This document shows positions 1 to 64,000 of a DNA stretch of 64,000 nucleotides, one piece after another. Within the stretch, counting starts at the first letter, position 1, and every line of letters begins with the position of its first letter. The stretch is from Thermofilum sp. NZ13. Lineage in GTDB: Archaea; Thermoproteota; Thermoprotei; Thermofilales; Thermofilaceae. The stretch spans positions 62,001 through 126,000 of the forward strand of contig NDWX01000004.1 of assembly GCA_002855745.1 (NCBI GenBank), in the 5' to 3' direction. The position numbers and the translations under genes are program-made. Below the pieces are notes generated by a model. That model had not been told where the DNA came from. It saw only the letters and a program-made list of their open reading frames with translations, and ran no database searches.

Positions 1-1353
1 ATATACTTGAACGTCTCCCGGATTCTTCAGGTAAACGAGGGAGAGATCGTGCAGGTTGAGCCCACGGAGCCTCCCAGGTCGCTGAACGTCATTCGCAAGA
101 AGCTTGCAAGAGGTAAGATAACTTTCGAGGAGGCCAAGCAGCTGATGCAGGACATAGTTGGCGGCGTTCTCAGTGAGGTTGAGATAGCAGCCTTGGTTAC
201 GGCGATACACTTCCAGGGCATGTCGATTGATGAGGCGTACAACCTGACTGTGGCTATGGTTGAGACGGGCCGGCGCCTCTCGCTCAACAGGCCCACGATC
301 CTCGACAAGCACAGCCTAGGCGGAGTTCCAGGTGACAAGACAAGCCTCCTAGTGGTGCCCATAATAGCCTCCCTGGGCTTCACCATCCCGAAAACCTCTT
401 CAAGAGCGATAACCTCGCCTGCTGGAACCGCAGACCGGATGGAGACTATAGCCCCTGTAAACCTTTCAATAGAGGAGATGACCCGGGTGATAGAGAAGAC
501 TAACGGGTGCATTGTTTGGGGCGGAGCCCTCAACCTCGCTCCCGCCGACGACATCATAATCAGAGTGGAGTACCCTCTAGGAATCGACCCGTTCTTCGTA
601 CCCTCGATACTGGCGAAAAAGCTGGCTGTAGGGTCGACACACGTTGTTCTCGATGTCCCAACGGGTAGGGGCACGAAGGCACGGACACTGGAAGAAGCGC
701 GCAGGATATCCTACGACTTCATCGAGCTCGGCTCCATGCTGGGCATAAAGATTCAGGCTGTCTCAACGTACGCTGAGGAGCCCGTGGGCTACGCTGTGGG
801 GCCTGCTCTGGAGGCCAGAGAAGCGCTACAGGCTTTAAGCTCACTCAAGCCCTTAGACCTTGTGGATAAAGCAGTCAGTCTGGCTGGAACCCTCCTTGAA
901 ATGGTTGGAATACAGAACGGCTACGAAATAGCTTTCGAGGCACTTAGGACTGGAAAAGCCGAGAAGAAGTTCAGGCAAATTATAGAGGCGCAGGGAGGGA
1001 ACCCCGAGGTGAAGCCTGAGGATATACCGCTCGGAGACAAAACCCTTACAATCTACTCGGAGGAGGATGGCTTCCTCTACTTCATTGACAACCCCACTAT
1101 AGCCCTGGTGGGCAAGATGGCCGGCGCACCGATAGACAAGGGAGCAGGCGTCTTGCTTCATGTAAAAATAGGGGATAGAGTCAAGCCTGGGGATCCTCTG
1201 TTCACAGTTTACTCGTACAGCTCTGCGAAGCTCCAAGCCGTTGAAAGATTCCTTGAGACCTCAAAGGCTGTGGGCATAGGTAAGATAGCGGGCAGGAAGA
1301 TGCTGCTCGAGAAAGTGAGCTTTACGCCATCGAGGCCCCTGCTGGAGCGGTGA
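1..1353 (+). CDS. deoA: AMP phosphorylase, 5' end cut by window edge
   Basis: Phosphorolysis of NMPs (AMP, CMP, UMP) to ribose-1,5-bisphosphate and free base, first step of the archaeal pentose bisphosphate route. Conserved family motifs are visible: HSLGGVPGDKTS, KTSSRAITSPAGTADRME, VWGGALNLAPADD, GPALEAREAL, and a C-terminal barrel-like domain ending near KAVGIGK. The frame is open to base 1 and archaeal enzymes are about 500 residues, whereas 448 residues are counted from the TTG at base 7. The true start therefore lies about 50 codons upstream, outside the window, and the TTG should not be taken as the start. Bases and ribose released here fit the nucleoside operon at 28.2-32.8 kb and Upp at 42.8 kb. 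Confidence 0.9.
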   Translation: MYLNVSRILQVNEGEIVQVEPTEPPRSLNVIRKKLARGKITFEEAKQLMQDIVGGVLSEVEIAALVTAIHFQGMSIDEAYNLTVAMVETGRRLSLNRPTILDKHSLGGVPGDKTSLLVVPIIASLGFTIPKTSSRAITSPAGTADRMETIAPVNLSIEEMTRVIEKTNGCIVWGGALNLAPADDIIIRVEYPLGIDPFFVPSILAKKLAVGSTHVVLDVPTGRGTKARTLEEARRISYDFIELGSMLGIKIQAVSTYAEEPVGYAVGPALEAREALQALSSLKPLDLVDKAVSLAGTLLEMVGIQNGYEIAFEALRTGKAEKKFRQIIEAQGGNPEVKPEDIPLGDKTLTIYSEEDGFLYFIDNPTIALVGKMAGAPIDKGAGVLLHVKIGDRVKPGDPLFTVYSYSSAKLQAVERFLETSKAVGIGKIAGRKMLLEKVSFTPSRPLLER

Positions 1354-1369
1354 CCTAAGGCACAGCAAG

Positions 1370-1377
1370 TTTTTATG
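1370..1377 (+). promoter_or_regulatory. TATA box for the DUF2153-like gene
   Basis: TTTTTATG lies about 26-30 bases before the GTG at 1403, the spacing expected for a leaderless or nearly leaderless archaeal transcript. It supports the chosen start. Confidence 0.55.
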
Positions 1378-1402
1378 CCTCAAACCCGCCTTAAACGCTA
1401 GA

Positions 1403-1822
1403 GTGGTAAAGGTGAGCGACTTCATAAAGCTGTTCGCCAATAATCTCACAAGCTGGGTTGAAGCCCAGAAAACGTTCCTAGATTCAGCGAAGTCGATCGA
1501 GCGGGAGCTTGAAAACGCGGATAGACTGGAGCTGATACTTGCAACACGGGCTGCATTCGCTCACATGATTAAAACTATAGAAGCTTTTGACAAATGGCTT
1601 CAGGATCCGTTCATAATTGGACACATGCCGAGGGAGATGCTTCTGGATATCCAGAGGAAAACTTGGGAGATCCTTAAAAGCCTGTTGGAACTCGACATTA
1701 AGCACACCTCAGAGTTTCGTGACAGGCTTCTCAGTCTGGCCGAGAGTGGCAAGCTAAATCCGATCCTCTACGCTCCTAGAGAGGAGTCGAGGCGCGAAGA
1801 CAGGTTCCACATAAGCTACTAG
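1403..1822 (+). CDS. DUF2153-like conserved archaeal protein
   Basis: A 139-residue, mostly helical protein without signal peptide or membrane segment. Its length and the repeated amphipathic helices with conserved-looking aromatic patches (FDKWLQDPFIIGHMP) resemble the archaeal DUF2153 family as I remember it; the function is unknown. The GTG start is supported by the TATA box at 1370. It precedes the UbiD-like gene by 15 bases and is probably cotranscribed with it. Confidence 0.55.
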   Translation: MVKVSDFIKLFANNLTSWVEAQKTFLDSAKSIERELENADRLELILATRAAFAHMIKTIEAFDKWLQDPFIIGHMPREMLLDIQRKTWEILKSLLELDIKHTSEFRDRLLSLAESGKLNPILYAPREESRREDRFHISY

Positions 1823-1837
1823 CTCGGCTACTCACGG

Positions 1838-3277
1838 GTGCGGCTCTTGAGCTTTCCGGATACCGTCAAAGCTCTTAAGTCAGATGGGTTGCTGGCTGAG
1901 GTAGACGCACCCCTTTCGCCAGACTACGAGATACCGTGGCTTGCCTCAAGGTTGGCAGAGAGTACCGTTAAAGCACTGCTCTTCAGCAATCTACAGGAGA
2001 AAAGCTTCCCCCTTCTAACCAACGTTTACTACGGTAAGGCACAACGAGTGTTTAAAGAGGACGTAGACGGCCTTCGCGAAAGGTTTAGGCGTTGGCTGAC
2101 CCTCTTCGCTCAATTCCCAGCAGATCATGCTTCGAAGCTCAACAAGCTGGCTTCGCTGGCATGGCTGGCAGACATCCTACCTAGGATACGTGACTCAGCT
2201 AAAGGCTTCCTGCAGTCAACCTCCTTCGACCTGGATCTAACAGAGCTCCCTGCGTTGCGGCACCACGTGGGTGAGGAGTTCCCGGTTATAAAGAACCCTG
2301 TGGTCGTGTTTCAAGATAGAGAAGCGAAAACCCTAGAGGTGTTCTCTCAGCCAGTTCAGGTAGTGGATGAAAAAACTCTGCTCATTCATATCCCTCACCA
2401 TACTAGGGCTTACAGGCTAATCGAGGATGTAGCACGACGTGGGGGCACTCTAAACGTAGCGGTGGTTGTAGGTGCACCACCATACCTGCAGCTCGCCGCT
2501 GGGATCAACTGGATTCCATGGGTAGACAAGTACATGCTCGCAGGCGAACTTTCGGGATCACCGCTAGAGCTGATGAGGCTGGACAACGGCACGTACGTGC
2601 CCGCTGAGGCGGAAATAATAATCACCGGTGAGCTCGTCCCAGGGGACGTTAGACCGGAGGGAAAAATGCTCTACGAGGATCTGCGACTGTATGGGGGCTC
2701 TCCCATGCCTGTCGTGCGCGCTAAGACGTTGCTGTACAAGCCCTCTGCACTTTTCTATACTTCAATAACAAACCCCCTGCTAAGCGATGTGGCGTCGCTC
2801 AAGGAAATCGAGGAGAAGCTTCTCCTAGAGTTCATCCAGCAGCACATCCCGAGCGTTATCGGGGTGAAGTATATCGCAAGCGATGCGTACAGAACAATGA
2901 TCGTCGCCCTGGATGGATCACAGTCAGTTTCCGCGCTCGAGGTCGGCGGCCTTCTCTTCTCAATCAACGTGAACCCCTACCTCGATACAGTCGTGGTTTT
3001 GAAGTGCGGAGCACGATGCTTACAAAGCATGAAAGATGACAGCAGAGTGCTAACCTACCTGATCTCGAGTTTACAACACGGAAGCATCCTAGCCGCAAGC
3101 GCCACGCCTCTAGACGATGTTCTAAGAAGTGAGAGAAAAACTAGGATCATAGTAGATGCTACTAACGCGGCACCTGAGAACAGCATTAACGACTACATCG
3201 AGGGGGTTAAAGACGTTGCTAAGCTCACTGAGTTATACGCGAGACTTTCTCGAGAACTTCGGGATGCGCAGTCCTGA
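1838..3277 (+). CDS. Divergent UbiD-family (carboxy-lyase-like) protein
   Basis: UbiD proteins are prenylated-FMN-dependent (de)carboxylases; one archaeal member acts in the mevalonate pathway. This 479-residue protein keeps the family core: VAVVVGAPPYLQLAAG, a PAEAEIIITGEL strand, and PVVRAKTLLYKP. The parts that normally bind prFMN and metal look lost. The NxGxYR segment and the following metal-binding histidine region are replaced by IPHHTRAYRLIEDVARRGG, and the catalytic PEGPFGE loop reads PEGKMLYE (residues 273-280, glutamates 274 and 280), one residue longer. It may be a non-catalytic paralogue or use altered chemistry. GTG start; the 3' end overlaps the opposite-strand regulator by 53 bases. 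Confidence 0.65.
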   Translation: MRLLSFPDTVKALKSDGLLAEVDAPLSPDYEIPWLASRLAESTVKALLFSNLQEKSFPLLTNVYYGKAQRVFKEDVDGLRERFRRWLTLFAQFPADHASKLNKLASLAWLADILPRIRDSAKGFLQSTSFDLDLTELPALRHHVGEEFPVIKNPVVVFQDREAKTLEVFSQPVQVVDEKTLLIHIPHHTRAYRLIEDVARRGGTLNVAVVVGAPPYLQLAAGINWIPWVDKYMLAGELSGSPLELMRLDNGTYVPAEAEIIITGELVPGDVRPEGKMLYEDLRLYGGSPMPVVRAKTLLYKPSALFYTSITNPLLSDVASLKEIEEKLLLEFIQQHIPSVIGVKYIASDAYRTMIVALDGSQSVSALEVGGLLFSINVNPYLDTVVVLKCGARCLQSMKDDSRVLTYLISSLQHGSILAASATPLDDVLRSERKTRIIVDATNAAPENSINDYIEGVKDVAKLTELYARLSRELRDAQS

Positions 3278-3566
3278 TATATCTGCAAATTTCGCACAAA
3301 ACATCTTCTTTCTTTACCTTACTCTCTAGCAGTAGTTGGGCTATCTCCCTAACCTTGTCTTCGAGCTCTGGGATGCTCGCCGTGGACCAAGCCCCGCGTT
3401 GCCGGTTAATGTACCGGCTAATGCTCGATTGGCTAACTCCCAAAGCGCGGGCTATTTGAAGCTGGGTCAAGCCGACTTCCTCATACATGTACTTTACTAT
3501 CATCCCTCTTACGCTGGGAAGCAGTTTCTTGCTTATGCTTTCACAGGGGGCTTGCACGCCTAACAC
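3225..3566 (-). CDS. Helix-turn-helix transcriptional regulator (XRE-like)
   Basis: A 113-residue cytoplasmic DNA-binding protein. The HTH is clear at about residues 33-54 (LTQLQIARALGVSQSSISRY). The tail carries a CEIC pair near residues 91-94 (DVLCEICRYIR), also seen in related archaeal XRE-type regulators such as the ThiR N-terminal half at 23.4-24.3 kb; it could bind a metal. GTG start at 3566, placed about 26 bases after a TTTTATT element on the minus strand near 3591-3600. Its ligand and targets are unknown. Its coding end overlaps the end of the UbiD-like gene. Confidence 0.7.
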   Translation of the reverse strand: MLGVQAPCESISKKLLPSVRGMIVKYMYEEVGLTQLQIARALGVSQSSISRYINRQRGAWSTASIPELEDKVREIAQLLLESKVKKEDVLCEICRYIRTAHPEVLEKVSRITQ

Positions 3567-3789
3567 CTATGTACTGATTGTATGACACCGGCAATAAAAG
3601 GATTGTTGCAGGGGAAAAGGCTTTTGCCACAATAAATTCTCTGTTCAAAATAAGCTACTGGCGTCTATTGGATAAAGAAATCTCTTTTTACAAATAACGC
3701 TGCATTCTGAACCATTAAATAAAATAAGAGATTTTGACCGCGTAAAGAATATATACCTCCCTTTGGACACTACACATGGTGAAAAACCA

Positions 3790-3954
3790 ATGTCACACCA
3801 GAAGATAATGGCCTACTGCGTTAAGTGCCGCAAGCAGGTTGAAATGAAGAACCCTCAGCAGGTCACGCTTAAGAACGGCAGGCTTGCCTACAAGGGCACC
3901 TGCCCCTACTGCGGCACCACTGTCTACAGGTTTGTAGGCAGAGTTAAGCAGTAA
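3790..3954 (+). CDS. DUF5679-type small zinc ribbon protein
   Basis: A 54-residue protein with two CxxC pairs (YCVKCRK near the start, CPYCGTT near the end), forming one zinc ribbon. Phrases such as VEMKNPQQVTLKNGRLAYKGTCP match the DUF5679 pattern common in archaea; the function is unknown, possibly nucleic acid binding. An upstream in-frame TTG exists at 3763, but a TATA-like AATATATAC at 3748-3756 would put the transcript start near 3778, so ATG 3790 is preferred. Confidence 0.7.
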   Translation: MSHQKIMAYCVKCRKQVEMKNPQQVTLKNGRLAYKGTCPYCGTTVYRFVGRVKQ

Positions 3955-3989
3955 GGAGACGTAGGGATACCATCAAAAATATAACGTAA

Positions 3990-3995
3990 TTTTTT
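3990..3995 (+). terminator. T-run terminator candidate
   Basis: TTTTTT downstream of the zinc ribbon gene, before the promoter region of the coiled-coil gene. Archaeal RNA polymerase commonly stops at such runs. Confidence 0.35.
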
Positions 3996-4019
3996 CTCAT
4001 CTACCCCGTGATGGTTTAG

Positions 4020-4517
4020 ATGAGCAAGGACTTGGCACTCCTCGAGAAGCTTGAGATGCTGATCCCAGGCTTCCGCGGTTACAAGCAGAAAGAGCTTCTT
4101 CGAGAGGATGATGCTCTCGTTCGGAGAAAGGTCGCCTCCATCCTGGATGATGCGCGCATAAAGGTAGAGAGGTTGATTACCGTTATGAGGAAGAAGAACA
4201 TATCGATAGCTCTGAGGCTCGACGATTTAAGGCTCGAGCTGATGAAAGCCTCACAGATGGTGAAGCACGCAACGTACGGTTACTCCGGCCTATTTGATCG
4301 AGTGAAGATAAGTGAGACGGAGCTTCAGCGCTTGCTAGAGTACGACTACAAGCTCGTGTCAGGGGCTTCGAGGATAATGGAGCGCGTCCTAGAACTGTCA
4401 ACGTTGACCGACCCTCAGGAATTCATGGAGAAGCTTAACTCGACAATAGACTTGGTCAGGCAACTGGAAGACGACATCAAAGCACGGGAGGACGTACTCA
4501 GGGGTGGGGTGGCTTAG
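4020..4517 (+). CDS. Coiled-coil protein of unknown function
   Basis: A 165-residue, highly charged, all-helical protein (for example KVERLITVMRKKN and LVRQLEDDIKAREDVLR) without cysteines or membrane segments. Its stop at 4515-4517 lies two bases before the GTG of the SPFH/zinc-ribbon gene, so the two are translationally close and probably work together. A scaffold or an oligomerisation partner on the membrane is an inference from context only. Confidence 0.6.
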   Translation: MSKDLALLEKLEMLIPGFRGYKQKELLREDDALVRRKVASILDDARIKVERLITVMRKKNISIALRLDDLRLELMKASQMVKHATYGYSGLFDRVKISETELQRLLEYDYKLVSGASRIMERVLELSTLTDPQEFMEKLNSTIDLVRQLEDDIKAREDVLRGGVA

Positions 4518-4519
4518 CG

Positions 4520-5503
4520 GTGTCGAAGAGCTCTCTGCAGGTAATCAGGTGGGTTAACCCTTCTCCAGACGACATAGTATGGAGGTACCCGAACGACGAC
4601 ATCCAGCTAGGGTCAGTAGTCATAGTTGAAGAGCACCAGGTTGCTGTGTTCTTCAGGGATGGGAAAGCTTACGATGTTCTGGGACCCGGGAGGCACGTTC
4701 TCTCCACACTTAACATACCACTACTCTCGAAGGCTTACAACATCATATACCCTGAGACACCCTTTAAGGCGACAGTCATCTTCATCAGCATGAAGCAGTT
4801 TCAGGGGAAGTTCGGCGGGCAAACGCAAACTCAAGATCTCGCCCCCCTCAAGTTTTACGGTAGCTTTTGGTTCAGGGTTTCAGACCCGCAACTCTTTGTC
4901 GTCGAAGTCATCGGAGGCCAGAGAGCGTTCGACACGGAGTCCGTCAATAAGTTCCTGAGAGGATACTTCCTAGAGAACGCCATGGCGTCGCTCAGTAAGT
5001 ACAAGCTGGCTGAAGTTTTCTCAAATGTGGACAAAGTTACAGCCGAGCTGAAGCTCGACCTCCTCGAGCCTTTCAGGCGCATAGGGCTTGAGCTGATAGA
5101 CGTGAAAATGGAGGGTTTAGACACCACGCCCGAGTACCGCGACAGGATCTTCTGGATTACACAAACCGGCACTCCAGCGGAGGTTCTGAGGATGGATACT
5201 GTAAAAAGTGTTGCGCAGGAGCTTGGGAAATCACCGGGCGCCTCAATTGGGACAGGGATGGTGATAATACCCCCGCTTCTGTCCCCGCCTGCGCCGGCAC
5301 AAGCTCCAGCAGCTCCGGTTGCACAGGCTCAGCCACCCGGCCTTCAAGGCGTGCAGTGCCCTAAGTGCGGAACCCTGAACCCGCCGGGAGCGAGGTTCTG
5401 CTACAACTGTGGCACTCCACTAACTAAAAAGTGCCCGAAGTGCGGCAGCGACGTCCCGCTCAACGCCAGGTTCTGCCCATACTGCGGATACCAGTTCACC
5501 TAG
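4520..5503 (+). CDS. SPFH-domain protein with C-terminal double zinc ribbon
   Basis: A 327-residue protein. Residues about 25-230 look like an SPFH (stomatin/prohibitin-like) domain of the YdjL/virion-core type: VIVEEHQVAVFFRDGKAYDVLGPGRH is the typical beginning and FRRIGLELIDVKMEGLD the typical end. A proline/alanine linker follows, then two zinc ribbons (CPKCG...FCYNCG and CPKCG...FCPYCG, about residues 275-325). SPFH proteins make membrane-associated oligomers, but no membrane anchor is visible here; one might come from the next gene. GTG start, two bases after the upstream stop. Confidence 0.8.
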   Translation: MSKSSLQVIRWVNPSPDDIVWRYPNDDIQLGSVVIVEEHQVAVFFRDGKAYDVLGPGRHVLSTLNIPLLSKAYNIIYPETPFKATVIFISMKQFQGKFGGQTQTQDLAPLKFYGSFWFRVSDPQLFVVEVIGGQRAFDTESVNKFLRGYFLENAMASLSKYKLAEVFSNVDKVTAELKLDLLEPFRRIGLELIDVKMEGLDTTPEYRDRIFWITQTGTPAEVLRMDTVKSVAQELGKSPGASIGTGMVIIPPLLSPPAPAQAPAAPVAQAQPPGLQGVQCPKCGTLNPPGARFCYNCGTPLTKKCPKCGSDVPLNARFCPYCGYQFT

Positions 5504-5512
5504 GTGTAGCGC

Positions 5513-5842
5513 GTGCGCCTTCCGCTCCTGCTCTCCATAATTCTCTGGGGAGCGCTCTTAATAGCGGTGGGGGTAGGTGCGATCAGCGGCTACAGCATTT
5601 TCTCGTGTATCCTCATAGTGCTAGGGCTATCGATAGTGCTCAATGCGTTCGCTACACGGTGCCCCCATTCTAAGTGCCCTAGGAGAGGGTTTCTGCTTCT
5701 CTGGGGCTTACTTTTCTCCGAGTTAGGTTTAATCTCTGAGGCGTCGAGGTACTACAGCTCCCTGCTTTTCTGGGCAGGCATCTTCATAATTACTCTCGCA
5801 CTATCAGCGTACGTTGTAGACAGAAAGTACTCAATCCTGTAA
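5513..5842 (+). CDS. Small multi-pass membrane protein
   Basis: A 109-residue protein with about four hydrophobic segments (residues 3-25, 28-45, 60-75, 82-100) and a short CPHSKCPRRG loop. GTG start nine bases after the SPFH gene stop, so probably the third gene of that operon and perhaps its membrane partner (inference). No family recognised. The 247 bases after it hold no convincing gene. Confidence 0.6.
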   Translation: MRLPLLLSIILWGALLIAVGVGAISGYSIFSCILIVLGLSIVLNAFATRCPHSKCPRRGFLLLWGLLFSELGLISEASRYYSSLLFWAGIFIITLALSAYVVDRKYSIL

Positions 5843-6089
5843 GCTGTCTGCGCCTAGCACATTCATTCCATCACCGCATCCACTGAAGCCTTTTCACAAG
5901 CTACCATGGCATGCCGTGTTTGCGGCCTCGGCACTACACCACCTCTTCACGCCGTGTGAGGGGCTCGGCACGCTGCTCTATCCGCGCCAGGAGCTCCGCT
6001 ATTGTTCGTAGAGTTTTTCTTTCCTACTCGCTGAGGAAAAGCTAAAAACGTTGAGGATGCGGGAGTTGGCTTCAGGTGATAAAAGCCTT

Positions 6090-6980
6090 CTAGGCCGGGG
6101 GTGCGATACTTACTTTCACACTACCTCCGAGCCTTTTAGCTTCGGAAACTAGAAAGCTGAAGCACTCTGCTAAATCCCACTTAGAGGATACCCCAAACGA
6201 CGTGAGGTGTATTTCCAAGATAGGCGCGCCCAGCTCAACTCCCTTAGGATGGCTTTTAACGTAAACCCTAGGGTAGCTCCTTACAGCTCTTTTAACAACG
6301 GGGGCGAACTCCGACTCGGGTATTCCTTGGACCGTGAACGATGCCTCGAGAAACTCCTCGGCCTTGAATATTCGCTGAAGGATCGGTTTAACGCCGCTCT
6401 CAAAGACTGCTTCAACCTCTTTAGGGGGACCGGGTAAGACAAAGATGTGAGTTCCGCGAACCCTAACATACACACCCGGAGCCGTCCCCGCAGGGTTTGC
6501 GAGAGGGAGAGCCCCAAGTGGTAGGTAAGCCATCTTAACTCTTTCAGGCGTTAGCGGCATCCCCCTTGCAGCGTACTTCTCCTTGATGATCTTCAAGGCT
6601 TGCTCGTTGAGGACCAGAGGTCGGTTTAGCGCCCTGGCAAGCCCATCTAAGGTCACGTCGTCGAAGGTGGGTCCCAAGCCACCCGTAGATATAACCACCT
6701 GAACTGGCTTGAAGAGGGCGTAACGGAATGCCTCAGCGATGCTCAAAACGTCGTCTCTCACGGTTAGTGCTGCATCGACAACAAAACCGAGCTTTGTCAG
6801 CTCCTCAGAGATCCTCTGGGCATTAGTGTTCAGAACTTTCCCGATGAGCAGCTCGTTGCCGATGCTGATGATCAGCGCTCTGTTCTGCTTGTCCAGTGGC
6901 TCAGCCTCTAGTCTATTCGTCATCAAGTCAGCCGTCTCCTCCGTCATCACGCTCGTGAAATAAGGGGGTGAGCACCCCAT
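6090..6980 (-). CDS. CinA-like / molybdopterin-binding-fold protein
   Basis: Matches the COG1058 (CinA N-terminal, MoaB/MogA-like) family: IISIGNELLIGKVLNTNA, STGGLGPTFDD, and the LPGPPKE motif (FVLPGPPKEVEAVF). Bacterial relatives take part in NAD-derivative repair (ADP-ribose pyrophosphatase); the archaeal stand-alone domain is of uncertain activity. About 296 residues. ATG 6980 shares its A with the stop of the upstream glycosyltransferase (TAATG), suggesting coupling, but the first 20 or so residues look non-conserved and ATG 6947 or 6923 may be the true start. Confidence 0.75.
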   Translation of the reverse strand: MGCSPPYFTSVMTEETADLMTNRLEAEPLDKQNRALIISIGNELLIGKVLNTNAQRISEELTKLGFVVDAALTVRDDVLSIAEAFRYALFKPVQVVISTGGLGPTFDDVTLDGLARALNRPLVLNEQALKIIKEKYAARGMPLTPERVKMAYLPLGALPLANPAGTAPGVYVRVRGTHIFVLPGPPKEVEAVFESGVKPILQRIFKAEEFLEASFTVQGIPESEFAPVVKRAVRSYPRVYVKSHPKGVELGAPILEIHLTSFGVSSKWDLAECFSFLVSEAKRLGGSVKVSIAPPA

Positions 6981-8089
6981 TAAATTTTCCAACCCTTAAC
7001 GTCACTTCGCCTCAAGACAAACACTCTTATAAATGCAGCAATCATCACGGACAGCCACAGGGGAGAGTAGAGGAAGAAGTAGAGGGTAAGCCAGCTAAGC
7101 TTAACTTCATAGCCTATCTTCCTAGAAAGCGACCAAACCGCTAAGCTGTAGACGAGAAAGTACGGTAGCGTGAAAAACACCTGAGGGGGTAGAAAAGCCG
7201 CTAAAGTTTCAACAATGTAAACGAATGGGAGCAGAGAAGCAAGCAGGCTGAAAGCGAAATGCCATAGTGTGAGAGATAAAGCTAGGACCCACGGAACGTG
7301 TGAAAGCAAAATAACTGGGAGGATCAAAACCCAAGGAAACATGACGAGAACCGCCGCAGCGGACTCAAGATGGTACTTGGTGCTAGCTTTGGATAGCACG
7401 TGCAAGTATTCTTTAACCCACAGCCAGGCCCCCACAGACCACCTAAGCCTCTGATTAACCCAATCGCGAACACTGGAGGGAGTTTCCACCATTACAGCTG
7501 ACTGGTGAAAGTACCTGTAACGCAGACCTAAGAAAAAGCTCCTGAAGCCAATATCCATGTCCTCTAGAACGGTGTTCTTGAAGCCTCCCAGCTCCTTCAG
7601 TGCTGCGCGTCGAAATGCGAATGCGGCTCCGTTCAGTCCAGCGCAGAGCCCCACTCTCCGGTTGAAAATATAGCTGGCCACTCCGAAGGCCAGGTAATCG
7701 TAGTACGTTAGTTTCCCTATAAGAGAGCTTCCCCGTGCGACCTTCTTAATCTCAACTACATCGACATCATCCATGAACGATACTAGCTTCTCGAGAAAAA
7801 GGGGGTCGTCGATCCGCGTGTCACTGTCCAGAAACAGGACGATCTCTCCCGTTGAAACAGATAGGGCTTCGTTTAGAGCCCTCACCTTTCCTCTTCTAGC
7901 CTCGCTCACCAAAAACACGACTCGATCACGGTAAACATCGATGAGCCTGCGTAGATCCTCACTTGGTTCATCGACGCTGACGATGACCTCTTTTAGCGCG
8001 TGGTCCCCGTGTTTAGTGAAAAAATCCAGAATCTCCGACAGGTTTTCTGGGTCCCGGTAAGCCGTGACTATGACGGTCACATCCCGCAT
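6980..8089 (-). CDS. Membrane GT2 family glycosyltransferase
   Basis: A processive-type family 2 glycosyltransferase, 369 residues. The catalytic set is visible: LFLDSDTR (DxD), the EDMDIGFR acidic motif, and QRLRW (QxxRW), with three or four C-terminal membrane segments from about residue 245. It probably uses a UDP-activated sugar at the cytoplasmic face to build a polymer or glycolipid. The glmS and GlmU-like genes directly upstream suggest UDP-GlcNAc or a derivative as the donor (inference). Confidence 0.85.
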   Translation of the reverse strand: MRDVTVIVTAYRDPENLSEILDFFTKHGDHALKEVIVSVDEPSEDLRRLIDVYRDRVVFLVSEARRGKVRALNEALSVSTGEIVLFLDSDTRIDDPLFLEKLVSFMDDVDVVEIKKVARGSSLIGKLTYYDYLAFGVASYIFNRRVGLCAGLNGAAFAFRRAALKELGGFKNTVLEDMDIGFRSFFLGLRYRYFHQSAVMVETPSSVRDWVNQRLRWSVGAWLWVKEYLHVLSKASTKYHLESAAAVLVMFPWVLILPVILLSHVPWVLALSLTLWHFAFSLLASLLPFVYIVETLAAFLPPQVFFTLPYFLVYSLAVWSLSRKIGYEVKLSWLTLYFFLYSPLWLSVMIAAFIRVFVLRRSDVKGWKI

Positions 8090-8091
8090 CG

Positions 8092-9270
8092 CTAAATGCC
8101 CTCAACCCTGCCATCCCTATAGATCCTCGCAGCGGGACCCACTACCGATCCAGCCTTGATACGTGCGTAAGGGGCTACGAAGACACCTAGCTTCTTCTTT
8201 TTACCCATCAACCCCTGGAGGGGTAGCTCCCGAGTCAGAGTGTAATCATCGGGGAGCACGCTAAGGACCGTTGTCCGTGGCTCTGCAACGCTCCTGTACC
8301 CCAGGACGCTGTCTGTGATCAGCGAAAAGCTCCCAACAGTCGCGTGCGGTTGAAGGACGCTGCGCTTGATCTCTGTGTGGGCGCCTACCACGGCGTGCTC
8401 CTCTATAGAAGTGTACTCGCGCACGAACGCCCCTTTTCCGACAAACGCCCCTCTACCAACGTACACGGGTCCTTTAAGAACCGCGTAATGGTCTATCGTG
8501 GCTCCCTCGTCGATGATGACGCAGCCCTCCAGGATAGCTGTGTTGGACACCCTAGCCGTAGCCGCAATGGACAGGCCGCACCTCCTTTTCGTTAGGCTGT
8601 AGAACGCGTTTATGAGGTCCCACGGGTAGTCTACTGCAACCCACTCACCGGTCCAGTAAGCTGCGTAGACCCCAATTTTCTCAATCAGGTAGTTAAGAGC
8701 CTCAAAAAACTTCAAACCCCTCTCCAGGAGCACGAGAAACTCCGATGGAAGAATGAACACACCGCCAACGACGTAGCTAGTCTCCTTGCCTGACACGCTT
8801 TCAACGACCCTTGTGACGAGATTTTCCCTTGTGAAAGCCGTTCCGAAGGCTTGAACATCAGGTCTCGGGACAAGAAGAACGCTCGGTCTCTCCTCTCCTC
8901 TATGGACCTCGAGGATTCTTCTAAACGCATCCTCCTCAACTATTACGTCACCGTACACCAGCATGAACCAGTCATCCCCCTCCAAAGCCTCGGCGGCCGC
9001 TAAAAGCGCCCCCTCGATTCCGGGTAATTGCTGAACTCTAACCGAGACGCTGGCGGCGTAGCCGCTCTCATTAACGCTTCTGACTATTTCGCCCATCGGG
9101 ACATCTTCCGAGGTCACAACAATAGCCTTGTCGCCTGTTGCCCGTAGCGCGCTGGTCAAGGGATACATGAAGAGGGGCTTGCCCATAATGCTCAGAAGCG
9201 CCCTTGGGTAACCGTCGGTCAGAGGAAGCATGCGGTTAGTCCTTCCACCGGTTAGAACAACCGTCTTCAT
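8092..9270 (-). CDS. GlmU-like sugar-phosphate nucleotidyltransferase/acetyltransferase
   Basis: The N-terminal half is a nucleotidyltransferase (TVVLTGGRTNRMLPLT, then GYPRALLSIMGKPLF). The C-terminal half, from about residue 235, is a left-handed beta-helix of hexapeptide repeats (AILEGCVIIDEGATI and following). The architecture matches archaeal bifunctional enzymes that acetylate GlcN-1-P and make UDP-GlcNAc. Position two bases before the GT2 gene and three after glmS supports this role. The signature usually reads PKxLL; here it is PRALL, so the sugar or nucleotide preference may differ. 392 residues, ATG start. Confidence 0.8.
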   Translation of the reverse strand: MKTVVLTGGRTNRMLPLTDGYPRALLSIMGKPLFMYPLTSALRATGDKAIVVTSEDVPMGEIVRSVNESGYAASVSVRVQQLPGIEGALLAAAEALEGDDWFMLVYGDVIVEEDAFRRILEVHRGEERPSVLLVPRPDVQAFGTAFTRENLVTRVVESVSGKETSYVVGGVFILPSEFLVLLERGLKFFEALNYLIEKIGVYAAYWTGEWVAVDYPWDLINAFYSLTKRRCGLSIAATARVSNTAILEGCVIIDEGATIDHYAVLKGPVYVGRGAFVGKGAFVREYTSIEEHAVVGAHTEIKRSVLQPHATVGSFSLITDSVLGYRSVAEPRTTVLSVLPDDYTLTRELPLQGLMGKKKKLGVFVAPYARIKAGSVVGPAARIYRDGRVEGI

Positions 9271-9273
9271 ACC

Positions 9274-11091
9274 CTACTCCACCGTCACGGTCTTAGCGAG
9301 GTTCCGTGGCTTGTCGGGATCCGCTCCTCTCTCGACAGCCGTGTAGTATGCTAGGAGCTGAAGCGGAATAACCGATAAAACAGGCAGGAGTAGCTCATCC
9401 TGCGATGGAATAATTACTCTGTCGTCTACTCTCTCAGCGAGCTCGGAGCTTTCCGGCAGAATCCCTACTGTGAAAGCTCCCCTGGCCTTCATCTCCTCAA
9501 CGTTGCCGAGAAGCTTCTTCTCGAGACTACTCTCGATCGACACAAATATCACCGGAAACCCTGGCTCGACTAAAGCTATTGGGCCATGCTTGCTTTCACC
9601 AGCGGGGTATCCCTCGGCGTGCACATAAGCCACCTCCTTCAACTTCAGCGCCCCCTCTAGGGCTATCGGGAGCCCCAGACCTCTGCTCAAATAATATGCG
9701 CTGCTCTTGACCGACATAAACCTGCCCATCTGCTTAGCCCAACCCTCGTTCTTCATGATCACTACCGAGGCCAGATCCGGGAGCGTCCTTAGACGCTCGC
9801 GTATGCTTCTAACGTCTCCCTCATCGAGCCTACCGCTCCTGCGTGCTACTAGCGATGCCAGCCAGGTGAGGGCTGTAAGCTGAGTAGTGAAGGTTTTTGT
9901 GGCTGCAACACCAATTTCGGGCCCAGCCTTCATGTAGACTGCTTGGTCACTTTCTCGTGAAATAACACTCCCGACCACGTTTGTCAGGGAAACAACCCGG
10001 CAGCCCCTGGCCTTAAAGGCCCTGAGGGCCATCAGCGTGTCTATAGTCTCCCCGCTTTGAGAAACCGCTAAAAGGACGTCTCCTCTGCCGGCTAGGTGTG
10101 CGTAGGACTCGTACTCGCTGGATATAAAGGGAATTACCCCCCTCCCAGCCAGCTTTGCCGTTAGAAGAGAGAAGAACAAAGAGGCGTGGTAGCTTGTTCC
10201 GGCTGCTGTGACGAAGATCGTGTCGCTCCCGTGAAGCAGATCGGCTCCCTTCTCGTAGTCCTCTCCGAACCCCGCCACCGTGTCGTTGATTACGCGTGGT
10301 TGCTCGTGGATCTCCTTAAGCATGAAGTGGGGGTAGCCCTCCCGGCGGGCGGACTCAGGGGTCCAGTCAACGGTGAAGACTCTACTGCGAGGGTCCACAA
10401 TCTCCCCGTTGAGCCGCTCGATGTATACGGTATCCCTTGATATGTAGCCGAGCTCACCATCAAGAAGTGTGATCACTCTCCTTGTGTACTCTAGGAATGC
10501 CGGTATGTCCGAAGCCAGGAAGACTCTTCCGTCACCGATCCCGATCACCAGGGGTGAGTGCTTCCGGGCAAAGTATATCCGGTCAGGCGTGTCCTGGATT
10601 AAGACTGCCAGAGCGTAACTGCCCTTGAGCCTCGAGATCGTCCTCTTGAAAGCCGAGAAAGGCTCGTAGCTCTGTGAAAGGTTTTCCTCTATCAAGTGGG
10701 CTACTACCTCGGTGTCCGTCTGGCTTCGAAATACGTGGCCTTTCCTTTCCAGCTCACTCTTCAGCTCAACGTAGTTCTCAATTATGCCGTTGTGGACCAC
10801 AGCGATACGACCCTTGCAGTCGACGTGGGGGTGCGCGTTTTCGTCGGTCGGGGGTCCGTGCGTGGCCCACCTCGTGTGGCCTATACCCACACTCCCTTCA
10901 AGACACGAGAAGCAGAGCCTAGCGTCAACCTCGTCGATTTTCCCAGCGCCTTTAACCACCCTTATTTTCCCCTCGGATATTGTGGCTACTCCTACGCTGT
11001 CGTAACCCCTGTACTCAAGCCTCCGCAGACACTCGCCTAGAACCCTTCCGGCCCTGATCCCGTCGCCGACAATCCCGACGATCCCGCACAC
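9274..11091 (-). CDS. glmS: Glucosamine-fructose-6-phosphate aminotransferase (isomerizing)
   Basis: Makes glucosamine-6-phosphate from fructose-6-phosphate and glutamine. MCGIVGIVG gives the N-terminal nucleophile cysteine (Cys2 before processing). The glutaminase domain (TRWATHGPPTDENAHPH, HNGIIENY) is followed by two SIS domains (FVTAAGTSYHAS, SQSGETIDT, and a second near PIALEGALKLKEVAY), ending DKPRNLAKTVTVE, the canonical GlmS C-terminus. 605 residues, full length. First gene of a four-gene minus-strand operon. Confidence 0.96.
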   Translation of the reverse strand: MCGIVGIVGDGIRAGRVLGECLRRLEYRGYDSVGVATISEGKIRVVKGAGKIDEVDARLCFSCLEGSVGIGHTRWATHGPPTDENAHPHVDCKGRIAVVHNGIIENYVELKSELERKGHVFRSQTDTEVVAHLIEENLSQSYEPFSAFKRTISRLKGSYALAVLIQDTPDRIYFARKHSPLVIGIGDGRVFLASDIPAFLEYTRRVITLLDGELGYISRDTVYIERLNGEIVDPRSRVFTVDWTPESARREGYPHFMLKEIHEQPRVINDTVAGFGEDYEKGADLLHGSDTIFVTAAGTSYHASLFFSLLTAKLAGRGVIPFISSEYESYAHLAGRGDVLLAVSQSGETIDTLMALRAFKARGCRVVSLTNVVGSVISRESDQAVYMKAGPEIGVAATKTFTTQLTALTWLASLVARRSGRLDEGDVRSIRERLRTLPDLASVVIMKNEGWAKQMGRFMSVKSSAYYLSRGLGLPIALEGALKLKEVAYVHAEGYPAGESKHGPIALVEPGFPVIFVSIESSLEKKLLGNVEEMKARGAFTVGILPESSELAERVDDRVIIPSQDELLLPVLSVIPLQLLAYYTAVERGADPDKPRNLAKTVTVE

Positions 11092-11221
11092 AGTTCTCTT
11101 CCTAGAAGCAGGTTAATAAGCTGTACGTATAGCAATCTGCATACAGTTGAAGCCCAGCTTATTTTACGACAAAACTAATTGAAACTCCCTGGATAAGAGT
11201 ACAAGTGGTGGGTCGGGTCAC

Positions 11222-11356
11222 ATGGAGGAAATAACGATGGAGGAATTCCTTAGCAGGTTTGCAGGGAAGAGGATCCGCGTGAGGCGCGTTGCGGCACCCC
11301 CTCCCGGGATTGTGATTGAATCTATGGGAAGCGTTTACCTAGTAAAGGTAAAATAG
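11222..11356 (+). CDS. 44-residue conserved-looking miniprotein
   Basis: A short ORF, ATG to TAG, encoding a charged N-terminal helix (MEEITMEEFLSRFAGKR), an arginine-rich stretch and a C-terminal beta-like segment ending VYLVKVK. Its start follows GGGTCACATGG without a clear Shine-Dalgarno site. The ORF is followed by T-runs. The partial protein at 63806 (also small, basic-then-beta) has a vaguely similar layout, but I see no sequence identity. Unknown function; it could be spurious. Confidence 0.4.
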   Translation: MEEITMEEFLSRFAGKRIRVRRVAAPPPGIVIESMGSVYLVKVK

Positions 11357-11357
11357 C

Positions 11358-11375
11358 CTTTTTTCTGACTTTTTC
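11358..11375 (+). terminator. T-rich terminator after the miniprotein
   Basis: Two T-runs (TTTTTT and TTTTT) directly after the TAG at 11354-11356 look like an archaeal terminator for the 44-codon gene, which supports its being transcribed as a unit. Confidence 0.4.
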
Positions 11376-11382
11376 AACGTTA

Positions 11383-11679
11383 GTGATGTTTGGTAGAGAT
11401 GTTAAGGCTCTTGCTAGGAAGATAATCGTCCACAGGTACGACTACTTCTCCGGAGACAGGCTCAACAGTGAAGGTAGGAAGGTTTTCGAGGAAATGGCGA
11501 GGATGCTCGTCTTCGAGCACCCTTACTACAAGAAACGAGTTAAGGAAGTTAGACGCAGAGGAGACTTTGAGTCTTTCATCAAGCTAGCTGAGCTGATTCT
11601 CGGGGAAGCAGAAACGAAGAGCCTGGTCTCAGCTACTCTGAGCTCTCCGTACAAAGAGCGGGGAGCTTCTGGTGCTTAG
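11383..11679 (+). CDS. Small helical protein of unknown function
   Basis: 98 residues, rich in lysine, arginine and aromatic residues (VKALARKIIVHRYDYFSGDRL, YYKKRVKEVRRRGDFES). No cysteines or membrane segments. GTG 11383 or ATG 11386 can start it. It meets the minus-strand gene at its 3' end with a four-base overlap. Not recognised. Confidence 0.5.
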   Translation: MMFGRDVKALARKIIVHRYDYFSGDRLNSEGRKVFEEMARMLVFEHPYYKKRVKEVRRRGDFESFIKLAELILGEAETKSLVSATLSSPYKERGASGA

Positions 11680-12161
11680 CTTGTCATCAAGTCTACTTTG
11701 ATGATACCTTCGAGGTCGAAGTAGAGGATCCTCGCATCCTTAAAGGAGATGTACTTCGACTGGCCGTCGCTTGCAACCTCGTATGTCAAGAGGATCTTGC
11801 ACGGGGCCTCGGTGATGCCTCTTCTCTCGATCTCTTCTATGAGCCTTCTAGCCACTTTCCGCCACTCTTCAAGGCTCTTACTGCGGTCAACTCCTTGCTC
11901 CTTTGCCAGCCTGGACAGCGTCGCGTAGAAGGCTTTCCTGAGGTTGAACATAGCCCCCCTTGAACTCGGGCTAATAGGGGACTGGATCGTGTTTGCAAGC
12001 GCACTAACCTCCACTACGTCCAGAAACTGCCTCAGGTTCCGGCCGAGCTGCTCTATGTAGGTTCGCATGGCCTCGGGGAATTTCCTCTCCCTAATACCCT
12101 CTTCTACGAGCTTAAGCACTAGGTTAACATTACTTACAAGGTCCTCCATGCTTACATCCAA
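11676..12161 (-). CDS. Conserved hypothetical protein, helical
   Basis: 161 residues. The N-terminal 110 residues are helical with many charged residues (VLKLVEEGIRERKFPEAM). The C-terminal part is beta-rich (CKILLTYEVASDGQSKYISF, RILYFDLEGIIKVDL). The ATG start lies about 25 bases downstream of TTTAAAC-like elements on the minus strand near 12180-12195. Not recognised; monocistronic. Confidence 0.55.
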   Translation of the reverse strand: MDVSMEDLVSNVNLVLKLVEEGIRERKFPEAMRTYIEQLGRNLRQFLDVVEVSALANTIQSPISPSSRGAMFNLRKAFYATLSRLAKEQGVDRSKSLEEWRKVARRLIEEIERRGITEAPCKILLTYEVASDGQSKYISFKDARILYFDLEGIIKVDLMTS

Positions 12162-12301
12162 TTTAAATCCTCACTGCAAAGTTTTTAAACTTTTACTTAT
12201 TAAATCAGCCCAAACGTGGGCACCTCGTTACGCGGCTAGTGTAAAAGGGCTAAAAAGTGAGATGTGCAAGAAATAAATTGTAGAAAGCGTAGTGTGTAAA
12301 C

Positions 12302-13495
12302 GTGTCAAGCCCAATCCTGCGGGTAAGCTCTTCTGCCAGCCGGCTAGGCGCCGAGGAGGCTTTCGTTTACCTGGCGCGCAGTATGGAGCTAAGGCGCAAA
12401 GGCGTAGATGTAGTGTCTTTCGGAATCGGGCAGCCAGACTTTCAGCCCCCGCCGAATGTTATAGCGTATGCCAAGGAGGCCATGGACGCCGGCTATAACG
12501 GCTACGGTCCAAGTCTCGGGATGCCTGAGCTCAGGGAATCTATTGCGGATTTCCTGAACGAGAGGTACGGGTTGGACGTTCAGCCAGACGAGGTTGCGGT
12601 TACGGCTGGGGCGAAAGCGGCTGTCTTCATCGGTATGCTGGCCCTTTTGGAGCCGGGTGACGAAGTCATTCTCCCCGACCCCTCGTACCCGCTGTACGAG
12701 TCGGTAGCTAACTTCGTCGGCGCAAGAACCAGGTTCGTGAGACTGCACAGCGGGAACAATTACAAAATCCGTTTCGAGGACGTGGAAAAACTGGTATCGA
12801 GTAAGACTAGGATGGTAGTCATAAACTACCCTGAAAACCCCGTGGGCTCCACGATGGACAGGAAGGCTGTCGAGGCGCTAGTGGAGCTTGCCTATGAGAA
12901 GAGGTTTGTCGTACTATCGGATGAAATATACAACCACTTTGTCTACGAGAGCTCTCACTACTCGACACTGCAGACCGACCACTGGCGGGAAGTCGTCTAC
13001 TACGTCAACGGCTTCTCGAAGACTTTTGGGATGACGGGCTGGAGGCTCGGCTATGTCGTTTCAAACAGGGAGCTCTTATCTAAGCTCTCCGTCATCGCCA
13101 ACAACATGTACTCCTGCCCTGTAACCTTCGCCCAGATAGCGGCGGCAAAGGCTCTAAGGGACGGCCTCGAGTGGTTCAAGCCCATACTGGATCAGTACAG
13201 ACGTAGGCGAGACCTTATATACAATAGGCTCCTCTCGATAAGAGGTGTGAAGGTGGTAAAACCCGAAGGAGCGTTCTACATCTTCCCGGATTTCTCAGAT
13301 GTCATACGAGCGAAGGGCGTAAAGAACGAGAGGGAGCTTGCAGACAAACTGTTGGAGGAAAAGGGAGTCGTGGTACTACCGGGAACAGCTTTCCCCAAGG
13401 AGGCGGGTGTTAACCATCTGAGGTTCTCCTTCGCGGTCAGAGAGGAGGATATAGAGAAGGGCATTGAGAGGATAAAAGCCTGGGTTGCAGAGTGA
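12302..13495 (+). CDS. Class I/II PLP-dependent aminotransferase
   Basis: An aspartate-aminotransferase-fold enzyme of 397 residues. The PLP lysine sits in NGFSKTFGMTGWRLGY; other motifs are GIGQPDFQPPP, YGPSLGMPELRE, NYPENPVGS and SDEIYNHF. Family members transfer amino groups between aspartate, aromatic or other amino acids and 2-oxoglutarate; the substrate cannot be assigned. GTG start matches a TATA-like AAATAAATT at 12269-12277, implying a leaderless transcript. A second aminotransferase of this fold is at 58342. Confidence 0.88.
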   Translation: MSSPILRVSSSASRLGAEEAFVYLARSMELRRKGVDVVSFGIGQPDFQPPPNVIAYAKEAMDAGYNGYGPSLGMPELRESIADFLNERYGLDVQPDEVAVTAGAKAAVFIGMLALLEPGDEVILPDPSYPLYESVANFVGARTRFVRLHSGNNYKIRFEDVEKLVSSKTRMVVINYPENPVGSTMDRKAVEALVELAYEKRFVVLSDEIYNHFVYESSHYSTLQTDHWREVVYYVNGFSKTFGMTGWRLGYVVSNRELLSKLSVIANNMYSCPVTFAQIAAAKALRDGLEWFKPILDQYRRRRDLIYNRLLSIRGVKVVKPEGAFYIFPDFSDVIRAKGVKNERELADKLLEEKGVVVLPGTAFPKEAGVNHLRFSFAVREEDIEKGIERIKAWVAE

Positions 13496-13564
13496 GAGAA
13501 ACCTTTCCGAATAACCCGAGAATAAATTTTTAATTTTGGCGTTGATTATTTCCGCAGATAGAGC

Positions 13565-14077
13565 TTGAACGCCGTGATCAAGATCTCGCTCTGCGGCCCT
13601 GGCGGCGTTGGCAAGACAAGCTTAGCTAGGGTCTTCACCGGTAACCCGTTTAACGCGAGCGAGAGGATAACCGTAGGTATACAGCACTTCTTCAGAAAGC
13701 TGAGCCTCGACAATATCGGTGAGATAAGCGTGGCGATCTGGGATCTTGGGGGAGAGCACCGCTTCCGCTTCCTCGCCCCCGCTTTCCTGAAGGGCGCTAA
13801 GGGCTTGATGTATGTCTACGATATAACTCGGGAGGAGACATTCGCGGAAATAGAAAACTGGCGCAAGATAGCCGAGCAGGTGCTGGGCTCCGTGCCCTCA
13901 GTGTTAGTCGGCAACAAGAAGGATCTGGAGGAGTACAGGGTGGTTCCGAGGGAATTAGCTGAATATTACGCGCGGATGCACGGCTTCATAGGCTACTACG
14001 AGGTATCGGCCAAGCAGCAACTGGACGTCAAGGAACCGTTCCTAGATCTCGTTAAGGCCGCTTTAGCAAAGAGGTGA
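13565..14077 (+). CDS. Ras-superfamily small GTPase (Rab/Arf-like)
   Basis: 170 residues, a single GTPase domain. G1 is GPGGVGKTS (about residues 11-19), G3 is WDLGGEHRF, G4 NKKD, G5 SAK. The position matching Ras Gln61 is Glu (DLGGE). No lipid-modification cysteine at either end. It heads a four-gene operon and lies four bases before a zinc-ribbon protein gene. Such archaeal GTPases are thought to be regulatory switches. Partners or regulators are likely in the downstream genes (inference). TTG 13565 or GTG 13574 can start it; an A/T-rich TTTTTAATTTT promoter element lies at 13529-13539. Confidence 0.85.
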   Translation: MNAVIKISLCGPGGVGKTSLARVFTGNPFNASERITVGIQHFFRKLSLDNIGEISVAIWDLGGEHRFRFLAPAFLKGAKGLMYVYDITREETFAEIENWRKIAEQVLGSVPSVLVGNKKDLEEYRVVPRELAEYYARMHGFIGYYEVSAKQQLDVKEPFLDLVKAALAKR

Positions 14078-14081
14078 GTAG

Positions 14082-14885
14082 ATGAGCGAGGTCAGCGCGG
14101 TGAGAATAGTCAAAGCGAGGTGTCCCAGGTGCGGCGAGGTCTTTCCGATAATGCTCACCACCGAGCTGCTCGAGGAGGCGAAAAGCAACCCTCTAGGCTT
14201 GGTTGGCGTAGCTATACCGCACTCGGATCACGTGCTTGTGGCATACTTCGATCGAAATGGGGCTGAGCGGGGTACGAGGGTTTTCGTCACTCTTCAAGCG
14301 CCGGAAAAGGGTCTACACGAGGTCTGCATACCTCTAGGGGACGTCAAAGGGCTACGCAACATCGCAGGCTTCGTGATAGAGTCGAGGAAGCTCAACCTCA
14401 GGCTAGTGTACTCGACGCGAAGCATCAGCACCTCCATCAAGGTCTCTGCCCCTGATACCAGCCTCGAAGTGGACTTTCAGCGGGACGTGAGCTACAGCCA
14501 CGCACGGGCCTGGCTCGAGCTCTTGGTAGATGTCCTGGAGCACTCCTACTCCACCCTACCGCTAGACTACATAAACACTCTGCGAATCTTCGACGTAATG
14601 GTGGAGGAGCAACCCTTCACCTACGCAAAGCAGGTTTTCTGGCTTGTGGCCAACGCCTCCACGATCGCAATAAAGCCCAGGTTGCCCGAGTCTCTCCTGG
14701 TGAAGAAGTACAGACCCACAATCCTCTACGAGAAATACAACGGCAATTTCGTGTCACGCGTGATAGAATCCGGCGGAAAGGTGAGCGACATCCTAGGGTC
14801 CGAGGCCCCCCAGGTGCTCTTCTCGTACGCTGAGACTGTTCTATCACTGTACAGGCGGGGCGTGATCGACCTGGTGATCGAGTGA
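14082..14885 (+). CDS. Zinc-ribbon protein in GTPase operon
   Basis: 267 residues, family not recognised. Residues 5-75 form a module: CPRCGEVF, then EEAKSNPLGLVGVAIPHSDH, then AYFDRNGAERGTRV. The same module makes up most of the 81-residue protein at 34599 (CPRCGGEV, EEAKASPTGLAVVAVPHGDH, HFDANGHERGVRV). The remaining 190 residues are alpha/beta without known motifs (WLELLVDVLEHSYSTLPLDY). The single CxxC would need a second pair of ligands, possibly the conserved H/D residues of PHxDH. Its ATG follows the GTPase stop by four bases and its stop overlaps the next start (ATGA). Confidence 0.6.
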   Translation: MSEVSAVRIVKARCPRCGEVFPIMLTTELLEEAKSNPLGLVGVAIPHSDHVLVAYFDRNGAERGTRVFVTLQAPEKGLHEVCIPLGDVKGLRNIAGFVIESRKLNLRLVYSTRSISTSIKVSAPDTSLEVDFQRDVSYSHARAWLELLVDVLEHSYSTLPLDYINTLRIFDVMVEEQPFTYAKQVFWLVANASTIAIKPRLPESLLVKKYRPTILYEKYNGNFVSRVIESGGKVSDILGSEAPQVLFSYAETVLSLYRRGVIDLVIE

Positions 14886-15718
14886 TGTCTTCAGACGAAG
14901 CCATTTACGACGCTTTAACGCTAATCCTGCCGGAGGCTATCCGCGCGCTCCAGGAAGCCAACCACCCGAAGCTCGAGGCCCTCGAAGCCTTAAAGGCGGA
15001 TCTCCCCCTCTTGGTAGTTGCCGCGAATGAAAGGCTGAAGATGACCCCCCTAACCCCTGAGGATCAGCAGCTTCAAGAGCTCTTCAGATACACCGTTACC
15101 GCTCTAGTGAAGATACACAGGGACGGCGACTGGCGTCCCTACGTTTTTATGAACGAGCTATTCTACGAGGCACTTCCTGTGAAGAGAATAGTCGACTGGA
15201 TACTTAACATCGTCTCCATTCCTCCCTCACCAGCTGTCGGCGAAGTCGGCAACATAACACCTCTGGTACTGGGGAAGACTGCTGACAGGCTTGGCGGGAA
15301 GCAGTTTCTCCTGCTTGAAAGGGCTAGCTGGGAAAACGGCCTATTTCGGGAAGTAATAGATGAGTACGTACGTCGCTACTCTATGAACCTGGATCTCGTC
15401 AACCTCGAGAACGTTCAGGAGGTGAGTAAGCTCAAAGAGTCCCTTGATATGCTCTTCGTAGGCCCTATAGGAGGCTGGAAGCTGGGGTGGATGGGCGTGC
15501 TGATACTAGCATCCCATGTTCTGAAGAGGAGAGGAGTGCTTACAGCCGTTATACCCTTGAATGCGCGCGAGGGGATGAAGACACTCTTAAGTTTGCTGGG
15601 TATCCCACCATACCCTGATGTGAAACGGCTCGTCGATGACATGCAGAGGTGGCGGTTTACAGGAGTCAGGCTTAACAAGGATAGGGGTTTCGCAGGGATT
15701 GTGGCGGTAAAGAGGTAA
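14882..15718 (+). CDS. Unknown protein in GTPase operon
   Basis: 278 residues. The N-terminal half is helical. The C-terminal part (SLDMLFVGPIGGWKLGWMGVL, then LKRRGVLTAVIPLNA) suggests a Rossmann-like alpha/beta domain reminiscent of methyltransferases or nucleotide-binding folds, but no SAM motif is clear. ATG 14882 overlaps the preceding stop by four bases. The gene is translationally coupled within the GTPase operon. Candidate partner of the GTPase (inference). Confidence 0.5.
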   Translation: MMSSDEAIYDALTLILPEAIRALQEANHPKLEALEALKADLPLLVVAANERLKMTPLTPEDQQLQELFRYTVTALVKIHRDGDWRPYVFMNELFYEALPVKRIVDWILNIVSIPPSPAVGEVGNITPLVLGKTADRLGGKQFLLLERASWENGLFREVIDEYVRRYSMNLDLVNLENVQEVSKLKESLDMLFVGPIGGWKLGWMGVLILASHVLKRRGVLTAVIPLNAREGMKTLLSLLGIPPYPDVKRLVDDMQRWRFTGVRLNKDRGFAGIVAVKR

Positions 15719-15724
15719 GGTTTC

Positions 15725-16789
15725 ATGAATATTCTTTACGTGCCCGAGCCCTTGAGGTCACCTGCCGCCCCCCTTTTCGTGTCCGATGAGGGTTCACCAG
15801 CCGTGGCTTTGCTGGACGATGAGCTAAGACCAGTAAAGTGTTACGACTCTGATGGAGCGCAGATTAGGTGCCCTGAGGGCTTCAGCCTAAAATCCGAGGA
15901 GGTTATCGTCGTGGGAGGCGCTGCTGGGGAGGTCGTGGCTTCCTACCTTAACGCCCAGTACGTCAACGAGAGAAGAGTAAAACTGAGTAAAGCATATCTA
16001 CCAGGAAGGATTGAGACCCTCATCGAAGCTGTTCGAGAAGCCACAGTGAACTCAGACAAGGAACCGGTAATCCCCGGGTCGATACTTGCTGTCTTACCTG
16101 GAAGCATTCTCCGCAAGCGAAGCTGGGGCGCGGCCCTTATAGCAAAAACCGAGGACTCAAAAACGAGCATAGTGGCCGAGCTTCTCTTCGACCAGAATCT
16201 GAGAATCATAGGTGAAAAGTCAGCTGACCTCGAGGAGCTTGAGCGCTTCGACTACTGGTGGCAACCCCCCTGGGAGAACCTCTTCGCACACGGGAAATAC
16301 ATGCGAAGGTTACTAGAGATTCTCTCCGAGCGCCCCGTCGAGAAGATCCCACAGCAGGTACTCTCCGGCGGGCACCCCTCGCCGCAGTCCCTGATCGAGA
16401 GCCTGGCATCGTATATTTCAGGGCGCAAGCTCGAGGTCGTCGGCAGAAGGAGCTTGAAGAAAGTCGTAATTTACATAGACGAGAGGATTGTAAAGCCATC
16501 ACAGGGGTACGTGGGAGTCGTCTTGATTAAAAACTCTCAGAGGAAAGTGCACGCCAGGTGGTACTTTGACGAGAAGTTCCGCCTGACCGGCTTCGACAAT
16601 GTGCCGCCCGAAGCCGTGTCCGGTATAGACGCTGAGATAGCTATTGGCAGGGTTCCCCGCGAAGTGCAAGCACGTCTGCCCGAGGCTCTCGCCGCCTTTC
16701 TCGTAAGGATTGCTCTGCTCACACCGGTGAGGATAGTCGACTACTTGGCGGTAAAAGCGCATAGGTGGTACGAGATCGCCCTACTTTGA
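15725..16789 (+). CDS. Unknown protein in GTPase operon
   Basis: 354 residues, last gene of the operon, starting six bases after the previous stop. Beta-rich N-terminus (PLFVSDEGSPAVALLDDELR), a glycine-rich VIVVGGAAGEVVASYL segment near residues 60-75, and a C-terminal part with KVVIYIDERIVKPSQGYVG. No cysteine clusters, signal peptide or membrane segments. The family is not recognised. Overlaps the convergent dehydrogenase gene by nine bases. Confidence 0.5.
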   Translation: MNILYVPEPLRSPAAPLFVSDEGSPAVALLDDELRPVKCYDSDGAQIRCPEGFSLKSEEVIVVGGAAGEVVASYLNAQYVNERRVKLSKAYLPGRIETLIEAVREATVNSDKEPVIPGSILAVLPGSILRKRSWGAALIAKTEDSKTSIVAELLFDQNLRIIGEKSADLEELERFDYWWQPPWENLFAHGKYMRRLLEILSERPVEKIPQQVLSGGHPSPQSLIESLASYISGRKLEVVGRRSLKKVVIYIDERIVKPSQGYVGVVLIKNSQRKVHARWYFDEKFRLTGFDNVPPEAVSGIDAEIAIGRVPREVQARLPEALAAFLVRIALLTPVRIVDYLAVKAHRWYEIALL

Positions 16790-17653
16790 GGCCAGCTTGT
16801 ATCCTCTCAGGAACTTATAGATCCGAGTGTAATCCTCCTCCCCTAACCCCCCGCTATTAGAGGCGAGTAAAAGCGCTTGAGCCATAGCGGCTATGTGAGG
16901 CAGCGCGAACCCTTTTTCGGCTCCAGAGCGAGCCGCGTAGTTCATGTCTTTAGCCGCGAGGCTCATCTTAAAGCTCACAGGGTACGTCTCCGATAAGAGC
17001 CTGTTCCCGTACCTCTCCACTATAGGCTTAATCCACAAGTCCCCAGCTATTTCGAAAAGCTTTTGAGGGGTGACTCCCCAAGCCTCGGCCAGAACCAGTG
17101 CCTCAGCTAACCCCATCATCGCGGAGAAATAGATGCTGTTAAGTGCGAGCTTAACGGCCAAAGCCTCCTCTACACCTCCCACATAGTGTAAACTCTTAAA
17201 CAGGGCCTCCCGGTAAGCTTTAATCTCGTCAAGCTTCTCCACATCACCCCCAGCTATGCCGACGAGCTCGCCGCGCGCCGCATCAGCAGGACCCCCCATC
17301 ACGGGAATCGCGACATAGAAAAGTCCTCTTCTCCGCGCCTCCTGGAACATTTTCCCCGAGTGCATTGGGGTAACTGTCGAGTGATTCACCACTAACGCCC
17401 CTTTAGGTGCACTGGCGAAAACCTGCTCAAGGACCGACTCGGAGGCTTCGTCATCGGATACCATTATCGCTATAATTCCGGCTTCCTCAACAGCACCTCC
17501 AATATCCGCCGCAACCCTAACTCCGTGAGACGCGAGGGGCATCGCTTTCTCCAAGGTTCTATTCCAAGCCGTTACGCTGAACCCGCTTTCAGCGAGGCGC
17601 CTAGCCATATTGTAGCCCATGAGCCCCGTTCCGAGAAAAGCCACTTTCTGCAT
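16781..17653 (-). CDS. 3-hydroxyisobutyrate dehydrogenase family NAD(P)-dependent reductase
   Basis: A beta-hydroxyacid dehydrogenase of 290 residues from ATG 17653. Rossmann motif VAFLGTGLMGYNMA, then SDDEASESVL, HSTVTP, and the substrate-binding loop VMGGPADAARG; the catalytic lysine lies in VKLALNSIYF. The substrate may be 3-hydroxyisobutyrate, succinic semialdehyde/glyoxylate or tartronate semialdehyde; it cannot be decided. The frame is open further upstream, but TTATATAA on the minus strand near 17681-17688 places the transcript start just before ATG 17653. Monocistronic. Confidence 0.85.
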   Translation of the reverse strand: MQKVAFLGTGLMGYNMARRLAESGFSVTAWNRTLEKAMPLASHGVRVAADIGGAVEEAGIIAIMVSDDEASESVLEQVFASAPKGALVVNHSTVTPMHSGKMFQEARRRGLFYVAIPVMGGPADAARGELVGIAGGDVEKLDEIKAYREALFKSLHYVGGVEEALAVKLALNSIYFSAMMGLAEALVLAEAWGVTPQKLFEIAGDLWIKPIVERYGNRLLSETYPVSFKMSLAAKDMNYAARSGAEKGFALPHIAAMAQALLLASNSGGLGEEDYTRIYKFLRGYKLASK

Positions 17654-17723
17654 AGCAAAAAGAGGATTAGGTGGGGTAATTATATAAGTTTCACTACAAC
17701 CAAGTTTAAACGAGGTGACTTGA

Positions 17724-17987
17724 ATGGAGCCGGTGAAAGCCCTAGAGATCATTGAGAAGAGCCTACAGGAGAAAGGCTACTCAACCAGACGCACTGTAGA
17801 AGAAGGGGAGTACGTGCTAGAAGTGTCTTCAAGCCACAGGAAAGCTAAGATACGTTTCCACCAAGAAGGGGGTAAGCTCGTAGAGCTTAGATTAAGGTAC
17901 GAAGACACCCCAGGTCTCACAGTGCTAAAGTGCGATAAGTACGAGCGTTTCGTTTCGTGCATAGAGGACCTTATCTCTAGATTTTAG
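17724..17987 (+). CDS. Small unknown protein
   Basis: 87 residues with an amphipathic helix (VKALEIIEKSLQEKG) followed by beta strands, giving an alpha/beta sandwich look; cysteines only near the C-terminus (LKCDKYERFVSCIED). A Shine-Dalgarno-like GAGGTGA six bases before the ATG marks it as a leadered gene, unusual among its neighbours. Not recognised. Confidence 0.55.
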   Translation: MEPVKALEIIEKSLQEKGYSTRRTVEEGEYVLEVSSSHRKAKIRFHQEGGKLVELRLRYEDTPGLTVLKCDKYERFVSCIEDLISRF

Positions 17988-17997
17988 AAGGTAAGAG

Positions 17998-18005
17998 TTT
18001 TTAAT
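17998..18005 (+). promoter_or_regulatory. TATA box for the frameshifted exported protein
   Basis: TTTTTAAT centred about 30 bases before ATG 18032. This fits a leaderless start at that ATG and not at the GTG at 18087, which is evidence that the signal-peptide-like ORF belongs to the gene. Confidence 0.5.
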
Positions 18006-18031
18006 CAAAAATTGCGGATAACTTAACTAGG

Positions 18032-18767
18032 ATGAAGCTAAAACACATCCTCCTATTTCTCTTTTTTTATACTTGTACTTTATGAGGTGATCGAGTTATA
18101 CGTAATATTCTCCGTACAGCCAGCATACATCGAAATTTCTAGAGTTAACAAGACGGGTCCCGGTAACTACTCAATTGAAGTGACCTTATACTTCCCTAAT
18201 GACTACCTCCTCCCCGTTAGGCTGGGCGAGCTCGCTTTAACAGCCCTCTGCCCTAATGGAAGCAGTTTTCGCGCATCCCTATCCAACGTGACGCTCATGC
18301 CCAGGATCGTTAACATAATACGTTTTAGAGCTCATACAGACATGCTCCCTAGCGGGGGAGGTTGCAAGGTCGTCTGTAGCTGGGCTCCGGATCCGCTCCC
18401 AGTCTATCTGCTTGGAATCCACGTGCTGAACTTCACGCGGGAGGACGAGATTCAAACGGGGTTAGAGAAAATGCCCTTTGTGTGGGCAGGGTGGAGAAGC
18501 TTCGCTGTAAAGTCGGGGAACTGCACGTACTTCGAAGTGTACACTTACCCTCCATCGGCGTACGAGGCGAGAGTGGTTGCAGACTATCTCTCAATGCCAG
18601 GGATACCCGTCTACTCCGTAACAGGTTTCGGCCACGGCATCCACGAGTTCTGCCCGCGAGAACCCTCATCATTCAGGTTAAAAGGTTACTACATTGTTGT
18701 GCTTTCTGAGGGAAAATCGTGGCAGCAGGCTGATAGCTACCCGCCGAGGCTCAGCGTATCCCCCTAA
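18032..18767 (+). pseudogene. Exported protein with apparent frameshift at a T7 run
   Basis: Two ORFs in different frames make one sensible protein. ATG 18032 opens MKLKHILLFLFFYTCTL and stops at 18083-18085. The long ORF (GTG 18087, 226 residues) lacks any signal. Removing one T from the T7 run at 18062-18068 joins them into MKLKHILLFLFFILVLYEV followed by the long ORF, a clean signal peptide or membrane anchor. The mature part has N-glycosylation-like sites (NYS, NGS, NVT, NFT, NCT) and a few cysteines, consistent with an extracellular protein. Unknown family. The cause may be a sequencing error, a real mutation or slippage on the T-run. Confidence 0.6.
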
Positions 18768-18782
18768 CGTTTCCCGGTTAAG

Positions 18783-18789
18783 TTTTAAA
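18783..18789 (+). promoter_or_regulatory. TATA box for the SPASM radical SAM gene
   Basis: TTTTAAA centred 26 bases before GTG 18812. It favours GTG 18812 over the in-frame TTG 18803 as the start. Confidence 0.5.
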
Positions 18790-18811
18790 CTAGCAGAGAA
18801 GTTTGGCTCTT

Positions 18812-19879
18812 GTGCTCTACATTGTGTTCACGACGGGAAGATGCAATCTTAAGTGTGACTACTGCGGTGGAAGTTTTCCGCCTAGTAAGGTGCCTTGGAG
18901 CATCTCCTATAATCCTGAAAGTCTCAAAAGGTTAGTTGAGAGAGATCCCGATGCAACCGTGGCATTTTACGGCGGGGAACCCCTCCTCAACTCCCGCTTC
19001 ATTAGGTGGGTTATGGACAATGTTCGCGCGAAGCACTTCGTCATACAAACTAACGGCACACTCTACAAACTTCTCCCAGATGATTACTGGTTGAGGTTCG
19101 ACACCGTTCTTCTATCGATCGATGGTAGGCCCAGCACCACGGACAGGCATCGAGGGCAAGGTGTTTACCAGAGGGTCATCGAAGCCGCTAAGCACCTCCG
19201 AGAAATCGGCTTTCAAGGCGACCTTGTTGCGCGCATGACGGTTACGGAGGACACAGACATATACGAGGACGTCAAGCACTTGCTTGAGCTTAACCTTTTC
19301 AGTCACGTTCACTGGCAGCTCGACGTTGTTTGGAGCGACCGGTGGAAGAGCTTCGAGAGGTGGAGGGATGAGAGCTACCTCCCAGGATTGAGGAAGCTCA
19401 TGAGGGCATGGATTCTGGAGATAAGAAAGGGCAGGGTTTTAGGGATAGCGCCCTTCAAGGCAATAGCCTCACAGGCTATCTTTGGGAACGTGTACCCAGC
19501 CCCGCCATGCGGGTCCGGCGTGAACTCGGTCTCGGTTCTAACAAATGGGAGAATAACCGCCTGCCCGATAGCTGTCGAGGAGCGGTGGGCGGAGCTGGGG
19601 AGGCTGGAGAGGGGTTTCACGCTGAAGAATGCTTGGATACAGGAGCCTTGCAGACAGTGCCCCTACTTCAGGTTTTGCGGTGGGCGATGCCTTTACGCGT
19701 ACATCGAGAGATACTGGGGGGACAAAGGTTTCCAGGCTGTGTGCAGGGCTACAAAGGAGCTCGTAAACCTCGTGCTCGCATCGATACCCCTGCTGCTCTC
19801 AGCGCTTGACAAGGGCCTCATAAAAAGCGGCGACCTCCTGTACCCCCCTTTTAACAACACCGTAGAAGTCATACCCTGA
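18812..19879 (+). CDS. Radical SAM/SPASM enzyme, AF0577-like
   Basis: Radical SAM core with CNLKCDYC (CxxxCxxC) near residue 12, FYGGEPLL for SAM binding, and a C-terminal SPASM-like cysteine set (APPCGSG, ITACPIA, CRQCPYFRFCGGRC). The opening LYIVFTTGRCNLKC and the length of about 355 residues fit the archaeal AF0577 family, predicted to modify peptides. Substrate unknown. Upstream lies the exported protein, downstream a LysE exporter and a B12 radical SAM gene. A perfect hairpin spans its stop codon. Confidence 0.85.
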   Translation: MLYIVFTTGRCNLKCDYCGGSFPPSKVPWSISYNPESLKRLVERDPDATVAFYGGEPLLNSRFIRWVMDNVRAKHFVIQTNGTLYKLLPDDYWLRFDTVLLSIDGRPSTTDRHRGQGVYQRVIEAAKHLREIGFQGDLVARMTVTEDTDIYEDVKHLLELNLFSHVHWQLDVVWSDRWKSFERWRDESYLPGLRKLMRAWILEIRKGRVLGIAPFKAIASQAIFGNVYPAPPCGSGVNSVSVLTNGRITACPIAVEERWAELGRLERGFTLKNAWIQEPCRQCPYFRFCGGRCLYAYIERYWGDKGFQAVCRATKELVNLVLASIPLLLSALDKGLIKSGDLLYPPFNNTVEVIP

Positions 19880-19899
19880 AAAGTATCCACTTTTCAGGG
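19874..19899. repeat. Perfect 11-bp hairpin spanning the radical SAM stop codon
   Basis: CCCTGAAAAGT and ACTTTTCAGGG separated by ATCC. The TGA stop at 19877-19879 lies in the left arm, and a TATA-like ACTTAAAAAA for the LysE gene begins about five bases after the right arm. It may act as a regulator site, a processing hairpin or a minus-strand terminator. Confidence 0.6.
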
Positions 19900-19936
19900 C
19901 GCAAACTTAAAAAACCGTCTCTGCAGGTCAAGGGTA

Positions 19937-20566
19937 ATGCTCACCCTCTCCGCAGCCATCGAGGTGATTTCCCTCACGGCGAGCGGTGCCCTGTCGCCGG
20001 GCCCCTTAACCTTCGCGGCTTTACTGGGAGGGAGACAGGGCGGTTGGAAATACGGCTTTCTCGCGGCACTGGGACACATGCTTTTCGAGCTCCCCTTATA
20101 CCTCCTGCTGAGCCTAGGGGCTTACCAGCTGCTCCAGGCAAAAGAGGTAAAGAAGGTCGTTTCAGGTGTTGGAGGCCTCGTGATCCTCTACTTCGTGTAC
20201 CTGGGGTTGCGCGACTTATCCAAAGGCAACTCGGATAGTAAGGTGAGCGAAGTAAAATTCTCGGATGCGGGACCCATAGCCGTTGGCTTCACATTCACGG
20301 CGCTTAACCCCTACTTCTTAGCTTGGTGGGCCACTATTGGGGTGAAAATGATATCCGACGTTATGGACTCCTCGTTCGGCCTGATGAGCGCGATTTCCTA
20401 CTACCCGGTTCACGTGTGGATGGACTTCGCGTGGCTGTCCTTCGTCGCCTTCGCGGCGCAAAAAGGGCTTTCTGCCGTGCGCACCCTCTCCAGGGCTATA
20501 CAACTGCTGTTGCTGCTGCTAATGGTGCTCTATGCCTTTGTTTTTCTATCAGGGGCTCTTACATAA
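19937..20566 (+). CDS. LysE/RhtB-family exporter
   Basis: 209 residues with about six membrane segments. The N-terminal SPGPLTFAALLGGRQGG matches the family signature (SPGP followed by a glycine-rich turn), and TALNPYFLAWWATIG matches the second conserved region. The family exports amino acids or small derivatives. ATG start about 30 bases after a TATA-like element. Its place between two radical SAM genes suggests export of a modified small molecule (inference only). Confidence 0.8.
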   Translation: MLTLSAAIEVISLTASGALSPGPLTFAALLGGRQGGWKYGFLAALGHMLFELPLYLLLSLGAYQLLQAKEVKKVVSGVGGLVILYFVYLGLRDLSKGNSDSKVSEVKFSDAGPIAVGFTFTALNPYFLAWWATIGVKMISDVMDSSFGLMSAISYYPVHVWMDFAWLSFVAFAAQKGLSAVRTLSRAIQLLLLLLMVLYAFVFLSGALT

Positions 20567-20603
20567 ATTAATTATATATAGTTTTTCCAGGTAGATTACG
20601 CGC

Positions 20604-22265
20604 TTGAGTATGCCTCGCGTCGAAGATGTAGCCCTAATTCACGCCCCGAGCGTGTACGACTTCAGGCAACTGAAATACGTTCACTATGGACCCATAAGCG
20701 ACGTTATACCCTCGAAACCAGTGTTCGACATGTACCCCGCCGGCTTCTTCTACCTGGCCTCGTACCTTGAGAAGAGGGGGGTTAAAACGGGGATCTACAA
20801 CGTCGCGGCTAGAATGGTGAACGAGCCTTCACTCGACGTGCCTCGCCTCCTTAAAGGGATAAAAGCCAAGGTTTATGGACTGGACCTGCACTGGCTCGTC
20901 CACGCCCACGGTGCGATCGAGCTTGCGAGAATGCTGAAGGAGATCCACGGCGCCCCAATCGTGGTGGGCGGCCTTTCCGCAACCTACTACTGGCGGGAAA
21001 TACTCGGAAAGTACAGCTTTATAGACTTCGTTGTCCTCGGGGACACGACGGAGCCGGTATTCTACGAGCTTGTGGAGGCTCTCGAGAAAGGCGACGCGGC
21101 AAGGCTCCGGGAAATACCTAACCTAGCGTTCCGCGAGAACGGCAGGATACGTTACACGGGTATTAGGTACGTGCCTTTAGAGCTCGACGACCTTAAGCCC
21201 GACTACAGCGTAGTTCTAAGGGTGATGGTGCGTAGCGGCCTGAGGAACTCTCTCCCGTGGAGCTCGTTCCTTAAGCATCCTGTTACAGCCGTGATCACGT
21301 ACAAAGGATGCCCGTTTAACTGTCTGGGGTGCGGCGGAAGTAACTTCGCGTACAGGGTGCTGTTCCACCGGAAAGGGCTCGGCGTGAAGACTCCAAAAAC
21401 GCTGGCCGACGAGTTCCGTGAAATAACCGAGAGGCTGAAAGCCCCCATCTTCTTCGTCAACGACCTTCAGCCCCTAGGCAGGAAGTACATAGAGGAGCTC
21501 ACGTTGCTCCTAAGCCAGGAGAAGAGCGACGTTGAGATATTCTTCGAGTTCTTCACGCCCCCAACCCGCGATGTGCTAGAGCTTTACCGCCGGGCCGGTG
21601 ACAGGGTGTACCTCCAGATCTCTCCTGAGTCGCACGACGAGAGGGTCAGAAGAAACTACGGGAGGCCTTACGGGAACGATGCTGTCAAGAAGCTCGTGAA
21701 GAACGTTAGAGAGCTGGGGTTCGAGCGCCTTGACACCTACTTCTTGGTGGGTCTCCCCTTGCAGACACCTGAGAACGTGAAAGGCCTGGGGGACTTCTAC
21801 CTGGAACTACATGAGATCGGGAAGGAAACGCTCGACGCTTTCGTTGCGCCGCTCGCACCCTTTGTGGACCCCGGTAGCCCGGCATTTCACTCGCCTCAGA
21901 AGTACGGGTACAGGATCCTAGCGCACACCCTTGAGCAGCACCGCCAACTGCTCTTGGCAGAAAAGTGGTACGGGATGCTGAACTACGAGACGGAGTGGAT
22001 GACGAGGAGAGACGTAGCGGAAGCTACGTACAATGCCGTTGAAGCTCTCACGAGGGCTAAGTTCACCGCGGGAATCATAGACGAGGAGTACTATAACAGC
22101 GTGGTGGAGTCGATTAGCAGCGCTAGAAAAGGAACGCCTAAATACGGACTGGACTCTAAGGAGACATTAAAGGAGGAGGAGCTTTACCCGGCAAAGCGCC
22201 TGGCGATCAGCTATCTTACAGCAAGGTCCATAGCCGAGATTCTGAAGTGCAAGATCGGTCTCTAG
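20604..22265 (+). CDS. B12-binding radical SAM protein, Ta0216-like
   Basis: 553 residues. Residues about 25-180 form a cobalamin-binding-like Rossmann domain (FYLASYLEKRGVKTGIYNV, IVVGGLSATYY). The radical SAM cluster motif is CPFNCLGC (residues about 235-242, CxxxCxxC). The length and order match the archaeal Ta0216 family. Related enzymes methylate unactivated carbons or rearrange skeletons; the substrate is unknown. TATATATA at 20574-20581 is 26 bases before TTG 20604; ATG 20610 is the alternative start. Ends two bases before the convergent regulator gene. Confidence 0.85.
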   Translation: MSMPRVEDVALIHAPSVYDFRQLKYVHYGPISDVIPSKPVFDMYPAGFFYLASYLEKRGVKTGIYNVAARMVNEPSLDVPRLLKGIKAKVYGLDLHWLVHAHGAIELARMLKEIHGAPIVVGGLSATYYWREILGKYSFIDFVVLGDTTEPVFYELVEALEKGDAARLREIPNLAFRENGRIRYTGIRYVPLELDDLKPDYSVVLRVMVRSGLRNSLPWSSFLKHPVTAVITYKGCPFNCLGCGGSNFAYRVLFHRKGLGVKTPKTLADEFREITERLKAPIFFVNDLQPLGRKYIEELTLLLSQEKSDVEIFFEFFTPPTRDVLELYRRAGDRVYLQISPESHDERVRRNYGRPYGNDAVKKLVKNVRELGFERLDTYFLVGLPLQTPENVKGLGDFYLELHEIGKETLDAFVAPLAPFVDPGSPAFHSPQKYGYRILAHTLEQHRQLLLAEKWYGMLNYETEWMTRRDVAEATYNAVEALTRAKFTAGIIDEEYYNSVVESISSARKGTPKYGLDSKETLKEEELYPAKRLAISYLTARSIAEILKCKIGL

Positions 22266-22267
22266 CC

Positions 22268-23335
22268 TCACGTCTTCTCCTCGTGAATCTCAAAGTACTC
22301 TCCGGCTACTTCCTCGACGATTGCGTCCAAACCCCCGATCCTCAAAACCCCACTCCCCGTATCCACTTTAAAGTGAGCGTAGCCGGCCGGAAGATCTAAA
22401 ACAGCGTCTACTATCCTACCCTCCACTTCCACTCTCGCACCCGTATCCACTTCATACCCTCTGGCTTTCAGCCTGAGCTTCTTATCCTCCAAGAGCATAC
22501 GCCTCGTCTCGTACAAGGCCATCCTGTGGAAGGTGAACTTCAGGGGGAAATCCCACTTCTCATCGACGACAACCCTCGCGCTGACCCACCTGTTCACAAA
22601 GTCGTGTGAAAGGTAGTCGACGAGCGTTCTCTCTTCAATGAGGAACCCATGCCTCATGGGTAGAGTGGGCCTAGCCTTTAGCACGCCGCCCAAGCCCGAG
22701 TCGACAACAACGACAATATCTCCGGAAATCGCTACCCTAAGCTTCCTAAGGAAGGGCATGTCCTCCACTATAAACTTGGCTCCCCTCTCACCCAGGGCGT
22801 ACGAGAGAACATAAACGCTCACCCCTCTCTTAATCGCGTCTTCTATCTTGTCGCTCAAGAGGTGTATGAACTTAATGTCCCCCATTACCAGCGCGTCGAT
22901 CTTCGCCTCGTCCAGCATCTCAGCCATCCTGTTCTTTGCAACCTCAGGCTCTCGGATAATCCAGACACCGAACCTTTCCTCGGGTGTAGGCCTCGAAATG
23001 CTCTTCATATACTCGAGAGCTCTCTTCGCCAACCCGTCAAACTCCTTCATGAACATGCTCAGCAGGATCTCAGGCTTCACCGCACGGTACTTCTTGGGCC
23101 TCCCCCCAAGCTCCTCTATATAACCCTTAGAGGAAAGCCTCGTAAGCGCCACGTGAATCTGAGGCCTATGCCTGACAAGGTAGTCCGAGATTTCCGGAGC
23201 GCTGAGCGGCCCTTTCTCGAGAAGTATAAGGTACAGCTCGGCCTCTAGCCCGGTGAGCCCGAGCATTTTCAATAGTTGAATAGCGCTGTCTCTGGGAGAA
23301 CCCGGGGTGGGTCCCTCAACAGCTCCCTCGGTCAT
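22268..23335 (-). CDS. TrmB-family transcriptional regulator
   Basis: 355 residues. The N-terminal winged helix (LLKMLGLTGLEAELYLILLEKG, then PEISDYLVRHRPQIHVALTRL) is the TrmB type, followed by a regulator domain with phospholipase-D-like fold (IREPEVAKNRMAEMLDEAK, VMGDIKF) and a C-terminal beta-rich sensor part. TrmB proteins sense sugars or related ligands and control transport and catabolism. Ligand unknown. No transporter sits directly beside it on the same strand. Confidence 0.82.
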   Translation of the reverse strand: MTEGAVEGPTPGSPRDSAIQLLKMLGLTGLEAELYLILLEKGPLSAPEISDYLVRHRPQIHVALTRLSSKGYIEELGGRPKKYRAVKPEILLSMFMKEFDGLAKRALEYMKSISRPTPEERFGVWIIREPEVAKNRMAEMLDEAKIDALVMGDIKFIHLLSDKIEDAIKRGVSVYVLSYALGERGAKFIVEDMPFLRKLRVAISGDIVVVVDSGLGGVLKARPTLPMRHGFLIEERTLVDYLSHDFVNRWVSARVVVDEKWDFPLKFTFHRMALYETRRMLLEDKKLRLKARGYEVDTGARVEVEGRIVDAVLDLPAGYAHFKVDTGSGVLRIGGLDAIVEEVAGEYFEIHEEKT

Positions 23336-23388
23336 CCTTATCTCGCCGAAAAGAATCCCCAGTACAGATATTAATACTTATTCATAAG

Positions 23389-24345
23389 TTATTTATCAAA
23401 GCTATCGAAACCATATTTTCTCGCTAGAACATCGTAGAGCTCGGCTATTGCTATCACCGTGTTGGCGACCTCGACTGCCCGACTACCGAAGATGTAGACG
23501 TTAGGTTCCACGTGGTCTGCACCCACGTCTATTAGGACGTTGCAGTCGGGACACTCATCTAAAAGCACGGGAGCTGCGGCAGCAACAGGGTTTGCTGACG
23601 GGTACTCCTGACTGCTGAACTCCTTGAACTTCAAATCCATGGTTACGAGAGCCTCCTCGATTAGCTTATCATGCTTGATGTTGATAACTGCCCTGTATTT
23701 GCCTCCAATCGATAGTAGGATTCCTCCCAGATGCTTACTTGCCCCGAACTCGGGCTTCCTGTACAGTATCCCTCCCTTTTTATCGGGTGAGATTCTTCCG
23801 GGAACAGCTGCTATATCGTGGAGGCTTTTAGCACCGGGGACCGCTACCGCTAAGTTCGTGAGAACTTCAGGGATGAGTTTCGGGAAGTGTCTCGATGATG
23901 AAAGCACGAGAAGCGCTCTCTCCATGTCTGCCATCACAAGCCCACGACTCACGTCGAGATCCGGGTAAACAACCTTGGTACATATGTAGCACTCGCTTTT
24001 CCTCCAACCGTACCTCTCATGCGCCCTGCAAGCATCTCCACTGGCAAGGACTAACCACCAGTATCTGTTCGCCAGAGTTCCAGCCTCGTTGATATCTCCT
24101 TTGGCTATAAGTTCGGCCACCTTACTCGCTACTGCCTCAATCTCCTTAACTTGAACGCTAATATCCTCCAAGTCCTTCGTTAGAGTGCTCTTCGAGCTTC
24201 TGAGGATTTTGCTGACGGCAGCCTGTGTGACTCCGAGAGAGCGAGCTATATCTGTCTGAGAGAACCCCCTTTTACGGAGCTCATGGGCAAGAACCCTCCT
24301 GAAAGCTGGGATAAACAAGTTGAAGGCAACTCCTTCTGGGAACAT
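23389..24345 (-). CDS. thiR: ThiR: HTH regulator with C-terminal ThiN domain
   Basis: 318 residues. HTH at about residues 28-50 (FSQTDIARSLGVTQAAVSKIL), a cysteine-bearing middle (CRAHERYGW...CYIC), and a ThiN (thiamine-phosphate synthase-like) domain with the typical PGRISPDKKGGILYRKPEFGASKHL region and DECPDCNVLIDVGADHVEPN. ThiR senses thiamine phosphate and represses thiamine genes. It is divergent to the YkoEDC operon, with two inverted repeats between them that are candidate operators. Confidence 0.88.
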   Translation of the reverse strand: MFPEGVAFNLFIPAFRRVLAHELRKRGFSQTDIARSLGVTQAAVSKILRSSKSTLTKDLEDISVQVKEIEAVASKVAELIAKGDINEAGTLANRYWWLVLASGDACRAHERYGWRKSECYICTKVVYPDLDVSRGLVMADMERALLVLSSSRHFPKLIPEVLTNLAVAVPGAKSLHDIAAVPGRISPDKKGGILYRKPEFGASKHLGGILLSIGGKYRAVINIKHDKLIEEALVTMDLKFKEFSSQEYPSANPVAAAAPVLLDECPDCNVLIDVGADHVEPNVYIFGSRAVEVANTVIAIAELYDVLARKYGFDSFDK

Positions 24346-24442
24346 CCTACCTATATGTCACTCGCAAAAAACGCAGTTATAAATCTTCTTGTTAGAGAAC
24401 AATTGATGAAAGTATAACTGGTTAATGCACGGCGTTTTCCTC

Positions 24443-24486
24443 ATAACTAAGTTATTAATAATACGGGAAAATTCCACGAATTTTCC
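24443..24486. promoter_or_regulatory. Two inverted repeats, candidate ThiR operators
   Basis: ATAACTAAGTTAT (24443-24455) is a 5-bp-arm palindrome. GGAAAATTC-CAC-GAATTTTCC (24466-24486) is a perfect 9-bp inverted repeat, eight bases before the TATA box of ykoE. Position between thiR and its expected target makes operator function likely (inference). Confidence 0.5.
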
Positions 24487-24493
24487 AGAAAAA

Positions 24494-24501
24494 TTTATAA
24501 A
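24494..24501 (+). promoter_or_regulatory. TATA box of the ykoEDC operon
   Basis: TTTATAAA centred at 24497-24498 predicts a transcript start near 24523, just before ATG 24531. Confidence 0.6.
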
Positions 24502-24530
24502 CGAGTTATTGAAAAATAGTGTTGAGAATA

Positions 24531-25112
24531 ATGGGGAAGAAGGTTAACGTAATAGAGCTGGTTCTCACCGCATCCCTCTCTGCGGTCATCGGAGCTATTT
24601 TCCTAGTCTGGTCAAACATCGTTTGGGACCTTACAAAGCTTCTGCTGGGCTTGCTATTCGTGCCAATAATCTACGGCATGTGGTTTATAGGCGCAACAGT
24701 GCCGGCCTACATTATAAGGAAGCCGGGGGTAGCCTTGCTTGGAGAGTTCCTAGCCTCGGTACTAGAGCTTGCGTACGGCTCCCAGTTCGCGTCGACCGCG
24801 CCCCTCTACGGCTTCATGCAGGGCTTAATGTCAGAGCTGGTATTTATGCTCACGAAGTATAAGAGGTGGGGCTGGCTTACAATGGCTCTGGCCGGAGCGG
24901 CACCCGCACTATGGGCAGCGCCAGCTGACACTATTCTCTCCGGGATAACCGAACCATTAACCCCGGAGCAGTGTGTCGTCTTCTGGTCCCTCTACTTCGT
25001 GAGCGGAGCACTGATAGCTGGCGTGCTTGTAAAAGCAGTAGTAGATGCCGTGGTAAAAAATACCCCGATACTTGACGCATTTGAGGTCGCGAAGTCGGTG
25101 AAAAATGTTTGA
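24531..25112 (+). CDS. ykoE: YkoE-like ECF substrate-binding (S) component, thiamine/HMP
   Basis: 193 residues, about five to six membrane segments; begins MGKKVNVIELVLTASLSAVIG, with GAIFLVWSNIVWDL and APLYGFMQGL typical of YkoE. Binds thiamine or its pyrimidine precursor hydroxymethylpyrimidine in the membrane. GTG 24519 and TTG 24522 are in frame upstream but are at or before the predicted transcript start, so ATG 24531 is chosen. Overlaps the ATPase gene by four bases. Confidence 0.85.
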   Translation: MGKKVNVIELVLTASLSAVIGAIFLVWSNIVWDLTKLLLGLLFVPIIYGMWFIGATVPAYIIRKPGVALLGEFLASVLELAYGSQFASTAPLYGFMQGLMSELVFMLTKYKRWGWLTMALAGAAPALWAAPADTILSGITEPLTPEQCVVFWSLYFVSGALIAGVLVKAVVDAVVKNTPILDAFEVAKSVKNV

Positions 25113-26728
25113 GCCTAGTTTCAGTGAGGTCGTTAAGCGTATCGGTAGGCTATAGAAACTTCCCCGTACTGAAAGACATTTCTTTCTCGCTCGAAAAGGG
25201 CGAGGCCCTGCTAGTTGTCGGACCAACTGGCGCGGGGAAATCAACCCTCCTATTAACCCTAAGCGGTGTTATACCAGAGCTCGTTCACGGTAAAGTTGAA
25301 GGAGAAGTAAGGGTAGCCGACCACAACCCTACGGAAGAGGGGTTAAAGGGTTTAGCAGGAGACGTTGGCATCGTATTCCAGGACCCGGAAGCCCAGGTCG
25401 TTATGGAAACCGTTTTCGACGAAGTCGCATTCCCCCTGGAGAACCTTCGCTATAACAGGGATGAGATAACTAGGCGGGTAGAAGATGCCCTGCTCAAAGC
25501 GGGCCTCACAAAGTACTCATCCGAGGAGACAGACCAGCTGTCAACCGGCCTGAAGCAGAGGCTCGCTCTGGCCAGCGCCTTATCCTACGAGCCGAAAGTC
25601 CTTCTTCTGGACGAGCCCACGTCGCACATCGACCCGGCTTCTTCGAAGAGGATATACGCGGTGCTAAAGTCGTACAAGGAGAGAGGCGGGTCGCTCATCG
25701 TGGTGGAGCACAGGCTAGAGTACGCTGAGGGCATTATTGACAAAATTCTCTTCATCGACGCCGGGAAAGGCGTGCTTTGCAGAAGTTTCGAGGAGCTCGT
25801 AGCCAAGGTCGGCCTAGAAGGCCTCACCGAGGCGGGGGTATGGCTCCCCACAACCCTGCTTGGGCGATTTTCCATGAACGCTCCCACGGTTCCAACCGAT
25901 CGGCTAACTCCAGGAGCAAACACCGTTGTGAAGACCGTGAACCTAAGTGTCAGAGCCAACGGGAAGCGCATACTAAACAACATTTCACTCGAAGTGCGGG
26001 AAGGCGAGATAGTGGCTATTATAGGCCCCAACGGAAGCGGGAAGACCACCCTTTTAAAAACCTTAGCTGGCTTCACTAGGAGGTATACCGGAGAGGTTAG
26101 CGTTCTCGGCGGCCCCCCAGACTACAGTAAGGCCGCCTACACCACGCAGGTACCAGAGCTGCAATTCACTGAGCGCACAGTCGCTGAAGAGGTGGCGTCC
26201 TCTCTGCTTGTTAGGGGCTTTTCGAAGCAGGAAGCTTTGAAGGTTGCCAGGCGGGAGCTTGAAGCGCGGGGGCTCGCCCACCTGTCCGACAGGCTACTCT
26301 ATGAGATAAGCCAAGGTGAGAAAAGGCTTATCTCGCTCCTGGAGACAGAGCTTCTCGACAGGAATCTCTACCTCCTCGACGAGCCGACCTTCGGCCTAGA
26401 TTTCAAAAACACTCTAAGCGTTTTAAGTTGGGTGAGACGGCTCGCCTCAAAGGGTAAAACTGTGCTGTTTGTCACACACGACTCGTGGGTTCTCCCCTTA
26501 CTACCTCTTACAGCGGTTGTTGGCTTGTCAGAGGGAACCGTGGTATTCAGAGGAACACTCCAAGAGCTTCTTGTCCGAAAGAACGTGTGGGACCGGCTAG
26601 CTTTCCTGCCGCCTGCGGAGTTGGCTGAAGAGTCGAGCGTAAGTGGAGCTGCTAGGGCCATAGAGAATTACAGGAATAAGGTGGTAGGCGTATATGAGTT
26701 CTCTAAGAGAGCTCAACCCCACAGTTAA
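25109..26728 (+). CDS. ykoD: YkoD-like duplicated ECF ATPase
   Basis: 539 residues with two ABC ATPase domains in tandem. Domain 1: Walker A GPTGAGKST (about 38-46), signature QLSTGLKQR, Walker B VLLLDEPTS. Domain 2: Walker A GPNGSGKTT (about 310-318), degenerate signature ISQGEKR, Walker B LYLLDEPTF. Powers the ECF transporter with YkoE and YkoC. TTG start inside the ykoE end; its 3' end overlaps ykoC by 35 bases. The window has two further ECF S components that lack their own ATPases. Confidence 0.9.
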   Translation: MSLVSVRSLSVSVGYRNFPVLKDISFSLEKGEALLVVGPTGAGKSTLLLTLSGVIPELVHGKVEGEVRVADHNPTEEGLKGLAGDVGIVFQDPEAQVVMETVFDEVAFPLENLRYNRDEITRRVEDALLKAGLTKYSSEETDQLSTGLKQRLALASALSYEPKVLLLDEPTSHIDPASSKRIYAVLKSYKERGGSLIVVEHRLEYAEGIIDKILFIDAGKGVLCRSFEELVAKVGLEGLTEAGVWLPTTLLGRFSMNAPTVPTDRLTPGANTVVKTVNLSVRANGKRILNNISLEVREGEIVAIIGPNGSGKTTLLKTLAGFTRRYTGEVSVLGGPPDYSKAAYTTQVPELQFTERTVAEEVASSLLVRGFSKQEALKVARRELEARGLAHLSDRLLYEISQGEKRLISLLETELLDRNLYLLDEPTFGLDFKNTLSVLSWVRRLASKGKTVLFVTHDSWVLPLLPLTAVVGLSEGTVVFRGTLQELLVRKNVWDRLAFLPPAELAEESSVSGAARAIENYRNKVVGVYEFSKRAQPHS

Positions 26729-27422
26729 GCTCATCTCGGTAACGTTGGCGATATTCCACGTAGCTCTCCTGCAAAATGCTTACGTTACACTATCTCATGT
26801 AGCCTTCTCTCTCCTCCTCGTCTTCGCGTCAAGGCCGCGGATTAACAGAGCAGTAGTCTTCGGCATTGCATCTACGATTGTAGGGTACACGTGGGTTACC
26901 TACACGCTCTACGTGCTCAACTTGAAGCTAGACCCGCATACGGCTCTGGCCAAGACTCTGTTGCTCTCCTCTAGGATAGCCGTCATAGTGCTCTACTCGG
27001 TCTTCTTCGCGACGACCACGAAGCCCAGGGACCTAGCCACCTCGCTAACCATGCAGCTGAGGGTTCCCTACGAGTACGCGTTCATGACCTTCGTCACTCT
27101 CAGGATGTTTCCACTGATTAAACGCGACCTAGAGAACGTGCTCGCGTTCAGAAAGGTTAAAGGCTATGTAAGGCTCAGTAAACCCTGGACAGCCATCTTC
27201 TCAGTAGTAACTCCTCTGCTCTTCACCGTGGTTAGGCGAGCCGTACTGATGGGGATCTCCATGGAGGCGAGAGGCTTCGGAAAATTCCCAGAGAGGACCT
27301 TCGTAAGTGAGACGCGGGTAGCCCCTCGAGACGTGCTCTTCCTACTTCTTTTCCTCCTTCTCGTAGCGTGCACGACTATCCTCTCCTACAGCATCGGGGC
27401 CCCTATCGGGCTCTCACTTTAA
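26694..27422 (+). CDS. ykoC: YkoC-like ECF transmembrane (T) component
   Basis: 242 residues, CbiQ/EcfT family: about five membrane segments and the conserved coupling-helix motif GISMEARGFG near residue 190. It couples the YkoD ATPases to YkoE. ATG start within the ykoD end. Its own 3' end overlaps the convergent PH-domain gene by nine bases. Confidence 0.87.
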   Translation: MSSLRELNPTVKLISVTLAIFHVALLQNAYVTLSHVAFSLLLVFASRPRINRAVVFGIASTIVGYTWVTYTLYVLNLKLDPHTALAKTLLLSSRIAVIVLYSVFFATTTKPRDLATSLTMQLRVPYEYAFMTFVTLRMFPLIKRDLENVLAFRKVKGYVRLSKPWTAIFSVVTPLLFTVVRRAVLMGISMEARGFGKFPERTFVSETRVAPRDVLFLLLFLLLVACTTILSYSIGAPIGLSL

Positions 27423-28169
27423 GATAGCCTCTTTAGCCTTGCGGAAGTCTTTCACACCGTAAATGCAGTTCCAGGGCCTAGCCTCTACCTCTTTTATGTG
27501 CTTTCCACCACCCACCAGTACCCCCACGCTCTTCTTCTCGGCGATCACCGCACCGAGGCTGTACGTGCCACCCATCCCAAGCTGGCTCTGAGTAATCGGC
27601 ACAATGTGGGCAAAGCCAAACAGGTATCCGAGAAGCGGTCTAACCACCACGATATCGCTCACGGCGTCCTTCCTGACCACCCTCTCCCACTTTCTGAGAA
27701 AACCACCTCTAATAACAGCCGACCTTGCCGTGATTCTGTAGACGAAACTCCTCCTGTAGCTGTCCACTCCGAAAATCCCAGCAACAGACGCCAGACCCAG
27801 CACCAAAAGCCTAGTCGCGTACCCTACTTGCCCGGGGTAAAGGAACCTCAGTAGCTCCGCTAGCGCGTAGCTCGTGAGGTTGAAGATGAGAGGTTTGATG
27901 TCCACTCGAGCTAGCCAGTTAAGAACGCCGATCAGGGTCGCTATCAATGCCCCAGACGCGTAGAAGAAGCTGTAAGGCTCGCTTAGGCCTGTAGCCCAGT
28001 TTAGCACTGGAGCGAGGGGGGACAATGCTGACCTTGCACCCTCCGGCATTGAAACATAAAAGACGAAGGAGATAATCTGGCTCAGCAGAGGTAGGAAGTA
28101 GAGGATGTACAGTCCCAGGAATGACGCGGGATGCGGCTTACCGCTCCACAGAACCTCCTCGGATTCCAT
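27414..28169 (-). CDS. Membrane protein with bacterial PH-like domain
   Basis: 251 residues. Begins VLWSGKPHPASFLGLY, the usual opening of bPH2/YdbS-type proteins, with membrane segments at about 15-35, 50-85 and 100-125, then a PH-like domain (YRITARSAVIRGGFLRKWERVVRKDAVSDIVV). Function in this family is poorly known. It may be the last gene of the nucleoside operon, but a 26-base gap and a different theme make that uncertain. Confidence 0.7.
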   Translation of the reverse strand: MESEEVLWSGKPHPASFLGLYILYFLPLLSQIISFVFYVSMPEGARSALSPLAPVLNWATGLSEPYSFFYASGALIATLIGVLNWLARVDIKPLIFNLTSYALAELLRFLYPGQVGYATRLLVLGLASVAGIFGVDSYRRSFVYRITARSAVIRGGFLRKWERVVRKDAVSDIVVVRPLLGYLFGFAHIVPITQSQLGMGGTYSLGAVIAEKKSVGVLVGGGKHIKEVEARPWNCIYGVKDFRKAKEAILK

Positions 28170-28195
28170 GTAAACAAAAACAACATGTGAAGTTT

Positions 28196-28702
28196 TTAAA
28201 CCAACTGCGAGGTTTTTCTCACAAACTCATTTCTCTCCAATCGTTTGACGAGAATAGCGGCTAGAAGCACGGAGGCAAGCGTCTGTCCGAATATGTCCCT
28301 CCTGAGGGAGTCGAGAGCCGGGACAAAACCCTTTACGTACACGTTGACGACGAAGTACGTAAAGCTCATCACGAGGCCCGCCGTGATCATAACCACAACT
28401 TGAGTTCGGAGGCTCTTACCCTCCCCCATACCGGCTATAAAGCCCTGGAGCCCGTGAGCCATCAGCGTAACATACCACCTCGGGTACCCAACCACGATGT
28501 CAGCTATAGTCGGTCCAAGCAACCCCACCGCGAGGCCCACTTTGCTCCCAAACAGGAGCCCTGCCAGGTAGATTATAGTGTCTCCAACGTGCGTGTAGCC
28601 GCCCGTTGGGCTCGGGAGCCTTGGAAAATAAGTCAGTATTGCAGTTAAGGCAGAGAAGATGGCCACTATTGCAAGGAAGACGCTCCGCTTTTTCTGGCTC
28701 AC
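28196..28702 (-). CDS. ECF transporter substrate-binding (S) component
   Basis: 168 residues with about five membrane segments. LSALTAILTYFPRLPSPTGGYTHVGDTIIYLAGLLFG is a typical S-component start (two pieces: LTAILTYFPRLPSP and GGYTHVGDTIIYLAGLLFG). Substrate unknown; its place at the end of a nucleoside-salvage operon suggests a nucleoside or base (inference). No dedicated ATPase or T component is adjacent, so it would share a general module, perhaps YkoDC encoded 1 kb away. Confidence 0.8.
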   Translation of the reverse strand: MSQKKRSVFLAIVAIFSALTAILTYFPRLPSPTGGYTHVGDTIIYLAGLLFGSKVGLAVGLLGPTIADIVVGYPRWYVTLMAHGLQGFIAGMGEGKSLRTQVVVMITAGLVMSFTYFVVNVYVKGFVPALDSLRRDIFGQTLASVLLAAILVKRLERNEFVRKTSQLV

Positions 28703-28727
28703 AAGAAGGTTACTCTCTGAGTGAGGC

Positions 28728-29162
28728 TTAAACTTTACCCTTTAGGAGCTGTTGCACCTTGGAAAGATACCTTGCGACTTTAACGGCCTGGCCGCTAACC
28801 TCCACAACTTCGCCCCCCTCTATCACAAAGTGCTTGACCGTTGTACTCCTGCCCGTGACCCTTAAAGCCTCCTCTACCGCGTGGTGCAGGCCCACGCAGT
28901 GGGGGGAACCGTCCACGGTTAGCACGGAAACCTCCTCCAGCTCCATCCTGGCGAACATGGAGGCAAGCTTAAGCGCAACCACGTTGAAGTGCTCCGCCTC
29001 CAGGCAGACAGCCAGTGGAACTCTACCGGCTCTAAACTTCTCGAAGATTTCGGGGTACTCGTCTCTAACGCAGGACCCGTACACTAGGACTCTCCGCACA
29101 TCCCGTAGGAGCCTGGAAGCAACATTGGTTTCGGTGAGCCTTCTGTAGGCGAACTCGCTCAA
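28728..29162 (-). CDS. Unknown protein in nucleoside operon
   Basis: 144 residues, alpha/beta: VRRVLVYGSCVRDEYPEI, VPLAVCLEAEHFNVVALKLA, VSVLTVDGSPHCVGLHHAVEE, then a short C-terminal beta pair (FVIEGGEVVEVS). Three cysteines and several histidines could bind a metal or cluster, but no known motif fits. It starts four bases after the nucleoside phosphorylase stop, so it is surely cotranscribed and probably linked to nucleoside or base handling. Confidence 0.6.
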   Translation of the reverse strand: MSEFAYRRLTETNVASRLLRDVRRVLVYGSCVRDEYPEIFEKFRAGRVPLAVCLEAEHFNVVALKLASMFARMELEEVSVLTVDGSPHCVGLHHAVEEALRVTGRSTTVKHFVIEGGEVVEVSGQAVKVARYLSKVQQLLKGKV

Positions 29163-29166
29163 GGCT

Positions 29167-29877
29167 TCACACCTTTATGCTTGTGAGGCTGTCGAACACG
29201 AGCTCCCCGCCCAGCTTGATCTTCTCCAGAAGCTCCTCCTCGGAAACCATCCTCTTTTCGGGCTCGAGGAGGTGACCGTTCACCAGCAGAAGAGCCGCGG
29301 CCTTGACCCTCCTGAGCATCGCTAGGGAGAAAAGCGTTGCACACTCCATCTCGACAGTTAAAGCACCAACGCCAGCCCACTTTTCCGCGACACTCTTGTC
29401 CTCCGCGTAGAAAGCGTCGCTACTGACGACAGGGCCCGCGTGCACTCTCAACCCCCTCTGGAGCCCCTTAGTGTAAAGCGTCCAAGCCAAGACAAGGTCT
29501 GGAGCAGCCGAGACCGTTAAGTCACCGAAGTACTGTCTAAAGAGCCCCCCGTGAATGTAGTGAGCGGCAGTGGGGACAACGAAGTCCCCGATACCAACTT
29601 CCTTGCTAATCCCCCCTGTAGTCCCGAGCCTGACAATCACCCTAGCTCCAGCCTGTATAAGCTCCTCGAATACTATCGCAGCGCCAGGGCCCCCCATACC
29701 GTGCGTGGCAACGGTTATGTCCAGACCCCTCCAAGTCCCGTTGTAGACAAGTAGCCCTCTGTTCTCGCTCACAAGCTCAGGTCTGATGAGCATGCTTGAG
29801 AGAAGCCTAGCCCTTCCCGGGTCGCCAACCACAACAACGCGGGGTGCCACGCGCATAGCTTTAATGTGAAAAGGCAT
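29167..29877 (-). CDS. Nucleoside phosphorylase (uridine phosphorylase-like)
   Basis: 236 residues of the PNP/UDP phosphorylase family: VVGDPGRARLL, HGMGGPGAAIVFEELIQ, RLGTTGG, and the active-site strand VEMECATLF. It splits nucleosides with phosphate into base and ribose-1-phosphate. The paralogue at 30689 differs in the substrate-site motif (VDMEAASLM), so the pair probably divides pyrimidine and purine substrates. Confidence 0.88.
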   Translation of the reverse strand: MPFHIKAMRVAPRVVVVGDPGRARLLSSMLIRPELVSENRGLLVYNGTWRGLDITVATHGMGGPGAAIVFEELIQAGARVIVRLGTTGGISKEVGIGDFVVPTAAHYIHGGLFRQYFGDLTVSAAPDLVLAWTLYTKGLQRGLRVHAGPVVSSDAFYAEDKSVAEKWAGVGALTVEMECATLFSLAMLRRVKAAALLLVNGHLLEPEKRMVSEEELLEKIKLGGELVFDSLTSIKV

Positions 29878-29908
29878 ACTTTTACTTCGTAAGACTTATT
29901 TTTTATTA

Positions 29909-30679
29909 TTATCGCTTCCTTACCGCGTAGAGAAAACTTTGGTTAGGGGCGCTTTCATCAACCACAATGTACGTCGTGTACTCAGCCCCCAGGGCTTCGC
30001 TAAGTTTCTTGGCGGTCGAAAAGCCCTCATGCACCTCGACGACTATTCTCTGGACGTCGTAGTGCTCAAGAGCGGCCTTCGACGCGGATAGGACGCGGTA
30101 CTCGACTCCCTCGACGTCGACTTTAAGGAGGTCGATCCTCTCAAACCCTGACAGCCGGAAAACATCATCGAGGGTGATCTTCGGAACCCATCGTTCGCCG
30201 ACGACGCTCGTGTACTCCTCAACGTACTCGCGGAGCAGGGAAGAGTTTACCATGCTTTCCCCCACGTAGAGTTTACCCAAACCTCTTTCACTGTCCACAG
30301 CCGAGCATATGACCCTAGCCCTACCGTTGAGCCCGTGCAGTGCGATATTCCAGTGAGTGTACACGCAGGAAAGCGGGTTGGCCTCCACAGCCACGGCCCT
30401 GGAACTCTTTGAGAGAAGCAACGACCTAACTGTGAAGAAGCCGAGGTAAGCGCCTAGATCCACAATTCGCGACGCTGTTTCAGGCGAGAACTCCGCAAGC
30501 CTCTCATAATCCCTGTAGACGAATATGTGCTCCAAGCTACGTCTAGCCTCTCTGACCTCGCCCACCGGGACTGCGAACGCGTACGGTGGCAGCAGAACTA
30601 CGGTGCTACGAGCTCCGAGCAGCTTCGGTATGGTTGAGATCCGCTCGAGAAAGCCTAGGGAATAAGACAGGGCCTCCAT
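29909..30679 (-). CDS. FkbM-family SAM methyltransferase
   Basis: 256 residues. SAM motif VDLGAYLGFFTVRS (about residues 75-88), AVEANP acidic loop, and the FkbM signature DLLKVDVEGVEYRVL with VVEVHEG. FkbM enzymes O-methylate sugars, sphingolipid-like molecules or other hydroxyls. Its position between two nucleoside phosphorylases, nine bases after the upstream gene, is unusual and raises the idea of a methylated nucleoside or sugar substrate (inference). Confidence 0.8.
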   Translation of the reverse strand: MEALSYSLGFLERISTIPKLLGARSTVVLLPPYAFAVPVGEVREARRSLEHIFVYRDYERLAEFSPETASRIVDLGAYLGFFTVRSLLLSKSSRAVAVEANPLSCVYTHWNIALHGLNGRARVICSAVDSERGLGKLYVGESMVNSSLLREYVEEYTSVVGERWVPKITLDDVFRLSGFERIDLLKVDVEGVEYRVLSASKAALEHYDVQRIVVEVHEGFSTAKKLSEALGAEYTTYIVVDESAPNQSFLYAVRKR

Positions 30680-30688
30680 TGAACCTGC

Positions 30689-31408
30689 CTACAGCCTGAC
30701 AGAGACCGCGGCGTCGAGAACTGCGCGAGAGGCCCTGTCGACAGCGTCGCGGAGCTCCTCCGCTGTAGCCATCTTCTGATACGCCTCTCCTAAGACATCG
30801 CTGATGACGAATGCCGCTCCTGCTTTCACCCCCCGGATCCTCGACAAAACCATTAGCGAGGCGGCCTCCATGTCCACGGCTATCATACCCCGCTTCACCC
30901 ACTCATTGAGGAAGTCCACACCGGCGTAAAAGTTGTCGCTGCTGATCACTGGTCCCAGGAAGTAGCGCAAGCCATACTCCTCAGCTTTCTCCACCAGTCT
31001 ACGCAGAACCTCGTAGTCAGGCACAGCGGCCATGCAGTCCCCCCGGGTGTATGTGCTAAGCGTGCCGCCCGGAATGTAAGAAGCCCCGGTAGCGATCACG
31101 AAATCGCCGACGCGCATGTCCTTCAGGAACCCCCCACATGTCCCAAACCTGATAATGAGCCTTGCACCGAGCATTATGAGCTCCTCAAACACGATGGAAG
31201 CTGAAGGGGCGCCGATGCCGTGCGTCGCGACGGTCACGTCAACGCCTTTCCACCTGCCAGTGTAGACAAGGAACCCTCTGTTCTCGTTTACCAGCCTCGC
31301 CCCCTCTAAAAGGCTTGAGAGTTGCCTTACGCGTGCAGGGTCCCCTGAAGCTATTACTCGAGGAGCGATGTCTTCGGGTCGAGCTAGTATGTGTAAAGGC
31401 TTAGCCAT
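30689..31408 (-). CDS. Nucleoside phosphorylase (purine/uridine type)
   Basis: 239 residues, PNP/UDP family: ASGDPARVRQLSSLL, HGIGAPSASIVFEELIM, RFGTCGG, VDMEAASLM. The strong likeness to the enzyme at 29167 shows duplication within the operon. The deaminase upstream would yield inosine-type nucleosides, which this enzyme could cleave. ATG start 21 bases after the amidohydrolase stop. Confidence 0.88.
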   Translation of the reverse strand: MAKPLHILARPEDIAPRVIASGDPARVRQLSSLLEGARLVNENRGFLVYTGRWKGVDVTVATHGIGAPSASIVFEELIMLGARLIIRFGTCGGFLKDMRVGDFVIATGASYIPGGTLSTYTRGDCMAAVPDYEVLRRLVEKAEEYGLRYFLGPVISSDNFYAGVDFLNEWVKRGMIAVDMEAASLMVLSRIRGVKAGAAFVISDVLGEAYQKMATAEELRDAVDRASRAVLDAAVSVRL

Positions 31409-31429
31409 TGCTACAACCGCGCGTTGCTC

Positions 31430-32773
31430 CTATATTTCCTTTACTCTTATCCTCTTTTCAAGATCGGGGTTCTCGTCTAGGGCCCTCCTGAGGACGCTTG
31501 TCGCCGCCGCCTCAGCCTGGTGGATGACTCTCTCCTCGTCGAGGCTCACGTGCCTCCCACCACGCACAGCAACCTTGCCCTTCACGATGACGTTGTCAAC
31601 GTCCCCTGCTGTGGCCGAGTACACGACGAGGGAGTAGGGGTTGAACAGCGGCCTAAGGTGGGGTTTTTTGGCATCAATCAAGACAATGTCTGCTTCGAAG
31701 CCCCTCTTAATGATCCCAGTTCTCAGCCCAAGGGACCTGGCAGCACCCCTCGTAGCCATCTCGAGGACGTCGTAGGCGCTCCACAGGTTGGGTTTTTCCA
31801 ACATCATCCTCTGGCCGTAGATGAGCACCCGCATCTCCTCAAAGAAGTCTATGTTGTCGTTGTAGCACGGGGCGTCCGTACCAATCGCCACGCTACCACC
31901 AAGTTGCCAGTAGTCGTAGGCGTGGAAGCGGACACCGGATAGAAGGTATGTGGAGGGGCACTGCACAATAGCGCTGCCGCTGTGCGCCAGGAGAGCCCTC
32001 TCCTGCGGGTCAGCGTAGTTCGCGTGAGCAACGATAGTTTTAGCACCTAGCAACCCCAGCCTCAGAGCGTACCTCACGGGCGTATCCCCCGTCCTCTCGC
32101 GAACAACTTTGAGCTCTCTCTCAGTCTGCGCTAAGTGCATGTGGATGAACAGCCCATCTTCCCGCGCTTTCTCAGCCATGAACACGAGGTTCTCCCGGTT
32201 CACAGTATCAGTAGCATGGGGGGCGAGAGCGGGCGTCACGAGGCTGTGGCCGCGCCACCTCTTAACGAAGTCAAGAGCCTTTGCAAGCTCGACAGGTCCG
32301 CTGAAGGGGCCGTCAACGTCCATGTACGTGTGGCCCAGCAGGCCGCGGACACCCACCTCCACGACTGCGCGGGCTATTTCATCCATGAAGAAGTAGTGAT
32401 CAGCCAGGAGCGTGACTCCACTCTTCACAGCTTCAAGCGCGCCAAGAAGGCCAAGCTTGTAGGCTGTCGAGCCATCTAAGCTCTTCTCGAGAGGCCAGAA
32501 AACGCTGTAAATAACGTCGCTAGCATCCGACGCAAGTCCCCTAAAACCCGCCATCGCGACGTGCGTATGCATGTCGATGAGGCCCGGCAGAGCGATTTTT
32601 TCTCGACCGTCTATCACCTCGTCGGGCTGCCCGTATGCCGACACTATGCTGGAGTAGTCGCCAATAGCCTCTATTACACCATCCTTAATAAGCAACGACT
32701 GCCTTCTTAGGATGCTACCGTACCCATCCATCGTGATTACGAGCTCTGGGTTCTTAATTATTATCGAGCTCAC
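31430..32773 (-). CDS. Amidohydrolase: MTA/SAH (adenosine-type) deaminase
   Basis: 447 residues, COG0402 family. Metal ligands visible: HTH in LIDMHTHVAM, a later HMHLAQTE with HAN (IVAHANYAD), and D in GTDAPCYN. Related enzymes deaminate 5'-methylthioadenosine, S-adenosylhomocysteine or adenosine. As first gene of the nucleoside operon it would feed the phosphorylases with inosine-type products. GTG start 26 bases from a CATAATAG element (32795-32802, minus strand), thus leaderless. Confidence 0.85.
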   Translation of the reverse strand: MSSIIIKNPELVITMDGYGSILRRQSLLIKDGVIEAIGDYSSIVSAYGQPDEVIDGREKIALPGLIDMHTHVAMAGFRGLASDASDVIYSVFWPLEKSLDGSTAYKLGLLGALEAVKSGVTLLADHYFFMDEIARAVVEVGVRGLLGHTYMDVDGPFSGPVELAKALDFVKRWRGHSLVTPALAPHATDTVNRENLVFMAEKAREDGLFIHMHLAQTERELKVVRERTGDTPVRYALRLGLLGAKTIVAHANYADPQERALLAHSGSAIVQCPSTYLLSGVRFHAYDYWQLGGSVAIGTDAPCYNDNIDFFEEMRVLIYGQRMMLEKPNLWSAYDVLEMATRGAARSLGLRTGIIKRGFEADIVLIDAKKPHLRPLFNPYSLVVYSATAGDVDNVIVKGKVAVRGGRHVSLDEERVIHQAEAAATSVLRRALDENPDLEKRIRVKEI

Positions 32774-32794
32774 GTGAGGTACTCTCCTACCCCT

Positions 32795-32802
32795 CTATTA
32801 TG
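32795..32802 (-). promoter_or_regulatory. Promoter of the nucleoside operon
   Basis: CATAATAG on the minus strand, centred 26 bases upstream of the GTG at 32773. Confidence 0.5.
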
Positions 32803-33227
32803 CTTTTACCAATTAGGGAGCAGTGAGATGGCGCTATACCAAGGTATTATCTCTGAATTATTATCATAAAGCATAGAATTATCCGGAAATAAAAACGTAA
32901 CTTATAAAATAACTTGCTCTAATTTCTACTTAAAAGTTACATTAAAATAGAATCAGCCCAACTCATTCTTCATGAAAAGTGGGATGCAGTCAATAAATGT
33001 AGAAATAATGGTGGAAGTTAGCAGAACAACATATGTACTACGAGGTTTGGGCAACGTTTCTCATAATCTATATTCCAAGATATGATTAACGTATTACGTA
33101 TTCCGTATTACAGAAATCACTGTATAAAATAGATAAGTTCGGGGAAATTTCCTGGTAAGTACTTATCTGGCTCAGCCTTAACTGGAGTAGAAAGAGATAA
33201 CTTTCAGTTCGCTCTTTCAGTTAGACA
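32803..33227. other. A/T-rich gene-free block with 7-bp repeats and palindromes
   Basis: About 425 bases without a credible ORF, clearly A/T-richer than the flanks. It holds three exact tandem 7-bp units CGTATTM at 33090, 33097 and 33104, the palindrome GGAAATTTCC (33143-33152) and the palindrome TAAGTACTTA (33156-33165). Possible roles: binding array for a regulator of the flanking divergent genes, or a DNA-unwinding element. No orc1/cdc6 gene is near, so an origin is not supported. Confidence 0.45.
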
Positions 33228-33986
33228 ATGCTGAAAATATACCTACATCCCCGTTGTAGCGATTCATGGCACGTCTACCAGCTATTGGAGCGAAATTCTC
33301 TCCTCAGCCTGGTGAAATTGACCAACACCGAAGAGCACCCTCTCCTCGCTTTATCTAAAGGGGTTTTCTCCGTTCCAGCCTTCGAGTTGAAAGACCAGGT
33401 CGTCCTCCAGGGATACTTCACCGAAGAAGACGTAGTTTTACTCGCTAAAGATGGTCACTTGCGTATAAGATCGACTAGCGAGGCGTTAGATAGGCTGATG
33501 AAAAGTATATTCTCATCATTCCTTGTTGCGGCGGCTGTGTACGTATCTGGAACCTTCAAGGTTCTACTGGACGCCCGAGACTACTTACTGTCAGCGAGCG
33601 GAGCGTTCTTTCTTCCGGAACAAGAAACATTCCTTCAAGCGGCCAGGGAGAAACTGACCCAGGCGTCGATCGACGACTCTAACAGAAGGAGCTTTCACAG
33701 AATAATCGCCGGAAACTACGTGCGTGACCTCTACTGGTTGACTGGCACACCTCCGAGGAGAGACACTATAGAGAAACTCGGTCTCAACTTCTTCTGCGAC
33801 TGGCTTCTCCTGCGCGCCTCTATAGGTAGAGTGTTCGTACCCCAATCCAGCCCCCAAGCCAGCTTAGACGTAAGGGTGCGTGAAGCGTGGGAGTACACTC
33901 TGGAGAAGGCGGACGCCATAGCCGGAAAGGTATTGGAGGAGCAGGCGAAAATACCTAGAGACTGGCTGAGAGCCCAAACCACTTAA
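33228..33986 (+). CDS. Unknown protein with thioredoxin/glutaredoxin-like N-terminus
   Basis: 252 residues. The first 80 residues resemble a thioredoxin fold (YLHPRCSDSWHVYQLLERN, then a cis-proline-like SVPAFEL), with a single active-site-like cysteine in CSDSW. The rest is helical (SSFLVAAAVYVSG, then FFLPEQETFLQAA and an FFCDWLLLRAS segment) and not recognised. ATG start. Monocistronic after the A/T-rich block. Function unknown; a redox role is an inference. Confidence 0.5.
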   Translation: MLKIYLHPRCSDSWHVYQLLERNSLLSLVKLTNTEEHPLLALSKGVFSVPAFELKDQVVLQGYFTEEDVVLLAKDGHLRIRSTSEALDRLMKSIFSSFLVAAAVYVSGTFKVLLDARDYLLSASGAFFLPEQETFLQAAREKLTQASIDDSNRRSFHRIIAGNYVRDLYWLTGTPPRRDTIEKLGLNFFCDWLLLRASIGRVFVPQSSPQASLDVRVREAWEYTLEKADAIAGKVLEEQAKIPRDWLRAQTT

Positions 33987-34077
33987 CACACGCACTTGAT
34001 CAAGCTTTTGCGCATTTTTCGTCAAGTTTTCCACGGGAGGCCTGTTATTTTAAGAGTTTGATGCAGTTTTGCGTTCA

Positions 34078-34121
34078 CAAAACAGCGTATTACCCTCGTA
34101 CTACGCCTTTGCGCTGTTTTG
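34078..34121. repeat. 10-bp inverted repeat between convergent genes
   Basis: CAAAACAGCG (34078-34087) and CGCTGTTTTG (34112-34121), 24-base spacer. It lies between the ends of the gene at 33228 and the minus-strand gene at 34174, where a bidirectional terminator hairpin would make sense. Confidence 0.45.
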
Positions 34122-34173
34122 CACATGGCGGGAAGAAACCGGAAGTTGGGGAAAATGCTTAGAAAAAGCCTGC

Positions 34174-34602
34174 TTAAGCTAAGCTCAGCTCGACAACGCA
34201 CTTCTGGCCGTCCTTCCTAAGGGGGAGACCGTTGGCTTTAGCCCCGGTGTAGCCGCTCAGAAGCCCGGGGATGGGGCACAGAGGCTCGGTGAGGTCAGCG
34301 CCGCCGACAGCTCTGGGGCAGATCCTGCAGGTCGAGCTGTCGATCGTGACTCTTAGGGTCTGGCCGTCACGCGCGGCCTCCAAGCTACCGGCGAAGCCCA
34401 GAAGCCCGTTCAGGAACACGGCGGCTTCAGCCGGGTCCTCCGGGGCCCCGTACTCCTCCCTGAGAGCCTTCCCGACCCTGGCCATCGCGCCCTTCACGAT
34501 CGCGTACTTGAGGAACCCCTCGTCGCGGAAGGCCGCGAAGGACTTAGCTATGAAGAAGTGGTGCGGCTGGACACCCCTCCTGAGGATCTCCTCCCTGCTC
34601 AC
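34174..34602 (-). CDS. Unknown cysteine-motif protein (mini-locus)
   Basis: 142 residues. Helical N-terminal half (HHFFIAKSFAAFRDEGFLKYA) and a C-terminal part with STCRICPRAVGG and LCPIPGLLSGY: a CxxCP and a CP-x-PG separated by about 12 residues. This faintly recalls the cysteine signature of V4R-type small-molecule-binding domains, but I would not assign it. Its start overlaps the zinc-ribbon gene by four bases. The pair is driven by one arm of the mirrored promoter. Confidence 0.5.
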   Translation of the reverse strand: MSREEILRRGVQPHHFFIAKSFAAFRDEGFLKYAIVKGAMARVGKALREEYGAPEDPAEAAVFLNGLLGFAGSLEAARDGQTLRVTIDSSTCRICPRAVGGADLTEPLCPIPGLLSGYTGAKANGLPLRKDGQKCVVELSLA

Positions 34603-34844
34603 CTCCCACCACCTCCTTGCACCGGAACCTGAGCTAGTATCGCTACGCGCACACCCCTCTCGTGGCCGTTCGCGTCGAAATGTATTAGCAGCGCGTGGTC
34701 GCCGTGGGGCACAGCCACCACGGCTAGGCCGGTCGGCGAGGCTTTAGCCTCCTCCACGACCCTAGGCCCCACGCTGACGAGCACTTCTCCCCCGCACCTC
34801 GGGCACTTAACACGAGCCAACCTGAAACTGTCCATATCCGTCAC
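34599..34844 (-). CDS. 81-residue zinc-ribbon module protein
   Basis: Nearly the whole protein aligns, without large gaps, with residues 5-75 of the GTPase-operon protein at 14082: CPRCGGEV, EEAKASPTGLAVVAVPHGDH, HFDANGHERGVRV. One CxxC plus conserved histidines and aspartates. Leaderless: its ATG (34842-34844) lies about 26 bases after the TTTTTAAA of the left promoter arm. First gene of a two-gene unit. Function unknown. Confidence 0.6.
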   Translation of the reverse strand: MTDMDSFRLARVKCPRCGGEVLVSVGPRVVEEAKASPTGLAVVAVPHGDHALLIHFDANGHERGVRVAILAQVPVQGGGGR

Positions 34845-34865
34845 GTTTCTTACTTAATGGGTGGG

Positions 34866-34892
34866 GCTTTAAAAAGGATTTAGTTCAAAACC
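34866..34892 (-). promoter_or_regulatory. Left arm of mirrored promoter pair
   Basis: On the minus strand this reads GGTTTTGAACTAAATCC, then TTTTTAAAGC; 27 bases identical to the arm at 35009-35035. The TTTTTAAA is the TATA box for the 81-residue gene; the upstream part is the likely operator/BRE. Confidence 0.8.
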
Positions 34893-35008
34893 CCGGGAGC
34901 GTTTTCCCGTGGAAAAGGCACTTATCCAGCCTCAGAGCGTGAGTCAGTGGCCGAAGCGGTGAGGTCGCCGGCCGCGCCTGACTGGGTGATGAGCGCTGGG
35001 TTGTGGGA
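34893..35008. other. Spacer between mirrored promoters, G/C-rich with stem potential
   Basis: 116 bases without ORF support. AGTCAG...GGCCG near 34932-34943 can pair with CGGCC...CTGACT near 34969-34984. A CTGA-ctgg-GTGATGA string (34980-34992) resembles the D'/C' part of a C/D RNA, but no matching C and D boxes complete it. Confidence 0.3.
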
Positions 35009-35035
35009 GGTTTTGAACTAAATCCTTTTTAAAGC
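35009..35035 (+). promoter_or_regulatory. Right arm of mirrored promoter pair
   Basis: Exact inverted copy of 34866-34892. TTTTTAAA (35026-35033) is centred about 26 bases before GTG 35056, giving a leaderless transcript. Confidence 0.8.
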
Positions 35036-35055
35036 TCGGCCCCCAGCTCTGCTCG

Positions 35056-35436
35056 GTGGCAGTTGTGCGGGGCTCCTACGTGAACGTAAGGCTGAGCATC
35101 AACGGGGAGGAGCTGCTAGTGCCCGTGGTGGGCGAGAGTAGCGTCGCCGTCGAGAACCGGGAGCCGCGGCCAGCAAACCTGAGGCTGGAGCTCGTCGGAG
35201 CGGAGTGGTCCCCAGTGCCCGTTGTGCTCAAAGTCGAGGTTAACGGCAAAGCGGTCTACATAGGGAGGAGCACGAGGAGCGGCGAGTCGTGGAGCTTCCA
35301 GGTGCCGCCTAAGGGGGAGGTCACGTTAAGGTTCACGGTTGTGGCTCCCCCGCGCTTAGCCGCGGCTAGCGCTCCCTCCGTTTCGCTGAGGGTGTCCTTC
35401 GAGCAGGCGGCACCGAAACCCCTTATACGCCGATAG
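35056..35436 (+). CDS. Unknown beta-sandwich-like protein (mini-locus)
   Basis: 126 residues, almost all beta strands (VNVRLSINGEELLVPVVGES, VVLKVEVNGKAVYIG, GEVTLRFTVVAPPR), no cysteines, no signal peptide. Looks like an Ig-like or adaptor domain. The GTG start is fixed by the promoter arm. Because its promoter is identical to that of the divergent zinc-ribbon pair, the three genes should be expressed together. Not recognised. Confidence 0.55.
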   Translation: MAVVRGSYVNVRLSINGEELLVPVVGESSVAVENREPRPANLRLELVGAEWSPVPVVLKVEVNGKAVYIGRSTRSGESWSFQVPPKGEVTLRFTVVAPPRLAAASAPSVSLRVSFEQAAPKPLIRR

Positions 35437-35471
35437 AAACATATTTGTATATATCTCCCTTCCTTTCAAGT

Positions 35472-35813
35472 GTGAGTGGCACAGAGGAGGTTTCGGAGGA
35501 GAGACTCTTTGAGCTGCAAGCCCGGCTGTGCAAGTTCATGAGCCACCCGCTGAGGCTACGGCTGCTCGAGCTCCTCGAGAGCCAGGAGCGGAGCGTCTCA
35601 GAGCTCGTCGAGCTTACGGGCGAGCCTCAGCCCGTGGTCTCGAGGCACCTCGCCTACATGCAGCAGCTCGGCATAGTGACGTCCGAGAGGAGGGGCACAA
35701 AGGTGTACTACAAGGTCAAGTACCCCGAGCTCAGGGAGGCGTGCAAGATCCTCCGCGGCGTGCTCGTGAAGATCCTTAAGGAGGGCAGAAGCCTCGCCCT
35801 GATCAGCGAATAG
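35472..35813 (+). CDS. ArsR-family transcriptional regulator
   Basis: 113 residues from GTG 35472. Winged helix: CKFMSHPLRLRLLELLE, SVSELVELTGEPQPVVSRHLAYMQQLGIV, RRGTKVYYKV. No metal-sensing CxC pair. An upstream TTG at 35445 lies inside the TATA box (TTTGTATATAT, 35444-35454), so it cannot be the start. It sits beside the mirrored promoters and could be their repressor (inference). The downstream CPBP gene follows by 26 bases. Confidence 0.8.
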   Translation: MSGTEEVSEERLFELQARLCKFMSHPLRLRLLELLESQERSVSELVELTGEPQPVVSRHLAYMQQLGIVTSERRGTKVYYKVKYPELREACKILRGVLVKILKEGRSLALISE

Positions 35814-35839
35814 CAGTCACGAGCGCTGTAGCAAGGGCG

Positions 35840-36709
35840 TTGGAAAGGCCTCTCGGGGTGCAGGGCGTGGAGAACTGGGTGAAGGGGGTCTTAGCCTACA
35901 CAGCACTGAGCTTTGCCCACGCTTCATCTATCGACTACGCTTTCGCCTCTACCGCAGACACTGCTCCCGGGGTGGCTTTAGCGTGGGGCTTCCTGAGGAT
36001 GTACACACCTACCCTAAGCGCGCTGCTTGTTGCACTGCTCGTCGACAGGGGCGGGAGCGTGCTGGAGGCCCTCGGCTTGAGAATGGCGGGTGGGAGGGTT
36101 GTCGTCTGGTACTTGCTTGCCCCGCTCCTCGTGCTCCCCCCGCTTGCCCTTTGCCTGCTCTTCGAGGCGCTCCTCGGGAAGCTCGACCTCGCTGGGCTGT
36201 CTGCGAGCCTGGGACCTGTCAGGCTGGACCCGCTGGTGGTTCTCTCCCTGTCGGTTCTATCGGGGTACTTCGCTGCAGTCACCGTTAACGCTCTCTTTGC
36301 GCTTGGTGAAGAGGTGGGCTGGAGAGGCTACTTGTACCACGCGCTGCTCCCGCGGCTCGGGTACTACAAGACCGTTCTAGCGGTAGGCATACTCTGGGGT
36401 TTCTGGCACGCTACTGCTATACTCTGGCTCGGCCATAACTACCCTGTGCACCGCGTGGAGGGAGCGCTCCTGTTCCCCCTCCTCACAGTCCTCCTATCAC
36501 TCCCCATGTTCTACCTACGGGAGACATCGGGGAGCGTGCTGCCCGCGGCCAGCTTCCACGGGGCTGTGAACGCGTGGTGGGCGCTCACGGTGCTTGCCGC
36601 TCCAACGCTAGGTGACCTTGAGGGAGGAGTAGGGGCGGTCGGCATACTGTCTTGGGCGCTGTACGCCCTCGTCTACGCCCTCAGAAAAAGAAAGAATGCC
36701 TTTAAGTAG
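35840..36709 (+). CDS. CPBP-family intramembrane metalloprotease
   Basis: 289 residues, about eight membrane segments. The Abi/CPBP motifs are intact: GEEVGWRGYLY (EExxxR), GFWHA, and ASFHGAVNAWW. Members cleave membrane-bound substrates (CAAX proteins, peptides) and some protect against toxic peptides. TTG start assumed. Probably cotranscribed with the ArsR gene. Its end overlaps the end of the opposite frameshifted gene by eight bases. Confidence 0.85.
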   Translation: MERPLGVQGVENWVKGVLAYTALSFAHASSIDYAFASTADTAPGVALAWGFLRMYTPTLSALLVALLVDRGGSVLEALGLRMAGGRVVVWYLLAPLLVLPPLALCLLFEALLGKLDLAGLSASLGPVRLDPLVVLSLSVLSGYFAAVTVNALFALGEEVGWRGYLYHALLPRLGYYKTVLAVGILWGFWHATAILWLGHNYPVHRVEGALLFPLLTVLLSLPMFYLRETSGSVLPAASFHGAVNAWWALTVLAAPTLGDLEGGVGAVGILSWALYALVYALRKRKNAFK

Positions 36710-37144
36710 AGAAAGAGACCTTCACTCCGAAGTAGTCTTTGACGTGCGGCTTGAAGAAGTAGTAAAGGATCAGAGCGTCTACTAGTAGCCCGATTATCCC
36801 GTTGGGGAGAGCGAGGAGGGATGATAGCAGGCTAAGCGCGCTGAATATTACTGTGAGCCACCACGCCCAGCCTCGGCCTGTCCACAGCCCCAGCTTATTA
36901 TCAACCAGATACCACCAGATATCAGTAGCGCCACGCTCAAGACTCCTGCTAGAAGCGCAATGGGATATGGGTAGTGCATGCTTTCCATCAAAAGGCTCTT
37001 GACGAGCGATCCTAGAGCTACAAGGGCTATCCCGGCGAAGATGAGTAAGGCCGCCACGATGAAGCCCAGTATCGCTAGAATCGTTACCCCAGTCGGCCTC
37101 ACCCTTGAAGGTGGAGACGGCGGAGTAAGAGTTTGCGCCGACAT
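36702..37144 (-). pseudogene. Small membrane protein gene with one-base deletion
   Basis: ATG 37144 opens MSAQTLTPPSPPSRVRP and two membrane segments, then the frame runs into ISWGCGQAEAGRG and stops at 36848. The next frame continues sensibly as YLVDNKLGLWTGRGWAWW, VIFSALSLLSSLLALPNG, ALILYYFFKPHVKDYFG and ends at 36702. That tail (GLWxGRGWAWW..., YYF+PHVK.YF) is typical of a widespread archaeal membrane family. One added base near 36911-36920 restores a protein of about 147 residues. Start supported by TTTATTAA near 37168-37175 (minus strand). Confidence 0.65.
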
Positions 37145-37208
37145 CAAGATCACGTACACGGGCCCCTTAATAAACATTTAGCAGGAAAAGCAAAGGAAAA
37201 AAGTTTTT

Positions 37209-38477
37209 TTAGATCCAACCTCTGAGCTTCATAGCGGTGTAAACTCGCTCAACCGCTAAGACGAAGGCCGCGTCTCGCATCGTGACCTGTCTACCGCTCT
37301 TCTCCGCCTTTAGCTTCTCCCACCTGTCAGCGGTTCTCTTGAAGTTCCTCTCCATGATGGAGGCGAGCCTCTGGCGCGTCTCCTCCTCGTCCCAGAACCA
37401 CCACTGCAGGTTCTCAACCCACTCAAGGTAGGACATTATAACGCCGCCGGCGTTCGCCAGGATGTCTGGCACGACCGCGATGAAGTCCTTCCTGGAGTAG
37501 AGGATCCTCTCAGCCTCCGGGGTCGTGGGGCCGTTAGCCGCCTCGGCGATCAGCCGTGCTTTGACCTTCCCGGCGTTCCTCTCGGTGATAGTGTTCTCGA
37601 TGGCCGCAGGGATGAGGATGTCCGCGTCGACGTACAGTGAAGCCTCAGGGTCGCTCAGCTTGTTCCCCCTCGGGTAGTTGATGACCTTCCCTGTCTCGTT
37701 CGTCACCTTTATTGCCAGCTCAGGGTCGATCCCGTTGGGGTCGTAGACGGTGCCGGAGATGTCGCTTACTGCCACGACTTTGGCACCTAGCCTAGTGGCC
37801 CAGAGGGCCGCGTACTGCCCAGCGTTGCCGAATCCGTGTATTGTTATTGTCCGCCCCTCAAAGCCGCCCATCCACCTCTCGGCCGCGGCCTTGGCTGCGA
37901 TGACGGTTCCATAGCCGGTCGAGTAGAGCCTCACAGGGTTGCCCCAGAGCTCAGGGGGCTTGGCCGTGAAGACGGCGGGCACGTTGTAGCCCTTGAGCTT
38001 GCTGTACTCGTCCACCATCCAGGCCATTATCTGCGGGTTAGTGTTCACGTCGGGTGCGGGAATGTCCTGCTCAGGACCTATAATGGAGGCGATGGCCCTC
38101 GCGTAACCCCGGCTCAGCTGCTCCAGCTCGCGCACACTCATCTTCTTCGGGTCGCACCTGACCGCGCCCTTACCGCCACCGTAAGGTATGCCAGCCAGCG
38201 AGTTCTTCAGCGTCATCCCCATGGCGAGCGCAATGACGGTCTCGAGGGTGACCTCAGGGTGGAACCTGATGCCTCCCTTGTAGGGCCCGAGAGCGTTGTT
38301 ATGCTGGACGCGGTAGCCCTCGAAAACCACCAGCTTACCGTTATCCATCCTCACGGGGATTTTGACCATCAGCACCCTGTCGGGCTTGCTGAGGTAGTCG
38401 TAGACCTCCTCTGGGAGCCCGGCTAGCTCGATGGATTCCCTAAGCACTTTCAGCATCCACTCGAGGTATGAAGACAT
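37209..38477 (-). CDS. gdhA: Glutamate dehydrogenase
   Basis: 422 residues from ATG 38477 ([15 protein letters not shown]). Glu/Leu/Phe/Val dehydrogenase motifs: [26 protein letters not shown] (catalytic lysine), [10 protein letters not shown], and the Rossmann motif [12 protein letters not shown]. Interconverts glutamate and 2-oxoglutarate with NAD(P). The frame is open for 40 more codons upstream, but AATATATAC near 38505-38513 on the minus strand shows that transcription starts downstream of those. Confidence 0.95.
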
Positions 38478-38652
38478 TTTAGGTCGTGTTTTACATACAT
38501 CAAACCTTAGTATATATTTTTCTAAAAAAAACCTTAAATGAATTACCGCAAGACCATCCGGAAAGCTACAGGTATTGAAGCGGGCGAGGCCCAGCAATTA
38601 GCCGTGTCTACGGCAGATAAGTTAAAAATAACCGTTCCGGCAATTAGGTTGC

Positions 38653-39003
38653 GTGGAGCTCGTAGAGACCCTTGTCATCGTAGGCGTCGTGGTGGCGATA
38701 GCCCTAGCATTAGCGTTCTTCGCGTCCAGCATGGTCTCCCAGAATACTGGCGTCGAGCAGCTGGACATACAGTACGTGTTCAACGGTAGCAGCAAGCTCA
38801 CGATCCATATCAGGAACCGCGGCACTCAGCCGACCTCGGTGACCCTGGTCAAGGTCGATGGACGCGCATACCCGCAGAGCGTGTACATACAGCCCGGCGG
38901 GACGGCTACGGTGACTGTGGAGGTGGAGGGCTCTCTACCGGTACACGAAGTGGTTGTAGTAACCTCCTCGGGCACAGAGTACGCGAGGCCCGTCAAGCCT
39001 TGA
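38653..39003 (+). CDS. Archaeal type IV pilin-like protein
   Basis: 116 residues. A short N-terminus is followed by one hydrophobic helix (TLVIVGVVVAIALALAFFAS, residues 6-25) and a beta-rich, CARDB-like extracellular part (IHIRNRGTQPTSVTLVKVDG, IQPGGTATVTVEVEG). The layout resembles archaeal pilins or flagellin-like proteins, without a clear prepilin peptidase site. GTG start about 26 bases after GTTAAAAATA (38621-38630). Monocistronic. Confidence 0.65.
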   Translation: MELVETLVIVGVVVAIALALAFFASSMVSQNTGVEQLDIQYVFNGSSKLTIHIRNRGTQPTSVTLVKVDGRAYPQSVYIQPGGTATVTVEVEGSLPVHEVVVVTSSGTEYARPVKP

Positions 39004-39043
39004 ACCAAAAGGATTTAAGCTGAGAACACGTGGTTTGCCCCCG

Positions 39044-39991
39044 ATGGAGTATACGTTTCTCGGAAATACAGGCGAGAAGATCTCCAGGATCGGGCTCGGC
39101 GCGTGGCAGTTCAGCGAGAGCTGGGGCTTGACGGATTACGAGGCGGCAAAGAGGGTTATCCAGGAAGCCCACGCACAGGGGATAAACCTCATCGACACGG
39201 CGGAGGTTTATGGCAGAGGGATGAGCGAGGAGTTCGTGGGAAGAGCGCTAAGGGAGCTTGGGCTGAGAGACAGCTTCCTCGTAGCCTCAAAAATCCCCGG
39301 TGACTTCCTGGCTGAGCACGACGTGTACAAGGCTGTTGAGAGGAGCCTGAAGAGGCTTCAGGTAGAGGAAATCGACCTGATGCAGGTTCACTGGCCCCCA
39401 TGCTGGCACAACATCCCGACGTGCGAGTACATGCGCGCGCTCGAGAAGCTGGTCCACATGGGTAAGCTGAGGTACATAGGTCTGAGCAACTTCCCTCCAG
39501 CTCTTATAGATGAGGCGAGGTACTGCCTCTCCACCGAAGACGTGGTATCCATTCAGGTTAGGTACAACCTAGTTGAAAGGGACGCTGAGAAGGAGATCCT
39601 GCCTTACGCTGAGCGAGAGGGGCTCACGCTCCTAGCTTGAAGCCCGCTGGCGAAGGGCGCGTTGACCGGGAAGTACACTCCAGACAACCTCCCCAAGTTC
39701 CAGGACGTGAGGAGCGGAGAGGCGGTTTTTCACCCAGAAAACTTCGCCCAAGTGTATAAGCTCGTGGAAGTCCTCGCAGAAGTCGGGAGCAAGTACGGCA
39801 AGAGCCCATCGCAGGTTGCCCTTAACTGGCTTGTGTCGTCAAGCCCCGTCGTCGTTCCCATTCCCGGTGCTAAGAGCGAGGAGCAGGTCAGGAGCAACGC
39901 GGGAGGCGCAGGCTGGAGGATGAGCTACGAGGACTGGCTCAGGATAGAGGAGGCTAGTAGCAAGGTTAGAATCACAAGGGTCCTCTGGTAA
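39044..39991 (+). pseudogene. Aldo/keto reductase interrupted by an in-frame TGA
   Basis: Full-length family sequence in one frame: GLGAWQFSESWG, INLIDTAEVYGRGMSEE, VASKIPGD, MQVHWPP, GKLRYIGLSNFPP, then TLLA-TGA-SPLAKGALTGKY and VPIPGAKSEEQV. The TGA (39638-39640, codon 199) replaces the usual aromatic residue in the AYSPLA or AWSPLA motif. Everything else is intact over 948 bases, so either a very recent nonsense mutation, readthrough, or a sequencing error. ATG 39044 is preferred over TTG 39035 because of GATTTAAGC near 39012. Confidence 0.8.
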
Positions 39992-40031
39992 CCATTATCT
40001 ATATTTAGACCACCTAATACTTTATTGCCTG

Positions 40032-40346
40032 ATGAGTGAAACAATCGAAATCGAAGTTATAAGGCCTGTCAACCCGGCAGGTGTCAGCTTTATAAAGTAT
40101 CTTTGGGGTGCTATTGGCGCGAGAAACCGAACCGTCCTGCAAGAGTACAGACGGGAGCTTACCAAGCTGATCCAACGGCTCGGCTTCACCCTGGAAGAGA
40201 AAATAGGCTCAAACAAGCTCATCACAGGGACTGTTGTTCTAGAGCTCAACAACGGCAAACCCGTTAAGATAACCGCCAAGGACTTAAGAATCTGGCAGGA
40301 AACGGGGAGCTTCCCTGAAGCGATTACGGTAGAGCTGAAGGAGTAA
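40032..40346 (+). CDS. Small unknown protein
   Basis: 104 residues, alpha/beta, charged: EIEVIRPVNPAGVSFIKYLWG, a middle basic helix, and LELNNGKPVKITAKDLRIW. No cysteines or membrane segment. ATG start after an A/T-rich promoter region. Not recognised; downstream T-runs (40364-40372) may end its transcript. Confidence 0.5.
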   Translation: MSETIEIEVIRPVNPAGVSFIKYLWGAIGARNRTVLQEYRRELTKLIQRLGFTLEEKIGSNKLITGTVVLELNNGKPVKITAKDLRIWQETGSFPEAITVELKE

Positions 40347-40433
40347 ACTAAACCTTGTTTCTGACTTCGTTTTTCAAGGCATTTTATTCTTTATCAGAAA
40401 ACGCTATAAGCAGATGCGAGCTGTCGTTCACGT

Positions 40434-41774
40434 ATGGGAGAGCTAAAAAGGGAGCTGGGGTTAGGCTACGCCACTCTGTTCGGCGTGGGCCTCATCCTTG
40501 GCGCCGGTATATACGTTCTTGTCGGCCGCGCAGCCGGGCTAGTTGGAGACGCCGTATGGCTCAGCGTCGCTTTTGCCGGTGTGATAGCCCTCTCCACAGC
40601 CTTCTCCTACGCCGAGCTATCCTCGATGTTCCCCACGGCGGCCAGCACGCACACGTACATTGAGAAGGCTTTCCCCAATTTCAGGGCATTGGCCTTCGTG
40701 TCGGCTTGGCTGATATTCTTCGGGGGGGTCGCTGGAGCTGCAACGGCGGCTCTAGGCTTCGCAGGCTACTTCGTAAGCATTGCGGGCCTAGGTTCCAGCG
40801 CCATAGTGCCTGTGACGATCACTCTCCTAGCGCTGCTCTCGCTCCTAAACTGGTGGGGTATAAGGGAGTCAGCCTCCCTCTCAGCGGTCTTCACGCTGAT
40901 AGAGGCCTCAGGCCTCCTCTTCGTGGCTGCTCTGGGCTTTTTATTCCCACAACGGCAGCCCGACTACTTCTCCTTTAATCCCAACGTCGACCCGGTGCTT
41001 GCAGTTATGGCTGGTGCGGCTATATTCTACTTCGCTTACACGGGCTTTGAGTACCAGCCAACCTTGAGCGAGGAAACAAAGAACCCCGAGAGAGTCGTCC
41101 CGAAGGCCATAGTCCTAGCCATACTCGTGACCACCCTCATCTACATCCTCGTCGCGATGGCTGTGGTCAGGCTGATAGGCTGGGAGGATCTAGCACACAG
41201 CAAAGCCCCTCTAGCTGAAGCGGCTTCGAGGGTGTGGAAGCCCTCGTACGCCCTTCTTTCATTCATCGCGCTTTTCGCCACAACGAACACTGTTCTAGGC
41301 TTCCTCGTTTCAGCCTCGAGGCTTGCCTACGGCCTCGCGGAGGAGGGCGTCGTCCACCGAGGGCTCGGCAAGGTGGACGGGTGGCGCAGAACCCCGTACG
41401 TCTCCGTTGCCTTTGCCGGTGTACTGTCGATATCGCTAGTCCTACTCACGGATTACCTGCCTGAAGTGACGGGCTGGAGGCTAGCTTTCGGGCAGTACCA
41501 GTACGAGCTGATAGACCTTGTCGGTAAAACCGCGAGCCTCTCGGTTCTCTTGGCGTTCCTGGTGGTTAACCTCTCGGTGGTCGTCTTGAGGAGGACCGAG
41601 GCCGAACGCCAAAGGTTCTTCAGGATACCCCTCAGCATCAGAAATATCCCTGTGCTACCTCTGGTGGCAGACGCGCTCATCGTGATCTTTATTGCGTTGA
41701 GCTTCAGTGACTGGATTGTGTGGCTGAGCACAGGTGTGGTTGTGCTGATGGGGCTTCTCCTCTACAAGAGGTAA
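40434..41774 (+). CDS. APC-family amino acid permease
   Basis: 446 residues, about 12 membrane segments. The start ELGLGYATLFGVGLILGAGIYVLVG contains the unwound GAGIY motif of the first helix (GLILGAGIYVLVG), and ATNTVLGFLVSASRLAYGLA fits helix 8. Imports amino acids or polyamines by proton symport; substrate unknown. ATG start. Adjacent genes give no clear substrate hint, though glutamate dehydrogenase lies 2 kb away. Confidence 0.87.
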   Translation: MGELKRELGLGYATLFGVGLILGAGIYVLVGRAAGLVGDAVWLSVAFAGVIALSTAFSYAELSSMFPTAASTHTYIEKAFPNFRALAFVSAWLIFFGGVAGAATAALGFAGYFVSIAGLGSSAIVPVTITLLALLSLLNWWGIRESASLSAVFTLIEASGLLFVAALGFLFPQRQPDYFSFNPNVDPVLAVMAGAAIFYFAYTGFEYQPTLSEETKNPERVVPKAIVLAILVTTLIYILVAMAVVRLIGWEDLAHSKAPLAEAASRVWKPSYALLSFIALFATTNTVLGFLVSASRLAYGLAEEGVVHRGLGKVDGWRRTPYVSVAFAGVLSISLVLLTDYLPEVTGWRLAFGQYQYELIDLVGKTASLSVLLAFLVVNLSVVVLRRTEAERQRFFRIPLSIRNIPVLPLVADALIVIFIALSFSDWIVWLSTGVVVLMGLLLYKR

Positions 41775-41833
41775 GCTTTTTAGGCCTACACCTCTTCGCG
41801 CAACTCATATTAGGATCACAAGCGTCAACACTC

Positions 41834-41892
41834 TCGGATGATGAGGGTTTCTGGTTCCGATCGGTAGTGAGGAGAGCTTGATTGCCTGACAA
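41834..41892 (+). ncRNA. Candidate C/D-box sRNA
   Basis: Box C ATGATGA (41838-41844), D'-like CCGA (41857-41860), C'-like TAGTGA (41865-41870) and box D CTGA (41886-41889), with 12- and 15-base intervals suitable for guides; C to D is 52 bases, normal for archaea. CATATTA near 41805-41811 is 26 bases upstream of the inferred 5' end. D' and C' are degenerate and no target was checked. Confidence 0.45.
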
Positions 41893-41935
41893 CCTTTATA
41901 GCCCTTCTCGACTTACCTGAGCCTAGACCCTGACG

Positions 41936-42292
41936 ATGCCCGGAGGAGTCGTTGAGAAGGTAAGGTCGGAGGTTGAAAAATTCCTGGAAGATAGGACGCA
42001 GTACAGAGGCGCGGTAATCATAGCTGACGGAGAGTACGTCGCGGTCGGCGAGGCTACAGCTGAAATTGGGCGTTCAGTGTTAGATACCGTTAACTTCATA
42101 GACGCGGTTTTCCGCAAGCTAGCAGCGGGTCCGCCGAGGTATTTCGTCGCGGAAGGGAATGGCTTCGGTGTTTCATACGGGAAATTCGGCTTCGGGAAAG
42201 CCGTAGTACTCATCTACTCGGGGTTGCCTATCGGAGCCGCAATGTACGACATCAAAAGTCTCTGCAGGAGGTTAAGCGCCTTTTCGCCCTGA
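41936..42292 (+). CDS. Roadblock/LC7-like small protein
   Basis: 118 residues with the alternating pattern of a roadblock/LC7 domain: GAVIIADGEYVAVGEATAEIG, RYFVAEGNGFGVSYGK, KAVVLIYSGLPIGAAMYDIK, closing helix. Such proteins often regulate Ras-like GTPases; one is encoded at 13565, but there is no physical link. The assignment rests on pattern only. ATG start; TATA-like CTTTATAG at 41894-41901. Next gene follows by four bases. Confidence 0.45.
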   Translation: MPGGVVEKVRSEVEKFLEDRTQYRGAVIIADGEYVAVGEATAEIGRSVLDTVNFIDAVFRKLAAGPPRYFVAEGNGFGVSYGKFGFGKAVVLIYSGLPIGAAMYDIKSLCRRLSAFSP

Positions 42293-42296
42293 GGGG

Positions 42297-42872
42297 GTGG
42301 TTGCGGTGAAAATCATAGGTGTAGCATGCCTGGGCACAGAGCCCCCTGAGAGCCTCAAGGAGAAAGCCCGTCTTTTCGTGGCGAGAGTCAGGGAGTTTTG
42401 CGGCACTAACACCTTCATAGCGCTTGGCGGCTACTGGGGTTTGATGAGAGTAGTTGCCGACGAAGCCTTGGCGAGCGGGCTGGGTGTTATCATTTTCCCT
42501 CCCTTGGAGCGCGAAGCTGAGCACTTCCCCGATGCAGCCATTGTTGTTCGAACGGGCATGGGATTCAGGCTGAGGAGCGTCGTATTGGCTAGGACCGCGG
42601 ACATCCTCGTCGCGCTGGGCGGTGAGGCTGGAACAATGCAAGAGGTGTTCACGGCGTACCTCGAGGGAAAGCCCGTCTTGGTCCTAGGCGGTACGGGCCT
42701 CTCTACAGACAAGCTTAGCGCGTTTGCTCCCTACGTAGACTCGAGGGCTTTAGCAACTGTGAAAATTATTGAGGATCCGGTTGCTCTAGCCGAGGAGGCG
42801 TGCAGAGTGCTAGCCGAAGGCCCGGTCGCCCGCGTCGCCAAGCCCGGGAACTATGAAGGCCCTGGAGTTTAG
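42297..42872 (+). CDS. LOG/TIGR00725-family Rossmann-fold protein
   Basis: 191 residues. SLOG-type motifs: IALGGYWGLMRVVADEALASG (two pieces LGGYWGLM and DEALASG), FRLRSVVLA, and the LOG signature GGEAGTMQEVF. Relatives are lysine-decarboxylase-like proteins or cytokinin-riboside phosphoribohydrolases, acting on nucleotides, which would fit Upp next door. GTG 42297 is used; GTG 42306 follows a GGGGGTGG ribosome-binding-like stretch and may be the true start. Overlaps the end of upp by 63 bases. Confidence 0.8.
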   Translation: MVAVKIIGVACLGTEPPESLKEKARLFVARVREFCGTNTFIALGGYWGLMRVVADEALASGLGVIIFPPLEREAEHFPDAAIVVRTGMGFRLRSVVLARTADILVALGGEAGTMQEVFTAYLEGKPVLVLGGTGLSTDKLSAFAPYVDSRALATVKIIEDPVALAEEACRVLAEGPVARVAKPGNYEGPGV

Positions 42873-43562
42873 CTGGGGATCCACCGCGAAAGCGTACATC
42901 GTTATACCCCCGTGCTCGCTGAGAATTCTCTTTACACCTACTTCGGTTGCTATGAGCGCTGAAACAATAATCTTCACGGCTTCGACCCGCTCCGTGACCT
43001 TGCGAAGAACGGCTGATAGAGTGGAACCCGTCGCCAGCATCGGGTCTACGACGATAATAACCCCCGAGCGCTCGGGAACCGACATGTAGCTCAGCTCCAC
43101 TTCCAGACTGAACTCCCTACTCTCCGCGTCGTCCACTTCCGCTCTTTTCGCTGAGACGAAGCCAACTTTAGCGTCCTCGAACACCTCTAGCATACCCCAT
43201 GCCATCGGGAGTGCGGCCCTGAGAACAGCTATGACGGTCACATCACAGCCGTACTCGAAGCCCTTGGCTCTCACGCCCAGCGGGGTCTCGACGCTCGTCT
43301 CTGTCAGCGGTACCTCGTTGGAGATCTCGTAGGCGGATATGATCCCTGCCTTGTAAAGCAAGCGCCGGAACTCCGATCTAGGTGTCTTACTGTCGCGTAG
43401 TCGAGACAGGATGACCTGAGCTGCAGGTTTATCTATCAGCCTTAACCGGTTCAGCGTGAAACCACTTTTCTCGACGACACCCCCCTTTAAAAAGTTGGCG
43501 TCACACCACGTTGGACTTGACGCGCGTGAGGTAGATTTCTCTCTCCAGCCTATACGCCTCAT
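42810..43562 (-). CDS. upp: Uracil phosphoribosyltransferase (start unclear)
   Basis: Converts uracil and PRPP to UMP. Conserved parts: VILSRLRDSKTPRSEFRRLL, VETPLGVRAKG, VLRAALPMAWGM, the PRPP loop VDPMLATGSTLSAVL, and the C-terminus GLGDAGDRAFG. Homology begins near LRLIDKPAAQVIL (about 43450). No ATG, GTG or TTG is in frame there; the nearest ATG, 43562, is inside the aldolase gene. TTTTTAAA on the minus strand at 43486-43493 predicts a transcript start near 43465, so a rare start such as the CTG at 43456-43458 is possible. Recycles uracil released by the phosphorylases. Confidence 0.85.
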   Translation of the reverse strand: MRRIGWREKSTSRASSPTWCDANFLKGGVVEKSGFTLNRLRLIDKPAAQVILSRLRDSKTPRSEFRRLLYKAGIISAYEISNEVPLTETSVETPLGVRAKGFEYGCDVTVIAVLRAALPMAWGMLEVFEDAKVGFVSAKRAEVDDAESREFSLEVELSYMSVPERSGVIIVVDPMLATGSTLSAVLRKVTERVEAVKIIVSALIATEVGVKRILSEHGGITMYAFAVDPQLNSRAFIVPGLGDAGDRAFG

Positions 43563-44154
43563 CTGGGAGCGGGTGCGGCTTACCAGCCAGGCGCGCCAAG
43601 AGGTACACCTTGGCGGCTCTCTCCACGTAAACGGCTGTATCAACGGCTTCGTCGAGAGTTCTGCCAACGGTTAAAATCCCGTGATTTGCCAGAATAACCG
43701 CACTACGGTCGCCCAGGGCTTTGACGATGTTCTCACCCAGTTGCGGTGATCCGGTTGGGGCGTAGTCGGCCACCTGCACCTCTCCACCGACGTAAATGAC
43801 CGTTTCCTCAAGCACAGGCGGGATGCCTTCACGCAAGACTGCAAACACAGACGCGTAGACGGGGTGGACGTGAACGATGGCGTTGACGTCCATTCTAGCT
43901 TTGTAAATGGCTATGTGCGTTGGTAGCTCGACACTAGGCCGGCCGGAGCCCTCTATGACTCTTCCGCTGAGGTCCACCACTAGCAAGTCCTCAGGCACCA
44001 GGTCGCTTTTTCTCCGCCCGCTTGGGGATATGAGGATCCTGTCGCTGCCGATCCTCACGCTGATGTTGCCGCTGTAGCCGAAGTTCACCCCCAAGGATTC
44101 GAGGTACTGGAAGGCTCGGACGATCTTCCGGCGAAGCTCTACCTCGCGCTCCAC
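43501..44154 (-). CDS. Class II aldolase/adducin family (fuculose-phosphate aldolase-like)
   Basis: 217 residues. Zinc and active-site motifs: NFGYSGNISVR, ISPSGRRK, ELPTHIAIYK (Glu catalytic), VHVHPVYASV, and ILANHGILTVG. Cleaves sugar phosphates such as L-fuculose-1-phosphate or related pentulose phosphates into DHAP plus an aldehyde. Archaea also use relatives in salvage of 5'-deoxy sugars, compatible with the nucleoside theme (inference). ATG start; overlaps the upp ORF. Confidence 0.85.
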   Translation of the reverse strand: MEREVELRRKIVRAFQYLESLGVNFGYSGNISVRIGSDRILISPSGRRKSDLVPEDLLVVDLSGRVIEGSGRPSVELPTHIAIYKARMDVNAIVHVHPVYASVFAVLREGIPPVLEETVIYVGGEVQVADYAPTGSPQLGENIVKALGDRSAVILANHGILTVGRTLDEAVDTAVYVERAAKVYLLARLAGKPHPLPDEAYRLEREIYLTRVKSNVV

Positions 44155-44283
44155 ATGCCAATGGGACAGGTTGCCTCCAATTAAGCTTATGTTGGTTGTC
44201 GCCTGAGGCCGGGTTTTCAGGCGTAATCCACGAGGATGCGGGAAGGCTTAATCTTTAATAGGCTAGGCTTGCTTGACAGAGTT

Positions 44284-45177
44284 ATGCGCTTGTCGCCGGA
44301 GTGCGTGCCCTGCATACTCAACGTTCGCATGAGGGAAATCCTTGGCTCGGAGTTCAACGATGAGATGAAGATGCGAGCCGCGAAGGAGCTGGTAAAATCC
44401 TACGGCGAGATGCTTGAGGGCAGTGATACGACTACGATGCTCGCTTGGAGGGCTTACAGGAAATCGAAAGAACTTTTAGGTAAAGATGATCCTTACGTCG
44501 CGTTCAAGAAAAGGTCCCACGAGGTGGCGTTGCAGCTGTCCCAAGCCGTTTTAAGCGAGCTTGAATCCAAGGTAGGTTTTGAGCGATTCCACTATGCGGT
44601 CAGAGCCAGCCTCGCGGCAAATTTCATCGATCCGGGCTCGCCGATGGGAACCGGCCCGGAGGACTTTCACCACAGGCTGAGAGAGCTAAGGTTCGGGGTG
44701 GATGAGTCTGAGAAGCTTTACCTCACGTTGCTCCAGAGTAGCAGGGTGACGTACATTCTAGACAATTGCGGTGAAGCGGTGTTCGACATGATTCTCTTGA
44801 AGGAGATCTCAGCCATGGGCTCCGACATTAAAATCGTGGTCAAGGGCGAGCCATACCAGAACGACGTCACGGTCAGGGAGGCCAAGGAGTACGGGCTAGA
44901 CGAGTTCGGAGAAGTTGTAAGCACCGGTAGCGACTTCCCGGGAGTGGTACCCGGGTATGCGTCTGAGGAGTCGTTAAGCGCGCTGAAGTGGGCTGACGTT
45001 GTGATCTCGAAGGGCATGGCGAACTACGAGGCATTCCTTGCGTACCCTCCCGAGAAGCCTGTTTTCGTAATGCTGGTTGCGAAGTGCGACCCCATTGCGC
45101 GCTCAATAGGAATAAAGAGAGGTGAGGCAGCGGCGTTCTTCCTGAAGGGGGCTCCGAACCTCTTGAAGTTCCAGTGA
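44284..45177 (+). CDS. DUF89 / ARMT1-like metal-dependent phosphatase
   Basis: 297 residues from ATG 44284 (MRLSPECVPCILNVR). DUF89 hallmarks: CVPCIL at the N-terminus, ILDNCGEAVFD with the metal-binding Asp-Asn, KGEPYQNDVT, and ISKGMANYEAF near the end. The family removes phosphate from damaged or overflow phosphometabolites (damage control). CTTTAATA at 44253-44260 sits 27 bases upstream of this start, so the longer in-frame version from 44236 is not used. Confidence 0.85.
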   Translation: MRLSPECVPCILNVRMREILGSEFNDEMKMRAAKELVKSYGEMLEGSDTTTMLAWRAYRKSKELLGKDDPYVAFKKRSHEVALQLSQAVLSELESKVGFERFHYAVRASLAANFIDPGSPMGTGPEDFHHRLRELRFGVDESEKLYLTLLQSSRVTYILDNCGEAVFDMILLKEISAMGSDIKIVVKGEPYQNDVTVREAKEYGLDEFGEVVSTGSDFPGVVPGYASEESLSALKWADVVISKGMANYEAFLAYPPEKPVFVMLVAKCDPIARSIGIKRGEAAAFFLKGAPNLLKFQ

Positions 45178-45245
45178 TTCTCCCTGAACCGCTAAGTATT
45201 TTTCTGAGCCACGCGGCTTTATCACGCCAAAGGCGATGGTTTTAA

Positions 45246-46091
45246 ATGGAAGAAAATCTTGTTGAGAAAGCAAAGGAGATATACAAAGATATCCCGATAG
45301 ACGCTTCTTCCCTCGAAACGTACGTCAAGCTAATGCAACTTCAGAAAGAGCTAGAGGCAACTTTCGAGGAGAAGTTCTCCCACGTTGACGTCGAAAAAGC
45401 CAACTCTGTCATAAGGGAGGGGAAACCGGCCTTCCTGGGAGTGGACTTGAGCCTTAACGAGGAGGAGATGGGTCAGGCGATGCTCCAGATAACGGGGCTA
45501 CTGAAATCCGAGGTGCCTGACGCGTCCCAGTTTCTAGAGCGGCTAGAGGAGGCATGGAAAAGCGGCCAGCTGAGCCTGGTCAATCTGGGTGAAAGCCTCC
45601 TGACAGGCGACGTCGACTACGCTCACGCCAAAGCCGAGGAGCTACAGGTTGATCACGAGGTCCTTGAAGCTGTTACCGCCTGGGTCATGCAAGTCTTATT
45701 CCAGGCGTTGGCCTCGCAGCTGAGCGGTAAAATAGACCTCTCGACATGGACCCTAGGAAGGTGCCCTGTTTGCGGCGGGTCCACGAGGCTCGAGATCGTA
45801 GATTCTGAAGGCTCAGCCCACCTGAAGTGCCAGTTCTGCGGCACCGAGTGGGGCTTCCAGGAGAACAAGTGCCCCTACTGCGGGAACGAGAGCGCAGAGG
45901 AGATCACATCGATTCCGGCAGACAAAGAAGGAAGGTTCACCCTGAATATCTGCCACGTTTGTGGGAGGTACTGGAAGGTGGTGGACGAGAGGAAGACTGG
46001 GCAAGCGGTGCCGAGAAAGCTCTACGACCTCTGGACGTTCAAACTGGACCTCATCGCAAGTGGTGGGAAAACAATCACTCCGGAGCAGTAG
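45246..46091 (+). CDS. fdhE: FdhE-like zinc protein (formate dehydrogenase accessory)
   Basis: 281 residues. Helical N-terminal 165 residues, then paired CxxC sites: CPVCGGST, CQFCGTEWGF, CPYCGNES, CHVCGRYWKVVDE. This is the FdhE rubredoxin-like double fold; FdhE helps assemble or redox-tune formate dehydrogenase. No formate dehydrogenase genes lie in the window, so the partner is elsewhere or different. ATG start. Convergent with tldE. Confidence 0.8.
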   Translation: MEENLVEKAKEIYKDIPIDASSLETYVKLMQLQKELEATFEEKFSHVDVEKANSVIREGKPAFLGVDLSLNEEEMGQAMLQITGLLKSEVPDASQFLERLEEAWKSGQLSLVNLGESLLTGDVDYAHAKAEELQVDHEVLEAVTAWVMQVLFQALASQLSGKIDLSTWTLGRCPVCGGSTRLEIVDSEGSAHLKCQFCGTEWGFQENKCPYCGNESAEEITSIPADKEGRFTLNICHVCGRYWKVVDERKTGQAVPRKLYDLWTFKLDLIASGGKTITPEQ

Positions 46092-46094
46092 CTA

Positions 46095-47423
46095 CTACCC
46101 TGAAACCGTGACGCCCTTAAACAGTATGTCTGGTGTGTATATACCTGTGTACGTGTTTCTCACGTGAACAGCCGGCTCAAGCGACGAAGCTATCGAGTAT
46201 ATGTTACCCGAGACTGTGACGGGTCGGAGAGGAACCAGCTCACCGCTCTTAACGAGGTAGGGGTTCGAGGCAACGACGCTGAAGTTTCCGGTGATGTAGT
46301 TAACGGTGTGAACGCTCAGAAGCGATCCATCAATCACGACGTTCGCATCCTCAAGGAGTGCGTCGGTTGTGTGGAGTCCTCCTTTTACGATGAGGTTGGA
46401 TGAGGATATCCCTATTGCGCCTCTGCCTCTAACGGCGTTACCGGTGGAGGGGACTTTCATTCTCCTGGCAGTGTACATGTTGTGCAAGTAGGATTTCAGC
46501 ACCCCTTTCTCCGCGAGGACTGTTCTCCTCCTCGGAACCCCCTCAGCGTCGTAAAGGGTTGTCGCGAGGCCACCAGGCATACAGCCATCATCTATCAACG
46601 TGAGCTCGCCCAGAACCTTTTCCCCCAATTTATCGCGGAGCGGGCTGAAACCCTCAAGAACGTTCATTGCGCTGAAAGCGGGGAGTATGAGGTACTCGAT
46701 GAGGCTCGCTAAGGGCTCGGCCATAAACAGAGCGTTCCCCGTCAGCGGCTGTCCCAGCTTCTCAGCCCTCAGGCTGTCCAGGGCTAGCTTCTTCGCCTTC
46801 TCGATCATCTGGGCCGTATCGTAGATCAGCCCCCTTGCCTCAACGGAGGCCCCGCCCGTGCCCTCCCGGAAGCCATCCGATGACTTCAGCCAGATGAACA
46901 GCCCCATGGATGTTCCCCGGTCCTCTGCCCTCACGCCTCTCGTATTGTACGTCAGGCTCCTAAACACCGTGGAGGATCCCCCTGCAGCCGCGACCTTTAG
47001 CCTTGGGTCGAGAACATGCGCTTCACCTATTAGATCCTTCACAATGCTCGCGAGCTGCTCAACCTCGAGCGAAGCAACACCTTCGTCGTAACCGATCCAG
47101 CTGTGGACGGGCGGCTCTGGGTCAGGGAGAGCCTCCCAGTAAGGATCCTCCTCGGCTTTCTTAGCCATCTCCACCGCGCTACTGATGGTTCTCTCCACGA
47201 CGTTCCAATCAGACGAAGTTGCCGTCGCGATAGCTACCCTTTTCCCAACGGCCACTCTAACCCACACGTCTGACGTGTACCTCGTGATGGGCTTCGGGTA
47301 CGTCCCCTCGGACTTTACGCTTATAGTGCTCGTGCTGGTGATGCCGATCTCAGCCTCGCTCGCCCCGAGCTCGAGCGCTCGCTTCAAACCCTTATCCAGG
47401 ATGTGGGCTAACTCCACCATCAC
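46095..47423 (-). CDS. tldE: TldE (PmbA)-type metalloprotease subunit
   Basis: 442 residues of the TldD/PmbA family. It has the EDRGTSMGLFIWLK and RGVRAED phrases and a C-terminal GNAVRGRGAIGISSSNL region but lacks the HExxxH zinc motif, as expected for TldE. TldD/TldE heterodimers degrade peptides and mature some microcins and modified peptides. Start overlaps the tldD stop by four bases. Confidence 0.88.
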   Translation of the reverse strand: MMVELAHILDKGLKRALELGASEAEIGITSTSTISVKSEGTYPKPITRYTSDVWVRVAVGKRVAIATATSSDWNVVERTISSAVEMAKKAEEDPYWEALPDPEPPVHSWIGYDEGVASLEVEQLASIVKDLIGEAHVLDPRLKVAAAGGSSTVFRSLTYNTRGVRAEDRGTSMGLFIWLKSSDGFREGTGGASVEARGLIYDTAQMIEKAKKLALDSLRAEKLGQPLTGNALFMAEPLASLIEYLILPAFSAMNVLEGFSPLRDKLGEKVLGELTLIDDGCMPGGLATTLYDAEGVPRRRTVLAEKGVLKSYLHNMYTARRMKVPSTGNAVRGRGAIGISSSNLIVKGGLHTTDALLEDANVVIDGSLLSVHTVNYITGNFSVVASNPYLVKSGELVPLRPVTVSGNIYSIASSLEPAVHVRNTYTGIYTPDILFKGVTVSG

Positions 47424-48811
47424 CTTTCACCTCCCACGAGAAGCCGGGTAGCTCTCAGGGAAGGTCCCCCGTCACCGACGTGCACCATTTGGCCATACTT
47501 CCCACACCCTCCGAAGGGGCTCGTTGAGATTTCCACGTTGTCGGCCACGGCGTCGATGTACTTAAGCATCTCGAGTATGTTTCCTGCTAGAACGACGTCC
47601 CTTACGGGCTCCTTGAGCTCTCCGTTCTCAACGATAAACCCTATCCTAGAGTTGAAAGTGAAGGTGCCATCCTCCTCGACCTGACCCCCCGCCGGTTTGT
47701 CGAGCAGGAGCCCGTGTCGCGTCTCCCTTATTATTTCCTCCTCCTTCCAGTCACCCCTCTCGAAGAAAGTGTTTCTCATCCTCACGATAACGTCGTGGGC
47801 AAAGCTCTGAGCTCTTCCATTCCCCGTCGGCTTCATGCCGAGTAGCGCTGCACTCTCACGGCTGTGCAGGTAGCCGACCAGCACTCCACGCTCGACGAGC
47901 ACTGTGCGCTGGGTAGGCGTACCCTCGTCGTCGACGGGCAGGACATAGCCGCCCCGCGGGTCAAAGCCGGAATCCACTATCGTCACAAGCTCGCTGGCTA
48001 TTTGTTCGCCCAGACGACCGGTCAGGGGGCTCGTCTTCGTGAAAATACTGTCGGCTTCTGTGAGGTGGCCGAAGCTTTCATGGGCGAAGACGCCCGTGAG
48101 CTCAGGCCTTGTTATCACGACGTGCTCACCGGCAGGGGGGCGCCTAGCCTTCAGGGAGAGGCGTGCCATCTCCACCGCCTTCTCAGCGGCCTTCTCGGGT
48201 GCCTTATCTCCCGTAAAGTACTCCAGCCCCTGAGACGCCCCGAAAGTCTCGAAGCCATCCCCCGTCTTCCCGTTCTCGCGGAGAACCACAGACGCGGAGA
48301 CCCCTGTTACAAGCCTCTCCGAAAGCACGCGCACGCCGTCCAGAGAGTAGACCTCCACGAAGCCGTAGTAAGCCCCGTAGCGCGATGTGGCCGACGACGC
48401 CCCGCTATCCTTCGCTACGCTGTAAGCCCTCTTAACTAGATCTATCTTCTCGTCCACCGCTACCCTCGATGGGTGCTTTCTCACCGAGTCGAAAGTGTAC
48501 CTGCCCTCCTTGACGCCCAGCTCCGCGACAGACTTGTCTCCCTTGCCCAGCGCTTGAGCGGCTTTCACAGCGCTGATCAGTGCTCTCTCAAGCCCCTCTC
48601 TCGTCAACTCAGTGGTAGACGAGAAGCCGATACTGCCCTCCCTAATAACTCGAACAGCCACACCTCTAGAGGCCGAGATGCTGAGCGTGACGATTCGCCC
48701 GTTCACAAGCTGTATGTACTCGCGGGTCGTATCCTCGAACCTAACATCGGCAAAGCTGACACCCTCCTCTGAGGCCCTTCGGAGGAGAAACTCTGCCAGG
48801 TCTTCAAACAC
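47420..48811 (-). CDS. tldD: TldD metalloprotease subunit
   Basis: 463 residues. Catalytic zinc motif HESFGH (GVFAHESFGHLTEAD), together with YVLPVDDEGTPTQRT, GRAQSFAHD and FGGCGKYGQ typical of TldD. Forms the active protease with TldE in the same operon. Its start is about 26 bases from the divergent phosphatase gene, so promoters for both overlap there. Confidence 0.93.
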   Translation of the reverse strand: MFEDLAEFLLRRASEEGVSFADVRFEDTTREYIQLVNGRIVTLSISASRGVAVRVIREGSIGFSSTTELTREGLERALISAVKAAQALGKGDKSVAELGVKEGRYTFDSVRKHPSRVAVDEKIDLVKRAYSVAKDSGASSATSRYGAYYGFVEVYSLDGVRVLSERLVTGVSASVVLRENGKTGDGFETFGASQGLEYFTGDKAPEKAAEKAVEMARLSLKARRPPAGEHVVITRPELTGVFAHESFGHLTEADSIFTKTSPLTGRLGEQIASELVTIVDSGFDPRGGYVLPVDDEGTPTQRTVLVERGVLVGYLHSRESAALLGMKPTGNGRAQSFAHDVIVRMRNTFFERGDWKEEEIIRETRHGLLLDKPAGGQVEEDGTFTFNSRIGFIVENGELKEPVRDVVLAGNILEMLKYIDAVADNVEISTSPFGGCGKYGQMVHVGDGGPSLRATRLLVGGER

Positions 48812-48837
48812 ACCGTAATACCCAGGCGAACGAATAT

Positions 48838-49719
48838 ATGTTTTCCTACACGATTTTTCCCGTGTCGAGGTTTAGAATACTCAGGCCTCGATTGTACTGG
48901 TCCTCGTGCCCATCATCTGAAGAGCTAAGGGTTCTGCGGGACCAAGGACTCAGCCTCGTGGTGGACCTAACGGAGAACGAGTGTAGCTACGATGTTCCTC
49001 AAGGGGTGGAGAGGCTGGCGTTCCCGATTCCCGATTTTTCGTTCAGGTCCCCAGAGGTTGTTTTCTACAAGGTGGTGGAGCCCGCGAAAAGGGAGGTCGA
49101 GAGCGGGGGAACCGTGCTCGTGCACTGCATGGGCGGTATCGGCAGGAGCGGGACCGTTGCAGCGATGCTCTTAGTCATCCTCGACCGAATGACTCTAGAT
49201 GGAGCGTTAAGCAGGGTCAGGAGGCTCGGGGGAGGCCCCCAGGTTCCTGCCCAAGCCACCGCCCTCCGGTGGTTCGAGAGGAACGTGAGCACAATAGGCT
49301 ACAGCAAATACCTCAGCTTCTCGGAGCGGATCACGACGCTGGGTGATCGAAGGGCAGACCACGTGTCATCTAGAATCAACCTGGCTCTTGACATCCTAAG
49401 TGAGCTAGGTCTCAGCGGCCTCCAACCCGAACAGATCTTCGAGTGCATGATCGATGCTTTGGTAACGGGAACGCAAACCGCCTGCTTACCGTCGAGCTTG
49501 GGCGAGGCCGCGGGCGACGTTCTCCGATTGGCGGAGATTGTGGGAAACGTGTTCTACGGGGAAGGACTCTACGTGGGTCTAGAGAAGAGAAACGGCAAGC
49601 TGTACCTGCTCTTGAACGGCTTTGTAGCGGCTGGAGAGCTAGCCTCGCGCCTAAGGAGCTTCATAAAGGGGAGTCGCTTCCTAAAGGATCTCATGGACGT
49701 TGAGGAAGTGTTTGAGTGA
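48838..49719 (+). CDS. Dual-specificity/tyrosine phosphatase with C-terminal extension
   Basis: 293 residues. Residues 1-155 are a compact cysteine phosphatase: VVDLTENECS, AFPIPDFSFRSPE, and the P-loop HCMGGIGRSGT (HCx5R) near residues 98-108. Residues 160-293 are a helical extension (NLALDILSELGLSGLQPEQIF) of unknown nature, not usual in archaeal phosphatases of about 150-170 residues. ATG start. Monocistronic; 195 gene-free bases follow. Confidence 0.8.
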   Translation: MFSYTIFPVSRFRILRPRLYWSSCPSSEELRVLRDQGLSLVVDLTENECSYDVPQGVERLAFPIPDFSFRSPEVVFYKVVEPAKREVESGGTVLVHCMGGIGRSGTVAAMLLVILDRMTLDGALSRVRRLGGGPQVPAQATALRWFERNVSTIGYSKYLSFSERITTLGDRRADHVSSRINLALDILSELGLSGLQPEQIFECMIDALVTGTQTACLPSSLGEAAGDVLRLAEIVGNVFYGEGLYVGLEKRNGKLYLLLNGFVAAGELASRLRSFIKGSRFLKDLMDVEEVFE

Positions 49720-49914
49720 GCGCACTCGGAGCGGTGCCGCTTTCTGACCTCTTTTTCTATGAGCGGAGAAAGTCCCTCCCTCTTCTCAGTCAGTGGTTCC
49801 CGGGGTCGGGGTATCGAGCGATAGTGCTCTCCCGCACGGAGCCTGTACTGACGCAAGGGCATGGTTAAGGCTCGGCGGAAGGTTTAAAGAAGCCCTCCGC
49901 GAATTAAGCACGTA

Positions 49915-51000
49915 ATGGACTCCAAGTCTAGACCCAACGTCAGAGAGGCGTTGTTCTGGGAGGGGGTTGAGGGGAAGCCCGGGTATGTGCGTTGCAACCT
50001 CTGCCACCGCCGTTGTGTAATAGCGCCCGGGCGCTTCGGGGTATGCGGTGTGAGGAGAAACATTGACGGAAGACTCTACACCTACGTTTACGGGCTACTC
50101 ACCGCAGCAAACCTCGATCCAATCGAGAAAAAGCCGCTCTCACACTTCAACCCCGGTAGCGCCGTTTTCTCCATCTCCACGCCCGGTTGCAACTTCTTCT
50201 GCCAGTTCTGCCAGAACTGGGAGATCAGTCAGAGCAGGCTGGAAAAAGGCCTCTACGGGATGCAGTACACGCCTGAACGGGTCGTGAGCGAGGCTCTCCG
50301 CTTGGGGGCCGACGGCATATCCTACACCTACAACGAGCCAACGATCTTCTACGAGTTTATGCTGGACACCGCGAAGCTCGCTAAGCGCAGCGGTTTGTTC
50401 AACACCATGGTTACGAACGGTTACATGACGCAGGAGGCTTTGCAGGAGCTGAGCAAGTACATGGACGCCGCCACGGTTGACTTCAAGGGAGGCGGCAACC
50501 CGGACTTCTACAGGAAGTTCATGGGCGTTCCGGACCCCAGCCCCATCTACGACACCCTACTGGCTATGAAGGAAAAAGGAATGCACGTTGAGATTACTAA
50601 CCTCGTAGTCCCCCTCGTCGGGGACGATGAGGACGACTTAAAGAAGCTTGCGCGATGGATAGCGGACAACCTGGGCGTCGAGACCCCATTCCACCTCCTG
50701 CGCTTCTACCCCCACTACAAGATGATAGACTACCCGCCTACAGATGTCCAGAAACTGGACCAGCTGGCTTCGATCGCAAGGGAGGAGGGCTTGAAGCACG
50801 TGTACGTGGGGAACGTGTGGGGCCATCCCCTCGAGCACACCTACTGTCCGAGATGCGGCTACAAGGTAATCGAGAGGAGAGGCTTCTTCATCACCAAGTG
50901 GAACTTGACAGACGACAACCGTTGCCCAAGGTGCGGCTACAAGCTGAATATAAGGGGGTCTTATAGAAAGAGGAACTGGGAGTTCGAGTACTTCCTCTAA
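49915..51000 (+). CDS. amrS: AmrS: AmmeMemoRadiSam-system radical SAM enzyme
   Basis: 361 residues. N-terminal cysteine ribbon (VRCNLCHRRCVIAPGRFGVCGVR in two pieces CNLCHRRC and GVCGVR), the radical SAM motif CNFFCQFCQNW (CxxxCxxC), and C-terminal zinc ribbon pairs (CPRCGYK twice). The architecture matches AmrS, usually found with AmrA (Memo) and AmrB (AMMECR1), neither of which is in the window. Substrate unknown. ATG start 33 bases after AGGTTTAAAG. Overlaps the convergent reductase by four bases. Confidence 0.9.
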   Translation: MDSKSRPNVREALFWEGVEGKPGYVRCNLCHRRCVIAPGRFGVCGVRRNIDGRLYTYVYGLLTAANLDPIEKKPLSHFNPGSAVFSISTPGCNFFCQFCQNWEISQSRLEKGLYGMQYTPERVVSEALRLGADGISYTYNEPTIFYEFMLDTAKLAKRSGLFNTMVTNGYMTQEALQELSKYMDAATVDFKGGGNPDFYRKFMGVPDPSPIYDTLLAMKEKGMHVEITNLVVPLVGDDEDDLKKLARWIADNLGVETPFHLLRFYPHYKMIDYPPTDVQKLDQLASIAREEGLKHVYVGNVWGHPLEHTYCPRCGYKVIERRGFFITKWNLTDDNRCPRCGYKLNIRGSYRKRNWEFEYFL

Positions 51001-52001
51001 GAGATCTTCAGCACTAGCCCCCTGCTCTCCTTCTTCCCCGGGATTTCTAAGTGCCTCCAATCAGACGTGCTCGAAACCTTCTTCCCACGCTTGCTCATTA
51101 TATAGGCGTAGGCGCTGAGGGCCGCGCAGGCCCCCATTCCAGCCGCGATGACTGCCTGCTTGTGGGGCATGCCTGCAACGTCTCCGGCCGCGAACACCCC
51201 CGGCCTGCTGGTTTTGCACTCTTTATCGATGATGATCTCGCCGTTCTCGTTTAGCTCGACAAACCCCTTAAGGAACTCTGTCCTCGTAACGTAGCCCATC
51301 TCTACAAACACGCCGTCAACCTGCAGAGTCCTGACTTCTCCTGTTCTCTTGTCTCTCACCAGGAGAGCCTCAACCTTCTTAGACCCCCTTACCTCCACGG
51401 GAAGGGAGTACGGAACCAGCTCAACGTTTCCTTTGCTGAGGGCCTCCTTTAGTAGCTCCTCGTCATCCAGCGGTTTCTCGCCCGGGAAAACCCAGTAAAC
51501 CTTGCTCGCGTAGTCGCGGAGCCTTATCACGTTCTCGTAGTTATGTAGCCCCCAACCCACCAGGGCAACAGTTTTGCCACGGTAAAGCGGCGCGTCGCAG
51601 ATGACACAGTAGGACACGCCCCTTCCCTTGAACTCCTTCTCCCCTGGGACGCCCATCTCCCTGGGCGACTTCCCGAAAGCAAGAACCACAGCGTCAGCTT
51701 GAAAAACATTCCCAGTAGCTGTCTTGATGAGGAAGACGCCGTCTCTCTCCTCTATGCCCGTCACCTCATCGAAGACGATCTGTGCGCCGTAAGCGCGCGC
51801 CTGCTCCTCTACCTTCTTTATAAGCTCCAGTCCGCTGATGCTCATAAACCCGGGGAAGTTCTGTATCTCTGAAGTTAGGAGAAGCTGCCCGCCTAAGTCA
51901 GCGCTAACGACCAGCGTCGAAAGCCTCTGCCTCGCAGCGTACAGGGCTGCGGTCAGGCCTGCTATACCGGCACCAACGATTACGACATCGTACTTCTGCA
52001 T
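50997..52001 (-). CDS. Thioredoxin-reductase-like flavoprotein lacking the NADPH motif
   Basis: 334 residues from ATG 52001. FAD motif VIVGAGIAGLTAALYAAR, redox pair CVIC (about residues 134-137), and VFAAGDVAGMPHKQAVIAAG. The second dinucleotide motif, normally GGGxSAxE followed by HRR, reads GWGLHNYENV and lacks HRR. NADPH use is therefore doubtful; electrons may come from ferredoxin or another carrier, as in TrxR-like enzymes known not to use NADPH (such as that of Thermoplasma). A TTTATAAG element near 52033-52040 (minus) supports this start. Confidence 0.82.
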   Translation of the reverse strand: MQKYDVVIVGAGIAGLTAALYAARQRLSTLVVSADLGGQLLLTSEIQNFPGFMSISGLELIKKVEEQARAYGAQIVFDEVTGIEERDGVFLIKTATGNVFQADAVVLAFGKSPREMGVPGEKEFKGRGVSYCVICDAPLYRGKTVALVGWGLHNYENVIRLRDYASKVYWVFPGEKPLDDEELLKEALSKGNVELVPYSLPVEVRGSKKVEALLVRDKRTGEVRTLQVDGVFVEMGYVTRTEFLKGFVELNENGEIIIDKECKTSRPGVFAAGDVAGMPHKQAVIAAGMGACAALSAYAYIMSKRGKKVSSTSDWRHLEIPGKKESRGLVLKIS

Positions 52002-52082
52002 ACGCACTTGCAAGTTAGGAAACACGTTGCCTTATAAAGATAAGGTTAAATCAGGGAAAAGCGAAGACTGGGAGAAAACATT

Positions 52083-52982
52083 ATGCACATTACGCTTGTC
52101 GACCTGGACTCAGAGCACCCGGGCCTACTGGCAAGCTACGTCGTTGAGACCGAGAGGAGCCTCCTGGTGTTCGACCCAGGCCCGGCTTCGACCATCGTCT
52201 CTCTGTTGAAGCAGCTAGCTGGCAGAGGAGAAAAGAAGGTATACGTATTCGTAACCCACGTTCACCTCGACCACGCGGGCGGTCTAGGGCATCTTCTTGA
52301 GCACGTCAAAGTAGAGAGAGTATACGTGCACGAGAGAGGGGTAAAGCACCTACTAGACCCCTCAAGGCTCTGGGAGTCCAGTCTCTCCGTTCTCGGTGAG
52401 AGGGCTCTCATCTGGGGTAAGCCGAAACCCGTTGATCCTGAGGCCGTCGAAGGGGTAAGAGGTGGTAGCCGAGTCGAGCTCGACAGTCTCACTGTGGAGG
52501 TCGTGAACTGCGAGGGTCACGCAAGCCACCAGGTGTGCTACTACCTTCAGGATGGGACAATTTTCCCAGGCGATGCCCTCGGAGAGGTCTATGACGGGAA
52601 CGTCCTCTTACTGACACCCCCTCCCTTCCTTGGGAGCGAAGCTCTAGCCACAATCGATCGTATACTCAGGCTCAACCCCGAGCGGCTCGCGCTCCCCCAC
52701 TACGGAATATATACCCGCGAACACCGGCTCTGCGACCGCTATAAGGCGAAGCTTCTTGAAGCCTTGTGCCTAGCCGCTCTCCACCAGGGTGATGTTAGCA
52801 AGCTTCACGAGCACCTAGCTAGGGACGAGGAGTACAGGAGGGGGCTGGAGGTTCTTGAGTCTCGAGACAGGGACCTGGCTAAGGGTTTCCTCGAGAGAAG
52901 TATCACCGGTCTAGTAGAGTACGTCTCCCGCTATGGGTGGTACTGCCCCGGCAAAGATTTTAACGCTGCGAGAAAGGGTTAG
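52083..52982 (+). CDS. Metallo-beta-lactamase-fold hydrolase
   Basis: 299 residues. Metal motif THVHLDHAGG (HxHxDH), a later NCEGHASHQ, FPGDALGEVYDG, and LALPHYGIY give a complete two-metal site. A C-terminal helical part from about residue 215 is typical of the RNase Z/glyoxalase-II-like subgroup. Substrate unknown. ATG start; directly followed (no gap) by a small membrane protein gene. Confidence 0.85.
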   Translation: MHITLVDLDSEHPGLLASYVVETERSLLVFDPGPASTIVSLLKQLAGRGEKKVYVFVTHVHLDHAGGLGHLLEHVKVERVYVHERGVKHLLDPSRLWESSLSVLGERALIWGKPKPVDPEAVEGVRGGSRVELDSLTVEVVNCEGHASHQVCYYLQDGTIFPGDALGEVYDGNVLLLTPPPFLGSEALATIDRILRLNPERLALPHYGIYTREHRLCDRYKAKLLEALCLAALHQGDVSKLHEHLARDEEYRRGLEVLESRDRDLAKGFLERSITGLVEYVSRYGWYCPGKDFNAARKG

Positions 52983-53429
52983 GTGTGCGTGGTTATGACC
53001 AACGTTAGGAGTGCTAAGGGGCTTGCATTGGAGGGGTTGACCGCTCTCACCATTCTAGCGGCTCTTCTCTTCCTCTTCTCAACAGGACTTTGGATATCCA
53101 TTCCTCAGTCGTCAAGGCTCCAGGTAGGCGATGCCGTGGTCGTGACCCTAGTTGCCCTCTTTATCTACAAGTCCGAGAAACTGGTCCCCCCGCTTGCGGC
53201 TGTGGTGTCGCTAGGCCTGCAGATCGACGTTCAAAAGGTTTCGATCGCTCTGCAGGGTTTTATGAGGCTGATCTATCTAGCGGTTGCCTACTTCGCGCTT
53301 CGGAGGACAAGTTTGAGTCTGCTAACTATGGCTTTAGACTCTGCGAATGCGGGTGTGGTGTACGATGCGGTCTTCACGGTGCTCATACTCTTTAACGTCT
53401 ATGATACGGTGAAGAGAGCCGTTAGGTAG
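52983..53429 (+). CDS. Small membrane protein
   Basis: 148 residues with about four hydrophobic segments (residues 18-42, 48-62, 68-82, 118-140). GTG 52983 starts on the base after the previous stop; ATG 52995 is an alternative. Reads like an archaeal DUF of unknown function; no motifs. Overlaps the end of the CYTH gene by eight bases. Confidence 0.6.
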   Translation: MCVVMTNVRSAKGLALEGLTALTILAALLFLFSTGLWISIPQSSRLQVGDAVVVTLVALFIYKSEKLVPPLAAVVSLGLQIDVQKVSIALQGFMRLIYLAVAYFALRRTSLSLLTMALDSANAGVVYDAVFTVLILFNVYDTVKRAVR

Positions 53430-53976
53430 GGGCTCTGGCCCCCATCTTCTTCAAATACAGCTCCAAATACGTCTCCCGGACAAGCTCACGGAGACCGAGC
53501 CTCTCGGCAACTCTCCTTAAGCCCTCGTCTCCAGCCCCCCGGTCTTCAAGCTCAACAAACTCCCCCAGCCCCTCGACCATGTCCAGCGACACCTCGACAT
53601 TATCTATCTCGAAGAACTCCCTGCGTTTCGCTAGGCGGGCAACTTCCCGGAAGCCTAGGCTTTCGAAGACCTGAAGCGTTCTTTGGAAGTTGTCTGCCTT
53701 TACGACCAGCTCTACTCTGGCTTTAGCCCAGCCTTGCGAGCGGGGTCCCTTATACGTGATCTCTACGCTTTCACCCCGAGACTGGGAAGAGCGTATGAGC
53801 CGTACTCGCAGGGCCTCATCCCTCTCAGCGAAGTTCCAGCATGGGTGCTGGAGGTAAACGTCCACCATTTCGACGCTGTCGATCGGCTTCGCGCCCATAT
53901 CTAAGAGCTTTTTCCTCAGCTCGTTGAGATCCTTACACCTGAACTTAACCTCCAACTCGACATTGCTGGTGCTCAT
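53422..53976 (-). CDS. CYTH-domain protein (class IV adenylate cyclase / thiamine-triphosphatase fold)
   Basis: 184 residues. ELEVKF (ExExK) at the N-terminus, YLQHP, EALRVRLIR, ITYKGPR, KRREFF and VSLDMVEGLGEFVELE complete the CYTH tunnel. The family acts on triphosphates, either as cyclase or tripolyphosphatase; archaeal members have mostly unclear roles. Start overlaps the preceding gene by four bases in a three-gene minus-strand operon. Confidence 0.85.
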   Translation of the reverse strand: MSTSNVELEVKFRCKDLNELRKKLLDMGAKPIDSVEMVDVYLQHPCWNFAERDEALRVRLIRSSQSRGESVEITYKGPRSQGWAKARVELVVKADNFQRTLQVFESLGFREVARLAKRREFFEIDNVEVSLDMVEGLGEFVELEDRGAGDEGLRRVAERLGLRELVRETYLELYLKKMGARAPT

Positions 53977-54398
53977 TCCTCTGGGCCTACCACAACTATG
54001 TTCTTAAGGTTTTCCGCGAGGTTGTTTATTGTATAAGACAGCTTGAGCAGAGCGGCGGCTGAGTTCATGGCTTTGCACGAGTCTCGCTCCTTGATGGCGT
54101 CTGACATTTCCTTTAACGCTTGGGAGATCTCGTCTCTCATTTCCTCGAGGACTTTCTCTGTTCTGCCACGGTACTCGAGGGAGAGAGGCATTGAGGAAAC
54201 CCTCATGAAGGAGCTCATTGCATCGGCGAGAGTGTACAGAGCGTTGCTCAGCACGTAAAAGTAGCTCTGGTCCGTCAAAATGCCCATCGACAGAAGAACC
54301 ATCCCCAGGTTCCGCATCTGCTGGGGGTCGATCACGTTGTTTTTAACGTCCCTCGAGGCCTCAGAAAGAATCCTCTCAACGCCTCTCTCTACCTCCAT
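53973..54398 (-). CDS. Helical protein of unknown function in CYTH operon
   Basis: 141 residues, almost all helix, with phrases VLEEMRDEISQALKEMSDAIK and SAAALLKLSYTINNLAENLKN; no membrane segment. Overlaps both neighbours (four bases downstream, ten upstream), so tightly coupled. Could be a PhoU-like or four-helix-bundle protein; not recognised. Confidence 0.55.
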   Translation of the reverse strand: MEVERGVERILSEASRDVKNNVIDPQQMRNLGMVLLSMGILTDQSYFYVLSNALYTLADAMSSFMRVSSMPLSLEYRGRTEKVLEEMRDEISQALKEMSDAIKERDSCKAMNSAAALLKLSYTINNLAENLKNIVVVGPEE

Positions 54399-54679
54399 CT
54401 GACCACCCTCGTCCGCTTAGCCTCAGACACGAAAACCCTATATGCTCTATAAATCATCTTTTTGGCCCTGTCTATCTCCTCGAGAAACGACTCGACATCC
54501 TCCCGCATCCCCTCCTCGGCGCTAACCTCCAAAAGACCCCTGAGGTGCACCTCGCTGACCACGATCTCCAGGGCAACCGCCTGTAGCTCTTCGAGCCTAG
54601 CCCCCCTAGCTATAATATCAGCTACTTTGTTGACGAAGTAGCCTTGGGGGCAGGTCCTTCTGGAAGCTCTCTGGCTCAT
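54389..54679 (-). CDS. Small helical protein, first in CYTH operon
   Basis: 96 residues, helical and charged (VESFLEEIDRAKKMIYRAYRVF). The size and look recall archaeal DUF357-type proteins but I cannot confirm it. The N-terminal MSQRASRRTCPQGYF may be an over-extension; GTG or later starts are possible. Overlaps the next gene by ten bases. Confidence 0.5.
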   Translation of the reverse strand: MSQRASRRTCPQGYFVNKVADIIARGARLEELQAVALEIVVSEVHLRGLLEVSAEEGMREDVESFLEEIDRAKKMIYRAYRVFVSEAKRTRVVRWR

Positions 54680-54819
54680 CTCCCGCTAACTGGATCTTTC
54701 TCGTATTCCGATAAATACTTTACCTACAGTGACCGGGAGCTTTACATTTTGTCTATGCACGAAATAAAAAGGATATTTTTATTAAACGCTTTTACGACGT
54801 GACTCGCAGGGATGCATGA

Positions 54820-55872
54820 ATGTATGCAAGCGAGGCTTCCCTCGGAGCAATAGCGAGAAGTGGTCTCTCCCTGAAGCTGAACCCTAATGAGTGGAAAGTC
54901 ATCTCAGCTGCAGCGAGGGCGCTCACTGTCTCGAAGATCTCGGAGCTGGCCCCGCTGCCCTACAGCACGGTGATCGACGTTGTGAAAAGGCTCAGCAGGT
55001 TAAACATAGGCATATCTTTCGTGCCGCACTTCGACATGATGGGCTTCCAATCGGTCTTCGTGATACTCGAGCAGCGGGAGCTGAAGCAGGTTCCCCTCTA
55101 CACGCAGGCCGTGTACAAGCTACTCGGGAAGAAGCAGCTCGTAGGAGTTAAGGCGCTGGTCCCCGAGAAGTACGTGCATGACTACGTATCAGCCTTCCGG
55201 AGCGAGCCTGTCTACGCCCTAAAAACCTATGAGGTGAAGTACTGGTTGCCTAGCGGGAAGCTCACGAGGTACGTGCCAGGCATCAACGTGGTGGTGCCAA
55301 CGGCAGAAAAACTGTCTGAGGTTATCGCCGAGTCCAGGGTTCCGGAGAAACCGAAGGAGAGAAAGTGGGTCGACTGGGTGGACTTTACAGTGCTCTACTT
55401 CAAGATGAAGTACGCCTACACGAAGCTGAGTGAGATGTCGAACTTAATCAAGGAGGGCTTCAAGATAGAGCCCCCCAGCAGGCAGCTGATGAGCTACCAC
55501 TACCGCACGCACGTGATCAACCTATGGTCTCACAACAGAGTGATTTTCAGGCTAAACCCAGAGCTCGTACCCTTAAAGCTCTACGTTTTCAGCGGTAAAG
55601 AGGGGGAGTCCACGGCCAGAACCCTGATACAGGCTCCCTACATGTACGAGGCACTCGTAGGTGAATCCAGCGCTGTGGTTCTCGGTCAGCCGCCCAGCTA
55701 CCTCGAACGACTAGTATACGAGATAATATACTTGACGAACCCCGAAATGCCCCTCGGAGCCCTGCTGGTTATCGACGAGCGCGAGTTCCCGTGGCTGTCG
55801 ACGCGCGTAATCGAGCGCTACAGAACGAGGGGGGAGTTCCCGGACCCCGAGGAAGAATTCTTCCCCAGCTAA
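54820..55872 (+). CDS. Large HTH protein, probable transcriptional regulator
   Basis: 350 residues. Winged-helix-like N-terminus (LNPNEWKVISAAARALTVSKISELAPLPYSTVIDVVKRLSRL as LNPNEWKVISAAAR and VSKISELAPLPYSTVIDVVK). The remainder is alpha/beta with an RAM-like feel in places (FVILEQRELKQVPLY, KALVPEKYVHDYVSAF). Archaeal relatives are annotated as regulators; the ligand is unknown. ATG 54820 is used; ATG 54812-54816 variants are out of frame. TATA-like TATTTTTATTAAA at 54772-54784. Confidence 0.6.
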   Translation: MYASEASLGAIARSGLSLKLNPNEWKVISAAARALTVSKISELAPLPYSTVIDVVKRLSRLNIGISFVPHFDMMGFQSVFVILEQRELKQVPLYTQAVYKLLGKKQLVGVKALVPEKYVHDYVSAFRSEPVYALKTYEVKYWLPSGKLTRYVPGINVVVPTAEKLSEVIAESRVPEKPKERKWVDWVDFTVLYFKMKYAYTKLSEMSNLIKEGFKIEPPSRQLMSYHYRTHVINLWSHNRVIFRLNPELVPLKLYVFSGKEGESTARTLIQAPYMYEALVGESSAVVLGQPPSYLERLVYEIIYLTNPEMPLGALLVIDEREFPWLSTRVIERYRTRGEFPDPEEEFFPS

Positions 55873-55956
55873 TCATCTAGATCCGTTTTTACTTTCAGTG
55901 TTCACAGCGAAAAAGAGATAAACTCCAAACCAGGTGGGGTATTGAGAGTCACCAGT

Positions 55957-56080
55957 TCCCACCCCGGTCACGAGGCCGTAGGTGGGTGCCCCGCGCGGCG
56001 CGATGAGGCTGAGAGGCGCCGAGGCAAGCCTCGCCGTACAGTCCAAGTAAGCTGGCGGGGCGAGCTGAAGGCGCGGAGCC
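55957..56080 (+). ncRNA. Candidate structured RNA (kink-loop/H-ACA-like)
   Basis: A G/C-rich ORF-free block before the gene at 56082. CGGCGC (55996-56001) and GCGCCG (56016-56021) close a loop GATGA-gg-CTGA-gag resembling an L7Ae-binding kink motif. A second hairpin CGAGG-CAAG-CCTCG (56020-56033) is followed by ACA (56038-56040). Strand inferred from the GATGA/CTGA order. It could also be the leader of the next gene. Confidence 0.3.
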
Positions 56081-56081
56081 C

Positions 56082-56432
56082 ATGAGTACCCCGAAGAGGG
56101 GGCCTCGGATCAGTGAAGGGGTGGATGTGCCAGGCGCGGTCATACTCATGAGGGTGGATGAAGGAAGCCTGCGCGTAGTGATCCCGGTTGTGCTGAGAGA
56201 AGCAGACCCCCTCCAGCTGGCCGGGAAGATTTCCTCAATAGCCTCCGAGCCCGCGTCGGTTGACGTTATAAGATTGGATGGGGGTGTGTTAGGGCTGGAG
56301 GTGAGCTACGCTCTCCGCGAGTGCCTGAACTTGAGCTACGTTGAGAGGGTGATCCGCGAAGCTCAAAGTTTTCTCGAAGCAGTAACCAGCGAGTACAAAG
56401 CTACGCCTATTGAAGCAGACATCATCGCCTAG
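56082..56432 (+). CDS. Conserved hypothetical protein
   Basis: 116 residues, alpha/beta: VDVPGAVILMRVDEGSLRVVIPVVL, two strand-rich repeats and a C-terminal helix (VERVIREAQSFLEAVTSEYK). No cysteines except one. The first 12 residues are basic and may be an over-extension. Its end overlaps the metallopeptidase gene by 11 bases. Not recognised. Confidence 0.5.
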   Translation: MSTPKRGPRISEGVDVPGAVILMRVDEGSLRVVIPVVLREADPLQLAGKISSIASEPASVDVIRLDGGVLGLEVSYALRECLNLSYVERVIREAQSFLEAVTSEYKATPIEADIIA

Positions 56433-56808
56433 CCAACGTTGAGAGGTATTTCTCTGTAAGGCGGCGGACGACTCTACTGTTAACAGCCTTGCCGTGAGGT
56501 CGGAGGCCTCCGGAGAAACTCTTGGGAATATGAAGTAGCTCGTGCACTAAAACTTCCACTTGCTTCTCGGCTGGGAGCACGTCGAACTTCTCGGAGATCA
56601 CTTCGATGACGTAAAGCGGGGGGAGGTTAAACGCGACCTGAAACGACTTCGGGAGCCCGTAAATCCTCGCTGTAGCCGAGCTCTTTGATCCCGTACTCCT
56701 TATGAACCTGACATGCTCCAATCTAATCCACTTCATATCCAGCTTCTCGACGATGTCTTTAGCCATGGCTTCCACGTCGCATGCATGCGCGTAGCGAAGT
56801 TTCGGCAC
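56422..56808 (-). CDS. Putative zinc metallopeptidase
   Basis: 128 residues. Zinc motif HELLHIPKSFSGGLRPH (HExxH with a downstream His), preceded by VEVLV; the N-terminal part has IRSTGSKSSATARIYGLPK. Small proteins of this kind are widespread in archaea and phages as putative metallopeptidases; substrates unknown. ATG start. Monocistronic. Confidence 0.75.
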   Translation of the reverse strand: MPKLRYAHACDVEAMAKDIVEKLDMKWIRLEHVRFIRSTGSKSSATARIYGLPKSFQVAFNLPPLYVIEVISEKFDVLPAEKQVEVLVHELLHIPKSFSGGLRPHGKAVNSRVVRRLTEKYLSTLARR

Positions 56809-57039
56809 GATTTACACCCAAAGGGTAGGATTGATCCTGCTTATTTAAGGCCCATCACTAAAGGTCTCCACTTTCTGCACATTAACTTCTTTTTTAGTGA
56901 AAGCAAATGTCAAATTTAGTTTCATCCCTTCTAATGCCGCGTGAATCGAATGCTGAAACTTTCACTTAATCGTAGTACGCACAGGCTTCCTTACTCGCTT
57001 GAAAAGGCCGGCGACCTCCCTGGGAGTGTAAGGTGCAAG

Positions 57040-57420
57040 CTACCTCGAAGAGCTCAGAATGGATGAGAGTACTCCCCTAAACTTGTTCACGCGGTTCACT
57101 ATGGCTAACGCCGTCGTCCTGCCCTGAAACGTGTAATCAGCTAGGAAGCGCAGCTTTACCTTTCCAGGCTCTGCCTCAACCTCAATGTCTTGGTCCGCAG
57201 GAACCTGCTCGGGAATCTTCTCGGTATCGACCTCAGCGTATAAAGCTACTCTTACCACGTTTCCCATCGACACGACCTCGGCAGTCATGTACTCGTCTAC
57301 TGCGAGCACATCCCACCTTTCACCGACTGGTTGCGCAGCCAGCACCCTGTAAAGGTCCTTGAAACCCTCGAGGAGCGTAAACTTTACACCGTCAAGCTCG
57401 AAAGTCCTTGCCTCCGACAT
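57040..57420 (-). CDS. Unknown beta-rich small protein
   Basis: 126 residues: FELDGVKFTLLEGFKDLYRVL, WDVLAVDEYMTAEVVSMGNVV, VEAEPGKVKLRFLADYTFQGR (written in parts). No cysteines or signal. The function is not recognised. ATG start. Lies divergent to vapBC. Confidence 0.5.
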   Translation of the reverse strand: MSEARTFELDGVKFTLLEGFKDLYRVLAAQPVGERWDVLAVDEYMTAEVVSMGNVVRVALYAEVDTEKIPEQVPADQDIEVEAEPGKVKLRFLADYTFQGRTTALAIVNRVNKFRGVLSSILSSSR

Positions 57421-57481
57421 CCGCGTAAACCTAGTTTAGCATCGTAGCACGTCTCATTAAAACGTTATCTCGTCCGGCTAA

Positions 57482-57490
57482 GGTATAAAA
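57482..57490 (+). promoter_or_regulatory. TATA box of vapBC
   Basis: GTATAAAAG centred 26-28 bases before GTG 57514. Antitoxins of this type usually bind their own promoter, so autoregulation is likely. Confidence 0.55.
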
Positions 57491-57513
57491 GCCGCGAATG
57501 CTTTGAGCCTCCT

Positions 57514-57768
57514 GTGCCTGCGCGTAAACGCTACATAGTTAGGTTAGGCGAAGACGGCACCTTAAAGATCCCGGCACCCCTTCTAAACGAGCTAGGGGTA
57601 GCGCCCGGCTCGTACGTAACCATTACCCGTGAGGGCTCAAACCTGGTTCTCAGATTTCGGAGCAAGAGAGCACCGCTTAAGCTAGGGCGGCAGGTAACAA
57701 CAGAGGAGATGGAGAGGTTAATAAAGGAAGCTCTCGATGAGCTGGTGGTGGCCAGATGGGAGACGTAA
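57514..57768 (+). CDS. vapB: VapB antitoxin, AbrB/SpoVT fold
   Basis: 84 residues. Swapped-hairpin AbrB DNA-binding domain at the N-terminus (YIVRLGEDGTLKIPAPLLNELGVAPGSYV in two parts: VRLGEDGTLKIPAPLL, ELGVAPGSYVTI) and a C-terminal tail (TTEEMERLIKEALDELVVARW) that would wrap the toxin. Leaderless GTG start. Overlaps vapC by 13 bases, the standard coupling of such pairs. Confidence 0.88.
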   Translation: MPARKRYIVRLGEDGTLKIPAPLLNELGVAPGSYVTITREGSNLVLRFRSKRAPLKLGRQVTTEEMERLIKEALDELVVARWET

Positions 57769-58175
57769 CTAGGCTTGTCGTGGACACGGACATTCTTCTC
57801 CACGACACCTTCGAGGACAGCGAGAAGCACGCTGAGGCGTCCGAGCTTCTGGATGATGCAGACAGAGTGTACATGGCATCCATTGTCCTCCACGAGTACT
57901 TGTGGTTGCTCCTGACGAAGTTTAAGATAGACCTAGACGTCGTCAGGGAGAAGCTCGAGGAATACTTCGGGGATACGCGCTTCATCTACATCAGCGAGAA
58001 CAGTGAGGTTTTTCTAAAGGCTCTTGAGTGGATGAAAGAGGACAGCGCAGACCCAACTATGATAAACGACTACATAATCCTAGTCCTCGCCCAGCGCCTC
58101 GGCGCGGTCCTAGCCACGTACGACGCCGACCTTAAAGAAATAGCCAAGAGAAGGGGCATACAGGTCATGCCTTGA
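57756..58175 (+). CDS. vapC: VapC toxin, PIN-domain RNase
   Basis: 139 residues. Acidic PIN residues are all in place: VVDTDILL (first Asp), LHEYLWLL (Glu), DPTMINDYIIL (Asp), and ATYDADLKEI (Asp). PIN toxins cleave RNA, often tRNA or rRNA, and are held inactive by VapB. ATG start inside the vapB end. Confidence 0.9.
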   Translation: MGDVTRLVVDTDILLHDTFEDSEKHAEASELLDDADRVYMASIVLHEYLWLLLTKFKIDLDVVREKLEEYFGDTRFIYISENSEVFLKALEWMKEDSADPTMINDYIILVLAQRLGAVLATYDADLKEIAKRRGIQVMP

Positions 58176-58341
58176 GCCGCTACTCCTTAATCCTTTGCGG
58201 GAAAACCTCTCCGGATCTAAATAGCCCACGGGAAACCGGTTCACCAGGATGATCTGCGGGTAGGTTCCACGGACCTAACGAGAGTAGGGGCTTTAATATG
58301 ATCGCTGTCTCCTCAAGGGGGGGGCCGCTCATGGGAGGAGG

Positions 58342-59550
58342 CTACGGTGTGCGCTGAATTCTTCTCATGAACCTTTCGATCCTGTTGAAGGCCTCCTCTA
58401 GCACCTCCAGCGGCGGCAGGAACACAAGCCTTACGTGGCCTGCACCCACCGGCCCGAAGCCGGAGCCGTAGACCACGAAGACTTTCTCCTCCAGCAGTAG
58501 CCGCCTGGCAAGCTCCTCGTCACTCATGTTAGCCTCTACCCGGGGGAAGGCGTAGAAAGCGCCTGCCGGGGCTACGGGGAGCCGGAACCCCTGGATCTCG
58601 TTGAGGCGCTTAAAGGTGAACCTCCTCCTTTCATCCATCTTCCTCCTAACCTCCTCGAGGAACAGTGGCTTCCTCCTGGCGAACCTAGCCAGCGCGACCT
58701 GCAATGGCGTGACCGCGGAAAGCCTAGTCATCAGAAAAGCCAGAATAGCTGAGCGGATCTGCGAAACCTTCTCCTCAGGCCCCTTGAGGTACACGTAGCC
58801 GAGCCTCCACCCCGTGGCAAGGAAGGTCTTCGAGAAGCCGTTCAGCCCTATCACAACGTTGTCCTTGCTTGCAACCCTAGCGGTGCTCACAAACTCGCCT
58901 TCAAAAGTCAACGCGTCGTAGATCTCATCGCTGACGACAGGGATGTCCCACTCCGCGGCTATGTCGAGGATCTCTTTGATAGTCTTCACGGGGTACACAG
59001 CGCCAGTGGGGTTGTGCGGGTTGTTCACCACGATGAACTTAACGTTATTGTCTACAAGCCTCCGAAGCTTGTCCGTGTCAGGTACCCATCCCTCCTCTTC
59101 TACCAGCGGGTAAAACACCTTGTTCGCGTTGTAGAAGTCTGCGAAGTTTATGTAGAGAGGGTAGCTGGGGTCAGGTATCAGAACCTTCTCGCCGTCGTCC
59201 ACAAGCGCGGCGAACAGGGCGTTTATACCCTCCGACACGCCGCTCGTCACGAGAACATTCCTGCTCTCAACTTCGACGCCGTTCCACACCTTCTCCTTGT
59301 ACGCGATCGCCTCCTGTAGCTCACGGACACCTTCCGATGAAGCGTAGTAGTTGTGGTTTTCGAGCATCACGCGGTAGGCCTCCTCGATGAGCTCTCTCGG
59401 TGTCTGGAAGTCGTACTTCAGCGGGTCACCTATGTTGAGATAAATGACCTTCTCGCCCCTCTCCTCGAGGCTTCTTGCAAGCGCGTTGTACTTCCTTATA
59501 GGGTAGTCCAGCCCGCTTATCCTCTTGGAGAGGCTTACGGCTTTACTCAC
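58342..59550 (-). CDS. Class I/II aminotransferase (alanine/aspartate type)
   Basis: 402 residues from GTG 59550. PLP lysine in NGFSKTFLATGWRLGY; also LNIGDPLKYDFQTP, YYASSEGVRELQEAIA, NNPHNPTGAVY and SDEIYDAL. The spelling fits the AlaA/AlaT-like subgroup more than the paralogue at 12302. TATATAAATC (59571-59580, minus) is 26 bases upstream, which rejects the longer open frame up to 59601. Confidence 0.88.
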   Translation of the reverse strand: MSKAVSLSKRISGLDYPIRKYNALARSLEERGEKVIYLNIGDPLKYDFQTPRELIEEAYRVMLENHNYYASSEGVRELQEAIAYKEKVWNGVEVESRNVLVTSGVSEGINALFAALVDDGEKVLIPDPSYPLYINFADFYNANKVFYPLVEEEGWVPDTDKLRRLVDNNVKFIVVNNPHNPTGAVYPVKTIKEILDIAAEWDIPVVSDEIYDALTFEGEFVSTARVASKDNVVIGLNGFSKTFLATGWRLGYVYLKGPEEKVSQIRSAILAFLMTRLSAVTPLQVALARFARRKPLFLEEVRRKMDERRRFTFKRLNEIQGFRLPVAPAGAFYAFPRVEANMSDEELARRLLLEEKVFVVYGSGFGPVGAGHVRLVFLPPLEVLEEAFNRIERFMRRIQRTP

Positions 59551-59570
59551 GTAAAAAAATTGCTGAAAAT

Positions 59571-59580
59571 GATTTATATA
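59571..59580 (-). promoter_or_regulatory. TATA box of the 58342 aminotransferase
   Basis: TATATAAATC on the minus strand, centred about 26 bases before GTG 59550. Confidence 0.6.
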
Positions 59581-59665
59581 TCTTCTCTCTGCTAGGGGCA
59601 ATCAGGCTGGCAGACAGGTTTATTTCACAGGCTAAGCTCTTACAGCCCTGAGGACTGAAAGCTCG

Positions 59666-60967
59666 ATGAAAAAAGAGCACGTGCTGTTAATAGTAGCTAC
59701 CGCGCTGGTAGCCAACGGCTTACTCGCGTTCATCACGCTCAAGGGTCTAGTACCGCTCCCATCAACGCAACCTCAGGCGCCGAGTTGCCCCTCACCCTCG
59801 CTGGTCTACGTGTACGAGAACGAGCAGCAGAAGAACGCGATGGACTCTATCACCTCGGCGTTCAAGTCTATCCTGCAGAGCTACTACGGAATAAACATCA
59901 TCAACACGCCAGTATGCCCCGTGCAAGCCTCGTCACTGCCCCAGAGACTGCGAGTATACCCTGCGTTGCTCTACAAAGGTGACCTCCCGGCCCTGGCCCA
60001 GTTCACCTCCGGGAGCGTAGGCGAATACAGAGTGATCTCCCCCTCGATATCCGCCGTCCTAGCCTACTACCAGGGTGTCAGCCCTAGCTTCGGAGCCACC
60101 GCTGAGGCCGTTATTGTCGAGAGCTCAGCGCCTTTCGCGAAAATCAACATCAGCGAGCAGAAGCTCAGGGACCTGCTCACCCAGGTAGCGCTGGCCAACA
60201 TATCGAAGATCTCGACAGCAAAGCCAGAAGAGTTGGGGGTGCCGTTGCAGACTTTGCCTGCAGTAATCTTCAGATCGGACTTCAACCTCTCAGAGGGGGT
60301 GCCGTACCTCGTGAAGCTCCGAGACAACATATACGGTCTTTCAAACAACACTCAGAGCTCCTTGATGGAGTACCTGAACATAGGGGTTTACGAAACTCGT
60401 AGCCCACCGCCGAGCCTTCTCGAGAACGGCGTAGCATACGGCGAGAATGCCCCCATTACGCTGTACATCTTGGAGGACTACCACTGCCCCTTCTGCGCAG
60501 ACCTCATCACGAACATGGGTAGCTACATGCAGTCCCTGGTCAAGGAAAACAGGATTCGCCTGGTCTTCGTAGACCTTATAGTACACCCGGAGGTCACAGA
60601 CATGCACGCGTTTACGAGGTGCGTTTACAACTACACGAGAGACCCGTCAGCGTACTTCAACATAACCCGTGACCTCTACGCGAGCGGTGTATCGACGACC
60701 CTGAGCGACGCCAGGAAAATAGCGTTGAGATACTTGCCGGATACAATCGTGGAGAAAGCCCTCGCTTGTGCCAACAGCACGGTCGCTGAGGTTCAGCTGA
60801 ACGCCCAGCAACTGTCAAACATGGGGTACACAGGGACTCCCACGCTATTCTTCTGGAACAAGGATAGCGGAAAAGGTCTCGTCGTAACTGGGTGCTTGCA
60901 GCTGAAGCCATGCATCACGCAGGAGCAGTTCGCGTCCATACTCTCCTGGCTCGAGTCACAGGGATAG
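59666..60967 (+). CDS. Exported DsbA-like thiol-disulfide oxidoreductase
   Basis: 433 residues. N-terminal signal anchor (VLLIVATALVANGLLAFITL). Residues 45-270 form a domain with CP pairs (PSCPSPS, TPVCPVQA) not recognised, possibly a second thioredoxin fold. Residues 285-430 are a DsbA-like domain with EDYHCPFCADL (CxxC) and cis-proline GTPTLFFW. Several NxT/S sites fit an extracellular location. Likely forms or isomerises disulfides in surface proteins. ATG start; the next gene follows by four bases. Confidence 0.8.
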   Translation: MKKEHVLLIVATALVANGLLAFITLKGLVPLPSTQPQAPSCPSPSLVYVYENEQQKNAMDSITSAFKSILQSYYGINIINTPVCPVQASSLPQRLRVYPALLYKGDLPALAQFTSGSVGEYRVISPSISAVLAYYQGVSPSFGATAEAVIVESSAPFAKINISEQKLRDLLTQVALANISKISTAKPEELGVPLQTLPAVIFRSDFNLSEGVPYLVKLRDNIYGLSNNTQSSLMEYLNIGVYETRSPPPSLLENGVAYGENAPITLYILEDYHCPFCADLITNMGSYMQSLVKENRIRLVFVDLIVHPEVTDMHAFTRCVYNYTRDPSAYFNITRDLYASGVSTTLSDARKIALRYLPDTIVEKALACANSTVAEVQLNAQQLSNMGYTGTPTLFFWNKDSGKGLVVTGCLQLKPCITQEQFASILSWLESQG

Positions 60968-60971
60968 AACC

Positions 60972-61247
60972 TTGAGGCTTCCCGCTGAAACCCTGCTCAT
61001 CCTCCTCTTCTTTGCCTTCACGCTTATGCTTGTGATCAGCATAGTTAACATGGCTGCGGCTTTGACAGGCTTCAATAGCCCAGCCCTTCTGGAAGTCTAC
61101 GCTAGATCCTACTATGCTCTCACCGCTCTTATCATCATTCTACTCTTTTTGCTTCTACTGTCTCTAACCGTGTACTGTCTAGGGAAGCGGTGCACGGAAT
61201 TTGTAGAAAAACTTATAAAATGGATATTTATCCATTTTCGCGGATGA
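60972..61247 (+). CDS. Two-pass small membrane protein
   Basis: 91 residues, two long hydrophobic segments (residues 8-33 and 46-70) and a basic tail (CLGKRCTEFVEKLIKW). TTG start. The ATG of the ECF S component overlaps its stop (GGATGA). Located between the DsbA-like gene and the vitamin-type transporter gene; partner unknown. Confidence 0.55.
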   Translation: MRLPAETLLILLFFAFTLMLVISIVNMAAALTGFNSPALLEVYARSYYALTALIIILLFLLLLSLTVYCLGKRCTEFVEKLIKWIFIHFRG

Positions 61248-61765
61248 AACCTAAGGAGATAGCCCTTGCGGCTACTTTTACTTCACTCAGCGTCGCGTTC
61301 CGGGTTTCAAAGAATGCTGTAACCGCTGTACAGTTCATAAACATCCCTCTGGCCTTTGCCTTCGTCTCTTCAGTTCTATTTGGAGCACGGGTCGGCTTCC
61401 TGGTGGGTTTTCTGTCGTATGCGCTTTCAGACCTCCTTATTTTCCCCGGAGCTTGGACGCTCGTGAACGCTACTCTTGCAGGGCTTTTCGCCTCTCTCTA
61501 TAGGTGGGTTTACCACCCAGGTGCTGGGAAAACTTTCAACTTTGTTGCAACATATATACTCGTATTCTTGTTTGACATACTTACTTCGGCCATCCTCTAT
61601 GTACTCTTTGGGGTTGGTCCACTTGAAGCATTTCTTACAGGCCTCGTTGGGGAGTTTCTCCCGGTAATGGGAGGCTACCTTGTGGGGGTAGGCCCGCTCA
61701 CCGAAGGCTCCACGTCGCTTTTAGCAGTGCTGCTGATAGAGGAGTTATCAAAGAGGAAAGTTTAA
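61244..61765 (+). CDS. ECF transporter substrate-binding (S) component
   Basis: 173 residues from ATG 61244 (MKPKEIALAATFTSLSVAFR). Six membrane segments, with VQFINIPLAFAFVSSVLFG and FLVGFLSYALSDLLIFPGA typical of the larger CbrT/QueT/ThiT-like S components. The next gene encodes a DUF4430 domain, often tied to cobalamin binding, so vitamin B12 or a precursor is a plausible substrate (inference). It has no own ATPase. An in-frame ATG at 61190 lies inside the previous gene and is less likely. Confidence 0.78.
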   Translation: MKPKEIALAATFTSLSVAFRVSKNAVTAVQFINIPLAFAFVSSVLFGARVGFLVGFLSYALSDLLIFPGAWTLVNATLAGLFASLYRWVYHPGAGKTFNFVATYILVFLFDILTSAILYVLFGVGPLEAFLTGLVGEFLPVMGGYLVGVGPLTEGSTSLLAVLLIEELSKRKV

Positions 61766-61768
61766 ATA
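61761..61768 (+). promoter_or_regulatory. TATA box for the DUF4430-like gene
   Basis: TTTAAATA overlaps the end of the S-component gene (stop TAA at 61763-61765) and is centred 27 bases before GTG 61792, so the DUF4430-like gene can be transcribed on its own. Confidence 0.5.
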
Positions 61769-61791
61769 ATGGATAAACAACCAACACTCTT

Positions 61792-62250
61792 GTGTCGCAG
61801 AAAAGGCTGAGCATTCTGCTCTTAGTGCTGCTGATCTGGGCGATCGTTGCAACAAGCGTGGCCAGCTACCTCTACCTGGAGAACAGCTACCTCAGACGCG
61901 AAGTCGGGTCGCTGGGGGGCAAGGTGATTCTCGTCAACGTAGGGATAGACTACGGGAACGGGACGTTGGTGTGGTTTAACAGCACCCCGTTACCTCGCGG
62001 ATCCACGGCACTAACAGCTCTCGTGAGCGTCGCCAAGGTGGAGTACAAGCTGTCGTCCATGGGGGCGTACGTCACGTCTGTGAACTCTGTTCAAGAGAAG
62101 ATAGTGTCCCAGAACGAAGGGTACTCGTGGATGTGGTACAGGTTCGATGAAGCCAAGAGGGCGCTCGTGGCGGGCGAGGTCGCCGCTGATAGGTATAAAT
62201 TGGCGAGCGGGGAGACGATAGTCTGGAGGTATGAGCACTGGAAGTTCTAA
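61792..62250 (+). CDS. Exported DUF4430 (transcobalamin-like C-terminal) protein
   Basis: 152 residues. N-terminal membrane anchor (LLLVLLIWAIVATSVASYLY), then one small domain with VWFNSTPLPRGSTALTALVS and NEGYSWMWYRFDEAKR: the pattern TAL...L and the closing WxW/Y motif fit DUF4430. Such domains hold the lower ligand side of cobalamin in animals and occur in archaeal surface proteins. Probably a ligand-capture protein for the S component (inference). GTG start, leaderless. Overlaps the next gene by 20 bases. Confidence 0.72.
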   Translation: MSQKRLSILLLVLLIWAIVATSVASYLYLENSYLRREVGSLGGKVILVNVGIDYGNGTLVWFNSTPLPRGSTALTALVSVAKVEYKLSSMGAYVTSVNSVQEKIVSQNEGYSWMWYRFDEAKRALVAGEVAADRYKLASGETIVWRYEHWKF

Positions 62251-62857
62251 AGAGCATGTACTAGTACTACTTTTTCTCTACTTCTCAAAGTCGTTTATCG
62301 GAAGAGCACAACTCTCCGAGGAGCTGGGAATAGGGGAGGGCAAGGTTAGGAGGATTCTCCTGGAGCTCTCTCAGGCAGGTTTCGTGGAAAAGAGGAGAGC
62401 TGGGGTTAGGATCTCCCCCAAGGGCATGGAGGCTGTTGAACGCGCCTTGCTGAGCAGAGGCGTGTCGTCTTTTTTCCTCAGCGACGCGCGGGAGCTTAAC
62501 GCGAACGTAGCCGTTGTAGCTATAGCTAGAGCCCCCCGCACAGCGTCTCTAAATGTCCTCGGGATGAGGGATGATGCGGTTAGGGGTGGCGCGCAGGGCG
62601 CTGTGATCTCGGTGTACCGAAACGGTTCCCTGGAGCTCCCCCCAGCGGGTATCGACCTCTGCGTTTACGCGAGCAACCTCTGCCGCGAGATCACAAGGAG
62701 GAGATCCCTCAGCGAGAACTCCTTGATCATCGCAGCCTTCGCCCACAGACTCGCAGATGCTCTGTCCGGGCTCCTGAGCCTTCTCTACGGAAGGCACTAC
62801 TCCGAGCTGAGCCAGGACCTTACCACCGAAGGAACCTCTGAGACAGAGTTGACGTAA
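62231..62857 (+). CDS. HTH regulator with DUF4443-like domain
   Basis: 208 residues. Winged helix at residues 8-75 (AQLSEELGIGEGKVRRILLELSQAGFV in parts, VRISPKGMEAVERAL). The C-terminal domain (VAVVAIARAPRTASLNVLG, DDAVRGGAQGAVISVYRNGSLELP) reads as the archaeal DUF4443 ligand-sensing domain; ligand unknown. May control the vitamin-uptake genes upstream. Its 3' end overlaps the convergent HAD gene by 61 bases. Confidence 0.7.
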   Translation: MSTGSSKEHVLVLLFLYFSKSFIGRAQLSEELGIGEGKVRRILLELSQAGFVEKRRAGVRISPKGMEAVERALLSRGVSSFFLSDARELNANVAVVAIARAPRTASLNVLGMRDDAVRGGAQGAVISVYRNGSLELPPAGIDLCVYASNLCREITRRRSLSENSLIIAAFAHRLADALSGLLSLLYGRHYSELSQDLTTEGTSETELT

Positions 62858-63513
62858 GCGTCGGCGCTATCCGACCTGTACTTCGCTACCCTCAGGACCT
62901 GAATCGCCCTTATTCCAACCTTCTTCGCCCCCAGAACGTCGGCAACAGGGTCATCGCCGACGTGCACGCACATCGAGGGCTCTTGACCTGCTAGCCAGCA
63001 GGCGACCCTGAAGATCTCCTCGGAAGGTTTTCTCCAGCCAAAAGCCTGCGATGCTACCAGGACGTCAACGTAGTCTAGAAGCCCGACTTCCGCGAGTCTA
63101 CGAGACACTATCTCATAGCTACCAACGTTCGTTATCACCCCGAGCAGTAAACCCATCTCCTTCAGCTTCGAAAAGACCTCTTCAGCGCAAGGCTCGAGCC
63201 TGAAGCCCTCTACATACGACTCGAGGACCCTAGCGTAAAGCCCCTCAGCCAGAACCGGTCTAGGAGTCGCACCGAGCTTGCGCAAAAAGAGCATCGCCCT
63301 TGCCAGGTCCCAAAGCTCAACGTCGCGCCACGAGTCGCCGACCCCGTTCCACAGGCTTAAAACCTTTTCTCGCTCCACCCGAAGCCCAAGCTTCTCCTCC
63401 ACAAAGCTCGCTAAGTTCCTCGAAAGAGCCTCCTCGAAGCCCACGTCGTAGACCAGAGTGCCGCCCATATCGAAGAAGACGGCCTTTACCTTTTGAACCA
63501 TCGTAGTCTCCAC
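62797..63513 (-). CDS. HAD-superfamily hydrolase
   Basis: 238 residues. Motif I FFDMGGTLVYD (DxGGT with Gly in place of the second Asp), motif II VITNVGS, motif III lysine in RKPSEEIF, motif IV VHVGDDPVADVLGAK. The C1-type cap fits small-molecule phosphatases such as the glyceraldehyde-3-phosphate phosphatase group; substrate unknown. ATG 63513 or ATG 63501 (MVQKVKAVFF) starts it; the latter looks closer to family starts. Confidence 0.82.
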   Translation of the reverse strand: METTMVQKVKAVFFDMGGTLVYDVGFEEALSRNLASFVEEKLGLRVEREKVLSLWNGVGDSWRDVELWDLARAMLFLRKLGATPRPVLAEGLYARVLESYVEGFRLEPCAEEVFSKLKEMGLLLGVITNVGSYEIVSRRLAEVGLLDYVDVLVASQAFGWRKPSEEIFRVACWLAGQEPSMCVHVGDDPVADVLGAKKVGIRAIQVLRVAKYRSDSADAYVNSVSEVPSVVRSWLSSE

Positions 63514-63805
63514 TTCCTGCGCACACAGGAATATATAGCTTCATCTCTTACTCCCTCTGCCCCCGCCGAGCCCCTGGCTCGACGTTACATTTCCCCTCGT
63601 CCCCTGCACTCGATCCACGGGTTCTGTAAGGCTCGTGCTGTGTTGTCTCTCAGGAGACAGAGGTGCACCCCGTTGCCGACTACAGCCTCACCGACCAGGC
63701 GGGCTTGCGTAACCTCTCCATAGCCCCTCGCTATGCGCTGGGCGCGGCCTTAACGGTAATCCTTAATACGACCTTTTAGCTCATAAAGGAAGGCTTGAAA
63801 CAGTT
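63514..63805. other. G/C-rich gene-free block, possible RNA gene on minus strand
   Basis: About 290 bases without a credible protein gene. On the minus strand it contains the hairpins CATAG-cgagggg-CTATG (near 63721-63737) and GTCTC-CTGA-GAGAC (near 63643-63656), and the string TTACAGAACCCG (63613-63624), which equals the conserved RNase P CR-V core. Against RNase P: no CR-I and no matching P4 strand. TATTAA (minus) near 63762-63767 could be its promoter; another promoter must lie here for the gene at 63806. Confidence 0.3.
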
Positions 63806-64000
63806 ATGGACAAGTTTCGCGAATCTCCCTCGAAGCTCGTGGCCAGCGGGAAAATAAAGGCCCTCTTCTCTGAGGAGGGCGACGTGCTTTACCTTGATAT
63901 CGACGGAAGCGTGTATGAGGGGGTAGGCGACACTGTTCCCGTTCCCCTCTGGAGGCTGAGAAGGCTGAGGCTCAAGGAGATACCCCCTGGCGTCTACATA
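63806..64000 (+). CDS. Unknown protein, cut by right window edge
   Basis: 65 residues visible and frame still open. Starts MDKFRESPSKLVASGKIKALF, then beta-rich EEGDVLYLDIDGSVYEGVG and VPLWRLRRLRLKEIPPGVY. Basic and beta-rich; could be an OB- or SH3-like fold. No family recognised. ATG start. Confidence 0.5.
   Translation, partial: MDKFRESPSKLVASGKIKALFSEEGDVLYLDIDGSVYEGVGDTVPVPLWRLRRLRLKEIPPGVYI

Follow-up and report, generated by a model that had tools for sequence, protein, structure and literature searches.

The region described here belongs to a window of 64 kb, the whole stretch of Thermofilum sp. NZ13 DNA that was analysed (genome G000 in the comparisons below), and contains two gene units facing away from each other on either side of a short inverted repeat. 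Homologues of the ORFs on both sides are encoded in related genomes. The left unit is an operon on the minus strand whose first gene (34599..34844) encodes an 81-aa CxxC zinc-ribbon-like protein and whose second gene (34174..34602) encodes a 142-aa cysteine-rich protein. On the right, the plus strand carries a gene for a 126-aa all-beta, Ig-like protein (35056..35436), followed by an ArsR-family winged-helix gene (35445..35813, plus strand; HTH_5, E = 2.7e-12) and a gene for a CAAX-protease-like (Rce1) membrane protein (35840-36709). Each of the other six genomes of the genus encodes a homologue of the right gene. The structural model of its product is all-beta (pLDDT 72) with matches to generic beta-sandwiches only, and the protein is taken here as putatively Ig-like and nothing more specific. 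For the 142-aa protein a V4R identity had been suspected by eye but was dropped, as there was no Pfam match and a profile search gave nothing meaningful; its single-sequence model was too poor to be used (pLDDT 44). A paralogue of this protein with 45% identity and without a good promoter box is located at L173:6551-7009 (G000:C24:138580), a few kb before the pilin cluster described below.

As the initial annotation had stated, the arms of the repeat (34866-34892 and 35009-35035) match each other as reverse complements at 27/27 positions and are separated by 116 nt; the repeat can be extended imperfectly to 34 nt (91%). In the window no second inverted repeat is exact over 18 bp or more within 1 kb. 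The 17-mer GGTTTTGAACTAAATCC occurs with up to three mismatches at two places in the window, compared with 0.12 expected, and its only two exact copies in the 1.88 Mb genome lie in the arms. Both arms have the layout of a promoter pointing outward, TTGAACTAAA-N3-TTTTTAAA, in which TTGAACTAAA is a 10-bp non-palindromic box three bases before a TATA octamer. The left arm (minus strand) serves the left operon with its box at 34879-34888 and its TATA box at 34868-34875, the right arm (plus strand) the right gene with the box at 35013-35022 and the TATA box TTTTTAAA at 35026-35033. Between the end of the TATA box and the GTG start codon lie 22 nt on the right and 23 nt on the left. The 26 bases given earlier for this distance have to be corrected, whereas the near-leaderless geometry that was meant holds, and near-leaderless transcripts are to be expected from both units.

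A promoter box shared within the family

The same arrangement is present well beyond the two arms. The six other genomes of the genus all have TGAACTAAA and then a TATA element immediately before the right gene, so that the box precedes this gene in 7/7. When box and TATA element are allowed to be 2-6 nt apart, one spacing is shared by 15 of the 19 places in the seven genomes; a reversed control pattern has no place at all in these genomes. With the fixed pattern TTGAACTAAANNNYTTWWAAA and up to two mismatches, 36 places were obtained in the seven genomes of the genus versus two for reversed-pattern controls. When 27 genomes of the order were searched with at most one mismatch, 33 places were obtained versus three. 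All 33 matches lie within the family, where 12 of 17 genomes carry some, and at this stringency the ten genomes of the order outside the family have none. An alignment of the 33 sites reveals little conservation beyond the box and the TATA element, the invariance of the box columns being partly built in by a search pattern that demanded them. Two of the sites with one mismatch, both in G002, precede unrelated genes and may be due to chance, consistent with the control rate.

Whether the motif occurs at random elsewhere in the genome had been proposed as a check, and the outcome favours a true motif, with fixed-spacing matches far above the reversed controls. By this distribution the promoter element is not a local duplicate; the motif is family-wide and old. 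A recent duplication, which the initial annotation had offered as one origin of the motif, is not supported by such a distribution, nor by the arms of G011, where the identity over 22 nt is only 91%. Exact 27-bp arms around a short spacer would also be the appearance of a MITE-like mobile element with terminal inverted repeats, or of a recent local duplication of the repeat as a whole. Yet GGTTTTGAACTAAATCC has no further copy in the genome, G011 is occupied at the same locus, and the core of the arms is found singly upstream of other genes throughout the family. A mobile element was rejected on these grounds, and an origin of this kind is extremely improbable. The striking symmetry of the locus is that of two divergent members of one family-wide promoter type: an inverted repeat is formed because two like promoters face apart. 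It follows that inverted repeats can arise merely from the divergence of two co-regulated genes.

Genes behind the box

In addition to the right gene, the left operon with the zinc-ribbon and the 142-aa cysteine-rich protein is preceded by the box in G000, G013 and G011. Homologues of the 142-aa protein which are not linked to the right gene have the box as well, namely in G012 and at two places in G009. That the link between the two units of the window is functional, and not merely one of position, is supported most strongly by this finding.

The most widespread further member is a secreted protein of about 190 aa, which has the box in six genomes of the genus, G000, G013, G011, G015, G012 and G016, and also in G008 (the boxes in G012 and G016 have three mismatches, and the fragmented G014 was left out of this count). 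Its profile has a single match among solved structures, 7ueg_A ('Pilin', E = 9.3e-31), covering profile positions 8-183 and thus nearly the full length. We take 7ueg_A to be the bundling pilin of Pyrobaculum calidifontis. The existence of the latter is cited elsewhere (PMC9715654). An adjoining gene for a surface protein of about 480 aa carries the box in G000, G013, G011 and G012. A third gene in tandem, also for a surface protein, has a box of its own with three mismatches in G000 and G013. In G000 the cluster is located on L173 (G000:C24) at about 9253-13450 and comprises a membrane-anchored winged-helix protein, the bundling pilin, the surface protein of about 480 aa and the third surface gene. 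Three tandem TTGAACTAAA-type boxes are found in this cluster, one before each structural gene.

The remaining members are smaller groups: a membrane protein of about 120 aa (G000, G013, G011), MscS channels (Pfam MS_channel_2nd; G000, G013, G016, G009), roadblock-type proteins (G014, G016, G009; the assignment is by a Robl_LC7 match for the G014 protein and by resemblance for the other two) and a family of 107-aa membrane proteins (G002, G010, G014). Since a box of fixed spacing precedes a small recurring set of genes all over the family, including an AbpA-type bundling-pilus cluster, both units of the window can be placed in one regulon. The co-regulation by one factor that the initial annotation had suggested is well supported by this comparison, as the core of TTGAACTAAA plus TATA precedes both genes even where they are far apart, and other recurring genes besides.

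What emerges is a sequence-defined regulon of a pilin cluster, two small cytosolic units, MscS channels and roadblock-type proteins, and it falls in a group without described promoter regulation in the literature searched. The regulon itself appears to be undescribed there, whereas the class of mechanism discussed below is already known. Archaeal bundling pili have been compared with the TasA biofilm fibre, and to our knowledge no regulation of such pili has been described.

The spacer and its inversion

The spacer between the arms (34893..35008, 116 nt, plus strand) contains features of its own. A BRE/TATA-like stretch of the ordinary type, GGAAAAGGCACTTATCC (34911..34927, plus strand), is a candidate promoter of a spacer RNA, judged from the sequence and from an alignment with G011 and G013. 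Downstream lies an element (34959..34992, plus strand) that is conserved in G011, G013 and G016. It consists of a box C-like GTGAGGT (34959-34965), a guide-like stretch of 12 nt (34966-34977), CTGA (34978-34981) and RTGATGA (34986-34992). The pattern common to the window and the three genomes, GTGARG(A/T)-N12-CTGA-N4-RTGATGA, resembles the succession of box C, guide, D' and C' in a C/D box sRNA. The match to the Rfam family snoPyro_CD is weak (17.4 bits, below threshold), and a D box is missing at the expected place. No full match to the guide-like stretch was found in the fetched rDNA region, the best duplexes there pairing 10-11 of the 12 nt and the better ones falling outside the rRNA genes; at the near-matches, the places inspected for tRNAs, none was present. 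Reading the element as a peptide from an in-frame GTG was rejected, because the changes fall at second codon positions with the third positions fixed, and also because variable and fixed columns fit the C/D-box consensus. Outside the repeat, an 80-bp intergenic stretch (34027-34106) is 92.5% identical in G011 compared with about 67% around it, and 39 bp of it are also present in G016, close to the same neighbour. The stretch can form a long hairpin (z -1.67); it may represent a small RNA or else a terminator.

The orientation of the spacer relative to the right gene is the same in G011 and G016 as in the window. In G013, a genome of the same species, the spacer lies the other way round with respect to the genes on either side (the alignment has z = 9.5 when flipped and -0.6 when not). 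In the comparison with L033 of this genome, the left operon and the spacer are part of an 886-bp island, corresponding to 34124-35009 of the window, with about 65-73% identity versus 92-93% in the flanks. One border of the island is at the right arm. This points to an exchange for a divergent allele, and the flip, being inside the island, may have been brought in together with it. The TATA elements of the arms vary among the genomes: G000 has TTTTTAAA in both arms and G013 TTTATAAA in both, while those of G011 differ from each other. These few positions hint that the exactness of the arms in G000 may reflect homogenisation, either by inversion of the spacer or by gene conversion.

Both orientations in close relatives (G013 versus G000, G011 and G016), together with arms that are perfect or nearly so in G000 as well as in G013, would be expected of an invertible DNA switch, in which recombination between the arms flips the spacer and alters expression (phase variation). 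However, an inversion does not change which gene has a promoter: the arms carry an identical outward promoter, and each gene is left with the same one after a flip. In addition, the core of the arms is explained as a regulon box that is found singly elsewhere, and the only flip observed is the one within the perhaps imported island of G013. A switch of this kind is accordingly a very unlikely explanation of the repeat. What recombination between the arms could do is invert the RNA element of the spacer with both promoters unchanged.

Reading of the box and related systems

The box partly overlaps the position of a normal BRE, and the bases next to the TATA element differ from those of the ordinary promoters in this genome. 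Counted relative to the TATA octamer, an A at -3 is present in 14 of 19 ordinary promoters versus 11 of 33 box promoters (Fisher P 0.009) and an A at -2 in 13/19 versus 7/33 (Fisher P 0.001), the sample being small and the 33 sites, which are from related species, not independent. By these counts the box promoters are without the A-rich BRE that is usual in ordinary promoters of the genome. A conserved box immediately upstream of BRE/TATA at a fixed distance is thus combined with a BRE deviating from that of the same genome.

We therefore regard the arms, with a probability of about 0.6, as two outward copies of one promoter in which an activator box stands beside a weak BRE, and which belongs to a regulon of pilus and envelope genes and of both units in the window. 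According to this model a dedicated activator would bind the TTGAACTAAA box and recruit TFB to the weak BRE, and pilus and envelope genes would thereby be switched on together with the two units. An activator box was chosen because the EarA, ara-box, TFB-RF1 and Sulfolobus UV hexamer promoters likewise combine a box with an adjacent weak BRE, and recruitment of TFB by the activator has been proposed for them (PMC5512572; PMC10665913; PMC5937170; PMC5817253). Activation instead of repression is suggested by the position of the box and the weak BRE only.

As to the factor itself, the regulon provides a named candidate. In six genomes (G000, G013, G011, G015, G016 and G008) the pilin gene is immediately preceded by the gene of a membrane-anchored winged-helix protein which, as a tentative guess, is the likeliest activator. 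The protein (295 aa) has two hydrophobic segments, one N-terminal and one near residue 132, and its winged helix (HTH_HVO_0163_N, E = 6.9e-10) is C-terminal. In the surroundings of the boxes in G012, G009, G014, G002 and G010 it was not found.

The ArsR-family protein, suggested as the factor in the initial annotation (35472), would have to bind both arms and control both units. It has the attraction of a winged-helix domain and of a gene adjoining the right gene in G000, G013, G011 and G016. It is nevertheless a poor candidate, because no homologue was detected in G015, where the box is kept at the right gene and the pilin, and because it is unlinked in G012 and G014; moreover, the box is not the palindrome expected for ArsR dimers. 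Control by this protein is unlikely.

The overlap of box and BRE position makes a direct reading by a TFB paralogue possible. A divergent second TFB would then recognise TTGAACTAAA itself, and the regulon would be set by a switch of general factors in the manner of sigma factors. Such a role would agree with the fixed TATA spacing, the BRE overlap, the non-palindromic box and the missing ordinary BRE, and every genome that bears the motif encodes a second TFB, less similar to TFIIB. Second TFBs are, however, also present in the motif-free family genomes G001, G003 and G006, a box of 10 bp is longer than a BRE, and the known cases with a weak BRE use separate activators. We consider this alternative, the main rival of the activator box, rather unlikely; if it were true, the bundling-pilus and envelope programme of the family would be switched on by an exchange of general transcription factors. 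Within the genus, every genome encodes the canonical TFB and, in addition, a highly divergent one (G000:C6:21549-22121 and its equivalents).

Among known systems, the bundling pilus resembles the present case in that the pilin of the regulon matches 7ueg_A; the likeness concerns a structural gene and not a promoter feature, and no such promoter box is reported for this pilus in the literature searched. ArnR and ArnR1 are membrane-tethered HTH one-component activators of surface filaments and are in this respect similar to the winged-helix protein linked to the pilin. For ArnR the HTH is N-terminal and the boxes are inverted repeats further upstream (PMC6396743), whereas here the winged helix is C-terminal and the box is not palindromic. 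In the small regulon of TFB-RF1 (PF1088) of Pyrococcus furiosus, too, the BRE is weak and a site adjoins it upstream; this site is palindromic (TCTG-N5-CAGA) in contrast to the box described here (PMC5937170). The Sulfolobus ara-box and the UV hexamer A(N)TTTC are likewise located immediately upstream of a weak BRE at scattered genes (PMC5817253; PMC5512572), and the UV hexamer is also non-palindromic and controls pilus genes (PMC5817253). Their sequences are different, with the UV motif at -39 to -44 (PMC5817253), and the box of the present regulon is longer and at an almost fixed distance from the TATA element. The EarA boxes of archaellum promoters in Methanococcus and Thermococcales are also short, at a fixed distance just upstream of a weak BRE, and control genes for surface filaments through an activator which is thought to recruit TFB (PMC5512572; PMC10665913). 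The EarA motif contains TACA and is often repeated, and in Thermococcales it lies upstream of the BRE by about nine nt (PMC5512572; PMC10665913). A conserved stretch of the TACA type is missing upstream in the 33-site alignment, and a single 10-bp TTGAACTAAA box overlaps the BRE position instead. With such a box the model of recruitment to a weak BRE, known so far from few cases, becomes testable on one short promoter.
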